The translations under genes and the position numbers were made by a program. 64,000 nt of DNA from Nitrospira sp. (GTDB lineage Bacteria > Nitrospirota > Nitrospiria > Nitrospirales > Nitrospiraceae): contig SWDG01000025.1 in assembly GCA_005116965.1 (NCBI GenBank), positions 299,883-363,882 on the forward strand, written 5' to 3'. This document shows, in pieces, positions 1 through 64,000 of this stretch. The notes beneath the pieces are model-generated. The model made no database searches. It saw only the letters and a list, made by a program, of their open reading frames with translations, and had not been told where the DNA came from. The stretch's first letter is position 1. Each line of letters begins with the position of its first letter.

Positions 1-2
1 AA

Positions 3-293
3 CAGGAGGTTTGGATAAATATTTCAGACCTCACCAATCGGATAGAGAACGCATCTGATGATGTAACCGGGGTACAGGCGAGAATCGACCGAGCAAAGCA
101 ATACCTAAAGTATCTCTCCTCTATCGAAGAGAGATGGGTTGTTGAGTGCAATCGCCGAGGATTTGGAGGAACTTGGGGTCAACAGTGGCTAGAGATCAAG
201 ATACGGAAACGACTCGAAGAGGATATGAAAAGGGCTTTGTCTTCTGCAGAAAAGATGGCAAACAGGAAAGCCAAATCTACTGGCCAGTACTAG
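3..293 (+). CDS. C-terminal fragment of a hypothetical protein truncated by the window edge
   Basis: Open frame 3 from the window edge to TAG at 291-293; translation QEVWINISDLTNRIENASDDVTGVQARIDRAKQYLKYLSSIEERW...KSTGQY. Absent from the ORF track because no start is in the window. Confidence 0.5.
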   Translation, partial: QEVWINISDLTNRIENASDDVTGVQARIDRAKQYLKYLSSIEERWVVECNRRGFGGTWGQQWLEIKIRKRLEEDMKRALSSAEKMANRKAKSTGQY

Positions 294-630
294 CCCACTT
301 GCTTGGATGACCGAAGAATCACTCTCTCCTTTAGTTAACCTCTCAGCCTCCATTCCACGCTGCTGAAAAAGAAATGCTTGTTCGATGGCTAATTCAGATC
401 ACCGATAGATAGGGAAGCAGACGGGCAACGTTGTCCTCTTGCACCTTGCGGTTTCTCCGCGCTTCGGTCATATAAACCCCATGCTCACCCTCATCCAATT
501 TCTTTGGTCCCCCTTCTGCATCACAATCCGGCACATCCTGACGCGCCATCGCATTCCGTTTCGACTTCACAACATCGCCTAACATGATCGGGCCCCGATC
601 ATCACAGCGACAAAGGGCCAGGGTCACACG

Positions 631-1128
631 GTGTCCTGCCTGATCGATGGAAAGCGCGGGATCTGCGACGTCACAGATTTCGGACAGGAGGTCGCGCATT
701 ACGTGGATCGGCGTTATCGGCTTCACCTCTTTCCCAAAAACCTTGATGGGATGCAGGTGATTCTCTCGCGCTATATCGAGAACGATCTAGAGTCGGTGGG
801 ATACAAGGTGAACGATACCTGCGTGATTCCGACTCGCCCCCTCATGGAACGGACGATGCTCATTCGCCACAAGGAACGGAAGTTTGGAAAGGGCTGCGTG
901 CGGGAATGGCCCAGTCACCGCCGATATCTGTGCGCTCAGTTTACAGACCTTTTGAAACCGATCGACGACATGCTGGCAGCTTCGCCGTTTCTGCTGACCG
1001 ATCGCCCATTGTTCGTTGATGACAATCTGTACGGCGTGCTCGGCAACTACTTGTTCAACGGCAAGAGGGAATTACCTAATCTGAGGTATCTCCGACGCTG
1101 GCACCAGAGGATGAATACGACGAAGTAA
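631..1128 (+). pseudogene. N-terminally truncated glutathione S-transferase-like protein
   Basis: GST-like text (VSCLIDGKRGICDVTDFGQEVAHYVDRRYRLHLFP... SPFLLTDRPLFVDDNLYGVLGNYLFNGKRELPNLRYLRRW) but the thioredoxin-fold start is missing; an in-frame stop lies about 50 nt upstream. Confidence 0.5.
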
Positions 1129-1243
1129 ACTTAGCTGCCCCTTTCACTGTTAGTACCAAGCACGCCTTAGCACTTTCTTCCGCCATCCGGAAGCACGAGT
1201 AACTCACGGTCACGGCGATGAAACGCAACAAGGACTCACAGCG

Positions 1244-1609
1244 CTACTTCCGAGGCTTCCTGAACATTGTCGCCTTCTTTTTCTTCGGCGGCTTCGATTT
1301 GGCACACTCGACCGCCTCATCAAGCCATGAAGCTAGACCGGATGCTGTGCGATAGCCAGCTTCGCTGATGAACAGGAAGCCTTTGAGTGGCTTGCCGGTA
1401 AAATCCATCTCCTGAGCGTGCGGTTTCGAGAGGAGTGTTTCGTAGCGGTCCGGCATGACACGAACCATGAGGCGGTCCTTTTCGATCCCACAGCACATGT
1501 GGCCGTTGAGCATGAAACAGAGCCCGCCGAACATACGCTTCTCCTCCACCTTTTTTCGGCGCTTGAAGTAGTCCCTGATTCGTTCGGCTAATCGCTCGTT
1601 ACACGCCAT
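1244..1609 (-). CDS. TfoX N-terminal domain family protein
   Basis: Typical TfoX_N pattern: KRMFGGLCFMLNGHMCCGIEKDRLMVRV...KGFLFISEAGYRT. Confidence 0.8.
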   Translation of the reverse strand: MACNERLAERIRDYFKRRKKVEEKRMFGGLCFMLNGHMCCGIEKDRLMVRVMPDRYETLLSKPHAQEMDFTGKPLKGFLFISEAGYRTASGLASWLDEAVECAKSKPPKKKKATMFRKPRK

Positions 1610-1693
1610 CTCACGCCCTCTCGCTTCAACGCTTTGTATTCACCAACAGCGATCGTGGATTGGTACTCCCATTTTGGTATACTCTTCGGGACC

Positions 1694-2092
1694 ATGCCAC
1701 CCGATGCCCCGGCTTCACCGCCTTCACCGAGCGATCGCCGTGAATATTATCGCATCACTGTCTCGCTCCCCATCTGTCTTCAGCCTGAGTCAGATACTAC
1801 CGAGAACGAGTTCGTCGAGAAAGCAGTGAATCTGAGTGCCGGGGGCATCGGCGTCACGCTGAACCAGACCTTCGAGGTGAACGCCATTCTCTCCTGCGCC
1901 CTGCTCCTTCCCGGCGAGGTGCTCTTTAAGTCTCACCTTCAAGTATTGCGTGTGGATCCCATTCCCTACCCGCTCAATACGTATCGACTCCATGGCCATT
2001 TCCTCAGGATGGCCAATCCGAATCGAGAACTGCTGATCAGACATATCATCCAGTTTCAGCGCGAACACCTCAATAAGCACTATTCCGCCTGA
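1694..2092 (+). CDS. PilZ domain protein
   Basis: RREYYRI...NLSAGGIG PilZ motif; start refined from ORF 1634 to MPPDAP. Confidence 0.7.
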   Translation: MPPDAPASPPSPSDRREYYRITVSLPICLQPESDTTENEFVEKAVNLSAGGIGVTLNQTFEVNAILSCALLLPGEVLFKSHLQVLRVDPIPYPLNTYRLHGHFLRMANPNRELLIRHIIQFQREHLNKHYSA

Positions 2093-2110
2093 ATAGGTAC
2101 AACCCTCATA

Positions 2111-2575
2111 GTGAAGAGGCCCCGGACCACTCTGGAGGACCCGTTTCGTCCCCGCGAAAGGGGGATTCATTCTGCCGATCGAGGCCGACTACACTGGGTC
2201 ACTGTGGAATCCATACGCCCCCATCAGCGCCATCACTATCGCGTCCCGCTTGCCATGCAATACCCCGTGATGTTTTCCGATGCGGAAACGATCGCGGAAG
2301 GAACAGTCATGAACCTGACGGTGTTTGGCTGCGCGATCGAATGCGCCGATACCATCCCAGAGGGAACCACCCTACGGATGCGGCTCATCCTCCCGGATCA
2401 GACACAGTCACTCCCGGTCGAGGAAGCGGAAGTCCGATGGACCCAAGGGAATCGAATGGGGCTTCAGTTTCACAGGGTGGAGCGGGCGGCGGATTTTCGG
2501 CTCCACAGCTTTGTGTGGGATCGGATGGTCGAACGGCTCCACACGATCACTCAGGAAGGACTTTCACCTTCTTGA
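2111..2575 (+). CDS. PilZ domain protein (degenerate second motif)
   Basis: HHYRVPL...NLTVFGCAIE...EVRWTQGNRMGLQFHRV. Confidence 0.7.
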   Translation: MKRPRTTLEDPFRPRERGIHSADRGRLHWVTVESIRPHQRHHYRVPLAMQYPVMFSDAETIAEGTVMNLTVFGCAIECADTIPEGTTLRMRLILPDQTQSLPVEEAEVRWTQGNRMGLQFHRVERAADFRLHSFVWDRMVERLHTITQEGLSPS

Positions 2576-3558
2576 CCCCGAGGTCTCCTGCCTTTTCCCA
2601 CTAGGGCCAGGCACAAGAGTCCGATACCAATCCAGACCACTTCGCGGAATCGTCGGAGCAGCGCAAAGGTAATGCCCGTCACGTCGCTATAGCCGAAGGC
2701 CTGTAGCAAGAGGAGATTACCGGCGTCCTGTGCCCCAAGGCTGCCAGGGATAAAAAAAGTCCCACCTTTAATGAGGGCTGCCAAGGCGCCCATCGAGATA
2801 ACTGACCACAGGCTGGCGGAATCACCTAGAAAATAGATGATCACAAAGACTTCTAACGATTCGGCCAGCCAGCCGAAAAAGCACACCCCGGTCGAGAGGG
2901 CAAAAGTCCCACGATGCTGGCTGTAGAAATTCAGAATAGTCTGGTCGATCGAGCGTAGGTGTTCCTCTTGCGCTTCTAGAACCTGGATCCGCATTCCCAG
3001 CTTCTTCATGATTGCCAGCATCGAAGCAAAGAGCCCGCGCTGTTGGACAAAGATAAACCCTGCAATCGAACAGACCAATACCGACACACTCACGACCGCA
3101 GCTGTAATGGTCTGTCCCGCCGAACTCCCGACGCCCAAAATCAACAATCCAATGGCGATCCCGACGAGAATATAGAACACCTCGGCAATCGTGAGAGTCG
3201 TCTTGGCAATCACCACGGACGCGGCCCCTTCCGCCATCGGAACATTGTATTGTTTCAGCAGGTAGGCCTTCAGTGGTTCGCCGCCCATGTAGGCTGTGGG
3301 TGTCGTCATATTCACAACCTCCCCGGCGGTCCTGATCGTGAGAAGCCGCCAAAACGGGATCACTTGCGCGAATGCCCCCAATACCAGCTTCCAGCCATAT
3401 GCCTCGATCACATACATAAGGAGAGAGGGAATCAGGATGATCACCAGGGGGAAGGGGCCTAGCCGCAACGCCGCATCGTAGATGTTACCGGGTCCAATCT
3501 GCCAGACAAGAACGCCAAGCACGATGAGGCCAAGGGCTAGTAGGATATAGCGCAACAC
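2551..3558 (-). CDS. Lysylphosphatidylglycerol synthase TM-region / UPF0104 family membrane protein (flippase-like)
   Basis: Polytopic protein with AGEVVNMTTPTAYMGGEPLKAYLL and FFIPGSLGAQDAGNLLLLQAFG motifs; start refined to GTG at 3558 just after the upstream gene's stop. Confidence 0.7.
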   Translation of the reverse strand: MLRYILLALGLIVLGVLVWQIGPGNIYDAALRLGPFPLVIILIPSLLMYVIEAYGWKLVLGAFAQVIPFWRLLTIRTAGEVVNMTTPTAYMGGEPLKAYLLKQYNVPMAEGAASVVIAKTTLTIAEVFYILVGIAIGLLILGVGSSAGQTITAAVVSVSVLVCSIAGFIFVQQRGLFASMLAIMKKLGMRIQVLEAQEEHLRSIDQTILNFYSQHRGTFALSTGVCFFGWLAESLEVFVIIYFLGDSASLWSVISMGALAALIKGGTFFIPGSLGAQDAGNLLLLQAFGYSDVTGITFALLRRFREVVWIGIGLLCLALVGKGRRPRGQEGESPS

Positions 3559-3583
3559 GTTAGTCGGATGGCGAACGGGGCAT

Positions 3584-5020
3584 TTATGGCCGAGGAGACG
3601 AGACTGCGGATGGGCGGATGACCCAGCCCATGGCACAGGCAAAGAGCAATGCGCCGGCTGCCGCGAAGATGAGAAACCAATACAGCTGGTCGAACAGAGC
3701 AAAGCCCAACAGCGCGGCAGAAAAATCTCTGCTGGCCACATTCTTCAGCATGACGTCAGCCCACGCTGCATGAGCAGGGGTGCTCCAGCCACTCACCACT
3801 TTAATCTTTTGCGCCTTTTCGACGAGTACGAGTGAGAAGCCGTTGCCAAACACCGCAGCGGTGCCGAGTGCGAGCGGAACCCAGTCGTCCGCTTGTCCGA
3901 TGTGAGTCGTATAGAGCCCCACGGCAATACCTGCAAAAATCGCCATGTGCACGATGTTGTCCAACACGATATCCAGCCATGCACCAAGCGGCGACTCGGT
4001 AAAGGTCAACCGCGCGACTTCGCCGTCGCAGCAATCGATGACGGCCGCCAATTGAAACAAGAGGGCTGCCACGATACCGGCGCTATAGGTGCCCATCCCA
4101 AACCCTGTGGCCGCCAGCAGACCAACTAACCCGGCAAGGACCGTGATGGAATTGGGCGACAGTCCCATGGCGAGAAACAGGCGGGTAAACCAGCGAGAGA
4201 CTTTACGATTGAAATAGCGATCGACGAACCCTTCGAATTCCCCCTTGAGCGAATTGAACAACTTCTTTTCGGCTGCATGGACGTCAGACAGCGTTCGAAC
4301 GGGTTGATACCAATTCCCCTGCTTCGCTTCAGCCGAGACAACACGCACTCGACCATCCGCCGCGGCCCGCTCAAGCCACTGGCGGATCGGAGGGCTTCCC
4401 TTCTCACTCACAGTTTGATTCGTGGTGCTCATCAGGCTTGCCGGCACGACCACTAACTCAGCCACACGTAAGGCAGGACTGTCGAAACGAGGAGGGGCGA
4501 AAATCGTCGGACGATCAGACTGGACTTTCGCTCGCAGGCTCTGCACCATAAACTGATCGACCTGCCCCTGTGAGGCTTGCGAGACTACAATGGTCTGACC
4601 GTCCTGCACCTCACGCCGCAACCGTTCAATCAACCCTCGAGAGAACACGCTATTGACGCTCGCGACCAACGCAAAACCATGCACTTCGGCCGCCAAGGCT
4701 TCCCATGTCCGAGGATCATCGAGAGGAAATTCACGGATCGGCATCCATCGGACGGGAATCGTGACGCGTGGCCCTTTGCCAAGCGCCTGTTTCAGCTGCT
4801 CCTCCTCAGAACTGGACAGAACGATTAATTGACGAATCCCCGCCCGTTGCAAGGTGAGTACGATTCGTTGAAAGAGCCCGATCCCCACGACGCTGGTCAG
4901 GGGCCCTACATCATCAACCTGCGTCCCAATCGGACCGCCGAATACCCCGACCGACGGTAGCAGAATCGCCGTGGCCAACCCTTGAATCTCGACTCGCCTT
5001 TGGAGGATGCTCTTACTCAT
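3584..5020 (-). CDS. NTase-like domain fused to CDP-alcohol phosphatidyltransferase
   Basis: DCCDGEVARLTFTESPLGAWLDIVLD exactly fits the CDP-OH-P signature D-x2-D-G-x2-A-R-x8-G-x3-D-x3-D; N-terminal half resembles a degenerate nucleotidyltransferase. Confidence 0.85.
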   Translation of the reverse strand: MSKSILQRRVEIQGLATAILLPSVGVFGGPIGTQVDDVGPLTSVVGIGLFQRIVLTLQRAGIRQLIVLSSSEEEQLKQALGKGPRVTIPVRWMPIREFPLDDPRTWEALAAEVHGFALVASVNSVFSRGLIERLRREVQDGQTIVVSQASQGQVDQFMVQSLRAKVQSDRPTIFAPPRFDSPALRVAELVVVPASLMSTTNQTVSEKGSPPIRQWLERAAADGRVRVVSAEAKQGNWYQPVRTLSDVHAAEKKLFNSLKGEFEGFVDRYFNRKVSRWFTRLFLAMGLSPNSITVLAGLVGLLAATGFGMGTYSAGIVAALLFQLAAVIDCCDGEVARLTFTESPLGAWLDIVLDNIVHMAIFAGIAVGLYTTHIGQADDWVPLALGTAAVFGNGFSLVLVEKAQKIKVVSGWSTPAHAAWADVMLKNVASRDFSAALLGFALFDQLYWFLIFAAAGALLFACAMGWVIRPSAVSSPRP

Positions 5021-5107
5021 GGTTCTCTAGGCACTAGTGTCTGCTCACCAAGGTTCCCTTGCGTAGGGTCCCTCTTCATCGAACAGCCTACTACAATGGA
5101 GACTTTC

Positions 5108-5827
5108 TCATAATTTTGGCAAAACTTCCAATTCAGCTTTTCTTACATCTTCAATGAAATCGATCTCGGTCCAGGGCAGCCCCCCAACCCGTTCATAGCC
5201 AACCCGCACGTCCTGAAAATACGGTCGCAACGCGTCCTCATACTCCATGTCCCATGAGCCTCGGTCGATGTAGCCACGGAGCGACGAGACAACATGAGGC
5301 GTGTCGGCATGCCGAACCCGAAGAAATCCAACTCCTTCACCGGCGTAATCGTAACGTTCCGGCATATTCTTCGACAGCGCAATCACTCGGCCCCCGGCCA
5401 CAACCACCATGCACTCCTCTCCAGTTTGCTGTACCGTCTCATCCATCAACAGCGCATTTTCACAGGGTGACGCCACGAGACGTCGTAGGATTTCTAGATG
5501 GAACAGCACATCGGCATCCATCACGATACTGTCGTCGTCGAGCGCGGTTCGTGCAATCCACAATGAGGAAATACTGCCCCTATGAAACTGTTCATTGACC
5601 AAAAACGTGACGTTGACACCGCAACAATCCTGCTCGACCGCCGCACGAATCATCTCCTGCTTATATCCGACAACAATCTCCGCCCGGCGAATCCCCACGG
5701 AAACCAGCGACTCCAGATAGCGATGCAGGAGCGACCGGCCGCCAATCTCGATGAGGCATTTCGGGTGATGCTGGGTGACTTCCCACAAACGTTTTCCGAC
5801 TCCCGCTGCTAGAATGACCGCCTTCAT
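5108..5827 (-). CDS. Nucleotidylyltransferase, PntC-like (candidate CTP:phosphonoalkylamine cytidylyltransferase)
   Basis: MKAVILAAGVGKRLWEVTQHHPKCLIEIGG sugar-NTase signature; 4-nt overlap with the transaminase gene. Confidence 0.75.
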   Translation of the reverse strand: MKAVILAAGVGKRLWEVTQHHPKCLIEIGGRSLLHRYLESLVSVGIRRAEIVVGYKQEMIRAAVEQDCCGVNVTFLVNEQFHRGSISSLWIARTALDDDSIVMDADVLFHLEILRRLVASPCENALLMDETVQQTGEECMVVVAGGRVIALSKNMPERYDYAGEGVGFLRVRHADTPHVVSSLRGYIDRGSWDMEYEDALRPYFQDVRVGYERVGGLPWTEIDFIEDVRKAELEVLPKL

Positions 5828-6906
5828 ACTGATTTGCAGACCTGTTCGAAGGCGTCGAGGAATCCGCCAAACTGCGCCTCGGACAGTGCCCCCATATTGG
5901 CTACGCGAAAAATCTTGTTTTCCAAGTTGCCTTGCCCGGCATAAATAACATAGCCCTGCTGCTTCAGACGGTCATGCAACGCCTGGTAAGAAACCCCATC
6001 CGGCAGGTAATAGGCCGTGATGGTGTTCGATTGCCGGTCCGCCGGGAGGAGCGCCTTCACACCGAGCTTGGCCATTCGTTCACGAATCAGGGTCGCCATC
6101 TTTTTATACCGCTGGATGCGATTGGCCACGCCCTCCTCGAGCAGCTCGTTGAGTGCTTCGTCAAAGGCATAGTAGACCTGCACCGCAGGTGTGAATGGAA
6201 TCGTGCCTCGCCCCTCGTTGTCGATGTAATGGGTCAGATGGAGATACCACGAGCGCTTCGGATACGCGCGCATTCTCTCGACGAACCCCTTTCGCACAAG
6301 CACGAACGATACGCCTGGAAACCCCTGAATGCACTTTCCCGCCGTCCCCGTCACCATATAGATGTGCGACTTGGCAATATTCAGCGTTTCACCTGCCAGC
6401 GCACTGACGGCATCCAGCACAAACACGCGATTCTGATTGTCGACGATCTCGGCAATCTCATGGACAGGGTTGAGGAGTCCGGTGGTGGTCTCGTGGTGCA
6501 CCATGCCGACGGCATGCACTTCCTGATGCTGTCGCAAGGCCAGCAGCAGCTTCTCAGGGTCTGGCCGAACCGTCCAGTCATACTTCAACTCGCTCACCCC
6601 CAGGCGATGGAGACCCACAATCTGGGACATCCGCTCGCCATAGACACCGTTGTTGAGGATGAGCATCCGGCGACCGTGAGGAAGCGACGACATCAAGGCG
6701 GCTTCAACGGCAGCCGTCCCCGATCCGGTCATCACAACGGCGACGTAGTCCGATTCGGCTCCGGGGACAAAGGCCTTGAGCAGCTTGGCTTGGATGCGGT
6801 GAAGCAGTTCTGAAAATTCGTCTTCTCGATGACAGATATCGGGTGTCAGCAGCGTCTGCCGCACCCGCTCGGACACGTTCACTGGACCAGGATTTAGGAG
6901 AACCAC
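5824..6906 (-). CDS. phnW: Class V aminotransferase, 2-aminoethylphosphonate-pyruvate transaminase-like
   Basis: LLNPGPVNVSERVRQTLLTPDICHRE...AGKCIQGFPGVSFVLVRK, PhnW-like throughout with PLP lysine in AGKC. Confidence 0.75.
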   Translation of the reverse strand: MVLLNPGPVNVSERVRQTLLTPDICHREDEFSELLHRIQAKLLKAFVPGAESDYVAVVMTGSGTAAVEAALMSSLPHGRRMLILNNGVYGERMSQIVGLHRLGVSELKYDWTVRPDPEKLLLALRQHQEVHAVGMVHHETTTGLLNPVHEIAEIVDNQNRVFVLDAVSALAGETLNIAKSHIYMVTGTAGKCIQGFPGVSFVLVRKGFVERMRAYPKRSWYLHLTHYIDNEGRGTIPFTPAVQVYYAFDEALNELLEEGVANRIQRYKKMATLIRERMAKLGVKALLPADRQSNTITAYYLPDGVSYQALHDRLKQQGYVIYAGQGNLENKIFRVANMGALSEAQFGGFLDAFEQVCKSV

Positions 6907-6942
6907 TCTTCTCTCCTTTTCTCAGGGCGCGTGATGAACCCC

Positions 6943-7524
6943 CTATTCTTCAATCGCCTTCATGAATCGACGGGTGATGTCCGGCGGGTCGTGCAGGACG
7001 CGACCAGCATCTTCCACAAATTCATTCACCTTGATGAGTAACATGCTAGGCCCATCCTTCTTCAGCATGTCCTTGAACTCGTAAACGAGATCGTCACGAT
7101 CAAGGACCCGTTCCACATTCACGTAGCCCGCCGACTTCGCCACTTTCTCCAGCGGCACCACGTTGGAGATCGTTGGCTGGTTCCCGGTCGTCCCGTACAC
7201 TTCGTTGTCGAAGACGACATGGATAAAGTTTTTTGGTTTCAACGCACCGACCGTCGCGAGTGTACCCATTCCCATGAGCACATTCCCGTCGCCATCGAAG
7301 GTAATCACCTGTTTATTCGGCTTGGCGAGCGCGACACCGAGTGCAATAGCCGAAGCATTCCCCATGGAGCCGATCATGTAGAAATGAGTGGGGCGATCCG
7401 CGATCTTGTGCGCCTCGCGCGAGGGAAACCCGTTGCAGATAATGACGGGCTGATCGGTCAGCAACTCCAGCAAGGCCTCCATGGCCTGCGCCCGACTGAT
7501 CAATGTGCCTTGTTCGGGTCTCAT
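6943..7524 (-). CDS. Phosphonopyruvate/sulfopyruvate decarboxylase, TPP-binding subunit
   Basis: TPP-binding motif FDGDGNVLMGMGTLATVGALKPKNFIHVVFDNEVYGTTGNQPT. Confidence 0.8.
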   Translation of the reverse strand: MRPEQGTLISRAQAMEALLELLTDQPVIICNGFPSREAHKIADRPTHFYMIGSMGNASAIALGVALAKPNKQVITFDGDGNVLMGMGTLATVGALKPKNFIHVVFDNEVYGTTGNQPTISNVVPLEKVAKSAGYVNVERVLDRDDLVYEFKDMLKKDGPSMLLIKVNEFVEDAGRVLHDPPDITRRFMKAIEE

Positions 7525-8069
7525 GGATGCAATCCCTTGACCACGCCTTTGGTGATAAACAAGGCAACGGGAATCCGCTGCTTCATGAATGTCTCAGCGA
7601 TCCACCTGAAATCTTCAATCACTGTTTTTTCAGTCAGGGTCCGGTGCGGAATCTTGACGGTATCAAGCAATTGCGGCATCACCTCTCCCATCACCAAATG
7701 TTCAGGAGCATCCTTCCCTCCCTGCCCACGCCAGGAAACAATCAGTACGCAGGGTTGTTGATAAATCATATTCAGAGAAATGAGCGCATTGAGAGAAGTA
7801 CCGAGTCCTGAATTCTGCATGAGCACGGCAGGGGTTTTCCCCGCCATATAGGCGCCCGCAGCCATGCCAACCGCTTCATCCTCACGAACCGCAGGGGTGT
7901 AGAGCCGACGGTTCATGAGTTCCGCAATGATCCCACCCAGGATCGAATCTGGCACACCGGTAAAGAAATTCACTCCCATGTCCTGCATCGTTTGGACGAA
8001 CACGTCGCTTTCAATCACTGAACGTTTCCCCCTAGCATATTGAGACACACCTGCAGAAAGCCGGCGCAT
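7521..8069 (-). CDS. Phosphonopyruvate/sulfopyruvate decarboxylase, Pyr-domain subunit
   Basis: FFTGVPDSILGGI...VREDEAVGMAAGAYMAGKTPAVLMQNSGLGTSLNAL; overlaps the TPP subunit by 4 nt. The exact start may be further downstream. Confidence 0.8.
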   Translation of the reverse strand: MRRLSAGVSQYARGKRSVIESDVFVQTMQDMGVNFFTGVPDSILGGIIAELMNRRLYTPAVREDEAVGMAAGAYMAGKTPAVLMQNSGLGTSLNALISLNMIYQQPCVLIVSWRGQGGKDAPEHLVMGEVMPQLLDTVKIPHRTLTEKTVIEDFRWIAETFMKQRIPVALFITKGVVKGLHP

Positions 8070-8178
8070 TATAAGATACGCCCTGCGAGGTTCTCAAGAA
8101 AGATCCGCGATTGAGTTGAACTCTCTCGCATGTTAGCGTTAGTAGCAATAGGGTTAGGCCCGACTCCGTTGACAAAAG

Positions 8179-8709
8179 ATGAGCGCTCTCACCCAACCAA
8201 CACCCACTACCTTGCCGTTGGTCCTGATAATCGCCGTCGTGATTGGCGCTAACTCAGTATGGGCTGTTCCCATGATGAATGACCCGAAGGGATTTCACGA
8301 TATTCCTTGGGGCACTTCTCTGTCCTCACGCCAGGACCTAGAAACGATACGAGCAGGTCCACATATCATCGAATATCTTCGCAAGCGAGAACCGGCATCA
8401 TTCGCGGGAACAGAAATGACCAGCATCCTCTACGTGTCCCTGGATGATCAATTTGCGCGTGTCATGATCCGATACCAAGGGGAACAAGTTCACAAACACG
8501 TGTTGCGCTTCTTGGAAAATCAATTCGGTGGGCTGGAGCGCATTCCCGGGCAGATGGCACGAGGTCTCAATCAGCAATACACGTGGCGCGGTTCAGATAC
8601 CGAGATCACGCTGACCTACCAAGCCGGTACCGAGCGCGGCTACATCTTCATCGATAGCCGTACGCTCGCCCCACGGTTCAATGACTATATCACCGACTCC
8701 GCAGAATAG
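8179..8709 (+). CDS. Secreted hypothetical protein, paralogue of next gene
   Basis: Signal-like N-terminus; PMMNDPKGFHDIPWGTSL motif shared with 8714..9241. Confidence 0.65.
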   Translation: MSALTQPTPTTLPLVLIIAVVIGANSVWAVPMMNDPKGFHDIPWGTSLSSRQDLETIRAGPHIIEYLRKREPASFAGTEMTSILYVSLDDQFARVMIRYQGEQVHKHVLRFLENQFGGLERIPGQMARGLNQQYTWRGSDTEITLTYQAGTERGYIFIDSRTLAPRFNDYITDSAE

Positions 8710-8713
8710 ATCG

Positions 8714-9241
8714 ATGAACGCGGGCTTTTGTAAACTGACGACGCTCCTCGCAGGAGTGATCTTCTACGCGCTGCATGCGGCGACACCGGCGTTGGCCGTT
8801 CCACTCGTCAACGATCCCAATGGCTTTGAAGATATTCCTTGGGGGACGCCTCTTGCCGAAATGGAACAGTTTGGGCACGTTGAAGATGCCGGTCGTCTAG
8901 AGATCTACGAACAAACGAAACAAGCTCCTGCGCTCGGCACGATACCCGTCGATTCCATACGATTTACCACGTTTGAGAAGAAGTTCGGCCGCGTGACCGT
9001 TCGCTACAGTGGAAGTGCGACTCATGAAAGAATCCTGACCTACCTTCAATCCAAGTATGGTCCACTCGACCGAACACCGGGCCAAATCACAGTCGGCCCG
9101 GTGAAAGTCTATGTGTGGCATGGCTTTCATACGGAAGTGGCGTTGCGGTTCGAGACTGGAACTGATCGTGGCATCATATTTTTTGAAAGCCTGACGCTCC
9201 CTGAGAAACTATCGGACGGGACTTCCGCAACAGTCTTCTAA
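8714..9241 (+). CDS. Secreted hypothetical protein, paralogue of previous gene
   Basis: PLVNDPNGFEDIPWGTPL motif; start refined to ATG 8714. Confidence 0.65.
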   Translation: MNAGFCKLTTLLAGVIFYALHAATPALAVPLVNDPNGFEDIPWGTPLAEMEQFGHVEDAGRLEIYEQTKQAPALGTIPVDSIRFTTFEKKFGRVTVRYSGSATHERILTYLQSKYGPLDRTPGQITVGPVKVYVWHGFHTEVALRFETGTDRGIIFFESLTLPEKLSDGTSATVF

Positions 9242-9581
9242 CCGTGGATAGATAATTCCTTAAACTTTCCGTTGGCAAGAGGCTGCGCTGCTTCCCAATC
9301 ATGTAGGGCCAATGATGACACGCACTGCAAGACTTCGTGCGCATTACTCCGGAGTTTATGGTCATCGCATCCAGGCAGTACCGATTTTCAAGGGGGTGGA
9401 TGGAAGCCGATTCCTTTGAAGAGTATCAAAAGACTTGGGCCAAAATCAGGCAATCATTCCCTTCATCAATAATATGGTATCCAGTCACCAGTTACTGCTC
9501 TACGAGTTGGCGCATCATTCGCTTCGCATGACCAAGTTACATTATTGAATTGATTGGGAAAATATTCCGGACGAAGTTAGG

Positions 9582-9986
9582 ATGATGATACTGCCAATGA
9601 TTAGCCGAAAGTCCTATGTTCCGTTGGATGGCCGCTATTCCGAACGTGTAACTGTCACGTGTCGGGTGCGCTATGTCGGTGAAGTTCCGACGCAGCCTCA
9701 CCAGGGGGAGGGGCTCACCAAAAACATATCTGTTTCTGGTTGCCACATCATCAGCGACCGTCCGGTGACACGAGGAACACTCTTGACACTTACCATTGCG
9801 CTTCCCGATGGATTGCCTCAGCTTTCATTGAAGTCAGCGCATGTTGTGTGGGTGTCGGGTTGTCAATTTTCTGTCCGATTTATGGATCTGAGCCAAGACC
9901 ATCGGAAGCGGTTGCAATCTTTCATTTGGAAAAGCATCTCCCATCAAACCGTAAGCGATCAACGAACTCGATTCCGGCTGATGTAG
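9582..9986 (+). CDS. PilZ domain protein
   Basis: RYSERVTVTCRVRYVG...NISVSGCHI...VVWVSGCQFSVRF. Confidence 0.7.
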   Translation: MMILPMISRKSYVPLDGRYSERVTVTCRVRYVGEVPTQPHQGEGLTKNISVSGCHIISDRPVTRGTLLTLTIALPDGLPQLSLKSAHVVWVSGCQFSVRFMDLSQDHRKRLQSFIWKSISHQTVSDQRTRFRLM

Positions 9987-10342
9987 TCCAACCCTTATCC
10001 CCTCCTGCCTATAGTACCACGATCATTTTCATAACTGAGATCAGAACGCTCATCAACTCATAAGACCTCACGTACGACGTTCAGAACCAGGCCTCCCTTC
10101 AAGCAGTTACATAACAGATTGATTTATTGTCAATCGCCTTCCCCTCTTTTGGATTGGACGCTCCCCCTCATCTGGTGGGAAGGCAAGGTTGACACTTAGC
10201 GCTAGCCTTCATCCATACGAAATTTCGAATACAGACTGCACTGCGGCAAGACAGAAAGAGACTTTTGGACTCAAGCGTTTAACAAGTCAGGACTGAGTCA
10301 ATCAATCCCATCCAAATGGGGATATAACCAGGAGGTTTAACG

Positions 10343-10738
10343 ATGAGACAGATGAAACACTTGAGACAGTCGGAAGTGCCTTACTCATCGCATTCGATTG
10401 AGCGTCGCAAAATGAGAAGAAGTTGTGTCTCCTTGGCGCTTATGTACTCCGGAGTCAACGGGGACGACGTTCTTATTGGAGACGGTAGCGCTGTTGACCT
10501 ATCCGAAGGCGGGGTGGGCATTCGTGGAAACTGTCCCGTCAAGATTGGCATGGAGTTGACCTTGTTCTTATATCTTCCGGACGAGGAGGAACCCCTGTTC
10601 GTTTCGGAAGTGGTGGTCTCCTGGACGACGGGATCTTTGTTTGGCGTGGAACTGAATGAAGTGAGCCTCCGCGATGGCGATCGGTTGCGGACACTTCTCC
10701 TCGTCCAATCAGCTGCCCAAGCGGAGTCGGTTCAATGA
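10343..10738 (+). CDS. PilZ domain protein
   Basis: ERRKMRRSC...VDLSEGGVGIRG; good RBS (aggagg) upstream. Confidence 0.75.
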   Translation: MRQMKHLRQSEVPYSSHSIERRKMRRSCVSLALMYSGVNGDDVLIGDGSAVDLSEGGVGIRGNCPVKIGMELTLFLYLPDEEEPLFVSEVVVSWTTGSLFGVELNEVSLRDGDRLRTLLLVQSAAQAESVQ

Positions 10739-10817
10739 TCCTACTATTGCAACCTAGTAGGGAATGTTCAACTCTAGTAAGCCATCTCACCTTGTCTTCT
10801 GGACGCGCGCCATGCTA

Positions 10818-10851
10818 ATTCATGGCGAGTGATTACTTACTCACCATGAAT
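10818..10851. terminator. Hairpin between the PilZ gene and the RND operon
   Basis: attcatggcgagt / actcaccatgaat, 13-bp stem with one G-T pair. Confidence 0.4.
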
Positions 10852-11053
10852 AGGGCACGAACATCGTCTCGTCAACGACATCAACCATCCCCAACCTTCA
10901 GCCATAAACAGCAGGGCTACGGGCATCAGTGAGGCGCTACTCTGCAAACACTTTCCGACCAAGCATGCCCAGTACAACGCAATTTTCTCATAAAATGCGC
11001 ATGCTCCGACTTGCGCGAAGCTGGCGACGGGCGCGTAAACGACAGGCACTACC

Positions 11054-12241
11054 ATGAGTCGACTCCTCCGACATCCATTCGTCACTCTCGGAATCATTAT
11101 CTTCATTGCGATCACCATTCTTGTAGCCTTTCGCCTGAGCACAGTCTCCAAAACCGACAAGAAGACGGCACGGCTCATTACAGTCGGTATTGTGTCTCCG
11201 CTCCGACAGGATCTCGATATTCGTCTGGCCTACACAGCGGACATCTCGCCCAATCAAGTCGTCAATATCTTCTCACGGGTTGACGGATATATCACCAAAC
11301 TACATGTCGATAAGGGCGATTACGTCAGAGCGAGCCAGTTGCTCGTTGAAATCGATCATACGGACTATCAACATGCCGTCAATCAGGCAAAAGCCAATCT
11401 GTCAGCCGCCAAGGCGAAGGTCTCACAACAGGATGCGGTCGTCCGCAACGCCAAGCTGACGCTCGATCGTGTGCAGACCCTCATCAAAGACCAATTTGTC
11501 TCACAGCAAGACCTCGATACGGCGCTGGTCAACTTCGACGCCGCCAGTGCCGCACAGGAATCACTCCAGGCGCAGGTCACACAAATGGAGGTGGCCCTGG
11601 CCCAGGCGGAAACACGCTTAGCCTACTCGTACATACGAGCCCCATTTTCCGGCTATATCGCAGAACGAAATTTAGATACCGGGGCCTATGTCAGCAGCGC
11701 GACTGCCAGCACATCGACTATGTCACGAGGCATCATGAGCCTGCATGATATCCATACGGTGCGTGTGCTGATCGAAGTCGTCGAACGAGACATTCCACTG
11801 GTGAAGGTGGGCCAAAAGGCCGAACTCCGTGCCGAAGCTTACCCAGAGTACGTATTCGAAGGAACCGTCACGCGGGTCGTCCAGGCCTTGAATCGCGCGA
11901 CACGCACCATGACGGTGGAAATCGACTTATCAAATAAGGATCGTCGATTAAAAGGCGGGATGTTTGCCCGAGTCGAAGTCATGGTGGGAACCCATCACCA
12001 AGCGTTGCAGATTCCCATTGATGCCGTCAGTCGACTAGAAAACATACAATATATCTATATCGTCCAAGAGGGAAAAGCTCAGCGAGTGGATATCGAAATT
12101 GGTGCCCGTAACGGCAACTATGTAGAAATCACCAAAGGTTTGACGGGTCGTGAACAGATCATCGTCGCAGGCAAAGACTTGGTGCACGACGGTACACCCG
12201 TCCAGCCCCAACCGCTCAACCAAGTGAGGAGTGACGGGTAA
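11054..12241 (+). CDS. RND efflux periplasmic adaptor (membrane fusion protein)
   Basis: VDGYITKLHVDKGDYVRASQLLVEID...LAYSYIRAPFSGYIAERNLDTGAYVS. Confidence 0.9.
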   Translation: MSRLLRHPFVTLGIIIFIAITILVAFRLSTVSKTDKKTARLITVGIVSPLRQDLDIRLAYTADISPNQVVNIFSRVDGYITKLHVDKGDYVRASQLLVEIDHTDYQHAVNQAKANLSAAKAKVSQQDAVVRNAKLTLDRVQTLIKDQFVSQQDLDTALVNFDAASAAQESLQAQVTQMEVALAQAETRLAYSYIRAPFSGYIAERNLDTGAYVSSATASTSTMSRGIMSLHDIHTVRVLIEVVERDIPLVKVGQKAELRAEAYPEYVFEGTVTRVVQALNRATRTMTVEIDLSNKDRRLKGGMFARVEVMVGTHHQALQIPIDAVSRLENIQYIYIVQEGKAQRVDIEIGARNGNYVEITKGLTGREQIIVAGKDLVHDGTPVQPQPLNQVRSDG

Positions 12242-12310
12242 CGGGTGATACGGCTGAAGCGTTCGGCTTCCGTGGTCTCATGATTCACCTCAGTTCCCCA
12301 CCAATCTAGA

Positions 12311-15300
12311 ATGTGGCTCACTCTACTCGCACTACGCAATCGCGTCGGCATTCTGATGTTATCGCTCGCAATGGTGGTACTGGGGCTGACGTCCCTCCAA
12401 CGCCTACCGGTTGACCTCTTCCCGCAAATCCAGGTCCCAGTCGCTTTTGTAGGTGTTGTGTACAAGGGGGCTCCCCCGCTCGACATCGAGCAGAGCGTCG
12501 TCTATCCAATCGAAAAAGCTGTCAGCTCCGCCTCCAATGTCGAACATGTCGAATCCTTCAGTAAGCAGGGTCTCGGGGCCGTCCAGATCTGGTTCAACTG
12601 GGGGGCAGACATCAATGTTGGACAGATGGAAGTGATGCAGCGCATCACACAGATTCTGAACAGCCTCCCGCCGGGGATTCTACAGCCCTTTATCGTGAAG
12701 TTCGACGTCTCCAACATCCCCGTTTCCATTGTGTCGGTGTCGAGCGAGAAGCTGGACGAGCGAGCACTCTATGATCTTGCGTATAACACGATCGCCCCAC
12801 AGATCGAACAAATCGCCAATGTTGCGGCGGCAACCGTCGAGGGCGGCAAGATCCGCCAGATCAATATCAACCTTGACCCGGCACTCCTCAGCGCCCGCGG
12901 ACTCTCAATTCTCGATATCGTAAAGTCCGTCAAAGCCTCCAACTTGATTTTGCCATCTGGCGACATCAAAGCCGGCAACCTCGACTATAACGTCTTTACG
13001 AATACTCAGTTCCGAACAGTCGAGCCAATCCAGGACGTCATCGTGAAGGTCAATCCGCAAGGCAATCCGGTCCGCGTGCGTGACGTAGGAACGGTAACGG
13101 ACTCATCCGACATCCAAACGAACATCGTTCATGCCGATGGTGCCAGATCCGTCTTTCTTCGAGTGAACAAACAACCGATCGCCAATACCGTCGAAGTTGT
13201 GGACGCCCTACGCACAGCCCTTCCCAAGCTGGTCGGTCTCCCCGAGGGCGTGAAACTCGGCATTTCGTTTGATCAATCCCTCTATATCCGGCAATCCATT
13301 CACAATCTTGCCGAACAAGCAGTCCATGGGTCGCTGCTGGCCGCAGCCGTAATTTTGATCTTCTTGCGTAACCTCACGAGTACCGTGATTATTTCCGTGG
13401 CCATTCCGCTCTCCATGCTCGTGACGTTTGTCGTCCTCTATTTTACAGGTCAAACCCTGAACGTCTTCACGCTTGGCGGACTCGCGTTGGGTATCGGCCG
13501 GCTGGTTGATGATTCCATCGTGGAATTGGAAAATATTCAGCGCCACCTCAATGCCAATCCCAGCCGATGGAACAGCATTCTCGATGCCGCTCGAGAAGTC
13601 GCCATGCCGATCCTCGCGTCGACCGTCACCACGGTGGTGGTCTTCCTTCCCATGTTTTTCGTGGTTGGTGTTGCGCGTCTGTTGCTGGTGCCGCTGACTG
13701 TGACCATTGCGATTGCGCTCTTCACTTCCTTCTTAGTCTCCCGCACCGTGACGCCGGCGCTCTGCTACAAGTTCCTCGAACCTGAGCAAGACACTCGGCA
13801 GACCATGCCACACTGGTTTACCACACTAATGGATTGGAGCCGTCGCCGATATGAGTCTCTCGATAGAAGTTACGAAGACTCGTTGCAGTGGGTCCTGGGA
13901 CATCGCCGGATCTTTATCGCTTTAGTGCTGCTAATCTTTGTCGGATCGCTCACCTTGGTTCCGATGATCGGGACTGAGTTTTTGCCGGTTTCCGATGAGA
14001 GTCAGTTTCGCATCGTTCTGCGGGCACCGGTCGGCCAACGGGTTGAAAAGACTGAACAACAAGTCTCAGAAGTCGAACGGGTGCTCCGAGCTAATATTCC
14101 CGCGACCGAATTGGAGACGATCGTCTCCAGTACGGGTATCCTGTCGCAAGGTCGCGCGTCGCTCTTCAACCCCAATACAGGCCCCCATACATCTTCGATG
14201 CAAGTGTACTTGGTCTCACCGGACAAGCGGGCCAGAACTCAAGTCGAGATCATGAACGAGGTGCGTCCGAAGATCGTCAAACTGTTTCCCGGGGTCTCGA
14301 TGTATTTCGACCCCGGGGGTCTCGTCAAACGCGTCACAAGCTTTGGCTCCCAAAAGGCCGTTGATGTGGAAATCTATGGCTATGACTTCGAAAAAGCGAG
14401 AGACGTCATCGCGCGCGTCAAGGAGATCATGGAGCAGACTCCTGGCCTGGCGGACATTGAACCGAGCCGGGAGGAAAACTATCCGGAAATTAACGTGACA
14501 GTGGATCGAGAGAAAGCAGCTCTGCTCGGCATCAGCGAGACCGATGTAGCCAATACTGTCCTGTTTTCCCTGAATGGAAACGGCCAGACCGATCCGATCA
14601 TTTATACGGATCCGCAAAGCGGCAATGAGTACTTCATCAGCGCCTGGTTGGCCGAGGAACACCGAAAGGATCTCAACGATTTGGAGAATATTCTGCTCAT
14701 CGCCAAAGCCGGCGAGCCTGTTCTCCTGAAGAATATCGCGTCGCTCAAGTTGAACGCAGGACCAGTGAAGGTCGATCGGAAGCATTTCCAGCGCGTGGTC
14801 CACATCACGGCCAATCCCACCACCCGCCCCCTTGGTGAGATCGCTGAAGACCTTGAGTCCGCCTTCGCCACGCTCCAGTTACCGGCAGGGTTCAGCATCA
14901 AGCTGGCAGGGCAGATTCAGCAGCAGCGCGAAACATTCCAAGGATTGCAGTTTGCAACCATCCTGGCACTCGTGTTGGTCTATATGGTCATGGCCACCCA
15001 ATTCAAATCACTCATCGACCCCTTCATCATCATGTTTTCGGTACCGATGGGCTTCCCCGGTGTCATCTTGATCCTGTTCCTGACGAACACAACACTGTCC
15101 ACCACGTCGCTGATGGGCATTATCATGATGTTTGGAATTGTCGTCTCAAACGGTGTCTTACTGGTCGATTACACCAACGTCCTCCGCCGCAGAGGCGACG
15201 CACTGCACCGAGCCGTTGTGACGGCTGCACGAACCAGGCTACGCCCGATACTCATGACCTCGCTCGCAACAGTCTTTGGGCTGCTGCCCATGGCGATCGG

Positions 15301-15496
15301 ATTTGGGACAGGCGGTGAAACAAACGCGCCTCTCGCAAGGGCGGTTGTCGGAGGGTTGAGCGTTTCTACCCTCCTCACGCTGTTTCTCGTTCCAACGATG
15401 TATCTGATTGTAGAGGAGTATTTCCCGAGGAGACTCGAAGAAGCAGCGAAGGGTCAGGAAGTGGGCGCCATTGGCGCCACCTCGGTTCCGGAATAG
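12311..15496 (+). CDS. RND efflux permease (AcrB/HAE1-type)
   Basis: 1061 aa; GRLVDDSIVELENIQRHL, FGIVVSNGVLLVDYTN, RLRPILMTSLATVFGLLPMAIGFGTGGE. Confidence 0.95.
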   Translation: MWLTLLALRNRVGILMLSLAMVVLGLTSLQRLPVDLFPQIQVPVAFVGVVYKGAPPLDIEQSVVYPIEKAVSSASNVEHVESFSKQGLGAVQIWFNWGADINVGQMEVMQRITQILNSLPPGILQPFIVKFDVSNIPVSIVSVSSEKLDERALYDLAYNTIAPQIEQIANVAAATVEGGKIRQININLDPALLSARGLSILDIVKSVKASNLILPSGDIKAGNLDYNVFTNTQFRTVEPIQDVIVKVNPQGNPVRVRDVGTVTDSSDIQTNIVHADGARSVFLRVNKQPIANTVEVVDALRTALPKLVGLPEGVKLGISFDQSLYIRQSIHNLAEQAVHGSLLAAAVILIFLRNLTSTVIISVAIPLSMLVTFVVLYFTGQTLNVFTLGGLALGIGRLVDDSIVELENIQRHLNANPSRWNSILDAAREVAMPILASTVTTVVVFLPMFFVVGVARLLLVPLTVTIAIALFTSFLVSRTVTPALCYKFLEPEQDTRQTMPHWFTTLMDWSRRRYESLDRSYEDSLQWVLGHRRIFIALVLLIFVGSLTLVPMIGTEFLPVSDESQFRIVLRAPVGQRVEKTEQQVSEVERVLRANIPATELETIVSSTGILSQGRASLFNPNTGPHTSSMQVYLVSPDKRARTQVEIMNEVRPKIVKLFPGVSMYFDPGGLVKRVTSFGSQKAVDVEIYGYDFEKARDVIARVKEIMEQTPGLADIEPSREENYPEINVTVDREKAALLGISETDVANTVLFSLNGNGQTDPIIYTDPQSGNEYFISAWLAEEHRKDLNDLENILLIAKAGEPVLLKNIASLKLNAGPVKVDRKHFQRVVHITANPTTRPLGEIAEDLESAFATLQLPAGFSIKLAGQIQQQRETFQGLQFATILALVLVYMVMATQFKSLIDPFIIMFSVPMGFPGVILILFLTNTTLSTTSLMGIIMMFGIVVSNGVLLVDYTNVLRRRGDALHRAVVTAARTRLRPILMTSLATVFGLLPMAIGFGTGGETNAPLARAVVGGLSVSTLLTLFLVPTMYLIVEEYFPRRLEEAAKGQEVGAIGATSVPE

Positions 15497-15502
15497 CCTT
15501 CG

Positions 15503-15841
15503 TCAACGCTCGACAATGTTTGGGAACAAGGACTTCAGCTGCATAGCCAGTCCGATATCCCCGGCGATCTGTAAGCGCCCCGACATCGCCATCGTCATCC
15601 CGCTGAGATGTCCGTTCAGAACCCCGATGCAATCCTCTCCGGTCATCGAGAGGGTCACATGCGGATCGGCATGCGTTCCATCCTTCACGACACAGGTCCC
15701 ATTGTGCACCAGCAGATGGTACTGACCGCCTTGGTTCCCACGGAGATCAAACTGGTAGACGGCCTCAAGATCCTCAGCTGCATCTTTATCGAGTTTTGAT
15801 GGGAGCGAGTCAAATACCTCTTTGACAGTCGTGGCTTTCAT
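15503..15841 (-). CDS. SCP2 sterol-binding domain protein
   Basis: AVYQFDLRGNQGGQYHLLV...DPHVTLSMTGEDCIGVLNGHLSGMTMAMSGRLQIAGDIGLAMQLKSLF. Confidence 0.8.
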   Translation of the reverse strand: MKATTVKEVFDSLPSKLDKDAAEDLEAVYQFDLRGNQGGQYHLLVHNGTCVVKDGTHADPHVTLSMTGEDCIGVLNGHLSGMTMAMSGRLQIAGDIGLAMQLKSLFPNIVER

Positions 15842-15878
15842 AATCTAGATCATGCCCGTGGCAAGGGATGGTTAAATT

Positions 15879-15909
15879 CTTCGGGGGCGCTATGCTCACG
15901 CCCCCGAAG
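15879..15909 (-). terminator. Hairpin downstream of the AdoMetDC-family gene
   Basis: cttcgggggcg / cgcccccgaag perfect 11-bp stem, 9-nt loop. Confidence 0.5.
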
Positions 15910-15932
15910 CACGGTCAACATAAAAGAAGGGT

Positions 15933-16409
15933 TTAGTACCGGAGTGTGGCGGTCGCAACACTACGACTGGCGCCGAAAAATTCCTTCGAAAACGACTCGA
16001 CCACCGTCGGATCATATCCCTTGCAGCTGAAAATGTCGAGGTAGGCGTGATTGGTTTCATTGGCGAAATGGCCGCTGATCAGCGAGGTGGAGATCAGCTG
16101 CACCATGGAGTAGCCGGCCACAGGCCCTTCGCCAAAATCGACGACCTGGCATTCACCGAAGCGCTTCATGTCGATGAGCTCACACAGCTCTACGACATAG
16201 CGTTTTATATATTCCGCATCACGGATAAGTTCGGGTTTGCAATCGTGGAGGTCAACAGCAGTGCAGAGTCCCCATGCCTTACCGCTTCCAACCATGTCTT
16301 GGATCGGTCGGGCAGCAGCTGCAGGGGCGTTGGATGGTAAGATTGTGGACTCGGAACTAGCCGAGGTACTCATAGAGGGGGGTTCCCTTTCTGTAAGAAG
16401 GTTGAGCAC
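15933..16409 (-). CDS. S-adenosylmethionine decarboxylase family protein (divergent)
   Basis: AVDLHDCKPELIRDAEYIKRYVVELCELIDM...LISTSLISGHFANETNHAYLDIFSCKGYDP; start probably at MSTSAS (16373). Confidence 0.75.
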   Translation of the reverse strand: MLNLLTEREPPSMSTSASSESTILPSNAPAAAARPIQDMVGSGKAWGLCTAVDLHDCKPELIRDAEYIKRYVVELCELIDMKRFGECQVVDFGEGPVAGYSMVQLISTSLISGHFANETNHAYLDIFSCKGYDPTVVESFSKEFFGASRSVATATLRY

Positions 16410-16543
16410 GCGGAAACTATCATGCGTGAACTATACCATGATTTGTTTCTCGCGCACGTGAAGTGGTGGAAAATTTTTGGCTCTAGTAAAAAAGCACTGT
16501 CACTCGGTTGACAAGATTTCAACTCTCAGGGACAATATCTCTT

Positions 16544-16720
16544 ATGCCATCCTCTCCAGATCTCGTCCGAGACACACCTCGAATCGAGCTACCCGAGCGC
16601 CTCTGCACGTGGTGCAAGGTGCTCATGCGGAAGCGGCTCGTGGGTGGCAACCAATTTATTCATTACACCTGTCCTAAGTGCATTTTCCAACATACGCGCC
16701 GGCTGGGACCAAAGCCATAA
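16544..16720 (+). CDS. Small zinc-ribbon-like hypothetical protein
   Basis: LCTWCKVLMRKRLVGGNQFIHYTCPKC, two CxxC knuckles. Confidence 0.45.
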   Translation: MPSSPDLVRDTPRIELPERLCTWCKVLMRKRLVGGNQFIHYTCPKCIFQHTRRLGPKP

Positions 16721-17129
16721 GCCTCTGATTGACTCAGTGGCTAAGACCAGCATGCTCCCTGATTGACTCGCTCCTGTAGATTAGGAGCGTCCTTATCCTA
16801 GTTCTGAGTGAGTCATCTTACCCCAAATAGACTGGCTGCAGACTCTCAATTGGCACTCACCAGCTCTTCTGCCTAATCACGTGTCCGTCCTCCCGGCCTC
16901 ATTTATTCCAATTCAAGAACATCCTACCCCGACCGTACAGAGTACTAGACTACCCGCGACGTCACTGGAGCCGTATGAACGAGCCGAGCGACCTGAAATG
17001 AGACGCCTCTCCCCCTGGTAACACATAGCATCTCCAAGGTAGGTCACACACCGACCCTTCACAATTTTAATCTTGCAGGGAAGGAATACAAGGCGAGTGT
17101 GGCCGGCTACGCGTTAGCGTCAACTCCAC

Positions 17130-17453
17130 CTAACCGCGGGACAAACTGCTCTGGACATGATCGTCGAGAAGATGGGTTAATCGCTCCCGATCCTCAGGAC
17201 TGATGGAAATAATTTTCGCGCCTAATTTGGGTGTACGCACGTGAATGACTTCCAACTCGCAGGTTACGGACCGCCCACCCTCAAGCTCTATCAAAAGCTG
17301 GAGTCCATCACCGCGTTTCACGAACAGACGGCTTTCTAGTCGAACGCCGGACTCGCTCACGTCGAGCACCTTGCACGGCGCCGAAAGCGAGCCGCGCTGC
17401 AAACGACCGACACGGCTGACATCGACACGCGAATGCTTACGCTTGAAAGCCAT
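17130..17453 (-). CDS. PilZ domain protein
   Basis: KRKHSRVDVSRVG...LDVSESGVRLES. Confidence 0.75.
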   Translation of the reverse strand: MAFKRKHSRVDVSRVGRLQRGSLSAPCKVLDVSESGVRLESRLFVKRGDGLQLLIELEGGRSVTCELEVIHVRTPKLGAKIISISPEDRERLTHLLDDHVQSSLSRG

Positions 17454-17521
17454 AACCCATCCCCTTTATGTCCGGCATCATAACAGGAGGAAGGATTACG
17501 CCGAAGCAATTACAGAAATGC

Positions 17522-17884
17522 TTAAAGCTGTCTGCCCACCAAGGCGCGCACCTGTTCCATGCGTTTGCGGTTGACACCAAGATCGCTATGGCCCGTGCGC
17601 GACGCAGACCGAAAGTGAACCGTCTTCGTGGTTTCATCGAAGAGAAACTCCACGTCATCGACGAATCGAAGCAGCAGGCTGGTGAACTCGTAGTGGAGAT
17701 AGGACTCGTCCTCTTCGACGAGCTTGGTCCGAGGCAATGTTGCACACGCCGCTTTCAACGCCTCTTTGGCTTCCGCGCGAGGCTTCTTGTACTGGAACGG
17801 CGCGATGGCATGGGTCTCATCAGTCGCATGCGTCGACACGCAATTAGGGCTGGATGGGCAGGGAGAAAGCGTCCGCTGGCTCAT
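17522..17884 (-). CDS. DUF1499 family protein
   Basis: SSPNCVSTHATD...YLHYEFTSLLLRFVDDVEFLFDETTKTVHFRSASRTGHSDLGVNRKRMEQVR. Confidence 0.85.
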   Translation of the reverse strand: MSQRTLSPCPSSPNCVSTHATDETHAIAPFQYKKPRAEAKEALKAACATLPRTKLVEEDESYLHYEFTSLLLRFVDDVEFLFDETTKTVHFRSASRTGHSDLGVNRKRMEQVRALVGRQL

Positions 17885-18075
17885 TGATGCCGCACTGTAC
17901 TCGCTTCGATCACCGCCCGCAACCCAATCTCCGACACCAGTACAGCATGAGACGGAATACGCGATAGAAGGCTCCTGTCTCGAATAGACAACAGGGTCGC
18001 CTATCTGGACTACTCGCCCAGTCCCTTCCCCTCATCAAGTAACGTGAGGCCACTCAACCGTTTCATGATCAGCAT

Positions 18076-19185
18076 TCAATACGACACCGTCGCCAAGGTT
18101 GGCTGCTTCTCACCCTGCTCCACCACCGTAACCGAGACCCGTCCGACAATGCGCCCATCGGAGGCTTCGATATCGACACGCCAGTCGCCTGGGTCCAGTC
18201 CCTGTTTGAAACTGTACGCCCGATACCCACCCTCGCGTCCTCCTGAAATCTTGATTGGGATTTTGTCAGCATGGGTGAAAGGCTTGTCACTGTTTGGCCG
18301 GAAATACCAATGGTGATAGATCGTGGTATTGAGATCGACCGGCGCAAAGACCCCGGTAAAGCAGTAGATCGGCGTGTTCGCGGGATAGGTCGTATCGGAG
18401 CGCTTCCAGATCTCATACCACTCTTTTTCAAAAGCCAGTTCGAACTGATCGCCGGCTCGCTTCACGTCATGATAGATCCCTCCAAACTTGAACGACAACG
18501 GCACAGGTGGGATCCAATTAAGGAAATAGAACCCGACCAGCAGGCCGATCAATGCCGAAGCGGGGACGGTCATCCCAATCGCCTCGCGGCGTGATCGATC
18601 GGGATTATTACGATAGATCAACTGCGCCACTCGCAAGACCACCGCAACGCTCAGCATTGCTCCGATCACAAAGATGATCGAGTTCATGAAGCCCGTTATC
18701 ACGGGGAGAAAAAACGTGAAGAACGCGAAACACACCACGGCATAAAGGCCGATCAACAGTCGAAGATTTGAGAGTCGGTCACGCAAAAACTCGTTGGCCA
18801 CCAAGAGCATGATCAGCAGCGCAAAAAAGACCGCTGTGCCGGTGAACGTGGCGCTTCGTGAGTAGAAAATTGCATAGGCACTGAAGAGGCCACCCAACAG
18901 GAACTGACTCGCCATGGGATAGTAAGGACGGCTTTCCAACACCCAGCGTGTCAAACGGGAATACGAGGCGAGCTTGGCATGGTCAGATGGACGCTCGACC
19001 CCCAATCGTCCCGTCAATACGATCAGGGCCCCGAGTAAGACCAGATAGAGGAGCAGAATCAAGTTATCCAGCAGCCGGTCGATTCGTGTGAGCGTGAGCG
19101 TGTCGTAGGTCACGCCGGAGAGGAAGCACACGGCTGGCATGAAGGGTTTAGCCAGAACGGACTGAATCTTTGCCAGGGGACTCAT
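18076..19185 (-). CDS. Polytopic membrane protein with C-terminal DUF2914-like domain
   Basis: Multiple TM segments then YCFTGVFAPVDLNTTIYHHWYFRPNSD...GLDPGDWRVDIEASDGRIVGRVSVTV. Confidence 0.7.
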   Translation of the reverse strand: MSPLAKIQSVLAKPFMPAVCFLSGVTYDTLTLTRIDRLLDNLILLLYLVLLGALIVLTGRLGVERPSDHAKLASYSRLTRWVLESRPYYPMASQFLLGGLFSAYAIFYSRSATFTGTAVFFALLIMLLVANEFLRDRLSNLRLLIGLYAVVCFAFFTFFLPVITGFMNSIIFVIGAMLSVAVVLRVAQLIYRNNPDRSRREAIGMTVPASALIGLLVGFYFLNWIPPVPLSFKFGGIYHDVKRAGDQFELAFEKEWYEIWKRSDTTYPANTPIYCFTGVFAPVDLNTTIYHHWYFRPNSDKPFTHADKIPIKISGGREGGYRAYSFKQGLDPGDWRVDIEASDGRIVGRVSVTVVEQGEKQPTLATVSY

Positions 19186-19319
19186 GCCTCTACTCTGCGA
19201 AACATGGTTGGTTTCTTCAATAGAATAGTTGTTGGGGAAAGGAACTCTTGAAGAAGCTCAGATACTCGTCGAGTTGATCTGTTCGCGAAATACACACGAG
19301 CAGCGCGCGTTACGCCAGG

Positions 19320-20381
19320 TCACACAAATGCGGGCAGCGGAGCGTACGCAACGGGATGACCGATCACCCGTTCCAACCACGGCGCCATGGCCTCTTCTGG
19401 GAGGGGTGCTTGATTCAGGCGCGCTTCGATCTTGAACTGTCCATTGACTCCGACGATGCCGATAATCGCCGACGCATCCTCAGCGTCAGGCAACATCGCC
19501 TGCGTCTGAAATTCACAGAGCGTGGCGTACAGAAGGCCGTGTGGTCGGATCGCATTCTGCACCTCAGGGAGATCATCCAGCGGACAGTGGACGGAGCAGC
19601 GATAGGCCAGTCGCGCTCCTGGTTCGATCCCTTGAAACTCTTCCAAGGCGGCTTCTGAAAATCCTGTGAGATAGGCACGCACTCCCGCCGGTTCTGGATT
19701 GAACGTCTCCGCAAGCTTGCTGGCCGGTACGAGGAATTCAAACGCATCGGACGTGTTGTACTCGAACTGGCAGGGACCAAACGCGTCGGGCCATGAGCAG
19801 AAAAATGGAATGGACGCATCGGCAGAACGAAGGACCACCGCGTGTTTCTCCACATGCGTCTCGATCGGCAGATCCAGCACGGTGATCGCGTCAAGGAACG
19901 CCGCCCGCCGTTCATCCAGCCAACGTGTGCGATCAACATCGCCGCGCGTTTCCCCGGGGGTGATGACTACCTGGGTCTGAAGACGAACCCGAATGAAGGA
20001 ATGGGCATGCCGAAATCCGATCCAAAACATGGCGCGTTGGTCATGCAGCTGCAGCATGTCTCGAATGCGCCAGGGATGGCTGATGGAGCAATAGGTACCG
20101 ATATCTTGATGGCGCTGATAGACCGTGTGATAGGCCCCGGAGAGCAGAAAGAAATCGCCGCGCCATTGTTCCCGTATATGGACGAGCGTGACGTCTTCCG
20201 TGGCCCAGGGATCAAGCTGATCAAAGCCGTCGAACGACCCGACCGTCCATTCCTCCACATAGCAGATCACGTCGCTGGCAGGCGAGACCGGCTTCAGCCC
20301 AAGCGTGGCAAGGCGGTCTCCTACGGCAAGCGCCTCACTGAAGCTCAAGGCCGTCGTCGTTTCCCACCGTCGCTCACGCAC
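19320..20381 (-). CDS. Hypothetical protein (353 aa)
   Basis: Long ORF with coherent composition; no family recognised. Confidence 0.6.
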   Translation of the reverse strand: MRERRWETTTALSFSEALAVGDRLATLGLKPVSPASDVICYVEEWTVGSFDGFDQLDPWATEDVTLVHIREQWRGDFFLLSGAYHTVYQRHQDIGTYCSISHPWRIRDMLQLHDQRAMFWIGFRHAHSFIRVRLQTQVVITPGETRGDVDRTRWLDERRAAFLDAITVLDLPIETHVEKHAVVLRSADASIPFFCSWPDAFGPCQFEYNTSDAFEFLVPASKLAETFNPEPAGVRAYLTGFSEAALEEFQGIEPGARLAYRCSVHCPLDDLPEVQNAIRPHGLLYATLCEFQTQAMLPDAEDASAIIGIVGVNGQFKIEARLNQAPLPEEAMAPWLERVIGHPVAYAPLPAFV

Positions 20382-20462
20382 TCTGGGGAATCCTTACCGA
20401 TAGATTGAGAGTCCCGTCACCTCTCAGGCACGCAGCGCCTCTCACCACAGGTCCATACAGGC

Positions 20463-21143
20463 TCATTCTTGCAGAAGACGACGGGCTGGGCGTAACGCCT
20501 TATTGTCAATCGTCGTGTCGACGATCAGCCGATCAAGTCCGTCCTTCAAAGTCGCCGCTAGTTGTTCGCGCACGTCATCTTCATTGAACCAAAACACCGT
20601 TCGACTCCGCCCCCCTTCAATGGTACGGATGGTGGTGCTTCGGTCGGCGAGGTTCCTGGCCTGAATCGTAAACCGGCTGGTGGTATCAATCACGGTTGAA
20701 AACACTCGGCTCTTCACCGTAGTGGAAAAATCCTGCACCTGCCCACTGATGACAATATCGGCATCCGCGGCAGATCCAGCCGGGGCCACACGTACATTCC
20801 AAACCCGATCTCGCCACCCGTGGGTTCGTAAGCGATCGGCCAGGCGCTGCGTGATCGCGCCTGCAGGCCGATCACCCAACACATCGAACTGCGTGGTGCC
20901 GCCCCAGAGATGCGTGCGCGTGCCCACACGACTCTTGTCTGCCCGTCGATCGTCAAACGGTTCGATGGCGATCTTGACCGGCTCGATGTCGGTCACCTGC
21001 ACCATCGGGGGCTTCTCCCGCAAATCCATATACCGCATCTCTCCTGTTCCCCTACAGCTGGCCAGCAGAGTCGCCATCATGATGGCACAGCCCAAAACTC
21101 GCAATGACGATTGCTTCACAGGCTCCTCCCGGTCAAAGGTCAA
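20463..21143 (-). CDS. Predicted lipoprotein, YajG-like
   Basis: Lipobox MATLLASC; VKIAIEPFDDRRADKSRVG...ADIVISGQVQDF. Confidence 0.65.
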   Translation of the reverse strand: MTFDREEPVKQSSLRVLGCAIMMATLLASCRGTGEMRYMDLREKPPMVQVTDIEPVKIAIEPFDDRRADKSRVGTRTHLWGGTTQFDVLGDRPAGAITQRLADRLRTHGWRDRVWNVRVAPAGSAADADIVISGQVQDFSTTVKSRVFSTVIDTTSRFTIQARNLADRSTTIRTIEGGRSRTVFWFNEDDVREQLAATLKDGLDRLIVDTTIDNKALRPARRLLQE

Positions 21144-21201
21144 AAAGAGTGGCGGCCCAGTCTACCCAAGTTTGGTGCCAGAGACAATTAGGATAAGTAA
21201 G

Positions 21202-21948
21202 TTACGGGGTGACGAGGGGGGACAGTGACCGAAAGGTTTCGCACGCCAGCTGAGCCAACTGACCCTCCCGTACTCGAGAATCTGCCAAAGAGACACAGCG
21301 AACGATCTTGAGAAACGACCGTTCTGCCAACACGGCAGCAATCTGGGCTTTTCTGTCATGGGTGATCGGCAGCGTATAGCCCTCCCCGTATTTCCACTCC
21401 CATAACGACGGTGCCAGGGAAAGTTCGAGGTCTTTCCCTGCCAGCTGGTGAAATCGGCCGAGCAGCTGGCGCTTGTATTGCCCGATCTCTGAACCTTCCA
21501 GCAAGAGCGCACAGGCCACATGATGGCCCCACCAGACCAGCGTACGGAACGTGAACGTGCTCGCCCCGGAGAAGTGTTTAGGACAATCAAGGTATTGATA
21601 CGGAAAATCTTCCAGATGCTCACCTTTTACCAGCTGATGGAGGTGTGGATTGAAATCAGGAGGGGTGACAAGCGACAGACCTGCCAGCTCATTCTGTAAG
21701 GCACCATGCGTGGCCTCGAGCATGACTCGTATTTTTGTCGTGATCGCGGCCTTTTTGCGAAAGAACTCCGCATCGGCCAGCACCAGGGTTTCGTCATCGG
21801 TAAACGCAGTGGAGTGGGACATCATGGCAGGCATCATAGCTCCGAGGATGCTGAAAAAGCTCACCGTCTCACCCGCCCAACCCCAGCGCGCCGAGACGCG
21901 CCTTTCACCGGGCAAGGCCGCAGTGAGCGAAAGGCCGAGGAGGTACAT
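21202..21948 (-). CDS. Hypothetical protein
   Basis: Long ORF; likely true start at the internal MMPAMMSHSTAF. Confidence 0.5.
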   Translation of the reverse strand: MYLLGLSLTAALPGERRVSARWGWAGETVSFFSILGAMMPAMMSHSTAFTDDETLVLADAEFFRKKAAITTKIRVMLEATHGALQNELAGLSLVTPPDFNPHLHQLVKGEHLEDFPYQYLDCPKHFSGASTFTFRTLVWWGHHVACALLLEGSEIGQYKRQLLGRFHQLAGKDLELSLAPSLWEWKYGEGYTLPITHDRKAQIAAVLAERSFLKIVRCVSLADSRVREGQLAQLACETFRSLSPLVTP

Positions 21949-22077
21949 ACCGAGCTTCGCTTGAACCGCTCGCTTCGATCACAGGCGAGCGGAGAGGTAC
22001 CTTGCCTTCGCCTTCCGTATGTTGAGGCCTTGAGCGATGCGAGAACGAAGCTGGATGACTTTTGCAGCATCCTCACG

Positions 22078-22449
22078 CTACTTGTAACGTGTTTCGAACG
22101 CCGCGATAGCCAGTTCGTAGAGCCGTCGACAGTCCGCACAGCGCAGCCGCACCAGATCCTGAAATACATCCATCTCGCGAAGTGTCAAAGAGGCATGATG
22201 CGTGGAAACGCAAGCCTTGAGGAACTCTTCGCCCGGCGGCTCGTCTCGTGAAGTGCCTTCTCCCGCCATCTGTTGGGCCGAGGCTGCTTGCGACGTGACC
22301 GTAGCGACCGCCAGGTAATGGGCCGACTTGCATGAACTGCAAGAAAGCACCACTGCATTTTCATCTGTCATCCGCTTGACAGTCACGCATAGCGGGTGGA
22401 CCGACCAACACTGTTGAAGAAAGGCTCCGCTTCGGATGATCTGCGTCAT
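22078..22449 (-). CDS. Hypothetical protein with two CxxC motifs
   Basis: VLSCSSCKSAHYLAV...LVRLRCADCRRLYELAIAAFETRYK. Confidence 0.5.
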   Translation of the reverse strand: MTQIIRSGAFLQQCWSVHPLCVTVKRMTDENAVVLSCSSCKSAHYLAVATVTSQAASAQQMAGEGTSRDEPPGEEFLKACVSTHHASLTLREMDVFQDLVRLRCADCRRLYELAIAAFETRYK

Positions 22450-22658
22450 AATCGTCTCACTACACCATCACGCGGCGTGAAGCTCGCTCACCAACTGTTC
22501 AGCTGACCGAACATAGTAATCACACGAAAGGAGAGTAGAAGCGCTTTTGCCCAATCCCGGTCAGCAAGGGCAACGGACCTTCATGTACTGAATGGCTTTG
22601 GAGCAGACACCAAACCGTCCCTAGCGCAAGCGCACAGGACGAGACGGCGAACCGGAAT

Positions 22659-22988
22659 TCATGACGGGACTACCACAGTCGGCCCATCCATTTTCAAAGA
22701 AGGAGCGACAGTCCCCTCCTGAAGCGAACGACAGGTTTTGCACACCCGTGGTCGGGCTTTCAGAAAGGAGACTTTTCCACTAGCGAGGCAACTGTAATGG
22801 ACGAACTCGTCACAGATTGTGCAACGAGACCAGCCTCCTCGGAGCATCGTTTTGTCCCGATAGAGGTCTTCTCGGCACACTCGGCAAAGACGGGCCTCGA
22901 CCCCGAGCAGCATCGCCTCCCATTCCCCGCCACCTTTTCGAATACTCATAAGAGTAGGAGTATAGCGGGGCGATCGGCGGGAATACAA
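22659..22988 (-). CDS. C4HC3 (PHD-finger-like) zinc-binding hypothetical protein
   Basis: C-x2-C-x17-C-x2-C-x4-H-x2-C-x15-C-x2-C counted in CRVCREDLYRDKTMLRGGWSRCTICDEFVHYSCLASGKVSFLKARPRVCKTC. Confidence 0.6.
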   Translation of the reverse strand: MYSRRSPRYTPTLMSIRKGGGEWEAMLLGVEARLCRVCREDLYRDKTMLRGGWSRCTICDEFVHYSCLASGKVSFLKARPRVCKTCRSLQEGTVAPSLKMDGPTVVVPS

Positions 22989-23174
22989 GCAAGAGAGAGG
23001 CGCCAGGAGCTAGAGGGTGCCATAGTCGTGTTTGATTGCAAGACGCGACCCTATACCTTGCAGGAATTGGGCATGCACAGAACAAGATGTGACCCCACCA
23101 TCTCGCTTTCGCAGATCAACACAGGAAGGCGAATTGAACACTCCCCACCATGCGTTGGGCAATAGGGTTGGACA

Positions 23175-23645
23175 TCATAGACTGCCACTCTTCGTGGCAC
23201 AGACGAGGTTCAGCTGACGCTCACGTTCTGCGACGGCAAGACGCTTGGCTTGGCGTTCTCCATAGTGAGACACCATGAACTTGCGCTTACGACTGTCGCC
23301 TTGCTCGTCGACCCAGGAGGCCAGCCAAAAGATACGAACGGACCCGGTCCTTGGATTGTCTACTTGTTCGTATCTGCCGACGCCTGGAATGCCCGATGTA
23401 TTGTTCCGACGAAGGCGAGTGCGGACCCACATGGCATGGACGTAGGTGGAGTATCGCCGAAGCAGTTCATCTCGATAGGCCTCTGCCGCCTTCAAGGCCT
23501 TGCCTTTCCCTCCATGGATTGCATCGGAGAACGTCTTCACGGCGATATCGTTGTGTCGTTGCACCGTGACCCGCCACGCATGGGTTCGGCTTGCCTCATG
23601 ATCGACGCGGATAATGTTACGGAAAGCAGACATGTTGTAAAGCAT
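23175..23645 (-). CDS. AP2-like DNA-binding domain protein
   Basis: NNTSGIPGVGRYEQ...RIFWLASWVDEQGDSRKRKFMVSHYGERQAKRLAVAERERQ resembles bacterial/phage AP2 domains. Confidence 0.55.
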   Translation of the reverse strand: MLYNMSAFRNIIRVDHEASRTHAWRVTVQRHNDIAVKTFSDAIHGGKGKALKAAEAYRDELLRRYSTYVHAMWVRTRLRRNNTSGIPGVGRYEQVDNPRTGSVRIFWLASWVDEQGDSRKRKFMVSHYGERQAKRLAVAERERQLNLVCATKSGSL

Positions 23646-24280
23646 TACCGCCCGCGCTAAGCGGCGGGGCGAAGCAACTGGAGGTTATGCAGCCGCTGGT
23701 TCAGGACGCGCTTCGCGATTCGAACTACACGCGCTTACCGCGAAACTGTTTGAGTGACGCCAAGCGTTGCCCAAACAATGTTTAGGCTGATCCGTACAAG
23801 AGCCGGATCTTTGACTACTCCGTAACGCGCCAATGATTTGTCAGAATCATGCACCACAATCATCCCTTTCCAATCAGCGAGAATGACATCCAGTTGCTGT
23901 TAGACCGCGAAATATTATAAAGCGCGGCACATTTTCCGACGATCCAGAGGCTCCGTCAAGACCTAATTGGGATGAATGACGATCAAGCACGCTTAATTCC
24001 TTGACCTGCTAGACCTTTTGCCCTTGCTTGTTTTTTCAGAAGAGGGGGCTCGGTGGTCTCCCACTGCGCGCATGCACCGAGCACCAAACAGAACTTATTC
24101 GACCCAGAGCCTATTACAATGATCTTGGCGACGGGATAAACACCTCCCCCCCGCGTGCGCGGTGCGTGAGCACAGGAGACCACGAGTTCCCTCTCCCACC
24201 CCTCCCGTTTGACTCATTCCTAATCGTTTGTTACTCTCCGCGCGGATCGGAGCCGGTCCCCCTAACACGAGTGAGATTTC

Positions 24281-25171
24281 ATGAACATTGCGGACTATTT
24301 GGAGCAGAAACGCATTGAGGTTGACCGGTTTCTCGACTTCATATCTCCCCCTGCTGCTGTACCACCGACGACGCTGCATGAGAGCATGCGTTATAGCCTG
24401 ATGGCAGGCGGGAAACGGGTGCGGCCGATTCTGACGATCGCGGCAGCTGAGGCGTTGGACCAGACACCGCCCGGTCTTATGGCGGTCGCCTGCTCGCTGG
24501 AACTCATTCATACCTATTCCCTGATCCACGACGATCTGCCTTCTATGGACAACGATGACTTTCGCCGTGGGAAACCGACGAATCACAAAGTCTATGGCGA
24601 GGCGATGGCCATCCTTGCCGGGGATGCCCTGCTCACAATGGCCTTCGACCTGGTCAGCAGGCCAGATCTCATGAAAGGCTGCGATCCGGTGCGGCAAGTC
24701 CGCATCATTCAAGAGTTGGCTTTTGGCTCCGGCAACATCGGCATGGTGGGCGGCCAAGTGTTCGACATCCAGGCTGAAAACAAGGACATCGACCTCTCGA
24801 CCCTTCAGAACATTCATAAGCACAAGACCGGCATGCTCATGCGCGCTGCGGTCCGTATGGGTGCCATCGCCGCTGGAGCAAGCGATCGGCAACTCGACGA
24901 CATGACTGGCTATGCTGAGGATATTGGCCTGGCCTTTCAAATCGCCGATGATGTGTTGAACGTGACCGGCACCAGAGAAGAACTTGGCAAGAACCCGAAT
25001 ACGGATGCCGAGCGTGGGAAGAAAACCTACCCAACGTTCTATGGGGTAGACGGAGCCAAGAAATTGGCTGACGACTGTGTGACCCGCGCTATCAACCGGC
25101 TCTCATCGTTTGGGCCTTCTGCCGATCCGTTGCGCGAGATCGCGCGGTTTATCACAAACCGTAAGAACTGA
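24281..25171 (+). CDS. ispA: Polyprenyl (farnesyl/geranylgeranyl) diphosphate synthase
   Basis: DDLPSMDNDDFRRGKPTNHKVYGE and FQIADDVLNVTGTREELGKNPNTDAERGKKTYPT. Confidence 0.92.
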   Translation: MNIADYLEQKRIEVDRFLDFISPPAAVPPTTLHESMRYSLMAGGKRVRPILTIAAAEALDQTPPGLMAVACSLELIHTYSLIHDDLPSMDNDDFRRGKPTNHKVYGEAMAILAGDALLTMAFDLVSRPDLMKGCDPVRQVRIIQELAFGSGNIGMVGGQVFDIQAENKDIDLSTLQNIHKHKTGMLMRAAVRMGAIAAGASDRQLDDMTGYAEDIGLAFQIADDVLNVTGTREELGKNPNTDAERGKKTYPTFYGVDGAKKLADDCVTRAINRLSSFGPSADPLREIARFITNRKN

Positions 25172-25351
25172 TGTCGTTCGTGAAGCGTCTCTCGCGAAGC
25201 GCAAGACCGTACAATCGAGCAGTCATCCTCATTTCACGCGCTTCACGCTTCACGTCCCCACAATGAACGCCCTCAACGGCTGCCGCCACCTCTACCACGT
25301 CGCTGCTCACTATGCGCTGTGGTACGCAGAACAGCGACCGCGTAAGCCACA

Positions 25352-26161
25352 TTGATGGAAGCAGTCACCCTCTTTCTCAAGACGATTCTCCTCCGCCCCT
25401 ATGTCTTTGCGTTCCTGGCCGCATTCCTCTTCGCTGCTATTCAACTGATTGGCTGGCCACGCACCTGGCGCTTCTGGCTCATCAGCTGGGCAACGGCGTT
25501 CGTCTGTGAATTCTCGTCCACGCGAACCGGCATCCCATTCGGCTGGTACTTCTACAATGGCTCGACCGTCGACCAAGAGCTCTATTTTTTTGACGTGCCG
25601 TTCATGGATTCCATCTCGTTCAGCTTCCTACTGTTTGCCGCCTACTGCGTCGCACTCGGGCTGCTACTACCGCTCACATCATCGCCAACACATGCCCGCA
25701 TTCCTCTACGGCAGCTGAACTTCGATCTGAGTGTGCGAACGAGTTGGGGTGTCTATGCCCTCACCGCGTTCCTCTTCGCCTTTATCGATATGGTGATTGA
25801 TCCGGTCGCTCTGCGCGGCGATCGTTGGTTCTTGGGCAAAATCTACTATTACCCCGACCCGGGCTGGCATTTCGGTGTTCCCGTGGCCAACTACATCGGC
25901 TGGGCTGTGGTGGGACTCATTTCACTGGCTATCTATTTCCCGCTGGACCGACGCCTCATCCCTCTCGCACCACCCCAATTGCTCACTCAGCGGCTATTGC
26001 TAGGAGTCGGGCTGTATTATGGAGTCTTGACCTTCAACCTCGGCATGACATTTTGGATCGGCGAAACGTTCATGGGCCTGAGCGGCCTGCTCATGCATCT
26101 CCCCATCCTCGTCCTTCTCGTTGTCCGCCTTTCTCACGTTCGGCGATACCACCCTACCTAA
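25352..26161 (+). CDS. Carotenoid biosynthesis protein (CruF/DUF422-like)
   Basis: Polytopic; FVCEFSSTRTGIPFGWYFYNGSTVDQEL...FIDMVIDPVALRGDRWFLGKIYYYPDPGWHFGVPVANYIGW. Confidence 0.75.
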   Translation: MMEAVTLFLKTILLRPYVFAFLAAFLFAAIQLIGWPRTWRFWLISWATAFVCEFSSTRTGIPFGWYFYNGSTVDQELYFFDVPFMDSISFSFLLFAAYCVALGLLLPLTSSPTHARIPLRQLNFDLSVRTSWGVYALTAFLFAFIDMVIDPVALRGDRWFLGKIYYYPDPGWHFGVPVANYIGWAVVGLISLAIYFPLDRRLIPLAPPQLLTQRLLLGVGLYYGVLTFNLGMTFWIGETFMGLSGLLMHLPILVLLVVRLSHVRRYHPT

Positions 26162-26298
26162 TACTGCGGTGGCATTCACGCTGAGGAATTTGTATAGTGA
26201 CACACAGTCTGCTGTGGTCATGTAGAGAAGAGACGGTGGTGCAATCCTGAACTACCGCGAGAGCCCCCTACTCGATCCATACGCTCAATAGACTCATT

Positions 26299-26643
26299 AT
26301 GGCGAAGCATTACAACTTCATCACCGTCAGCGTGGTCCTGCTCACGTCCTTGTGGCTCTCCCCTGTGGTTTCGGCCAAGGGCCAGGAACTCCTGCACGTG
26401 CTCGGCATTGTGACCGCTATCGATGCCAAACACATCGACATCAAGACCACCAAAGGACCGGTTGTTCCGGTCCTGCTCAGTAAGCAGGTGAAGTTCAAGA
26501 ACAAAAGTAACCCCAAGTCGAACGATCCGCCCACGGTAGGCGACCGGGTCATCATCGAGGCGACCAAAGACGACAAGACCAAAAAGATATCAGCAACAGT
26601 GGTACATTATTCACCCAACAAAACTGTTTCACCACCGCGGTAA
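26299..26643 (+). CDS. Secreted hypothetical protein
   Basis: Signal peptide then LGIVTAIDAKHIDIKTTKGPVVPVLLSKQVKF. Confidence 0.6.
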   Translation: MAKHYNFITVSVVLLTSLWLSPVVSAKGQELLHVLGIVTAIDAKHIDIKTTKGPVVPVLLSKQVKFKNKSNPKSNDPPTVGDRVIIEATKDDKTKKISATVVHYSPNKTVSPPR

Positions 26644-26715
26644 TCGATGCCGATGATTCGTTTTGCGAGAACTGTCCACGAATCACCATTCCAAGGAGGA
26701 GTACGCCATGCGCTC

Positions 26716-27105
26716 ATGCGTATTCTCGTCACAGGAATCGCGGTCTTCCTGGCGATCTCAATCGTCCCCGGCCTGGAAGCAGACAGCCTGACGGCCGGCA
26801 TTGCTGCCGTGCTGATTCTGACGTTTTTGAATGTGATCCTGCGTCCTATTCTCTTTCTCCTCGCTTTGCCATTGATCGTGTTTACACTCGGCCTCTTTCT
26901 TGTAGTCTTGAACGCCTTGTTGCTGGGCTTGACCGCGTTCCTGGTCAAGGGGTTTACCGTCTCAGGGTTCTGGCCTGCTGTCGGTGGGGCACTCATCATC
27001 AGCTTGGTCACCACCATCCTCAACAGTTGGACCGTCGACCGTCTTCCTCTTCCAGAGGTCCCCGACGAACCGCGACGCCCTCCAAAAGTTATCAATCCGG
27101 ATTGA
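26716..27105 (+). CDS. Phage holin family / YvlD-type small membrane protein
   Basis: MRILVTGIAVFLAISIVPGLEADSLTAGIAAVLILTFLNVILRPILFLLALPLIVFTLGLFLVVLNALLL. Confidence 0.75.
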   Translation: MRILVTGIAVFLAISIVPGLEADSLTAGIAAVLILTFLNVILRPILFLLALPLIVFTLGLFLVVLNALLLGLTAFLVKGFTVSGFWPAVGGALIISLVTTILNSWTVDRLPLPEVPDEPRRPPKVINPD

Positions 27106-27393
27106 TTCATCCGCGATTCTCCAGGAATGCGCGAATGACAGGATTCCCGTCGATCACTCTGGTGAAAGCATTCAATGACCATATGACTTTCTGCGTAGGT
27201 CACAACCTTCATGTTTACACCCTGCCACACAATTTTCATTCCTACGCATCTGTGAACCCTGCGCGTCTACGTTGAAAGCGCTTGATACTGTGGATGATCT
27301 GAGCTCTTGACCATGAGGAGCTGTTATCCGGATTGAAGAGGTATGCCTCTTGCTGTCCGTACACTATCACTCATTTATACAGAGGAGGATTAC

Positions 27394-28947
27394 ATGGAGC
27401 CGACATTGGCCATTCGACAGCCACCAAGAGGTCGTACGACACATCGTCTCTCGTTCGCTCGTTCACGCGCGATGGCCATGTGCCTGTGTATGACCGCACT
27501 TGGCATCCCAACTGCCGGACTCTACGCATCGACACCTTCGCCGGTCCCCCTCTTTGTTGAAACCCAGAACGAGATTCCCCCGGCGATTGCCCAGGCATTT
27601 TCCTCACCTGAGATGTCCAAACGATGGGTACGTCGTCACCGCTCTATGGGGCTCAATCCCGCTGCATTGGACGCCATGAAACTCGCCCGAAAAGATTCGA
27701 AACAGGATCTCTCACTAGACCTCTTCGATGCCGGCACACGGACGCTAGAGCTCGATGAACCAGAAATCCAACCCAATAAGGCAAAGGTGTGGCGCGGGCG
27801 GGTACGAGGTGAACAGGACAGCGACGTCACCTTAGCCGTACGCGGCACCAAGATGGTCGGAACGATTACCTCGGGTCAGCGTCTCTACAAAATCGAGCCG
27901 ACCGAGAACAACCGCCATCGTCTCGTCGAAATTGACGAAGACGCCATGCGACCGGATCACCATCCACTCGTGGTGCCCGACGATGGGACTCCCGCAGAAC
28001 CTCCCGCCCCAGAACCCAACCTCCTGCAGCCTGATGCTCGTTCGGCTGCCGCGACCGACACCGTGACCACTGCGGCAGCGACGGCGAATACCGTCGTCGA
28101 CCTGTTAGTCGTCTACACCTCCACGGCACGAACCAAGCAGGGTGGCCAGGCTGCTATGAATGCCCTGATTACACTGGGCGTCGATTTGGCCAATCAAGCC
28201 TACAGGAACAGCCAAATTGCAATGCAGCTCCGGCTGGTCCGCGCCGCTGAGGTCGCCTATGTGGAAACGGGCAACATCAGCACTGATCTTTCGCGCTTGC
28301 AAAGAACGAACGATGGCTTCCTGGATACGGTTCATCAATTGCGGAATCAATACAAGGCCGATCTCGTTGCATTGATCGTAGACAATGGCGGGGCCTATTG
28401 CGGCATCGCCTATGTCATGGCGAATGGGCCACGAGCCAGCTTTGCCAGTTACGCATTCAGTGTGACGGATCGCGATTGTGTGTCGAATAACACTCTCACG
28501 CATGAACTGGGTCACAATATGGGCAATGCGCATGATCGCGCGAGCGGCGGCAGTGGCGTCTTTCCCTATTCCTATGGATATCGCGATCCCGTCGGAAAAT
28601 TCAGGACCATCATGGCCTACGCCTGCCCCACTGTGTCCTGTCCACGCGTGAAGTATTTCTCAAACCCGAAGATTAAGATCAACGGCCGTCCAGCCGGGAT
28701 CGATCACAAGATCAACCCGGCAAACTCTGCGGACAATGCCCGCTCCATGAACGAGGTCCGGAACGTCATTGCGGCGTGGCGCACAGGAACCGCAACATCC
28801 GCCGCCGCAGCTCCAGACGGCTTGAAAGATTCTCGTGCAACGTTGCCCGATGATTCGGATGATAATTTGGATAGCGACTCGGATGAAGACTCAGACGATA
28901 CATCAGGAAACGATTCTCGGGGAAAGTCTCGTAGAACCATCCCTTAA
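27394..28947 (+). CDS. M72-like (peptidyl-Asp) zinc metalloendopeptidase with acidic C-terminal tail
   Basis: NTLTHELGHNMGNAHD zinc motif, IMAYACP; RBS gaggagg before ATG 27394. Confidence 0.8.
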   Translation: MEPTLAIRQPPRGRTTHRLSFARSRAMAMCLCMTALGIPTAGLYASTPSPVPLFVETQNEIPPAIAQAFSSPEMSKRWVRRHRSMGLNPAALDAMKLARKDSKQDLSLDLFDAGTRTLELDEPEIQPNKAKVWRGRVRGEQDSDVTLAVRGTKMVGTITSGQRLYKIEPTENNRHRLVEIDEDAMRPDHHPLVVPDDGTPAEPPAPEPNLLQPDARSAAATDTVTTAAATANTVVDLLVVYTSTARTKQGGQAAMNALITLGVDLANQAYRNSQIAMQLRLVRAAEVAYVETGNISTDLSRLQRTNDGFLDTVHQLRNQYKADLVALIVDNGGAYCGIAYVMANGPRASFASYAFSVTDRDCVSNNTLTHELGHNMGNAHDRASGGSGVFPYSYGYRDPVGKFRTIMAYACPTVSCPRVKYFSNPKIKINGRPAGIDHKINPANSADNARSMNEVRNVIAAWRTGTATSAAAAPDGLKDSRATLPDDSDDNLDSDSDEDSDDTSGNDSRGKSRRTIP

Positions 28948-28957
28948 CCGTTACGAC

Positions 28958-28988
28958 ACAGGGAGGACCTGCTTCCGGTCCTCCCTGT
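28958..28988 (+). terminator. Hairpin after the metalloprotease gene
   Basis: acagggaggacc / ggtcctccctgt perfect 12-bp stem, 7-nt loop. Confidence 0.55.
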
Positions 28989-29031
28989 CATGATCGCGTC
29001 AGGATGTCACGTTTGGTAGAATGAGAGGCGT

Positions 29032-29550
29032 GTGAGGCTAGCCCGGAATGACGATTCTATGATTCACCGATTCAGTTATGTTCTCCTCGCTGTGGTCGTG
29101 GGAGTCATTATTGGGCAGATTGCGTGGGCTGATGAGCCACCGACACCAAAGGGCTTGTGGCATTCCGTCCTGACTCCTCCCTCTACTGGCCAACCACCGA
29201 TGCCACGAAAGCCGTGGATGCTTCGCGAACGAGAAATCACACTCGACGTCCCGCTCCTCCAGATCCTAAAGGATGCAGGAGCCAGACCGCTTCCTAGAAT
29301 CACCATCGAGCTCTTCGACAATGCCAACCCTGAACTGGACGTCACCTCCACGGTCTCCCGTATCAACAACACCGCCGTCATTCGCGGGACCTTCAAGCCT
29401 CCTATGCAAGGCGACTTCACCTTCGTAATTACCGGCAATCTTCTGATCGGAACCATCCAGATTGGCGACCGGATCTATAAAACCGACCACATCGCCAATG
29501 GGCGCATACGACTGGTTGAACTCGACCCCGACAAAATGCCGAGGGATTGA
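29032..29550 (+). CDS. Secreted protein homologous to the protease propeptide region
   Basis: Signal peptide; ITIELFD...GTIQIGDRIYKTDHIANGRIRLVELDPDKMPRD aligns without gaps to LSLDLFD...GTITSGQRLYKIEPTENNRHRLVEIDEDAMRPD of 27394..28947. Likely start 29059. Confidence 0.7.
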   Translation: MRLARNDDSMIHRFSYVLLAVVVGVIIGQIAWADEPPTPKGLWHSVLTPPSTGQPPMPRKPWMLREREITLDVPLLQILKDAGARPLPRITIELFDNANPELDVTSTVSRINNTAVIRGTFKPPMQGDFTFVITGNLLIGTIQIGDRIYKTDHIANGRIRLVELDPDKMPRD

Positions 29551-29589
29551 TCGTCAGTTTGCCCACGCTCATGGAGAGAGTAGCTATTC

Positions 29590-31461
29590 ATGAACGTTCC
29601 CGCTACAATGCCTCGGTTCAAAGTTGAACGTATGACTACCGCACCTACTCAAACCAAACCGGCCCCGGAAACGCTTCTTCAACGGACGTTGAATGCCGCG
29701 TTAAACGATATCGGCACGGATGCCGCGTTGGCGGCCATCTTCCACCAAGAAAATGGCCCGCTTGTTGAGCATGCGTCGCGCGGATTCACACCGAGAGATG
29801 TCCAAGCCATTCTCCGCACGCTCTCGACGCAACGTGCCGCAGCCTTGACTCCGACGGCCCAAGATCCTGACGGTGGACGTGCCATCCGCCTGCGGGTGAT
29901 CACCCCCGGGGCGAAATCCCTGCTGATCATTCCGCTTCGCCATGTCAATACCGTGTACGGATGCCTGGTCATCGGGCGGAAGGAGAACGCCGCGTTCTCC
30001 AAAAAGGACAAATCTCAGCTGGAGCAGATGTGCGACGGCATGACCAAGACACTGGACCGCGAAGGACTCTTCAACACCAGCGTGGTGTTGAGTCGTTCCT
30101 ATGTCACCCAGGAGCCGAGTCCTTCTCAACAAATCGGAGCGGACTTGTTTCCGCCGATGGCCAAGCACTTTTCACCCGAACTCCAAGAGAAGATCGAGTC
30201 GGTATTGGCCGACGCGCATGAATATGTGGCCTATGATCGGGCCTGGGCATGCTGCTACGATCCGCTGGCGGGAAATGTCGAGGTCTTGGGAGCTGCCGGC
30301 GATGTGAAACTCGACCCCAAAGACGCCAAGAAAGATTTAAAACCTGGTCAACGCCTGACGCTCGACAGTTCGGCGGCGGGATGGGCCGTACGCCATCGTA
30401 AGCCCCGAGTGGATCACGATCTGGCGTCTACCCAAGGTCGCTTTCTCGATCACAAACATCTCTTCAAGGACCGGTTTCAGTCGTCACTTGTCATCCCATT
30501 CTTCGTCAAAGGCCAGGTCGGCGGGACGTTTACGCTAGGATCAAAGGATCCACAACGGTATCAGACAACCGATGCTCGTACGCTGGAGCCCATTATTCTC
30601 AAACTCGCGGAGCTCTTACAGGCACCGGCACCGCAGGCTGCCGCTCCTTCTCCGACGACGGACCTCGACGGAACCGCGGGCCCATGGCCACCCATAGCCC
30701 TCCCGTCTGAGCCAATCATTCGAAAACAAGAACGTCAGGCCGCGATCGGCGAATTCAGCGCATTCTTGGCGACGGAAATTCGCGAGCCGCTCGCGTCCAT
30801 TCGCTCGCAACTTGAAGAAGTGACCGGTGAAGGGATCCTCGACTTCGACCCTCAAACACGGGTTGAGAATGCCATGCGCGACTTGATCCGGATTGAGGCG
30901 ATCCTCAATGAGATTCTCGACTTCGCCAAGCCACTCGAACTGAATCGCCATCTCTGTCGCATTCCGGAGGTACTCGAAAGCGCCCTCGTGGTGGTCGGAA
31001 CCGACCTAGAAGCGACCCGTATTCAGGTCACTAAAGACTACGCCAATATCATTGCGCCAGTGCGCGGCGATGAAGCTAAGCTCCAACAGACGTTCTTGAG
31101 CATTTTTCGGAACGCGTGTGAGGCCATGTCTCCCGGCGGCCACCTCCATATCCAGGTCTCACAACATCGTGCCGGACGAGGGTTTGAAGTTCAGATTCTC
31201 ATCAAGAACGACGGGGTTCCGATTCCCGCTGAAATCGTCGACAAAGTCTTCGAACCCTTTTTCACCACGAAGAGCTCAGGCATTGGCCTCGGTCTGCCCA
31301 GCGTGAAGAAAATCATCGAAGAACACGGTGGGTCCATTGCGATCGGGAGCGCTACCGGCGAGGGCACCACCGTCACCATCCGTCTGCCTGGTGTCAGCCG
31401 AGGACCGGCATTTCGACACCGTGGGCGTGGACGCCGTCCCCCTCCTCGTCGACCGAGCTGA
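29590..31461 (+). CDS. GAF-domain histidine-kinase-like protein with degenerate H-box
   Basis: GAF-like regions; HATPase FRNACEAM...VFEPFFTTKSSGIGLGLPSVKKIIEEHGG; H-box reads FLATEIREPL. Confidence 0.8.
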   Translation: MNVPATMPRFKVERMTTAPTQTKPAPETLLQRTLNAALNDIGTDAALAAIFHQENGPLVEHASRGFTPRDVQAILRTLSTQRAAALTPTAQDPDGGRAIRLRVITPGAKSLLIIPLRHVNTVYGCLVIGRKENAAFSKKDKSQLEQMCDGMTKTLDREGLFNTSVVLSRSYVTQEPSPSQQIGADLFPPMAKHFSPELQEKIESVLADAHEYVAYDRAWACCYDPLAGNVEVLGAAGDVKLDPKDAKKDLKPGQRLTLDSSAAGWAVRHRKPRVDHDLASTQGRFLDHKHLFKDRFQSSLVIPFFVKGQVGGTFTLGSKDPQRYQTTDARTLEPIILKLAELLQAPAPQAAAPSPTTDLDGTAGPWPPIALPSEPIIRKQERQAAIGEFSAFLATEIREPLASIRSQLEEVTGEGILDFDPQTRVENAMRDLIRIEAILNEILDFAKPLELNRHLCRIPEVLESALVVVGTDLEATRIQVTKDYANIIAPVRGDEAKLQQTFLSIFRNACEAMSPGGHLHIQVSQHRAGRGFEVQILIKNDGVPIPAEIVDKVFEPFFTTKSSGIGLGLPSVKKIIEEHGGSIAIGSATGEGTTVTIRLPGVSRGPAFRHRGRGRRPPPRRPS

Positions 31462-31657
31462 CACGTCCGTCCTGTTCTCACGCTCACCACCCACGGCTCA
31501 GCACAACAGGATGGGATTCGAGAGACGCTGTCCGGCAGGTCTCACCCGTTTGACAGAATGACCCTCCATCGCTATGATTCACGCCTCAGATAGAGTCATC
31601 CGAATGAATGCGCTGAATGATGTTTATCCATTGTCATAGCTCAAAGGGAGAATGGGT

Positions 31658-32023
31658 ATGAAACTCGTGACCGCTGCAGTTGCAACAGCCTCCGCAGTCC
31701 TATTTGGGATTTCCATGGCATCGGCCAATCCGGCGCTGCTTCCCAAACATGATGGTTATCCGATGAAGAACTCCGGCAGCCCCGTGACCGGCCAACCGAC
31801 AGCAAACGACCCAGGCCAGTCGGATGCGTACGGAACTTCCTCACTGCTGAAATCCGCGGATTCGGTCAAGAACGCGGAACAGAAACTGATGAAAACCGAT
31901 AATGAGCGTATCACGGAAGGACAGGGTGCCGGCAGGCTTCCAAATGTCCAGGGACCTCAGATCACCATTGCTCCACCGGTGACCTCTGCAACCAAAATTA
32001 CCGGTGATCGTAAAATCGACTAG
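31658..32023 (+). CDS. Small secreted hypothetical protein
   Basis: Signal peptide MKLVTAAVATASAVLFGISMASA. Confidence 0.55.
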   Translation: MKLVTAAVATASAVLFGISMASANPALLPKHDGYPMKNSGSPVTGQPTANDPGQSDAYGTSSLLKSADSVKNAEQKLMKTDNERITEGQGAGRLPNVQGPQITIAPPVTSATKITGDRKID

Positions 32024-32042
32024 CGGCAGATTCGGTCAATAG

Positions 32043-32080
32043 AAAAGGGGACGTCCTGGACAACCGGGCTTCCCCTTTTT
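32043..32080 (+). terminator. Rho-independent terminator
   Basis: aaaagggga ... tcccctttt stem with T-tract. Confidence 0.7.
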
Positions 32081-32124
32081 ATTGGCTCACTGGATCATGA
32101 GTCCTATCTGATCAACCATACCCT

Positions 32125-32670
32125 CTATGCCCCGTTATCAAGAAATCTAAACCGCCAGGGTTTCTTCGCCCAGGCCCCCGCATAATCGACACCGATTCTG
32201 GGAAACGCTCCAACCTGTTTACGCGAAACCCGTCCACCTCGGTCTTCGAACCAGAGTTGGCTGCCATGCGTCAGGTCAAATCGATGCAACGACCGATCGA
32301 TCCCAAGCTCGCGGCAGAGCTTGCCAGGGCCATCGATCAATTCTCCGTCGACTTCAATCGCCCGAATCAGTACGGCAGCGGGAAATTCAGGTCGCTCCGT
32401 CACGACATTCAACATGTGATACATGCCGTAGATCAAGTAGACATAGGATATCCCTGGAGGGCCGAACAGCACCTCCGTCCTTGCCGTCCTCCCTTTTGAC
32501 GCATGACAGGCCTTGTCCTGCGAACCGACATAGGCCTCCACTTCAATGATTCTCCCGGCAACGGTCCCATTCCCGTTCTCACGCACCACGTACTTGCCGA
32601 CCAGCGACCGAGCCACGGCCAGCGTAGGGCGGTTGAAAAACGTTCGCGGGAGAGTCTTCGATATCGTCAT
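32125..32670 (-). CDS. DNA-3-methyladenine glycosylase (AAG/MPG family)
   Basis: RSLVGKYVVRENGNGTVAGRIIEVEAYVGSQDKACHASKGRTARTEVLFGPPGISYVYLIYGMYHMLNVV. Confidence 0.92.
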   Translation of the reverse strand: MTISKTLPRTFFNRPTLAVARSLVGKYVVRENGNGTVAGRIIEVEAYVGSQDKACHASKGRTARTEVLFGPPGISYVYLIYGMYHMLNVVTERPEFPAAVLIRAIEVDGELIDGPGKLCRELGIDRSLHRFDLTHGSQLWFEDRGGRVSRKQVGAFPRIGVDYAGAWAKKPWRFRFLDNGA

Positions 32671-32759
32671 GATCAGTGATACATGTGCGTCGCTGGTGCA
32701 CGCTCAGATTGATGCATGCACCTCAGCGATTCGCCATTCACCATAACCCATTCAGCCGT

Positions 32760-34826
32760 TCAAAAGTACCACGCGACTCCTGCCATCACCGTCCGCGGAT
32801 TGCCTGGCACGAAGTGAATATCGTTGACTCCGGTCGCCTCATTGCGGAGCCGCGATTCGAACGCAAAGATCGCCTGTTCCCACTTGGTATTGAACAGATT
32901 TTGGACGAACAGAAATGCCTCAAGCCGTCCATGCGGCAACTTGACCGGCACACGGTACCGCTCCGAGAGATCGAACGTGATCCACGAAGGCGACGTGATG
33001 CTTCGATCTTCGATGAGGGGTCGAACACCAAGATACGTGGCTTGCAGTTGCGAGGTGAGCCCTTCAGGCCATTGTAAGATGGCCGCTCCATAGGCGGTAT
33101 ACTCAGGCGCCAATGGAATCGCATCTCCATTGCGGAATTCCGCATGAGTCCAGGTAAAACTGCCGTTGACATAGAGTGGGCCCCAGACTTGCCCCCGAGC
33201 AGCAACTTCCACCCCCTGGCGCCTGGTGGCGCCGCGAATCTCTGTTGTTCCCTCGTCGCCGACCAGAACGAGTTCCGACTTGAGATCCAATCGCCAGGCT
33301 GTGGCGATCAGCTCGAAGCCCTGCGGACCCCACGGCCTGGAGCGAATCCCCACCTCATAGCTTCTTGCCCTGGCTAATGGGGAAGCCCCGATTGTCACGG
33401 CTGATCGGGCATCATTGCTGTGAAACCCTTCTCCGTAGTTGACGAAGAATTCTGTCCCCGCCCAGGGTCCGACGATCATGCTCATCTTCGGGAGGACAAT
33501 GCCGGAACCTTTTCGACCGTCTGGTTGCTCGACACAGGTCGTACAACGGTTGGTTACATCAAATGTGAAAAACTCTCCTCGCACCCCTCCAGAAAGCCTC
33601 AGCCAGGAAAACGGCTGGACTTCCGCCTTGACGAAGGGGGAATAGGACACGGTACGGGCATCGCTGTCAATCGTGGTCCCGGTTGGAGTGCGAAGGGTTT
33701 GAGTCCCTAATTTCGCATGGACGTCGTCGACTCTCGTCTGAAACCCCACTGTCCCAATGGTCGGCATACCGAAAAGCTGCATTCGTTGCTTGTACCCGAT
33801 GTCACCGCCATAGATGGCCCGACGATCGAATTGGGCAAAGCCATCGCCCTTCACGGGGTCATTGAGAAAAAACGTAAAATCCGTGAACAGGTCCAGCCGA
33901 TAGTATTGGCCGTACGCGTTCGCAAAAAACTCCCCACCTGAGGTCGTGTCGTAGTGATAGTTGAGATGGCCGGTGCTCCGTAGTGTGTTGCCCCCTTCGT
34001 ATGGATTGACGGACCCGAATCGATCGAGGAGACCCGTACTCGCGGCACGGAACGGAATCTCACCAGAGCCGTCCCACCTGGACTGCAGAAAGGTGGCCTG
34101 CAGGCTGAGTTCGTCCCTCCCGGTCACGTTCGTGGTCACTTTGCCGAACAAGTTGGCCCGATGATATTGGTTGTCGTTGAGATACGGGCCGTTCGTATAG
34201 AATCCCTCAGCGGCAAACAACGTACGCACGCGATCTTTGGTCGGAGAGAGCATCAGCAGGTACCGCTGCGTGCTGTATTCCCCACCCGCTCCCTGGATAA
34301 CCCCCTCCTTCACCATATCGCGTGTCCGAAAGTTCACCACTCCTGCTGTGGCGAAGTCTCCGTACTCCGGCAGGTACGAGCCCTTGTGCACATCGACTCC
34401 CTCGATCGTCTCAGGAATAATGAAGTTGAGATCCGTGTAACCTTGTCCATGCGCATGGGTTCGGAGATTGATCGGCATCCCATCGAGGAAGAAACCGACG
34501 TCCGTCCCATGATCCGCGTCGAAGCCGCGGAGAAAGTATTGGTCGGCCTTCCCGGCGCCGCCGGAATGCTCAACAGCCACGAAGCCTGGGATCAGCCGAA
34601 GAATCTGCGCAGGACGCCCTTGAGGCTGCAGGATAATCTCTTTGTCAGGGATGAATTGTTGAGAAGACGCCGCCACCGGTTTTTCACCAAGCACAGCGAC
34701 TTCAGGCACTTCCAGCTCGGGCTCATCGGGATCATGCGCAGATGCACGGTCTCCCCAACAGAGGGCCAACACCAGGCACACACACAAGGTCACGGACAAC
34801 AATCGCTTGCTCAATAGAGGTTTCAT
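32760..34826 (-). CDS. TonB-dependent outer membrane receptor
   Basis: Plug-domain text QILRLIPGFVAVEHSGGAGKADQYFLRGFDADHGTDVGFFLDGMPINL; terminal aromatic GVAWYF. Confidence 0.9.
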   Translation of the reverse strand: MKPLLSKRLLSVTLCVCLVLALCWGDRASAHDPDEPELEVPEVAVLGEKPVAASSQQFIPDKEIILQPQGRPAQILRLIPGFVAVEHSGGAGKADQYFLRGFDADHGTDVGFFLDGMPINLRTHAHGQGYTDLNFIIPETIEGVDVHKGSYLPEYGDFATAGVVNFRTRDMVKEGVIQGAGGEYSTQRYLLMLSPTKDRVRTLFAAEGFYTNGPYLNDNQYHRANLFGKVTTNVTGRDELSLQATFLQSRWDGSGEIPFRAASTGLLDRFGSVNPYEGGNTLRSTGHLNYHYDTTSGGEFFANAYGQYYRLDLFTDFTFFLNDPVKGDGFAQFDRRAIYGGDIGYKQRMQLFGMPTIGTVGFQTRVDDVHAKLGTQTLRTPTGTTIDSDARTVSYSPFVKAEVQPFSWLRLSGGVRGEFFTFDVTNRCTTCVEQPDGRKGSGIVLPKMSMIVGPWAGTEFFVNYGEGFHSNDARSAVTIGASPLARARSYEVGIRSRPWGPQGFELIATAWRLDLKSELVLVGDEGTTEIRGATRRQGVEVAARGQVWGPLYVNGSFTWTHAEFRNGDAIPLAPEYTAYGAAILQWPEGLTSQLQATYLGVRPLIEDRSITSPSWITFDLSERYRVPVKLPHGRLEAFLFVQNLFNTKWEQAIFAFESRLRNEATGVNDIHFVPGNPRTVMAGVAWYF

Positions 34827-34836
34827 CAGAAAACTG

Positions 34837-35253
34837 TTAGCGGAGAGATTTTCCCGTCGTGGTCATCGTCAACTTCCCGTGCTTCACACCCTTCACGCTC
34901 ACTAATGCATCGGCCACTTTTCGAATGTCCGATCCTTTGCCTTTCACAACCAGGACTTCCAAGCAATGGTCATGATCGAGATGCACATGCATGCCGGAGA
35001 GAATCTGACCATGGTAGTCATGCTGAATATCCGTCAACTTACTCGTCAGGTCTCGCACATGATGGTCGTACACAAACGTAATGGTGCCGACCGTCTCCTT
35101 ATCGTCATCCCACTCATCTCCGACCAAATTATCGCGAATCAGATCACGGAGTGCTTCCGAGCGATTCGTGTAATGCCTCCGCTTGATATGACGGTCGAAC
35201 TCCGCCAAGAGACGCCGATCTAACGACACGCCGAACCGAACCAGCTCGTCCAT
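34837..35253 (-). CDS. nikR: Nickel-responsive regulator NikR
   Basis: RHH N-terminus [37 protein letters not shown]; metal-binding [40 protein letters not shown]. Confidence 0.93.
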
Positions 35254-35270
35254 ACCGCCTCCCTCTCATT

Positions 35271-35300
35271 CGTAGCATGAATTATATTTTCGTAGCACGA
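35271..35300 (-). promoter_or_regulatory. Candidate nikR promoter/operator
   Basis: cgtagcatga (35271-35280) and cgtagcacga (35291-35300) in exact 20-bp register; the spacer reads aaaaTATAAT on the minus strand. Confidence 0.45.
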
Positions 35301-35404
35301 TTAGGGAAAGAGCGCAACCCAGACAACTCTATTCCTGTTTGATCTACGACACGGCCGGCTTGTTTGGATGTATGCGCGAAAGGGAAGCGGCGCCAAGCGA
35401 ACGG

Positions 35405-36328
35405 CTACCGCAGTATTTCATTCTGAGGAGAGGAAATCACCAACAGGAGACATCCCTCGTCCGTCGACGTATCGTGGTGTGCCGTCCCGGCTTCGGCACG
35501 ATGATAATCTCCGACTGTCATCTCATGACCGGCAATACTGCAGCCGCCTTCAAGCACCAACAGCTCTTCCACTTCGGTGTGACGATGCGGCGCATAGCTG
35601 GTGCCCGGAGCAAAACGGAGCAGCGTAGTGATCCGTCGTGAAACTGAATCGAAGGAGAGCAGCTTGACCATCACGCCTGGAGCAATCTCCCGCCAGGCTC
35701 CCTCGGAGGCCCCGATGAAGGTGAGCCCCTTAGTCGGCTGTTGAAATGCCATCTTGGCCTTCCAATATCTCACCCGTTCAGAGGTCATGGAACGAATCAG
35801 AAGAGTCCGTAGGAAGTTCGAACCGGCTGTCCAGTAAGATCGCAGCACATCGACCACGGAAATGTCGTCTTGAAGATGGCGCCTCTGCCAGTGACTCACC
35901 ATCCCATCGTCCTTCTGAACGGAGGTTTCAGCGAGGATGCGAGTCGGTTCCCGGACATCAGCCTGTGCATTCGCATGCATTTCGATTCGCGACAGGAGCC
36001 GTTCCCGTACAGAAGCCCGAGGCGTGATAGGAACAGCCCCTAAGGCCAGGGTATTGGTCGCTAGCTCGAACTGCTCGGTTTCGCGAGCAGCCTCCAAGGC
36101 AACGCGGTTGACAAGCCGGTCCCGAAGCGCCGATGGAGGCGTGACCGGAACCACGACTCCAACCAAGGCCTCCGTGGTCGTTTGATAGGCCTTCGTCGCT
36201 TGACGCAAGAGATCTGATTCTCCTTCGAGTCTCACCGTAAAGGCCTGACGATCCTCAGGTCCCAATACCCCGAGAGCATAGAGTATCGCCTGCTCTTCTA
36301 TTTCTTCCGGCAGCTTGGTCTCTGTCAC
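35405..36328 (-). CDS. Anti-sigma factor with C-terminal cupin domain (ChrR-type architecture)
   Basis: LPEEIEEQAILYALGVLGPEDRQAF anti-sigma-like N-terminus; cupin FAPGTSYAPHRHTEVEELLVLEGGCSIAGHEMTVGDYHRAEAGTAH. Confidence 0.75.
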   Translation of the reverse strand: MTETKLPEEIEEQAILYALGVLGPEDRQAFTVRLEGESDLLRQATKAYQTTTEALVGVVVPVTPPSALRDRLVNRVALEAARETEQFELATNTLALGAVPITPRASVRERLLSRIEMHANAQADVREPTRILAETSVQKDDGMVSHWQRRHLQDDISVVDVLRSYWTAGSNFLRTLLIRSMTSERVRYWKAKMAFQQPTKGLTFIGASEGAWREIAPGVMVKLLSFDSVSRRITTLLRFAPGTSYAPHRHTEVEELLVLEGGCSIAGHEMTVGDYHRAEAGTAHHDTSTDEGCLLLVISSPQNEILR

Positions 36329-36927
36329 GACACTAATCCTGTCTCATAGGGCGCGAGCGCTTCGCGCAATTTGATCATCCCCAACCGAATTCTCGTCTTC
36401 ACGGTCCCCAGGGGTAACCGCAGTTGCTCGGCGATTTCGCTCTGACTCAACCCATAGAAATAGGCCAGCGCAATGGCTTGCCTCTGTTCCGCAGTCAGCA
36501 CCGCCAACGCCTGCTGAACAAACCTCCGACGCTCTTGTCCTTCGACCTCCTGCTCCGGCGTCTCATCATCGCTGGCAAACAGTGCCACTGCATCCAGTGA
36601 CTCGATGCGACTGCGCTCACCCGCCCCGGCCCGGAAACGATCGATCGCTCTTGTTCTGGCCAGCATCATCAACCAAGCGCCCGGCGCCCCTCTGGTCTGG
36701 TCATACGTATGGGCCTGACGCCACACTTGTGTGTAGACATCCAAGGTGACTTCCTCAGCCGCTTCGCGATTGTTGAGAATTTTGAGGACGAACCCGAACA
36801 CGTGCGGACTGGTGCGGTCGTACAACGACGCAAGCGCAGCCTGATCGCCCTGGGCCGTTTGGGCAATCAGTTGGCCCCACTCATGCTCCTGAATCAGCCT
36901 GCTCGTTTCTAGAGGCATCACTACCAT
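36325..36927 (-). CDS. ECF RNA polymerase sigma factor
   Basis: LYDRTSPHVFGFVLKILNNREAAEEVTLDVYTQVWRQ...YFYGLSQSEIAEQLRLPLGTVKTRIRLGMIKLREAL; start refined to 36927; 4-nt overlap with the anti-sigma gene. Confidence 0.9.
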   Translation of the reverse strand: MVVMPLETSRLIQEHEWGQLIAQTAQGDQAALASLYDRTSPHVFGFVLKILNNREAAEEVTLDVYTQVWRQAHTYDQTRGAPGAWLMMLARTRAIDRFRAGAGERSRIESLDAVALFASDDETPEQEVEGQERRRFVQQALAVLTAEQRQAIALAYFYGLSQSEIAEQLRLPLGTVKTRIRLGMIKLREALAPYETGLVS

Positions 36928-37174
36928 CGAGTCTCCCCCAACAATCTCTACGAGAGGATGGAGGAGATTGGATTTCCGGTTGTGAAACTTTTTTTCGGCC
37001 CCTTTGGGAGAAGCAACTATATCACCTGACAAATCAGGGCAACAAGAATTCACCTCCGAAGAATAGATCCAAATGAACATCGGGCTCGTAATTAAGAACA
37101 GACCATCAGCAGGTGCTGATGACAAAGACAGATTCACAACAGCAGCATTTCACTATGAGGAGGAGAATAGAACC

Positions 37175-37396
37175 ATGAAATTACCCATCGTGTGGCCTCT
37201 GGGAGTCGTCTGCGCCGTCGGACTCATGTCCGGCTGTGGGGGAAACGATAACGTGCCCATCATCACTCCGAACGGCCCGACAGCGTCAGCTGATGATCAC
37301 CTCATTCCACAATCGGATGCGCTCACATCGGATGAGGCCGCGCTGGTCAGCCAAGCTAATTCGGAACCCGATCCGGCTCCTAAGGCGGATCTGTAA
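37175..37396 (+). CDS. Small predicted lipoprotein
   Basis: MKLPIVWPLGVVCAVGLMSGCGGND lipobox; RBS gaggagg upstream. Confidence 0.6.
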   Translation: MKLPIVWPLGVVCAVGLMSGCGGNDNVPIITPNGPTASADDHLIPQSDALTSDEAALVSQANSEPDPAPKADL

Positions 37397-37439
37397 CGTA
37401 ACCCGCTCACCGGGCGGATCAATTCAAGAGGAGGAAACC

Positions 37440-38930
37440 ATGTTTGCTCGAATTCGACCACTCATGTTGATGCTACTGGCAATGCTCACAGCGTCGCCGG
37501 TCTTGGCTGCCAGCCATCGCGAGGCGCCGTTGATCGCCAATGACCCAGCGGCCGATATCACCGACTTTTATTTCTTCCGTAGCTGGCAGGATTCTGACAA
37601 GGCAATCCTGGTCATGAACGTGATTCCCAGTCAAGAACCGGGATCCGGGCCCAATTACTTTAATTTCGCCGACGACGTGCTCTACGAAATTCATATCGAC
37701 AACAACAAAAATAACATCGCGGCGAACATCGTCTATCAAGTCCGATTTAAAACGGAGATTCGCCAACCGGGTAATATCTTTCCGTTATCCTATGTCGCAT
37801 TGCCGCCGATCACAGCCCTCACCGGCGGTGGATCAGAAGGACTGCTCCTCAGACAGAGTTACACCCTCACGGAAATCCGATACGGTCAGCGCCCAAGAGA
37901 TCTAGGAACCGGCGTCATGCATGCTGTCCCATCGAACGTCGGTCCAAGAACGATGCCGAAATACGAAGACCTCGCCGAAAAAGGGATCTACCCTCTGAAG
38001 AATGGAGGACGCGTGTTCGCCGGTCAACGAGATGAGACTTTCTACATCGATTTAGGGGGAACATTCGACACCTTGAATCTGCACATCTCGCCGATCCTGT
38101 CTAATGCCGATGATGCCAACGACGCGATCATCGTCGGAACGCCTGGCGCCGGTACTGCTGACACCTTCAGTGGCTTCAACGTCAACACCATCGCACTGGA
38201 AATTCCTATCAGTGAGCTCCTCGGCCCGAACGGCAATAAAGTGCTCGGCGCCTATGCCAGCACGAGCCGGCCCAAGGTCACCGTCATCAAGAAGAATGGC
38301 GACCGTGACAATAGCACTCGCTTTGTCCAAGTGGCGCGCATGGGCAATCCACTCGTCAACGAGTTGATCATTCCGACGAACCTGAAAGACAAGTGGAACG
38401 CCACGGATGCGGAAGACGAGAATGATTTTGTCTCATCGTACTGCAACTCTGCTCTGGCGACAGCGCTCAATACGGTGTTCGGCACAGGCTTCCCGACGGC
38501 GAATCGGGAAGATCTCGTGAATGCCTTGCTTCGCTATGCACCGGGTCCGGCGGTCTGCGGCTCCGGCAAAACCAATGAAGCGCTGGCCGATCTTCTGCGT
38601 GTCGATCTGGATGCCCCCGCCACTCCAGCTGCAGGTCAAAAGCGACTTGGCCCCCTGGCACATGATGCATCAGGCAACGCCACACCCGACAGAGCTGGCT
38701 GGCCGAACGGACGTCGTCCAAACGACGATGTCACGGACGTGGCCCTGCGCGTCGTGGCCGGAATTCTGACCAACCCCGCCGTGCCGAACCTTGGGGACGG
38801 CGTGAATTTCAACGTCGGTTCTGTCGGCAACAACAAGACGGCCAACGGCATTGCAACGGTGTTTCCTTTCCTTCCGACACCGTTTGATGGGCGCGACCGT
38901 CGACACATCGATCCAGGAGAGCCACAGTAG
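37440..38930 (+). CDS. DUF4331 family secreted protein
   Basis: ASHREAPLIANDPAADITDFYFFRSW...; RBS aggagg; start refined to 37440. Confidence 0.9.
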   Translation: MFARIRPLMLMLLAMLTASPVLAASHREAPLIANDPAADITDFYFFRSWQDSDKAILVMNVIPSQEPGSGPNYFNFADDVLYEIHIDNNKNNIAANIVYQVRFKTEIRQPGNIFPLSYVALPPITALTGGGSEGLLLRQSYTLTEIRYGQRPRDLGTGVMHAVPSNVGPRTMPKYEDLAEKGIYPLKNGGRVFAGQRDETFYIDLGGTFDTLNLHISPILSNADDANDAIIVGTPGAGTADTFSGFNVNTIALEIPISELLGPNGNKVLGAYASTSRPKVTVIKKNGDRDNSTRFVQVARMGNPLVNELIIPTNLKDKWNATDAEDENDFVSSYCNSALATALNTVFGTGFPTANREDLVNALLRYAPGPAVCGSGKTNEALADLLRVDLDAPATPAAGQKRLGPLAHDASGNATPDRAGWPNGRRPNDDVTDVALRVVAGILTNPAVPNLGDGVNFNVGSVGNNKTANGIATVFPFLPTPFDGRDRRHIDPGEPQ

Positions 38931-38940
38931 CCAGTACCTA

Positions 38941-38970
38941 GCGGGTGCCGCACGATAATGCGGCACCCGC
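38941..38970 (+). terminator. Hairpin after the DUF4331 gene
   Basis: gcgggtgccgca / tgcggcacccgc perfect 12-bp stem, 6-nt loop. Confidence 0.6.
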
Positions 38971-38989
38971 ATCATGACAGGACCAGGGC

Positions 38990-39892
38990 GTGAACCAAGA
39001 CACGACGATACAAGAGTCAAGAATGCCATTCCAGCAAGGATGGCTCGGGTCGATCGCGCTCCACGGACTTGTGTTTCTCAGCCTCTTTCCGCTTTTCCGT
39101 CAGTCACTGTTTACGATTCCCAACGAACCGTTTCACTGGGACGTCGCGCTCGTGCAATCGACACCGACCGCTCACAAGTCAGGTCAGAACACCGATGTCC
39201 CTCACCCGACCATAGCAAAGCAACCAGATCGTACACCTCCCACCTCTCACGCCAACCACACCATCCATCACGCAGCCCCGTCTGCAGGACGCATTGCCTC
39301 GCTTGCCCAAAAGGCTGAAGCACCGGTCACATCAACATCCATGGCTGATAATCCTTCGCCGGTCCCATCACCGAGCGAGACAGCCACAAGCTCGATACCG
39401 AATGAATTGCCCCCTATGACCCAGGCACATGAACCTCCACGACAGCAGACTGACACGCAGATCGGCTCAACGACACAAGCACCACCACAACTGGAAACAA
39501 CTGCCTCCGCTCCCATCGAAGAAAGTGCTCGACGTACTGACGCTGTCCAGCCTTCGCCACTGTCAGCCACCGTATTAGACGCTACCGCCGTTTCCGAGAT
39601 ACGGCCTGACTACAGCTGGCTTCAACAGGCTATCTTCCGGCGGCTGGAGGAACTTAAGCGATCTTCTCGCCCATCACTCGATGACTCACGCCCCCTCAAG
39701 GTGATGGTCCGGGTGGTGATATCGAGAGAAGGGACGTTGTTGGATTCCACGGTCGTGACGAGTTCCGGCCTGGATCGCATCGATCAGGAAGCGATGGCAC
39801 TCGTGCAGCGAGCCTTCCCGATGCAACTGGACCGCCCGTTGGACCGACAGCAGGTCGCCATGCGCATTCCCATTACCTATTCACGCGAGTAG
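38990..39892 (+). CDS. TonB family protein
   Basis: N-terminal TM, Pro/Thr-rich linker, TonB C-terminal-like LKVMVRVVISREGTLLDSTVVTSSGLDRIDQEAMALVQRAFPM. Likely start 39023. Confidence 0.8.
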   Translation: MNQDTTIQESRMPFQQGWLGSIALHGLVFLSLFPLFRQSLFTIPNEPFHWDVALVQSTPTAHKSGQNTDVPHPTIAKQPDRTPPTSHANHTIHHAAPSAGRIASLAQKAEAPVTSTSMADNPSPVPSPSETATSSIPNELPPMTQAHEPPRQQTDTQIGSTTQAPPQLETTASAPIEESARRTDAVQPSPLSATVLDATAVSEIRPDYSWLQQAIFRRLEELKRSSRPSLDDSRPLKVMVRVVISREGTLLDSTVVTSSGLDRIDQEAMALVQRAFPMQLDRPLDRQQVAMRIPITYSRE

Positions 39893-39895
39893 CCC

Positions 39896-41083
39896 ATGAA
39901 TCGATTGTTCACCATTGTCTGTATGGTTGGATGGTTCATGGTGAGCCACGTCGACGCCACGTACGCTGAACCCTACCGGCCGACCGATGATACCCAGGTT
40001 CTCCAGCAGCTCAGTTTCAAGGCATCTGATCCTGTCGCGCGTGAGCTCGACAGCCTGCGTACCAATCTACGAGGAAATCCTCGCAATCTTGAATCCGCTG
40101 TGAAACTGGCTACTCGCTATATCGAACAAGGGCGCTCGGAAGGAGATCCGCGTTTCCTTGGGCAAGCACAAGCGATCCTGAGTCCTTGGTGGAACGAACC
40201 AACCCCTCCGCCCGCCGCACTCCTCTTACGGGCAACGATCAGGCAGAACGCCCATGAATTCGATCAGGCCCTAGCCGACCTCGACCTGGTGTTGGCGGTT
40301 GAACCAAACAATGCCCAGGCCTGGCTCACCAAAGCCTCCATTCTCCAGGTACAAGCACGTTACGACGAGGCACGCCGCGCCTGTCAGCGACTCACACGCT
40401 TGACGGCCTCTCATGTGCTGCTCGGATGCCTGAGTGATATCGCGGGAGTGACTGGTCAATCGGTGAAAAGTCGTGAGCTGCTCCGGCAGGTACTGTCGAA
40501 TACGATCCTCTCGGGGCTCGAGCGCATCTGGATTGCGACGATCTTGGCTGAAACAGCCGCTCGCACCGGGGCCATCCGTGAGGCTGAGGAGTCTTTCGCT
40601 GAAGCCTTCAAGGTCGGCATCAAGGATCAATACTTGCTCGGCGCCTATGGGGATTTCCTGCTGGATCAACGCCGTTATCAGGACGTCATGTCCCTGCTCC
40701 GATCTGAAACGAGGGCCGATGGATTGCTCCTGCGTCTCGCTCTCGCGGAGCAGGCGTTGAAGCTGCCCATGTTCCAGAACCATACAGCCGAGCTGGCAGC
40801 CCGCTTTGCCGCCGGCCGTGATCGCGGAACGACCGTCCATGTACGAGAAGAGGCCCGGTTCACACTCACCTTGCAACATGATGCTCACCGAGCACTGCCG
40901 CTAGCCCAGGCCAATTGGAACGTGCAGCGAGAACCGGCGGACGCCAAGATCCTCCTAGAAAGCGCGCTCGCCGCGAAGAACCCACCGGCGGCCCAACCAG
41001 TGCTTGATTGGATGACGAGTAATCACGTGGAAGACTTTCATCTGCAACAACTCGCGAAGCAGATTCAAGAGGCACCATTCTGA
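39896..41083 (+). CDS. Secreted TPR protein
   Basis: Signal peptide; repeated TPR-like helices (ALADLDLVLAVEPNNAQAWLTKASILQVQARYDEARRAC). Confidence 0.75.
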   Translation: MNRLFTIVCMVGWFMVSHVDATYAEPYRPTDDTQVLQQLSFKASDPVARELDSLRTNLRGNPRNLESAVKLATRYIEQGRSEGDPRFLGQAQAILSPWWNEPTPPPAALLLRATIRQNAHEFDQALADLDLVLAVEPNNAQAWLTKASILQVQARYDEARRACQRLTRLTASHVLLGCLSDIAGVTGQSVKSRELLRQVLSNTILSGLERIWIATILAETAARTGAIREAEESFAEAFKVGIKDQYLLGAYGDFLLDQRRYQDVMSLLRSETRADGLLLRLALAEQALKLPMFQNHTAELAARFAAGRDRGTTVHVREEARFTLTLQHDAHRALPLAQANWNVQREPADAKILLESALAAKNPPAAQPVLDWMTSNHVEDFHLQQLAKQIQEAPF

Positions 41084-42204
41084 TGCGCATTCTGCTAGTC
41101 ATTGTCTCGCTTGTGTTCGCACTGCCTGCTTGGGCCCATAAGCCAAGCGACAGCTACCTCTCACTGTCTGTTCAGAACAATCACATCGAGGGGCAATGGG
41201 ACATCGCCTTACGCGATCTCGCCGATGCAATCGGATTGGACAGTAATGGAAACGGTCAACTCACCTGGGGAGAGGTCAGGAATAAGCATGACGAGATCAG
41301 GGCCTATGCACTATCACGTCTTGCCTTATCGGCTGATCAGCAGGCCTGTACGACTCAGCTGCTGGAACAACTCATCGATCATCATACAGACGGGACCTAC
41401 TCAGTCCTACGTTTTCGGTCGGATTGCGATGCGCCCATTGAACGGCTTGCAGTGGACTACCAACTTCTCTTCGATATCGATGCACAACACAAGGGGCTTT
41501 TGCGTCTGACGCAAGGCGGGCAGACCAGCACCGCCATTTTCAGTCGCGAATTGACGACTCAGGAATTTTCGATCACCGAGCGGTCACGCTGGACCGAGAG
41601 CATGCAATTTATTCACGAGGGGACTTGGCACATCTGGCTGGGGTTCGACCATGTTCTGTTCTTGCTTGTGCTCCTGCTTCCCTCTGTCTTGATTCGAGTG
41701 GAAGGTCACTGGAAGGCGGCAGATGATTTTGCATCGGTCTGCTGGAACGTCGTCAGCATTGTCACGGCCTTTACCATGGCCCATTCTTTAACATTGAGCC
41801 TGGCCACCCTGGATATCATCCAACTCCCATCTCGATTCGTGGAATCGACCATTGCTGCGTCAGTCGTACTCGCGGGGCTTGGCAATTTATATCCCACGAT
41901 GATGACTCGTCGTTGGATGGTTGCCTTTGGGTTTGGCCTTATCCATGGGTTCGGATTTGCCGCAGTGCTCACGGATCTCGGACTGCCTCACGATTCATTG
42001 TTGCTGAGTCTCGTCAGCTTCAACATCGGGGTAGAAATCGGCCAACTCGCCATCGTCGCCGCATTCTTACCGCTGGCCTATCTGATCCGCCGCTCCTGGT
42101 CATACCCAAGGTTGGTCCTCACCGGTGGCTCATTGGCGGTAATCGCCATCGCCCTCATCTGGTTCACCGAACGCGCGTTCGATCTCCAGCTGTTTCCCAT
42201 CTAG
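41083..42204 (+). CDS. HupE/UreJ_2 family membrane protein
   Basis: GTWHIWLGFDHVLFLLVLLLPSVL...AFTMAHSLTLSLATLDI...FGFGLIHGFGFAAVLTDLGL...FNIGVEIGQLAIV. Confidence 0.9.
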   Translation: MRILLVIVSLVFALPAWAHKPSDSYLSLSVQNNHIEGQWDIALRDLADAIGLDSNGNGQLTWGEVRNKHDEIRAYALSRLALSADQQACTTQLLEQLIDHHTDGTYSVLRFRSDCDAPIERLAVDYQLLFDIDAQHKGLLRLTQGGQTSTAIFSRELTTQEFSITERSRWTESMQFIHEGTWHIWLGFDHVLFLLVLLLPSVLIRVEGHWKAADDFASVCWNVVSIVTAFTMAHSLTLSLATLDIIQLPSRFVESTIAASVVLAGLGNLYPTMMTRRWMVAFGFGLIHGFGFAAVLTDLGLPHDSLLLSLVSFNIGVEIGQLAIVAAFLPLAYLIRRSWSYPRLVLTGGSLAVIAIALIWFTERAFDLQLFPI

Positions 42205-42215
42205 TAGGGGAACAC

Positions 42216-43114
42216 TCACAGCTGCACGACGACCTTCCCGACGTTGATATGCTCTTCCAGCATCGTATGGCCAGCGCGGAGATTCTCGACCGTCAGTCCA
42301 TTCAACACACGGTTGGCCGTCGTACGCATCTTGCCGGATTCGATCAAGGCCTTCACCTCCTCGAGGATTTCCCCCTGGGAGGCCGCACGATAGTTGAAGC
42401 TCGACTTCGTGAACATGAGTTCCCAATGCAGGCTCGCAGACTTTGACTTGAAGACGGAGAGGTCCAACCCATCCGCATCATCGATCATCCCGACTTCCCC
42501 GAATGGGGCAATGATGTCGGCCATCTTCAACCAGTGCTGGCCCGAATGAGTCGTGCTAAAGACGAAGTCCACAAACTTTAAACCCATCGCCCGTACGTCG
42601 TCCACAAATGTCTCGTGAGACACCGCATGATCAGCGCCAAGACTGCTGACCCACTGTTTGCTCTCCGGTCGTGAAGCTGTGGCAATCACCGTCATAGGGG
42701 TTTTCAGCTTGAGCAGCTGGATCGCTTGCGACCCAACGCCGCCGGCGCCGCCGCTTCCGTAAACGAGAGGGTGTTCGGCTTCAAGGCCACCAACCGCTCA
42801 TCCACCAATTGCCGCGTTGCATAAGACCCTGCCCGGTTGAGATCTCCGCTGTAGAAGACTTCATCGCCGACATTGAACTGTGTCGCTTCTAGACCGCGAG
42901 CCCGCACGATGCCTGCTGCGTCCCACCCCAAGATGACAGGCTGTCCGGCGGAGCCGGATCGCCTGGTTCGAACCTTGTAGTCGATAGGATTCAACCCGAC
43001 GGCCTTCACCTCAACCAATAGATCTTGACCGCTAGGTATAGGGTCAGGCAACTCCATGGGTTGCAGATTGAATTGATCCAACGAATGTGCCTGTGTATAT
43101 CCAAGTACCTTCAT
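42216..43114 (-). pseudogene. Zinc-type alcohol dehydrogenase / quinone oxidoreductase disrupted by an internal deletion with frameshift
   Basis: N-terminal half MKVLGYTQAHSLDQFNLQPMELPDPIPSGQDLLVEVKAVGLNPIDYKVRT...SFTEAAAPAAL in one frame; GSGGAGGVGSQAIQLLKLKTPMTVIATASRPESKQW... in another. Confidence 0.8.
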
Positions 43115-43364
43115 AGCCACCTCCCTGCTTGTATCTAGAGATACGACTTGATCTCCGTAAAGACAAGCACGCACATGGCTATGAGCCATCGACAAGAAGA
43201 AGGGGGCAAAGCAAAACCCTTCGCGACATCATTCATTCGTTAGAACAGGAGGGGCGTATATCGTGCGGACTAAGCGGTAGTGATCACCATCGCACTTGTC
43301 TAGTTCACTGAACGGGCGTTTGATTGGCAGCTATTTCCTGCTAGCGGGCCGCTGAAGTCGTGCA

Positions 43365-43991
43365 TTACTCAGAATGGTTTGAAAGAGCGTCTTCAAAGAA
43401 TTTGGTCAGAGACGAAAAGTCTCCTTGATCAGCGTCCCGCATGGCAGCAATGTACCGCGCTCGAATCTGGTGACCTTCAGACATGAGATGGGTTTGAGGC
43501 CATCTCGGCAAAGGATGTCCGTGGGAATAGAAGAATATGTCGGTGATCAGTCGTGCATGCCGCCCATTCCCATTTCGAAAGGGATGGATCTTCGTCAGCC
43601 TGTTCTGAAGACGCGCGGCGACTTCGAGAATCGGCATCGTCGACGTTGGTTCATTCCAATAATGAAAGTCATCACATAACAAGCGCATCTGTTCTGGTAT
43701 GAGGTGCCAGTCAATGCCGATGTTGAGATTATCCGTTCGGTATTTCCCCGCCCATGTCCAGATTGCGCCAAACATATCGTGGTGAACTGCACAGAGGAAG
43801 CCATTGGTGAGCCATCGTGCCCCCCGTTTCTTCCTACGGGCCTCAAAAATGTACTTGTCATAAGCCAGACTAATGGCGTGCGCTTCGGCTGCGTTCCGGT
43901 CTGCCCTGGTCGTGAGCTGAGTAAGAATGAGCCCTGAGGTGTCATCACCCGAGGTTTCACCATCCGGTTGATTTTCGTCCACGATGGTCAT
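43365..43991 (-). CDS. Fic-domain protein, mobile mystery protein B family
   Basis: Fic motif HPFRNGNGRHAR; architecture of mobile mystery protein B. Confidence 0.88.
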   Translation of the reverse strand: MTIVDENQPDGETSGDDTSGLILTQLTTRADRNAAEAHAISLAYDKYIFEARRKKRGARWLTNGFLCAVHHDMFGAIWTWAGKYRTDNLNIGIDWHLIPEQMRLLCDDFHYWNEPTSTMPILEVAARLQNRLTKIHPFRNGNGRHARLITDIFFYSHGHPLPRWPQTHLMSEGHQIRARYIAAMRDADQGDFSSLTKFFEDALSNHSE

Positions 43992-44446
43992 CGAGCTGAA
44001 ATTCGTTTACGAGGGCTGCGGAGAATATCGTCGGTGCGTTTTTCAAGGAGCTGTCTGAATGTGTCCTTATCAGGTGCTTGGTCTTCAAGTGCCATGGTTC
44101 CCATCGTCTGTTTCAGTCGTTTAAGGGCAACTGCTCGGGCGCGATCTCTGGTGAGTTCTTCCAGCGATTTCTGAAGCAGTGGTTCGAGGTTGAGCTCACA
44201 CCCTAAGCCTTCATAAATTCGTCGGAGCGTCCCGACTTGGGGATCAACTTTCCCAGATTCAATCGCCGCGAGATTTGGCTGGGTAATATGGGCACGTTGA
44301 GCCAGTTCAGCCTGCGTCATCCGTAACCGATTCCGGAGCAGACGTACCCAGTCCCCCGCCGTGAGTTTGCTCGTGCCTCTCGATACCCGTACCGGCAGTC
44401 TTGATAAGGCTATGTCATCGAGCACAGTTATGAATTTTTGTTTCAT
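43988..44446 (-). CDS. XRE-type HTH protein, mobile mystery protein A family
   Basis: LRNRLRMTQAELAQRAHITQPNLAAIESGKVDPQVGTLRRIYEGLGCEL; overlaps the Fic gene by 4 nt. Confidence 0.88.
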   Translation of the reverse strand: MKQKFITVLDDIALSRLPVRVSRGTSKLTAGDWVRLLRNRLRMTQAELAQRAHITQPNLAAIESGKVDPQVGTLRRIYEGLGCELNLEPLLQKSLEELTRDRARAVALKRLKQTMGTMALEDQAPDKDTFRQLLEKRTDDILRSPRKRISAR

Positions 44447-44463
44447 GGACCATAATTATACTA

Positions 44464-44499
44464 TTTACAACATAAATATAAACATAAATTGATTGTAAA
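44464..44499. promoter_or_regulatory. Candidate operator of the mobile mystery A/B pair
   Basis: Inverted repeat tttacaa (44464-44470) / ttgtaaa (44493-44499) in a very AT-rich tract directly upstream of the XRE gene. Confidence 0.45.
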
Positions 44500-44562
44500 C
44501 AGTATTGAAAATAATATATTAATACTGAGCACACGGCCCTTCTGATGTAATCGATCTCGATG

Positions 44563-45126
44563 TTAGGCCGAGGCCCCCATCATCTTGCGACGAGCCAAGC
44601 TCGCCAGGCCGATCACCCCGCTGCCGAACAGCCACGCTGCGGCAGGAAGTGGGACACCAGGACCACCAGCATTCGAACCCCAGAGGGTCAATGTATAGCC
44701 TACTCCCGCTGGAACAAGCCCTGCTGGATGCAGGTGATAATCACGCGGAAGTCCAAGGTCAGCCAGCGCTAGTGCAGTGAACGTATCAGCGGCGCCTTGA
44801 TACCCGCCAATCGTTACGGGAAGCTCAGAGTCACCATTGTTTTCAAAAATGGTGGAACCAAAGGCAGTAATACCGGTGGCTACGGAGGTCATGTTGAAAT
44901 GAGTGAATGAACCCAAATCAAAATTGATCGTATCCAAGAAAATTCCACTCCCTCCGGCGAGCCCCGGATCTGGAACATTGATGACGACCGGGTTCACTGC
45001 ATCGCCATTGCCGGCGGTGAAGACTCCTGCATCGAGCGTGACGGCCTGCGCTGTTGCGCCCAAGGCTAAGGCGCTTGCAGCCAACAAGCCGGCTACGGCT
45101 ATTTTCAACCTATGTGTGCGTATCAT
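44563..45126 (-). CDS. VPLPA-CTERM (PEP-CTERM class) sorting-signal protein
   Basis: Signal peptide; C-terminus VPLPAAAWLFGSGVIGLASLARRKMMGASA. Confidence 0.9.
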   Translation of the reverse strand: MIRTHRLKIAVAGLLAASALALGATAQAVTLDAGVFTAGNGDAVNPVVINVPDPGLAGGSGIFLDTINFDLGSFTHFNMTSVATGITAFGSTIFENNGDSELPVTIGGYQGAADTFTALALADLGLPRDYHLHPAGLVPAGVGYTLTLWGSNAGGPGVPLPAAAWLFGSGVIGLASLARRKMMGASA

Positions 45127-45451
45127 GCTGAACTCCTTTGTTAGGGTTACTGATACCTGTCAGAAAACACTGAATGACCTTATTGAATAGAGCTCTATCC
45201 GATCACGAGTATGCTTATAACCCGATGCCAGAAGTGGATCTACCGACCAGAGCACCAGATGCTACCGTATGTGACAATAAAACCTTGCGACACCCTGAAC
45301 ACTTCGCTCTCCAAATTAATCACCACCGTCATTCTCGTTCTTCAGCACCATCACTCACTCATCAGATCCGACGGTCCGCTAAGAAGCCACCCCTAGTACC
45401 TGGGGATGGTACCAAGAGAGGTCGAACGGCTACTACTACCGGATACAACGG

Positions 45452-45467
45452 ATGCTACAGATGTGAC
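45452..45467 (-). promoter_or_regulatory. Shared VPLPA-CTERM upstream element, copy A
   Basis: Minus strand GTCACATCTGTAGCAT, identical 16-mer to copy at 63143-63158. Confidence 0.5.
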
Positions 45468-45612
45468 AGAAAATGGGGGTTGGAAGCTGGATTCTCTAGA
45501 GATTTCCACGCAAAGACGGGAGGTGCGCCGGTGCCGGTATGAAAGGTCGGTGTGAAACCTTCGTCGATACTCGACCGGGTCGTACCGTAGGATGAGTGCC
45601 TGGAACGCTGAG

Positions 45613-47052
45613 CTATTTCGAATTGAAGAATCGCTGGGGTCGTTCGCCCCGAAACACGGATCCGTACTTTTTTCGGTTTCCCCTAAAGAGAGAGTCCAGC
45701 CAGGACGAAGGAGCGGATCCAGCCTGAGTCTCGCTCTTCATCTGCGAACCATTGAGACGAGCGATTCGAGCCTCCACATCGCGATAGGAATGCCCCGGTT
45801 GCTGAAGCCGTCGATAGGTCTCGACCGCTTCGGCCATGTTCCCTGCCTCTTCGAACGTGCGACCTAACATATATTGCAGTGCCGTTCGATCTTCGACTCT
45901 GGCCGACGGCCGGTTGATGGCATTGTGGAACATACCGATCGCCTCTTTGTGTTGTCCGATGGCTTTCAAGCAGAGCCCTTTCTGAGCCAGCGCCTTCACG
46001 ACCCATAGCTCCTGTTCGGCCAGCAGGTCGAGGAGGACGATGGCCCGGTCGTAGTTGCCGGTTTCTTTCAAGGCCACGGCTTGATGGTAAATGGACACAG
46101 GATCCTGCGCCTCAGGCAGAGGCTCGGATCGGCTCGCTCCCGGATTATCCACGTTCCGTGCTTGCCATGTTTCGACTTCAGCCCGTTCCTTTTCGAACTC
46201 GCTCGGAGACCACTCTACAGATTCCGGTGAGACTTTGAACGGAAATACACCATGACGGTCCCGAGCTGACGCAGTCTCCAGTACAATGCGGGCCGTCATG
46301 GCCTCGGTCTGAGCGGCAAATCCGTACACCAGCGCATGATCGCAGAGCTGATTGATCAGACGCGGCGTGCCGCCGGTCAGCCGGAACACCGAACGGCCTG
46401 CCAAGGTTGTAAACAGCGGCGCGCGTCTGCCTGCGACTTCCAACCGATGTATCATGTACCCCAGTGTTTCCTCTTCCGAGAGTGCGTCCAGCGTGTACTC
46501 GACACCGATCCGTTGGGCGAATTGCACCATGCCCGGCCCCTTCAACAGATCCCGCAAACCCAGCTGCCCCGACAAGAGAATCTGTAACGATCGACGACGT
46601 CCGTCATTGAGATTCGAGAGTAACCGAAGCTCTTCCAACATCGTGGCCCCGATATTTTGCGCTTCGTCGACCATCAGCAGCACCCGACGTCCGGCAGTTC
46701 GTTCGCGTTCAAGAAATTTTGAAAACTCATGGAACGCGTCCACATCACTCTTGCCGGTGATCGACAGATCAAAGGAAGCGGCGATCCACGGCAGCAGCCC
46801 ACCGATGCCGACATGCGTGTTCGACAACACGCCGACGGTCCAGGGATGGCGGGTCTCATCCAGCAACCGGTTCAACAATGTGGTTTTCCCCGTGCCGGGA
46901 TCTCCGGCAATGACGATCAAGGCCGATCCGTTTGTCAGCCCATACTCTAAAAGGCTGAGTGCCATCTTGTGCTTGGCCCCCAAATAGAGGAATTCCGGAT
47001 CCGGCAGCAGCGTGAAGGGCTTCGTCGTCAATTGATAGTATGTTTCGTACAT
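45613..47052 (-). CDS. ExeA-like AAA ATPase with C-terminal TPRs (exosortase-associated ATPase)
   Basis: MYETYYQLTTKPFTLLPDPEFLYLGAKHKMALSLLEYGL; Walker A AGDPGTGKTT. Confidence 0.88.
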   Translation of the reverse strand: MYETYYQLTTKPFTLLPDPEFLYLGAKHKMALSLLEYGLTNGSALIVIAGDPGTGKTTLLNRLLDETRHPWTVGVLSNTHVGIGGLLPWIAASFDLSITGKSDVDAFHEFSKFLERERTAGRRVLLMVDEAQNIGATMLEELRLLSNLNDGRRRSLQILLSGQLGLRDLLKGPGMVQFAQRIGVEYTLDALSEEETLGYMIHRLEVAGRRAPLFTTLAGRSVFRLTGGTPRLINQLCDHALVYGFAAQTEAMTARIVLETASARDRHGVFPFKVSPESVEWSPSEFEKERAEVETWQARNVDNPGASRSEPLPEAQDPVSIYHQAVALKETGNYDRAIVLLDLLAEQELWVVKALAQKGLCLKAIGQHKEAIGMFHNAINRPSARVEDRTALQYMLGRTFEEAGNMAEAVETYRRLQQPGHSYRDVEARIARLNGSQMKSETQAGSAPSSWLDSLFRGNRKKYGSVFRGERPQRFFNSK

Positions 47053-47057
47053 GATTC

Positions 47058-47900
47058 CTATGCAGAGTGGCTGTGCAGCAAGCCCATCGCTCGCCGCTTG
47101 GTCAATTGCGTACGCCCCGATTTATTGAGAACACCCCCAAGAATGGGCACACTCCCCGCAATAGCCGCCACAGCCTGCTCCACCTCAACCGACGAGGTTC
47201 GGCTTTCTTCCACCACCAGCAACAGCGCATCGAGGTGCGGGCTGAACCCTAAGACATCGGCGCGAGACAAAATCGGCGGCAGATCCAACACCACGAACCG
47301 AGACGGATACCGATGCTTGAGCTCTTGAGCAAGCGCGGCCATTTTGGGAGACGCCAAGGCCTCCGTAGAGTTCTTGATCGAGCGCCCTCCCGGCAGAAAG
47401 ACCAGCCGACCAACTCCGGGGTGAACCAGCAACGGCGCAAGCGGCACTTGGTCGAACAGATATTCCGTCAACCCCGGAGCCTGTTCCATTCCAAACAGTC
47501 GGTGCACGGCAGGGCGACTCATGTCAGCATCAACCAGTAACACTGTATGGGTGAGGTCCATGGCAAGGGCAAGAGAAAGATTCACCGCCGTCAGCGTCTT
47601 TCCCTCGTGCGCGGTGGGGCTGGATACCCCGAGCACATTCCACCCTTTTTGGCGAAATTGCTGCATCACCTGGGCTCGGAGTCGTTTATAGGCATCGACA
47701 AACGGTCCTTCCTCGTACCCGGTTATTAAGCGTTGGTCTCGCATCAGCTCTTCGGAGAGCGAGATTGCTCTGGTCGACGAGTAGATCAGCGGAGGCGCTT
47801 GGGTCACCGAGTAGTCCTCGGGTCTGTGCGCGCCGGAACCGGCTGAGCCGGATTGCTGCTTCAATCGTTCCTGAGCTTGCTGGAGATATTCCATCAGCAC
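47058..47900 (-). CDS. Tyrosine-protein kinase / BY-kinase of exopolysaccharide system (CpsD/CapB-like)
   Basis: GVSSPTAHEGKTLTAVNLSLALA...VLLVDADMSRPAVHRLFG. Confidence 0.88.
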   Translation of the reverse strand: MLMEYLQQAQERLKQQSGSAGSGAHRPEDYSVTQAPPLIYSSTRAISLSEELMRDQRLITGYEEGPFVDAYKRLRAQVMQQFRQKGWNVLGVSSPTAHEGKTLTAVNLSLALAMDLTHTVLLVDADMSRPAVHRLFGMEQAPGLTEYLFDQVPLAPLLVHPGVGRLVFLPGGRSIKNSTEALASPKMAALAQELKHRYPSRFVVLDLPPILSRADVLGFSPHLDALLLVVEESRTSSVEVEQAVAAIAGSVPILGGVLNKSGRTQLTKRRAMGLLHSHSA

Positions 47901-47921
47901 TCCCTCCTCATCAATTGCTCA

Positions 47922-49706
47922 TCATCCGAGTTTTCGCCAAATGGCATACCACAAGACATCCAGAGGCATCCATGCCAGATGGACAATCACCGCACTACCC
48001 ACCAGAATACCGAGTCCTGCAAAACCGACGACTGTCCGCCGGCGTCCGAGAGTCGCGAGTTCCCGTTCCGACGGAAGATAGGGGATCACGGCCAGTGGCA
48101 CCCCCCGTAACACTCGGCCAAACTGTTCGGAGGTATGAATCGTCCGATCGACATTGTCCACGACCACACCGGTTCCGATCCCTCCCCCCACGGCAAGAAA
48201 GGTTCCGAGCAATAGAATCGCCAAACGATTGGGCCGTTCCGGTTTTTCCGGCAACTCCGGAGGGTTGATGAGCGAAAACCGTTCGCCCTTTCGCTGCACT
48301 TCCAACTCCGCCGACACTTGAGCCTCCATCAGTCGGGACGTGATCTCTTGATGCTTGCGCATGGAGTTCTCTCGATCCCTGAGTAGATCCATATAATCTG
48401 GCTCGATGGTCGGCGTCATTTCTACTCGTTTCGCATACTCTGCCATCCGACGCTTGAGATCTATACGAGCCGACTCCAACGATCCCAACATGGCCTGAGT
48501 CGACGCCAACTGAGATTGAATGTTGATGTAGGCAGGATTTTCCGGCCTCACTGCCGGAGGCGGTGCCGGACGACCCACCGCAGCCTGCAGTTCCCGCTCC
48601 AGCGACGTTGCAACTTCTTGGGTGCGAATCACATCGGGATGGGAGTCCTTCATACGCTCTCGGAGATCGGCCAATGTGGCGCGCGTTGCCGTCAGCCGTT
48701 TCGAAAGTTCATCGCGTTCATCGATGCCGCCCGTTTCTTTTTCCAGCGAATCGATCTCTTGTTTGAGTTTGATGAAATCGGGATGATCGGGCAACATGTA
48801 GGCGGAGACACTGGCATACTGCGCGCGCAGCGCTTTCAGTCGTTCCCCTGTATCCAAGAGCCGGTCACCACCCGCAGTAATGATCGGCGTATGGGGCTTC
48901 AGCTGAGCCAACTCGCCTTCCAAATACGTTTTCTTCTCGCGCAGGCTTCGGATATCTCGATCAGCATCGAGCAGCTCTCGCTGCGTCTGATTCATCAGTT
49001 GCATATTCAACTGCATCAGCTCCGGCAGCGCCCCGTCGGCCTTGTGCTTCACGGTGGCGAGCATGCCTTCCAGCTCCTGGATATGCTTATCAAGATTCTC
49101 CGCTTCTCGCTTCAGAAAGGCGGTGGTTTCTTGCGCATGCCGTTCGCGACTCTTCAAGTTTTCCGCCAGAAAGAGACTCGTCAATTCGCTGGCGACCTTT
49201 TGCGCCGACACCGGAGTTTCGCCATCATAGGCCAAGGTAAATGCGATGGTAGCCTGAGTCGGGTTCTGCGTCCGTTTATCGACCACCTTGACGTTCAGTA
49301 CATCGATCTGAATGTCCTTCGTAAAACGTTCCAGCACTTCTTCCGTTGGACTCCGTTTTCGGAGCTTCTCATAAAGGCCATACTGTTCAACGATGCGCCA
49401 GAGCGTGGCTCGACTGAGAACTTGTTGCTTGATCGTCTCGATACGCTGATCGGCATAGGTCGCGATCGCCGACCGAACCAGATCCGGGGGAATCTCTTGC
49501 TCCTCAATGAGAATTGTGGCCATTGAACGATAGACGGATGGAAGAAGAAATGCCAGCGCGGCACTCGCGGCCATGAGTGCCGCCCAGACCACCAGAATCA
49601 AGGTTCGGCGCCGGCGCAAGAGAACCAGATAGTCCGGCAATGTCCGCGCACGCGCGGCTGCCCGTCCCTGCAATCTTTGATCTTGACTCATCGCGACACT
49701 GACCAT
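47922..49706 (-). CDS. Polysaccharide chain length determinant (Wzz/GumC-like)
   Basis: N-terminal Wzz TM, long coiled coil, C-terminal PELPEKPERPNRLAILLLGTFLAVGGGIGTGVV. Confidence 0.88.
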   Translation of the reverse strand: MVSVAMSQDQRLQGRAAARARTLPDYLVLLRRRRTLILVVWAALMAASAALAFLLPSVYRSMATILIEEQEIPPDLVRSAIATYADQRIETIKQQVLSRATLWRIVEQYGLYEKLRKRSPTEEVLERFTKDIQIDVLNVKVVDKRTQNPTQATIAFTLAYDGETPVSAQKVASELTSLFLAENLKSRERHAQETTAFLKREAENLDKHIQELEGMLATVKHKADGALPELMQLNMQLMNQTQRELLDADRDIRSLREKKTYLEGELAQLKPHTPIITAGGDRLLDTGERLKALRAQYASVSAYMLPDHPDFIKLKQEIDSLEKETGGIDERDELSKRLTATRATLADLRERMKDSHPDVIRTQEVATSLERELQAAVGRPAPPPAVRPENPAYINIQSQLASTQAMLGSLESARIDLKRRMAEYAKRVEMTPTIEPDYMDLLRDRENSMRKHQEITSRLMEAQVSAELEVQRKGERFSLINPPELPEKPERPNRLAILLLGTFLAVGGGIGTGVVVDNVDRTIHTSEQFGRVLRGVPLAVIPYLPSERELATLGRRRTVVGFAGLGILVGSAVIVHLAWMPLDVLWYAIWRKLG

Positions 49707-50965
49707 TTATCCCCTCCGTACGTCAACATAATGAACATCGAATTGGAATCATAGCGTTGGTCGAGGTCATTGAAAGTGCGTTGCCCATAGGTATAGGACA
49801 CGTCCATCGACCACCATTCTGCAAACTTCCAGGATATGCTCGGACTGATGGAGAAAAGCCGTTGCCGCGGCAGAGGTCGGCTATTTTCTGTCGTGGTGAT
49901 CCCCGACACAAAATAGAGCGTCCCATGGAGTGAGGCGTTCAGTGTTTCACTGATGTTGTGGGAAAGCGATCCACCGACACGATCGGTCTGGAGCAAGCGA
50001 CCGAACCCGCTGGGATTGATTTCGCGGCTTCCGTCGATCTGGACCGTCGTTCGCTCGAACTGCTTGCGCAAGGACCCCCGATACACCCACACGACCTCCT
50101 GACTGGTGAACGAGCCATCTGTCGTTCTTCCGAGAAGAATCCCGAGAATTCCTGGTATCGCCGGGACATCCTGCGTTGAATTCACCACTCTGGCTCCACC
50201 TGAGATCGATCCGATCAACTGATGGCCGAAGTCGTGCGTCCATCCTCCCTGCGCCCCATGGTACGTCGAGCTGAGTCCAATAGAAGGAATCTGGACTAGA
50301 CTGTATTCACCGGTTAAGTTGATTTCATCCAACTCAGTCAGGTGATAGCTTGGTCCAGAATTCCCTCCGTGCACCTGATAGCTCACAAGGCCGAAACGCT
50401 CTCCATCCTGATACTGTGCATCCATGAATTGATACCCGCTCTTCCAAGATAGACGCTCGGTTATCCCTACCTTCCACGTCGGCATGGCCGTCCACATGCT
50501 CCGTTGCGTAAAGCCCAGCACCAACCCGGTCCTTTGCAGCTCCCCGACTAAGGTATTGTCACGTGTAAAGCCGCCCTCAAATCCGAAGTGATGCCGGTCC
50601 AAGCGATACGATGCCCTGAGCGGAAAGTACAGATTGGTGAGCTCTCGCTCAATGTCCCCGTAATAGTGAATAAAATCCGCTCTGGTCTCTCCCTCGACCT
50701 CTAACGCTTCCGTCGCTCCCTTGAACTTGAGAGTCGGTGTGATCCAATGACCAATCACTTCGTTGTTCCCATCACTCAACAGCAAATTACTGTTATAGAC
50801 GCCCTTCACGCTCAACGACGGGGCCGCCGACCATTCTGCAGCGTTGCCCACCCCGTTCCAGGCTCCCAGGGTCAACAGCACCAGGCCCCACGTTCCGGCA
50901 AGGGCCCAAACCCATATTCGAGCTCGAGTACCCGTTGGCCTGTGAACCACAAAGGGACGATCCAT
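49688..50965 (-). CDS. Outer membrane beta-barrel protein of PEP-CTERM/EPS system
   Basis: Alternating beta-strand composition, position between wza-like and wzz-like genes. Confidence 0.7.
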   Translation of the reverse strand: MDRPFVVHRPTGTRARIWVWALAGTWGLVLLTLGAWNGVGNAAEWSAAPSLSVKGVYNSNLLLSDGNNEVIGHWITPTLKFKGATEALEVEGETRADFIHYYGDIERELTNLYFPLRASYRLDRHHFGFEGGFTRDNTLVGELQRTGLVLGFTQRSMWTAMPTWKVGITERLSWKSGYQFMDAQYQDGERFGLVSYQVHGGNSGPSYHLTELDEINLTGEYSLVQIPSIGLSSTYHGAQGGWTHDFGHQLIGSISGGARVVNSTQDVPAIPGILGILLGRTTDGSFTSQEVVWVYRGSLRKQFERTTVQIDGSREINPSGFGRLLQTDRVGGSLSHNISETLNASLHGTLYFVSGITTTENSRPLPRQRLFSISPSISWKFAEWWSMDVSYTYGQRTFNDLDQRYDSNSMFIMLTYGGDKWSVSR

Positions 50966-50969
50966 TCCG

Positions 50970-51581
50970 TCACGGCACCATCACCACATCGCCGCGCTGC
51001 AGGACGATGTTCTGGTGTAACTCTTTGCCCTTTCGGGCATCGCCGTAGCGGAAGGGAAAGACGAGCTCCTCACTGCCTTGCTGCCGACGGATGATCTTAA
51101 TGTCGTTCTCCGCAGCATAAGGAGTGAGCCCCCCGGCCATACTCAGCGCCTGCAACACATCGGTATGATGGCCTGCCTGATACTCTCCCGGTTTAAGGAC
51201 GCGTCCCAACACATAAATGCGATAACTCTGCACCTTGAGCACCGTCACCGTGACATTCGGTGTCGGAAGGTATTTCATCAGCCGTTTCGTGATGTCCAAA
51301 CGCACATCCTCGGCCGTTCGCCCTGCGGCTACGACCTCTCCAACCAAGGGGAACGTGATCATCCCATCGGGTCGCACCACCATCTCTTGCGTCAATTGTT
51401 CATCCTTCCAGACCGCGACCTTAAGGACATCTTCCGGCCCAAGAAGATACAACGGTTCGGCACTGACCGGTTCCGATGCAAAGACAGCTTCCTGACTCAC
51501 AATCGACAGGCAGAGGCTTGCGATCAATACCACCAGCCCTCCCCACCAAAAGTTAGACTTTTCTTCTCGTGGCGTGTTCAT
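50970..51581 (-). CDS. Polysaccharide export protein (Wza-like)
   Basis: YLLGPEDVLKVAVWKDEQLTQEMVVRPDGMITFPLVGEVVAAGRTAEDV; start refined to MNTPREEK at 51581. Confidence 0.88.
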   Translation of the reverse strand: MNTPREEKSNFWWGGLVVLIASLCLSIVSQEAVFASEPVSAEPLYLLGPEDVLKVAVWKDEQLTQEMVVRPDGMITFPLVGEVVAAGRTAEDVRLDITKRLMKYLPTPNVTVTVLKVQSYRIYVLGRVLKPGEYQAGHHTDVLQALSMAGGLTPYAAENDIKIIRRQQGSEELVFPFRYGDARKGKELHQNIVLQRGDVVMVP

Positions 51582-53965
51582 CAGGAGACCTCTCCCAGCA
51601 ACGTTTTCGCTGCATCGGTCCACTCAAACATGGTGCTGGACGCCAGCGCTTTCTTGAGATGTGTGGCGGCTTCGACACGCTGCCCGGCTTTGGCGTAAGC
51701 GGAGCCGAGGTGATAATTAAGAATCGGATGTTCCGGAACCAGTGTCGTGGCCTTTTGGAGGATACGGACGGCATCGGCTCCGTGCCCCGACTTATGATAG
51801 GCCCATCCCAACGTGTCGAGGAGGTAGGGATTCGGCTTCTGCGACTCGAATCCACGACTCAATGCCAATGCACGCTCCAAGCTCTGCGGATCACCTTTGT
51901 GATCGACCAGAGCGACAGCAAGATTGTTCGCGGCTAGAAGCGTTCCAGGAGCATGCTTCAGCACGGTCTCGTAGTGCGCAATGGCTTCATCATGACGACG
52001 TTGCGCCGTAAGGCTTAAGGCCAACATCAATCGTAGCTGCTCATGTTTGGGATTAACGTCCAGCCCTTTCAACAACGCCGCATCGCCTTCAGCCACCTGT
52101 TTCTGACCGAATCGAGCCCGCGCCAGGTGGACCCACGGAGTCGTCCATTTGGGATTGACCCGGGTCGCAGCTTCAAAATGTGCCACCGCTGACGCCGGAT
52201 CTCCCTTCGTCAGCAGCAGTTCACCGAGAAAGCCGTCGGCGTACGGATGGTCTGGGAACTTGGCCAACAGACTCTCCAAACGTTTCTGCGCATGTGCCGG
52301 CCGACCGCGTCGCATATCCAACTGCACCAGCGCCAGCAGCGGCTCAGGGGCCGTCGGATGCTGCTGAGCCGCCTTGGTATAGGCACTCTCCGCGGCATCC
52401 CACTGCTGCTGCCCGAGCGCGACGTGTCCCTCGGCCAAGCTGGCAAGCGCTTCGTTCGCCCCGGCTTTCCGCAACTGCTTCAAGGTATCCTGACTCTTAC
52501 CCCAATCCTTTTCCTTCAACTGCAACTGAAACTGCATGCCGAGCAGCGCCACATTGTTCGGGTCTTGAGCGATCAGCAGATCCAGTCGCTGTTTGGCTTC
52601 TTTAATCTGGCCGGCTGCGGCATCCAATCCCACCAACAAAGTCTGTGCCTCTGTCATGGAAGGCTTCAAGGCAACCGCCCGATCCAGGCTCTCGCGAGCC
52701 AGCGACTGCTCACCGGTGAGCAGATAGGCTCTCGCCAGCAGCACATGTCCCTCCACTAATTCCGGCTGATCTTTGAGGATGGAGCGAAAGTCGAGAACGG
52801 CGTCTTGGCCCTTGCCACGCTTGAGCGCCATCTGTCCTCGCAACATCAAGGCATCCGTGGAACGGGGGTTGTCCTTCAAGACCGCCTCGATCTGTCGCTC
52901 GGCGTCGTCAGTCTTTCCAGCTCCCCAATCCATCCCTGCCAACTTCACCTGAGCTTCCGACGCTTCCGGCTTCCCGGCGAACTCTTTCTGAATGTCGCGA
53001 TACACGTCACGCGCCTGGTCGCCCCGCTTGGTCGATTCGTAGAGACGTCCGAGTGCGAACCACAGCTTCCCGGCATGCGGCAGCTCTTTCTTCGCTTGCT
53101 GCAGCGCCGCTTCAGCCTGCTCGATGCCGCGACGACGAGCGATATAGTCGACCTGCGCCATCCGTCGCTGTTCATCCTCCGGGTTCAATCGGATGGTCTC
53201 CTGCAGAATCGCTTCGGCCTTGTCGTACTGCTGCTGTTGGTCGTAAAAAGCAACTTGCCGAAGTCGGTGACTGAGGACCGTCGGTTCCAGTTTGGCGATC
53301 TGTTCAAACATCGACTCCGCATCTGCAATTTTCCCCAGCTTCATCGATGTGGTCGCCACGGCATCCAACAATTCGAGGTTGTTCGGATTCGCGCCGAGCG
53401 CTCGGCGCAGATGGGGCATCGCGTCTGCCGGACGTTGAGTCGAGGTGTACAGCGAAGCCATGAGAAGGACTCCATCGATTTCCATCGGAGCATCGGTGAC
53501 GAGCTGTTCAGCCTGCTTCACGGCCCCACTCAGGTTTCCCCCTAAGGCGACGATCGCAATTTTGATGGCCCGGGCCTGGACATGCTCCGGTCGGCTGGCC
53601 AGGAGCTGGTCCGCAAGTTTTCCCGCCTGTTCGAGCGCTCGAAACTCCAGATAGAATTTGGCCAACTTGATCATCGCCCGGTCATGCCCCGGGCTCAATT
53701 CGATCACCTGTTGATAGGCTCCGGCGGCATTCCGGTAATTGCGCTCTTTCTCTTCCACTTGCGCATAGAGCAGGTACGCTTCGACATCCTTGGGATCGAT
53801 TTGGAGCACATTCCTGAGCTCAACCCGTGCTTTTGCGAAATCTCCTTGCTGAAAATACTCCTGCGCTCGCAGGCGGTATTTCTCCTTGCGTTCTTCCGGC
53901 CCGCCGCAGGCGACGATGCCGCCCAACAGAAGTGCGACCACCCACAGCACCGCATATCGTTTCAT
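51581..53965 (-). CDS. PEP-CTERM system TPR-repeat lipoprotein (PrsT-like)
   Basis: Lipobox LLGGIVACGG; about 790 aa of TPRs; start refined to MKRYAVL. Confidence 0.85.
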   Translation of the reverse strand: MKRYAVLWVVALLLGGIVACGGPEERKEKYRLRAQEYFQQGDFAKARVELRNVLQIDPKDVEAYLLYAQVEEKERNYRNAAGAYQQVIELSPGHDRAMIKLAKFYLEFRALEQAGKLADQLLASRPEHVQARAIKIAIVALGGNLSGAVKQAEQLVTDAPMEIDGVLLMASLYTSTQRPADAMPHLRRALGANPNNLELLDAVATTSMKLGKIADAESMFEQIAKLEPTVLSHRLRQVAFYDQQQQYDKAEAILQETIRLNPEDEQRRMAQVDYIARRRGIEQAEAALQQAKKELPHAGKLWFALGRLYESTKRGDQARDVYRDIQKEFAGKPEASEAQVKLAGMDWGAGKTDDAERQIEAVLKDNPRSTDALMLRGQMALKRGKGQDAVLDFRSILKDQPELVEGHVLLARAYLLTGEQSLARESLDRAVALKPSMTEAQTLLVGLDAAAGQIKEAKQRLDLLIAQDPNNVALLGMQFQLQLKEKDWGKSQDTLKQLRKAGANEALASLAEGHVALGQQQWDAAESAYTKAAQQHPTAPEPLLALVQLDMRRGRPAHAQKRLESLLAKFPDHPYADGFLGELLLTKGDPASAVAHFEAATRVNPKWTTPWVHLARARFGQKQVAEGDAALLKGLDVNPKHEQLRLMLALSLTAQRRHDEAIAHYETVLKHAPGTLLAANNLAVALVDHKGDPQSLERALALSRGFESQKPNPYLLDTLGWAYHKSGHGADAVRILQKATTLVPEHPILNYHLGSAYAKAGQRVEAATHLKKALASSTMFEWTDAAKTLLGEVS

Positions 53966-53990
53966 CACCTTGCCCCCTCCTCCCATCATG

Positions 53991-55622
53991 TCATGGCCAC
54001 CAGGCTCGCCACATCATCCCGGTCAATATCGCGAGGGACACCAGCCCCAGGCGCATGGCCGCAGATGCCCGAAGATACAACAGCAACTCAAACGCAAAGA
54101 ACAACACGACGGCTTTCGCCATGAGCGGACCGACAGACACATTGCCAATGGTCATCTCCGGCAAAAACGGCATGGCCACGGCCAATAATCCGATTAAGTG
54201 ATCGAGCGGAGTGGTTTGAAATTGGCCGTCTCCCGCCCAGCGAATCGCGAGGAAGACCAACACAGCCAAGATCACCATCGCCATATTCGTGGGCGTCAGT
54301 AATGTCGTGACGCCCGTACGCGGAAACGCCTCTCCGTAATACAAAAGACACATGGACCCGATGTAGAGCGCCGCACGCACCACCCACGCAATTGCGGAAC
54401 GACTCACCAACGACCCGATCACGACGAGCGCCAGACCGGCCGCAACCACTCCTCCATCAGAAGGAATTTCCTTTGGAGCCGTCACCGCCCAGACCAGATA
54501 GCAAGGGACAGTCACGTACAGGAGATTAAGCGGCCACTCACTTTTCGGCTGACTCCTGGACACAGTGTGTATGATCGCCCGAAGCGGCTGGGCAGACTGC
54601 GCCGCACGATGCGCCGCCATCCGTCCAGGCGGTTGGGCAAAAACGAACAGGACGGCGCCCGCACACGCAAGATACATCGCCAGGAGCACCGCATCGGACT
54701 GCCATCGCAGGAAATACGCGCAACTCACCATGAGACCATGCACAAGATAAATGGCCGTGACAGCCTGACCATGGTTCAGGCCGAAGGACAGGAGTCGGTG
54801 ATGAATATGATTTCGATCGCCGACGAACGGCGACCGCCCTTCCAGCACCCGTTGCCCCATGACGCCGACCATATCGAGCAACGGAACACCCCAAATGAAC
54901 AGGGCCAGTAGTGGACTATACGCCGCGCGATGGGCATCGATCAGCATGAGCGCGGCGACGGCCAGATAGTAACCAAGAAATTGACTGCCTGCGTCGCCCA
55001 TGAAGACACGCGCAGGGTACGTGTTGAATCGAAGAAAACCCAGGAGGCCCCCGAGAATGGACACGATCAAGAGGATGAGCAGCGGCTCGTTGACCTGATA
55101 GGCAAGGCAGGCCAACCCGATGAAACTGATGAGCGACAACCCTCCGGCCAAACCATCCAGGCCATCGGACAGATTGACGGCATTGGTCACCGCGACGATG
55201 ACGAGCAAAGTCAGCGGGAGCGCCACCAAAGAGGGAAGCGTCAGCTCATCAAAAAATGGGAGTGAAGAGAAGTGGACTCCGGCGACGCCCATGGCCACCA
55301 AGGCAGCCAGCACTTGTCCGGCAAACTTCACTCGATAATGCAGATCGGCCCGATCGTCCCATATCCCGAAGAACAGGATGACGGCGCCACCCAGAAGGCT
55401 GGAAAGGAGAAACGAGTCTTTCGGAGCCCACACCAACACGGCGATGAACGTCGCAAAGGCAAAGGCAATTCCTCCCACCTTGGCCATGGGCTCACAATGC
55501 ACATGCCGCTCTCGCGGTGAGTCGATGAAGCTCAATCGGCTGGCCGACGTAGACAAAACCGGGATGAGCGCCATACAGATGACGAGAGATCCGATAAAGC
55601 TTAGGAACAATGCCGAGCTCAT
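53991..55622 (-). CDS. MraY/WecA-like polyprenyl-phosphate sugar-1-phosphate transferase with C-terminal membrane extension
   Basis: VNLSDGLDGLAGGLSLISF...VFMGDAGSQFLGYYLAV...GDRNHIHHRLLSFGLNHGQAV. Confidence 0.92.
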   Translation of the reverse strand: MSSALFLSFIGSLVICMALIPVLSTSASRLSFIDSPRERHVHCEPMAKVGGIAFAFATFIAVLVWAPKDSFLLSSLLGGAVILFFGIWDDRADLHYRVKFAGQVLAALVAMGVAGVHFSSLPFFDELTLPSLVALPLTLLVIVAVTNAVNLSDGLDGLAGGLSLISFIGLACLAYQVNEPLLILLIVSILGGLLGFLRFNTYPARVFMGDAGSQFLGYYLAVAALMLIDAHRAAYSPLLALFIWGVPLLDMVGVMGQRVLEGRSPFVGDRNHIHHRLLSFGLNHGQAVTAIYLVHGLMVSCAYFLRWQSDAVLLAMYLACAGAVLFVFAQPPGRMAAHRAAQSAQPLRAIIHTVSRSQPKSEWPLNLLYVTVPCYLVWAVTAPKEIPSDGGVVAAGLALVVIGSLVSRSAIAWVVRAALYIGSMCLLYYGEAFPRTGVTTLLTPTNMAMVILAVLVFLAIRWAGDGQFQTTPLDHLIGLLAVAMPFLPEMTIGNVSVGPLMAKAVVLFFAFELLLYLRASAAMRLGLVSLAILTGMMWRAWWP

Positions 55623-55634
55623 ACTGCAAGCACC

Positions 55635-57290
55635 TCAATCGGGAACATACCGACCCAACAACGGCGTCACCAAGCCCACCATCGCCTGGAGCCGTTCGTC
55701 GACGATCGCTTCATTTTCTCCGGGATGCACCGACGAGGACAACCGCACGAGTGCTCCATCGGCGCGATGCCTGGTCAGGGAATCCCAAAAGAGGAAAAAC
55801 TTCACCAGATATTCGCTCGTAATCCAGCGATCGCGCTGTTTGAACCAGTAATAGACGATCTGTTTATATCCATCTTTCTGCACGACGACGCGATTGATCT
55901 CCTGGCCAGGCCTGATCTCCGACACATGATTCATCCGTGTCGGTTCAAAAGACGTGATTTCCCATCCACCTCCCGGAATACATTGCTTCGGCGAATGCGA
56001 CGAACGACCCTTCTTCGGAGAGAGATAGTAGGCAACGTAGACATTGACTGGGCGATGATCGGCGGTCGTGTAATCCGCCATCACATAATCGTCCAGCGCC
56101 AACGCATCGAGGTACTGTCGCTCCATCGGAGAAGTGACTCCCATCCACCCTCCAAGCTGCAAAGGAAAGTCGACCAACTGTTGCCGACTGGGTGGAGGAG
56201 GAAACTCCTCGGAATTGATGGTGGGAGCAGCGACGACCGCCACAGCAAGCAATCCACCCGCGACGACCAGGGGTGAATAGGAAATTGCTGCAGCTGGTTG
56301 AGGGATGTTGGAGGCTATCGCACTGCCCGCAGCCGGCAGACCGATCAATTCGGCGAACGAACGGCGAGGTCCGCTCGAACCGACTCTCGCGAGAACCCAC
56401 ATTTCGCCACACAGCAAGGCGAGACTCGCGACAAAGATAATCCACCCTTCGAAAAAGTGGGTAAACCCTTCGGCAGCGCCCTGCCCATAAAAGCCGACCA
56501 GCACACCAATTGCAGCAATCCGAAAACCGTTTAAGATAATTGAAATAGGAATGCTCGACAGTACGAGGACGACGCGCTTCCAGAGCGAAGCTCGGTAGAG
56601 ATAGGCCACGAGCAATGTCAAGGCCGTGAGTGGAAACAGATACCGAAGACCGCTGCAAGCCTCGACTACTTGAAGCTGCGTCGGACCAAGATCGATCACG
56701 TTTCCTTCCCGATAGGCGGTCACGCCGATCACGTGAAGAAATCCAACGCCCAAGGTCGACGACCACAGTTGAAGTTTGCTTGACAACTCGTATTGCAGAA
56801 AGACCGGTAGGGGAACGGCTGCGAGTAAATACAACAAAGGAAACGTGAGCTGACGAATGCCGGCCAGGCCGATCGCACAGCCCAGCAATCCGACGATCAC
56901 CATCCAGAGCGAGAGATGCACGACCGCGTGCATAGCAGCAAACTGGCCGACCACGTACACGCACAGCCCGATTCCGACGATTGATAACCCCCACCATGAA
57001 CCGCGATGCTCAATGGCATGGAGTGTCGGCCACCGAAGCCAAATCATGTACAGTACGATCAACGGGATGAAGGGCCCGTGGCTGTTGTTGTCCTCCAACC
57101 ATGACTCCCCCAAGAACCGCAGGCTGTCCGCGTAGAGATAGCCGAGGACCGTCATGATTGCGGCAAGGATCGCCCATTGCATCGAGGCGCTCTTCTGCGT
57201 CGACGAGTGAATCAAGGGTGGTCCGGAAGGGGAAGGCAACGACTGTCCTAACACCGTAGGTTGAGTACTCATGACAGCTCCTAGTAGCAA
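55635..57290 (-). CDS. Exosortase fused to EpsI domain (XrtD-like)
   Basis: VVEACSGLRYLFPLTAL (Cys), ILNGFRIAAIG (Arg), GFTHFFEGW (His); C-terminal EpsI-like region with QCIPGGGWEI. Start may be at 57272. Confidence 0.88.
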   Translation of the reverse strand: MLLGAVMSTQPTVLGQSLPSPSGPPLIHSSTQKSASMQWAILAAIMTVLGYLYADSLRFLGESWLEDNNSHGPFIPLIVLYMIWLRWPTLHAIEHRGSWWGLSIVGIGLCVYVVGQFAAMHAVVHLSLWMVIVGLLGCAIGLAGIRQLTFPLLYLLAAVPLPVFLQYELSSKLQLWSSTLGVGFLHVIGVTAYREGNVIDLGPTQLQVVEACSGLRYLFPLTALTLLVAYLYRASLWKRVVLVLSSIPISIILNGFRIAAIGVLVGFYGQGAAEGFTHFFEGWIIFVASLALLCGEMWVLARVGSSGPRRSFAELIGLPAAGSAIASNIPQPAAAISYSPLVVAGGLLAVAVVAAPTINSEEFPPPPSRQQLVDFPLQLGGWMGVTSPMERQYLDALALDDYVMADYTTADHRPVNVYVAYYLSPKKGRSSHSPKQCIPGGGWEITSFEPTRMNHVSEIRPGQEINRVVVQKDGYKQIVYYWFKQRDRWITSEYLVKFFLFWDSLTRHRADGALVRLSSSVHPGENEAIVDERLQAMVGLVTPLLGRYVPD

Positions 57291-57324
57291 CGAGGTTGGA
57301 GTCTACCGTCCGCCGATCGCTCGT

Positions 57325-57366
57325 GGGCCACGTCAATCTCAAGTTTGTGTTAACGGATCGTTAAAA
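57325..57366 (-). promoter_or_regulatory. EPS-locus repeated upstream element, copy 1
   Basis: gggccacgtcaatctcaagtttgtgttaacggatcgttaaaa; 34/42 identical to copy 3. Confidence 0.55.
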
Positions 57367-57531
57367 TGGGTATGAATGTGAGAGTGCCAACTGATCATCT
57401 GTAGCGAGACAAGCCGGCAAGAAACAGCTCTTTGCGGCAACCCAGACGAAGCTGAAGAAGCAGCACTCGACCGGCCCCTAACCGGACCTATCGGCGGATC
57501 GAGTCCGGGGGACAGGTATCGATTCATTCAC

Positions 57532-58080
57532 TCAGAACCGATAGCTAAGAATCAGACCAACCACAATCGAGAGGCATCCAGCGGCCCCGCTGTAGAATGC
57601 CACGGCGCAGCCACCGGCCTCCAGGATGCGGTAGATCGAGACGTGAGCGGCGGTCGCGGTGGCCATTGAGAGACTCAGCACGAGCGCTCCAAGCCAGAGA
57701 ATATATGTCCAGGAAATCCTGAGAACGGATGGTGCCACAAATGCGGCCACCATCATCAACACGAGCGGAACAAGGGTATTCGCCGTAACGGTAAAACCCA
57801 ACGGCCGCAGGAAATACGAAAAGATGGAATCGGAAAACGTGATGGCAAACGGCAGCGCCACCAGCCATGAAAAGTCCGCCTGTGTGGGCTCGGCCTCTTC
57901 CCATTGGGCTTCTCCCCATTGGAATCCTGATTGGCCCCGGGAGAGCGATTCCTCATCAAGAACGGTTTCTGACGTCATATGTCCCCCGTACTGCTGCATG
58001 TCCTCGCTCCTTCCTGCGAACTTCGATGAGCGTCTATCGTATGATAAGATTGTCCGGACGAGCAGGCTGAATGGAATCAC
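57532..58080 (-). CDS. Membrane protein of EPS locus, possibly N-terminal part of a polymerase
   Basis: About four TM segments after a soluble N-terminus; no motif recognised. Confidence 0.5.
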   Translation of the reverse strand: MIPFSLLVRTILSYDRRSSKFAGRSEDMQQYGGHMTSETVLDEESLSRGQSGFQWGEAQWEEAEPTQADFSWLVALPFAITFSDSIFSYFLRPLGFTVTANTLVPLVLMMVAAFVAPSVLRISWTYILWLGALVLSLSMATATAAHVSIYRILEAGGCAVAFYSGAAGCLSIVVGLILSYRF

Positions 58081-58984
58081 GTTTCATGAGCACAAATTCT
58101 CTCAACTCCTGCCACCACAATGCTTCGGGATTCCACCGCTCAGGTTTATTGTTTGCCCCCCAGCCCCCCCACACGACGACCCCGTCTGCTAAGGCATATG
58201 CGGCATCAAGTTGGTAGCGCCAGTATGTCTGTTCGAGCGGACGAAACTTCAGCGATTCTTCAATGGGCCCATAGTCTGCGTACCGGGGCCATAGAAAAAG
58301 AAAAACGGGCACGTCGGGCCTGATTCGTCGAATCTCTGAGATCTGCAACTCGATTGAAGCACGCCATTCTTCTGGTTGATCCGTAAACGTATACCCGACA
58401 GGGAAAATGGCGTCCACGAGTGCGAATAGGGGCGCCACGTTTGTGTTGTCCCGTTGCATATTGAGGTACTTTCCAGAGTCCTTCTTCGTGTCGAGCCCCT
58501 CATAACCACCCGTCACGGGTAACGCTCCGAATAACCCAACTTTCTGCTCTGGTGCGATTTGTCTATAACGAGAGACGACTTGGGAAAGTTTCCTGATACT
58601 TGCGGCGACTTCACCTTCATATCGCTGAGAATTATTTACAGACCATGCCTCGATATCAATGATCGTATAGGCACTTCCGATCTCCCGCGATTTCTGGGCT
58701 TGAATTCGCAGCCGGCTATCGGTCGGCATATCGTCCTGGGAACGTTTCGCGCGGATCCACTCATCAAACAGATGCGGCTCATAGGCGATATAGATGGGGA
58801 GCATTCCCAATGGCCGTAGGTCGGGCTTGTCAGTAAAAAGAGTGGCATCATAGACCACGAATGATTTGGCCCCGTAACAATCTTGTGCGGGCAGCCCCAG
58901 TAAAACACAGATCCCCAGGCCTCCCAGCAATAGAGCCCTCCCCAAACGGGACAATTCCCCGAAGCTACGCATGACACCTCTCAT
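58034..58984 (-). CDS. Secreted hypothetical protein, possible TIM-barrel glycosidase-like enzyme
   Basis: Signal peptide; YTIIDIEAW, PVFLFLWPRY, ADGVVVWGGWGANNKPERWN. Confidence 0.55.
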   Translation of the reverse strand: MRGVMRSFGELSRLGRALLLGGLGICVLLGLPAQDCYGAKSFVVYDATLFTDKPDLRPLGMLPIYIAYEPHLFDEWIRAKRSQDDMPTDSRLRIQAQKSREIGSAYTIIDIEAWSVNNSQRYEGEVAASIRKLSQVVSRYRQIAPEQKVGLFGALPVTGGYEGLDTKKDSGKYLNMQRDNTNVAPLFALVDAIFPVGYTFTDQPEEWRASIELQISEIRRIRPDVPVFLFLWPRYADYGPIEESLKFRPLEQTYWRYQLDAAYALADGVVVWGGWGANNKPERWNPEALWWQELREFVLMKRDSIQPARPDNLIIR

Positions 58985-59039
58985 TGCAGATGTTCCTTTC
59001 TACAACTATGACTTGATTCCGTGGCGTCAACATCATGCG

Positions 59040-60512
59040 CTATATGTCCACGGCTTCTCGTTTCCAACCAGGAAAATGCCGAGCAAGCGAGATTCGGATT
59101 CCCACAGCGTGTGACAACCCCCAAAAGAGAGCACCTGCGAGCAAAGGAGACAACAGCCCCCCCCCCTTAACCATGGCAGCAATCCCAATACCGGCAGAAA
59201 GCGCAACAACAAAAAGACCGCTGGAGATATCTGATTGCTGCAAGGAAAAATCAAAGTGCTTTCCAAATGCAAGCCGAACAGCGACGACATACGACAGCAC
59301 ATAGGCCATGACCGGGCCCACACTAAACGCGGCAGTCGAAGAGTAGTACGTTCCGATAGCAGTGCACGCAGTCGCAAGTAACGCGAAGCCCCCTGTGAGC
59401 AGAGCGAGGGAGCGACCATGACCATGGGCGAGAAGACAGAAATACTGTACCCCATAGGCAATTTCGAGGAAGTAGACGGCGACCGCTACTTGCGCGAGTC
59501 CCACATACTCTTCTACTGAAAGGCCTAGCCACAAACTGAACCACCAGGGAGTTGAGACAACCGCCCAAATACCAACAAATAGGGTGAAGACCTGAAATAG
59601 ATCCAGGTACAAGTTGAGTTTTTGGTAGGCAGTAGAAGTTCGGTCACGGATGTCAACCAATGCCAATCTTGGAATAAGCATCGGACGCAACACGGAAAAC
59701 AGTCCCTGGTTGATGTATGTCCTCAGGGTGACAAGAATGATAGCCACAACCCCGGCTTGTTCTCCAACCAACGCGACACTTGCCAGGATAACACCTCCCC
59801 GAAACACCACGTAGGGAGCGATCCCATTGAGCGCAAGAGGTAGAGAGTTCACGAACGCATCGTACTGAGCGCCCATCCGATCAACCCATTTACCGTCTCG
59901 CACGCTCACTTCAAGAGGCGAAAGCCAAAACAAGATCCCTAGTTTCGCAACTTGCCCAACGAACGCCGCGAGAAAAAACTGAGATACACTCGCTGAAAAC
60001 GCTTTAAAAAGGATGACGGTGAGAACGGCACGAAACAGGGAATCCAGACCACCAAGACTGCTAGGGATCCAACTACGTTTTAGTGCGTGCTCATGGCACT
60101 CCAGAACATAGGCGAGCTGTTCGGCAACGACATAGGCTACAGCAAACAGACTAGCCGCAATGATATCCCCCATCTGCATGCCGATCAGTTCGTAGACGAA
60201 CGGCCACACCATCAGCCATAGCACAACCGCTGCTGCCGCTGAGAGTAACGTGAAGAAAAAAATAGAATGGAGCACGTCCCGATCGCCGTTGTGTGTGGCA
60301 AGCGCAATCGCTCGTGCCGCATATTGCCGATATCCATCGAAGAAAAATGTGATAAGACCGGCGGCAGCCTGCAACGTCGCAATAGCAGCAAAACCTGCTA
60401 AACCAACTCCATCTTCAGACAGCAAAAAAGGAATGAAGATCAGCCCAGTCAGCGTTTGAACGGCTATCGCCAGATATCCCGCAGCGAGGGTTGTCGGTAA
60501 CGATTTCATCAC
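59040..60512 (-). CDS. Polysaccharide flippase (Wzx/MATE-like)
   Basis: About 490-aa polytopic protein inside the EPS locus with flippase-like N-terminus. Confidence 0.8.
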   Translation of the reverse strand: MMKSLPTTLAAGYLAIAVQTLTGLIFIPFLLSEDGVGLAGFAAIATLQAAAGLITFFFDGYRQYAARAIALATHNGDRDVLHSIFFFTLLSAAAAVVLWLMVWPFVYELIGMQMGDIIAASLFAVAYVVAEQLAYVLECHEHALKRSWIPSSLGGLDSLFRAVLTVILFKAFSASVSQFFLAAFVGQVAKLGILFWLSPLEVSVRDGKWVDRMGAQYDAFVNSLPLALNGIAPYVVFRGGVILASVALVGEQAGVVAIILVTLRTYINQGLFSVLRPMLIPRLALVDIRDRTSTAYQKLNLYLDLFQVFTLFVGIWAVVSTPWWFSLWLGLSVEEYVGLAQVAVAVYFLEIAYGVQYFCLLAHGHGRSLALLTGGFALLATACTAIGTYYSSTAAFSVGPVMAYVLSYVVAVRLAFGKHFDFSLQQSDISSGLFVVALSAGIGIAAMVKGGGLLSPLLAGALFWGLSHAVGIRISLARHFPGWKREAVDI

Positions 60513-60702
60513 TTTCTACGGCTCACGATTCCGACCTTGAAGATAGATTTCCACTCTCCGCTTCTGCCCAACCGCATGCCCACGCGCCTTGCGCCCCAGG
60601 AAAGAAAGACTCTAACTTTGATCGGGATAATCCTCGAGGTTCGTGATTCATCTGAGGGTGCAGGCTATAGGAGCGCTGCCGACTGTCAGCCGCTCGACGC
60701 AC

Positions 60703-60743
60703 AGGCCACATAGGGTTTATCTTTGCGTTATCGACTCGTCAAC
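60703..60743 (-). promoter_or_regulatory. EPS-locus repeated upstream element, copy 2
   Basis: aggccacatagggtttatctttgcgttatcgactcgtcaac; about 32/42 identical to copy 3. Confidence 0.45.
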
Positions 60744-60784
60744 ACGGTGCGAACGAAAACCGTCTGAACCATTAGTTCTTCGAC

Positions 60785-61996
60785 TCAAATCGGCTGTTTT
60801 TCATGTTGGAGAGATCCCGACATGTTTGTCGCCTCTGCTTCAACCCTCTGCCGGCAACTGGCAGCTGTTCGGTCAATGCAGTCGGCAAGACTTTTTGCCC
60901 AGGTTTCCGGGGTATATAAGGCCATGATCCGTCGAGAGATTTCTCCCATCGATGCAATATCGACGAGAGTCGATGACATCACCGTCATCACTTGGGCCAT
61001 ACCCTCACTATCAAATGGGTCGACCACGTATCCGTTCAACCCATGGCGCACAAGCTCTGCCACACAACCACATCGATGCGACACGATGACAGGAAGACCC
61101 GCCGCCATCGCTTCATTCACGACGAGGCCCCATGTTTCGCTCACGCTCGGCAAGATCAAGCAGGAGGCCAATCCATAATAGAGCCCGAGTTGATCGGCCC
61201 GGTGAGAACCGGCAAAGACGACCCCTGGGATCCCCTGAACTTGCTGTTGCAATAGTTTTTCCTGAGGCCCCCCTCCCACCAGAATAAGCCCCCATGCGTC
61301 GGATTTGGCAGTTCGACGATACGAGGCGTAGGCCTCGACCAGTCGCGGCAGATTCTTTTCCGGCGAGAAGCGTCCGACAAACAGGAAGAATCTCTCTGGG
61401 AGATTGAGGCGCCCTCGCAGCGCCGCGGCATCCTGCCGCGCAACAGCGGCTCCCGCTGAAAAGACCTGATTATCAACAACATCGAATCCAGTCCATATTT
61501 TCTCTCGTGGGAATCCCATCTTCTGGAGATAGGCTGCGGCACGTTCGCCGGCGGCAAACGCGGCATCGTAGTGACGCCGCGCCCACCACCCCTTGACCCA
61601 TTCCTTCACGGGGTTTCGTCGACGGTCCCCCCATTGCGAGTCGCCGATGTAGATACTGAGCCGCTTGCGCTGTCTGGTCCATCGAGCGGCAGCCCTCATG
61701 CCAGAATAGAAATAGCCGCTGATCACAACTGCGGCCGGGTCTAAGGCATTCAGCCACTGAAATACTCGCTCTGCCTGCGCCCGAGAATCGAGACTCTCAA
61801 CGTTCTTCTCAGGGAACGCTTCCACATAGTCAAACCCCAGATCATCCTTGCAAATCCCCCATTCCCGCATCTGTTCTCTGGCGCTCAGTGCCATGACCCG
61901 GACGGAATAGTCAGGTCTGAGTGATTGAAACGCCTTGAACCGCGGAACGCTATAGGGCGCAAGAACCGGCTCCAAGCAACAGACAGTCATCTTCAT
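60785..61996 (-). CDS. Glycosyltransferase family 4 protein
   Basis: FFLFVGRFSPEKNLPRLVEAYASYR...CLILPSVSETWGLVVNEAMAAGLPVIVSHRCG. Confidence 0.92.
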   Translation of the reverse strand: MKMTVCCLEPVLAPYSVPRFKAFQSLRPDYSVRVMALSAREQMREWGICKDDLGFDYVEAFPEKNVESLDSRAQAERVFQWLNALDPAAVVISGYFYSGMRAAARWTRQRKRLSIYIGDSQWGDRRRNPVKEWVKGWWARRHYDAAFAAGERAAAYLQKMGFPREKIWTGFDVVDNQVFSAGAAVARQDAAALRGRLNLPERFFLFVGRFSPEKNLPRLVEAYASYRRTAKSDAWGLILVGGGPQEKLLQQQVQGIPGVVFAGSHRADQLGLYYGLASCLILPSVSETWGLVVNEAMAAGLPVIVSHRCGCVAELVRHGLNGYVVDPFDSEGMAQVMTVMSSTLVDIASMGEISRRIMALYTPETWAKSLADCIDRTAASCRQRVEAEATNMSGSLQHEKQPI

Positions 61997-62062
61997 TTAA
62001 GTTTCTCTCCAATGTTCCGGATCGTCACCAGCCTGCAGTCTACCGCTAGAGACTGAATGGGC

Positions 62063-62105
62063 GGGCCACATGGGGCTCAATTTTGTGTTAACGAATCGTC
62101 AAAAA
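62063..62105 (-). promoter_or_regulatory. EPS-locus repeated upstream element, copy 3
   Basis: gggccacatggggctcaattttgtgttaacgaatcgtcaaaaa. Confidence 0.55.
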
Positions 62106-62197
62106 AGTCAGCGACAGAGATCCGTCCCATATGGAGAAGTTGTGTAGACATTCTTAATCGGGTACGTGGCAACCGCATCGGTTAGGGACATACCTCA

Positions 62198-62233
62198 GTC
62201 ACATCTTGGGTATCAGTTGCCTACAAATCGGTA
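62198..62233 (+). promoter_or_regulatory. Shared VPLPA-CTERM upstream element, copy C (divergent)
   Basis: GTCACATCTtggGtATcagTTGcctac. Confidence 0.35.
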
Positions 62234-62385
62234 GACGGAAACGATGTGAATATCGTCCCTCCTGCACATTAATCTGTTGCATCTGTTGCATCCAGTCTAG
62301 ACGATGTATCTTCATGTCCACTATGCTCATGCCCTGATTGTAACAACCTGAGTCTCAGACAGGGATTCAGTCCGGTGACGAAAGG

Positions 62386-63000
62386 ATGTGGAACATGAAA
62401 TGGGATAGGTCGATTCTGGCGTGGGGGCTCTTCAGCGTCGGGGTATTTCTCCAATCGCCTGCTTACGCGGTAACCGTGACGCATCTCGAGGTGACCAGAG
62501 GCGCCGTGAATTATGATGGGCCGAACCAGGACGCGCTCGATCGGCTGCTCGCGCAGGACGGCGTCATGCAGATGGGACGATTTCAAGGAGTCGGCGAACT
62601 TGTCCCGACGATCAACCGATCCAACGAGACCCATGCGCTGTTCACCTCCGGCTTCAGCGGGGCCGCGGCTCCGTCAGCTGTCATCACGGACTCCGTCATC
62701 ACGGTCGACCTCTCCTCCCTGTTCTTCAGCGTGAATCAGGGTAACGCCTATCGACTGTGGAACATCGGCACCGTTGTCACCGGCCTCTACAATCCGACGT
62801 CGAAAGAGTTTGCGCTTTCATGGGATCGCGTCTTTGATGAAAATTGTCAACAAGGACAAGCCTCGTTCTTCGTGAATGGACTGGTCCATTTTGACTCCGA
62901 TGTGCAACCTGTCCCCGTTCCCGCCGCCGCATGGTTATTCGGAAGTGGGTTGGCCGGTATCGCCGCCCTGGTGCGCCGACGCCATCGTTGTTTGACCTAG
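62386..63000 (+). CDS. VPLPA-CTERM-like sorting-signal protein
   Basis: C-terminus VPVPAAAWLFGSGLAGIAALVRRRHRCLT; signal peptide. Confidence 0.88.
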   Translation: MWNMKWDRSILAWGLFSVGVFLQSPAYAVTVTHLEVTRGAVNYDGPNQDALDRLLAQDGVMQMGRFQGVGELVPTINRSNETHALFTSGFSGAAAPSAVITDSVITVDLSSLFFSVNQGNAYRLWNIGTVVTGLYNPTSKEFALSWDRVFDENCQQGQASFFVNGLVHFDSDVQPVPVPAAAWLFGSGLAGIAALVRRRHRCLT

Positions 63001-63142
63001 CGGGTTTCGATATTCTGATTCGAAGGGCGCAACCGACAGGCGGCTCCGATAGCTGCCTCCCATTTTTTCTGCTCACCTGTAGCCATCACTGACGTCTGAC
63101 TGGAGAAAGACGGTAGGCGCTGCTCCGCATCCTACATATTTC

Positions 63143-63158
63143 GTCACATCTGTAGCAT
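63143..63158 (+). promoter_or_regulatory. Shared VPLPA-CTERM upstream element, copy B
   Basis: GTCACATCTGTAGCAT, exact 16-mer match to copy A. Confidence 0.5.
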
Positions 63159-63290
63159 ATCTTGCATGCTACCAGTAGCCGTCTCCACTTCGCAGTAGCT
63201 ACACTCCAGCTGAAGAAGACGTCCTGGGCAGCATTGCACTGCTTCCGAGGGATCGGAAACAATCAACTCACACGAACAGAAGGGCACACA

Positions 63291-63897
63291 ATGAATCCAT
63301 TTTTACGCGTATTTTGGCCTCTCTCCACCGGAGCCTTGAAACACACCCTACTCACCGCCAGCTTCGGACTGGCGCTCTTCTTACCACAAGCTGAAGCAGC
63401 TCTGTTCGATTTTTCCTATGTCTACAACGGGAACACCCTCCAAGGCATCGTGGACGGCACCCTGCTAAGGGGATAACAACAAAGTGGCCGTCGATTTGAT
63501 CCCGACCCTCACCTTCAATGGCGAGGCAAGGCCGCCACTACCTCTCGTCCACAATGCCGACCATTTATACAGCGTGGTCTTGTTCCCAGATCTTTTCCCA
63601 CTCCAACCAGGTTTTCCTGATGAGACAACACCGTGGCTGACCCTGGACGGCAGTTATATGAATATCGTGTTCTACCAGTTGGGGGATTGCGAAAATGGTG
63701 TCAATATCAATGCGGGAAACAGTTTGGCGGCGCTCTTTAATGGGCCGTTTATCGCAGCCGGTACGTCCTATGGCTTCACCCATAGCCCTTATGCGCAAGC
63801 CGACTGGCACATGAGTCCCATACCACTTCCTGCCGCGCTGCCGCTGTTTGCCACTGGCCTCGCGGCCATAGCTTGGCTGCGACGCAAGGTGGCGTAG
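63291..63897 (+). pseudogene. VPLPA-CTERM-like protein split by a +1 frameshift
   Basis: MNPFLRVFWPLS...VYNGNTLQGIVDGTLL then, one base shifted in aaGGGGat, GDNNKVAVDLIPTLTFNGEA...IPLPAALPLFATGLAAIAWLRRKVA. Confidence 0.75.
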
Positions 63898-63941
63898 CCG
63901 TTGTAAGACGGCGACACGCGTCTCGGCATCGACCAAATGAA

Positions 63942-63974
63942 GAAGAGCCGACGGATTCACCCCGTCGGCTCTTC
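63942..63974 (+). terminator. Hairpin after the last VPLPA-CTERM gene
   Basis: gaagagccgacgg / ccgtcggctcttc perfect 13-bp stem. Confidence 0.65.
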
Positions 63975-64000
63975 GATGCACTCCCGGTTGTAATCTATTC

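Follow-up and report, generated by a model that had tools for sequence, protein, structure and literature searches.

The 42-bp element that occurs three times in an exosortase/EPS locus of Nitrospira sp. is very probably an activator-dependent promoter, at which a regulator of the PhoB/OmpR family would switch on the XrtD/EPS transcription units, probably as part of the Pho regulon. Judged from sequence comparisons, the element is well supported as a conserved promoter with a predicted PhoB/OmpR-type operator. In the proposed mechanism, a response regulator of this family would bind three head-to-tail 11-bp repeats, which begin about 60, 49, and 38 bp upstream of the -10 hexamer, with a weak fourth repeat at 26-27 bp. 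The bound regulator would then recruit RNA polymerase to a sigma-70-type -10 hexamer (TAGACT or TACACT) that lacks a clear -35 partner, and separate units of the locus would thereby be activated. Phosphate limitation would be the probable signal.

The analyzed stretch of DNA, in the following called the window, comprises 64,000 nt of contig SWDG01000025.1 (GCA_005116965.1; positions 299,883-363,882). An earlier note had described three gapless copies of 42 bp at 57325-57366, 60703-60743, and 62063-62105, and both the coordinates and the ungapped alignment were confirmed, as were the identities of 34/42 for copies 1 and 3 and 32/42 for copies 2 and 3. Copies 1 and 2 share 26/42 positions. According to a simple base-composition estimate, 0.00025 chance pairs of 42-mers are expected in 64 kb at 34/42 and 0.028 at 32/42, while the match of copies 1 and 2, taken alone, is at chance level. 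A pattern derived from the copies matched only these three within the window (0.04 matches expected from shuffled sequences). The minus-strand core indeed reads TT(G/A)ACGA(T/G)(T/C)CG(T/A)TAAC(A/G)CAAA. The sequence AGTCTACCG, which copies 1 and 3 had been said to share at similar spacing, was found at 57300 and 62037, 17 and 18 bp from the respective copies, and at no other place in the window; reversed, it corresponds to the predicted -10 region of the element. An Rfam search of the window yielded zero matches above the gathering score, and thus no known RNA leader.

All three copies are located on the minus strand and were scored with R1, a sequence-only model that was built from 27 copies and includes the -10. 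Copy 1 (57326-57364; R1 E = 4e-20) consists of the direct repeats TTAACGATCCG, TTAACACAAAC, and TTGAGATTGAC, followed by GTGGCC as the weaker fourth repeat, and its predicted -10, TAGACT (57300-57305), lies 20 bp after GTGGCC. The first gene downstream, the ATG of which is 27 nt past the -10, encodes an exosortase XrtD of the VPLPA-CTERM type with a fused EpsI domain (55635-57272, minus strand; TIGR04152, 529.9 bits, cut-off 400). Copy 3 (62064-62102; E = 1e-14) contains TTGACGATTCG, TTAACACAAAA, TTGAGCCCCAT, and GTGGCC, with a predicted TAGACT (62037-62042) 21 bp further on, and precedes a gene for a GT4-family glycosyltransferase (60785-61996, minus strand; PF00534). Copy 2 (60704-60742; E = 7e-8) contains TTGACGAGTCG, ATAACGCAAAG, ATAAACCCTAT, and GTGGCC, and the downstream gene (59040-60512, minus strand) encodes a protein with multiple membrane spans that looks like a flippase. 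The order of copies before exosortase, flippase, and glycosyltransferase genes was as first described, but the name flippase reflects the appearance as a membrane protein, and searches of Pfam and NCBIfam with this product matched no family. Together with PrsT-like, chain-length, tyrosine kinase, and ATPase genes, the XrtD-EpsI and glycosyltransferase genes make up an exosortase/EPS cluster.

Inspection of the usual -10 position of copy 2 revealed TCGGCA and no recognizable -10. The proposal of the earlier note, a common activator site or promoter for separate units of the locus, therefore has good support in the case of copies 1 and 3, but it is doubtful for copy 2, which may be a decayed, perhaps dead, outlier. 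For the element in general, the promoter reading is largely supported in a refined form, with a predicted PhoB/OmpR-type direct-repeat operator and a putative -10 within the reversed AGTCTACCG.

The architecture became apparent from 73 distinct sites in Nitrospiraceae, nearly all of which are in the same EPS/XrtD locus. The genomes that carry these sites are related and in many cases MAGs, and the sites are not independent of one another. The element consists of three 11-bp direct repeats (TTAAC..., NTAACA..., TTGA...), the weaker fourth (GTGGCC), and the -10 hexamer TA(G/C)ACT. The repeats were analyzed at the 67 of 73 sites with ungapped cores, and 18 of these share less than 80% identity. 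Within this set of 18, TT.A in the first repeat, TAA in the second, and T.A in the third are invariant, and the self-similarity peaks only at an offset of 11 (z = 3.2), with values below 1 at every other offset from 4 to 19. Direct repeats with an 11-bp period, as in a Pho-box-type operator, were thus present. The second feature of such an operator, a fixed spacing to the -10, was also found, with window copy 2 as the deviating case. A TANANT hexamer occurs 20 or 21 bp downstream in 67 of the 68 sites with enough downstream sequence (TAGACT in 34, TACACT in 21, others in 12), and the exception is window copy 2. Because R1 includes the -10, this figure is biased; a matrix of the 39-bp core only, built from 12 copies with the -10 left out, is free of that bias and detected 29 sites in the loci examined, and in 28 of these TA[CG]A[CG]T follows the core at a distance of exactly 20 or 21 bp.

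Next, the distribution of the element was analyzed. In the 3.73-Mb genome from which the window was taken, R1 found the three copies and one weak match (E = 0.025). Matches were present in 34 of 79 genomes of the same genus (E <= 0.1) and in seven genomes of other genera of the family (E <= 0.01). A pattern search of 99 relatives also showed that a subset of the same-genus genomes carry the element, well above the chance background at three mismatches, and in the loci examined thereafter it was situated upstream of exosortase genes. When 84,980 species genomes were scanned with an exact pattern, 17 stretches were obtained, and all of these belong to Nitrospira or Nitrospirota MAGs. In relatives, the sites precede genes for XrtD, GT2, GT4, and WecG-type proteins, a polyprenyl-P sugar transferase, a hexapeptide-repeat protein, AsnB, GDP-mannose dehydratase, and a MurJ-like protein, and in most cases no more than 60 nt separate the -10 region from the start codon. 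Random occurrence across the genome and absence from orthologous loci had been named as arguments against the promoter reading; neither was observed, as R1 detected no comparable copies elsewhere in the genome and the element is present in the orthologous loci of relatives. A scattered repeat or mobile element was rejected, because the genome contains only three copies, each upstream of a gene. Comparison of the R1 matches with the distribution of XrtD suggests that the sites travel with this XrtD locus. The window genome (G000) has a second XrtD locus (G000:C5:33211-34689), and a relative with just that other locus (G041) has no R1 sites.

The link to phosphate was suggested by promoters outside the EPS locus. 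In the pst cluster of the same genome, an OprO/P-type phosphate porin gene is preceded by the box TTTAACAAATTGGTAACA and pstS by TTTGTAACACGCCTGTAACA, while the PhoB-like regulator gene on C6 carries TTTGTAACAAGCCTGTAAC. When the window and three loci were searched with a strict two-repeat pattern, only four matches were obtained, namely the porin, pstS, and C6 regulator boxes and copy 1. A degenerate form was found with the EPS-derived pattern upstream of a PsiE-family gene and was seen in three relatives; in the window genome, this variant (TTAACACAAGTTTTACC at G000:C5:21718, with TAGTCT 20 bp past GTGACC) lies about 11.5 kb from the second XrtD locus. A perfect TTAAC three-repeat, TTAACTGGCTGTTAACTCGGGGTTAA, is located away from EPS genes at G000:C6:320616-320641. 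Several relatives have PstS-like and phosphate-porin genes in the vicinity of the EPS locus (L100/L160 of G102, L161 of G025, L241 of G007, and L156 of G003), and in G007 and G003 the PstS-like genes close to EPS loci carry TTAAC/TTAAC/TTRA repeats together with TAGACT. For comparison, a matrix was built with a training set of 24 boxes from porin, pstS, and regulator genes and zero EPS promoters. Among 127,958 window positions, copies 1, 3, and 2 took ranks 1, 2, and 4, and rank 3 was copy 1 on the opposite strand; copy 1 alone (21.1) scored above the maximum obtained from 60 simple shuffles (19.5). The EPS sites differ from the porin, pstS, and regulator boxes in having three repeats and in being placed at least about one helical turn further upstream of the -10. 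Because such repeats precede the porin, pstS, and PhoB-like regulator genes, the EPS locus would probably belong to the phosphate-starvation (Pho) regulon.

The genome encodes seven OmpR-type domains and has two PhoB-like genes, a PhoR-paired one (G000:C27:89694) and a paralogue (G000:C6:257553), either of which could be the acting regulator. TIGR02154, the PhoB equivalog, was the best family for all five regulators tested, but the scores of 236-246 bits were below the cut-off of 296.2, and therefore they are termed PhoB-like. Eight relatives have a gene for a PhoB-like regulator at the edge of the EPS locus, 3.1-6.9 kb from a site; these regulators group with the paralogue C6:257553 and apart from the PhoR-paired protein. 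In the window genome, the second PhoB-like gene is outside the EPS locus. Most second paralogues have a direct-repeat box (TTAAY-N6-NGTAACA or similar) and a TATGNT-like -10 upstream, which were not found for those of G031 (C29), G101 (C1), G011 (C167), and G006 (C34). The PhoR-paired-type genes have plain promoters (TTGAC...N17...TACGCT), which suggests that the lineage makes use of -10 hexamers of this kind. The association of sites and second PhoB-like genes is confounded by kinship, and strict co-occurrence was not found; because some genomes that lack R1 sites (e.g., G041, G103, and G038) have the gene as well, linkage alone is claimed. In G027, the EPS-linked PhoB-like gene (L163:4719-5339; G027:C35:37781) ends early inside the DNA-binding domain (its frame ends MYV), and the same genome has another, intact paralogue at a different place. 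As a tentative extension, a dedicated PhoB paralogue, itself induced via a Pho box, might use the three-repeat operator to pass the phosphate-starvation signal on to the exosortase/EPS locus, such that the sorting of proteins to the surface and polymer synthesis would constitute a second tier within the Pho regulon; in the window genome, the paralogue would act from another chromosomal place.

The strongest alternative retains the same kind of promoter but assigns it to an OmpR-family regulator with another signal, such as envelope stress or surface contact, so that the likeness to the Pho box would reflect nothing but family specificity. The recognition helices are nearly identical across all PhoB-like paralogues, and therefore these cannot be told apart by box sequence alone; in addition, the neighbours listed for the EPS-linked regulator include no kinase gene. 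However, the same repeats occur at the porin and pstS genes and, in weaker form, at the PsiE-family gene, and no other OmpR-type protein of the genome is as near to the EPS-linked regulators as the two PhoB-like proteins, which makes another signal rather unlikely.

Three further explanations were tested and disfavoured, based on divergent sites, conservation, and family scores. A dimeric regulator could bind a palindrome, TTAAC-N5-GTTAA, instead of direct repeats, and copy 1 is indeed a near-perfect palindrome (TTAACG-ATC-CGTTAA). However, divergent sites keep the TAACA of the second repeat and lose the palindrome (ATAAC, GTAAC, CTAAC), the boxes of pstS and the regulator gene consist of simple direct repeats, and the third repeat would be left unexplained, so this reading is improbable. 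Even less credit can be given to the view that the conserved CGGTAGACT acts like an ops element and would recruit an RfaH-type NusG paralogue to a polysaccharide operon. The ops element of RfaH (JUMPstart) contains GGTAG, which CGGTAGACT resembles; like it, the Nitrospira element is near polysaccharide genes, and the genome encodes three NusG-domain proteins. However, GGTAG is present in only 10 of 67 sites and is thus not a conserved core, whereas TANANT is nearly invariant and locked 20 or 21 bp from the repeats, as a -10 would be, and the upstream repeats would remain unaccounted for. A sigma-54 promoter under PrsR, as known for PEP-CTERM genes of Proteobacteria (Haft 2006, PMC1569441; PMC9850573), can be dismissed almost entirely in spite of the PrsT homologue within the locus, as the -24/-12 motif GG-N10-GC occurs in at most 6 of 73 sites and the best PrsR candidate of the genome reached 433.7 bits compared with a cut-off of 502.6.

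The preferred reading, a PhoB/OmpR-type operator, can be compared with known systems. Regulators of this family bind direct repeats, and in the case of M. tuberculosis PhoP, 7-bp motifs are separated by a 4-bp spacer, which gives a unit of 11 bp (PMC4832192). The element resembles Pho boxes and other OmpR/PhoB repeats in its 11-bp period, in its fixed distance to the -10, and in its presence before phosphate-uptake genes of the same genome. The differences are the three repeats and weak fourth, the position further upstream, and the exosortase/EPS locus as target. The half-site is also distinct, TTAAC/TGTAAC as opposed to CTGTCAT in the Pho box of E. coli. The proteobacterial PEP-CTERM/PrsR element is likewise a conserved upstream element linked to an exosortase/EPS system, but the Nitrospira element lacks the -24/-12 motif and precedes biosynthesis genes instead of PEP-CTERM substrate genes. 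The phosphate control of exopolysaccharide in rhizobia, a subject on which a review has been published, is also comparable; a PhoB-type regulator is linked to exopolysaccharide genes there as well, although lineage and locus are unrelated and, to our knowledge, no exosortase is involved.

As nitrifiers, Nitrospira have a key role in soil, drinking water, and activated sludge, and in these habitats they form clusters embedded in polymer. The results suggest that these nitrifiers may make surface polymer under low phosphate. If the link to the Pho regulon is true, the aggregation of Nitrospira could be influenced through the supply of phosphate, and the exosortase locus would be controlled by a route distinct from the proteobacterial PrsK/PrsR/sigma-54 route. 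The papers searched did not reveal how Nitrospira EPS is controlled, and none of them contained both "exosortase" and "PhoB".

Two observations concern other parts of the window. At 43365-44446, a Fic/XRE pair occupies the place where G054 (L086:9352-10791) has a PEP-CTERM-like/Trans_reg_C fusion gene beside the EPS locus; the fusion gene of the window genome is at G000:C6:446883. Separate from the 42-bp element, a tandem 9-bp repeat, CTGTWGCAT, was found at 62274-62291 and 63150-63167 on the plus strand and at 45443-45469 on the minus strand, with six matches at <=3 mismatches compared with 0.36 expected. Each of the three PEP-CTERM-type substrate genes (starting at 62386, about 63292, and 45126) has this repeat upstream, and it may be a control element of the sorted proteins.
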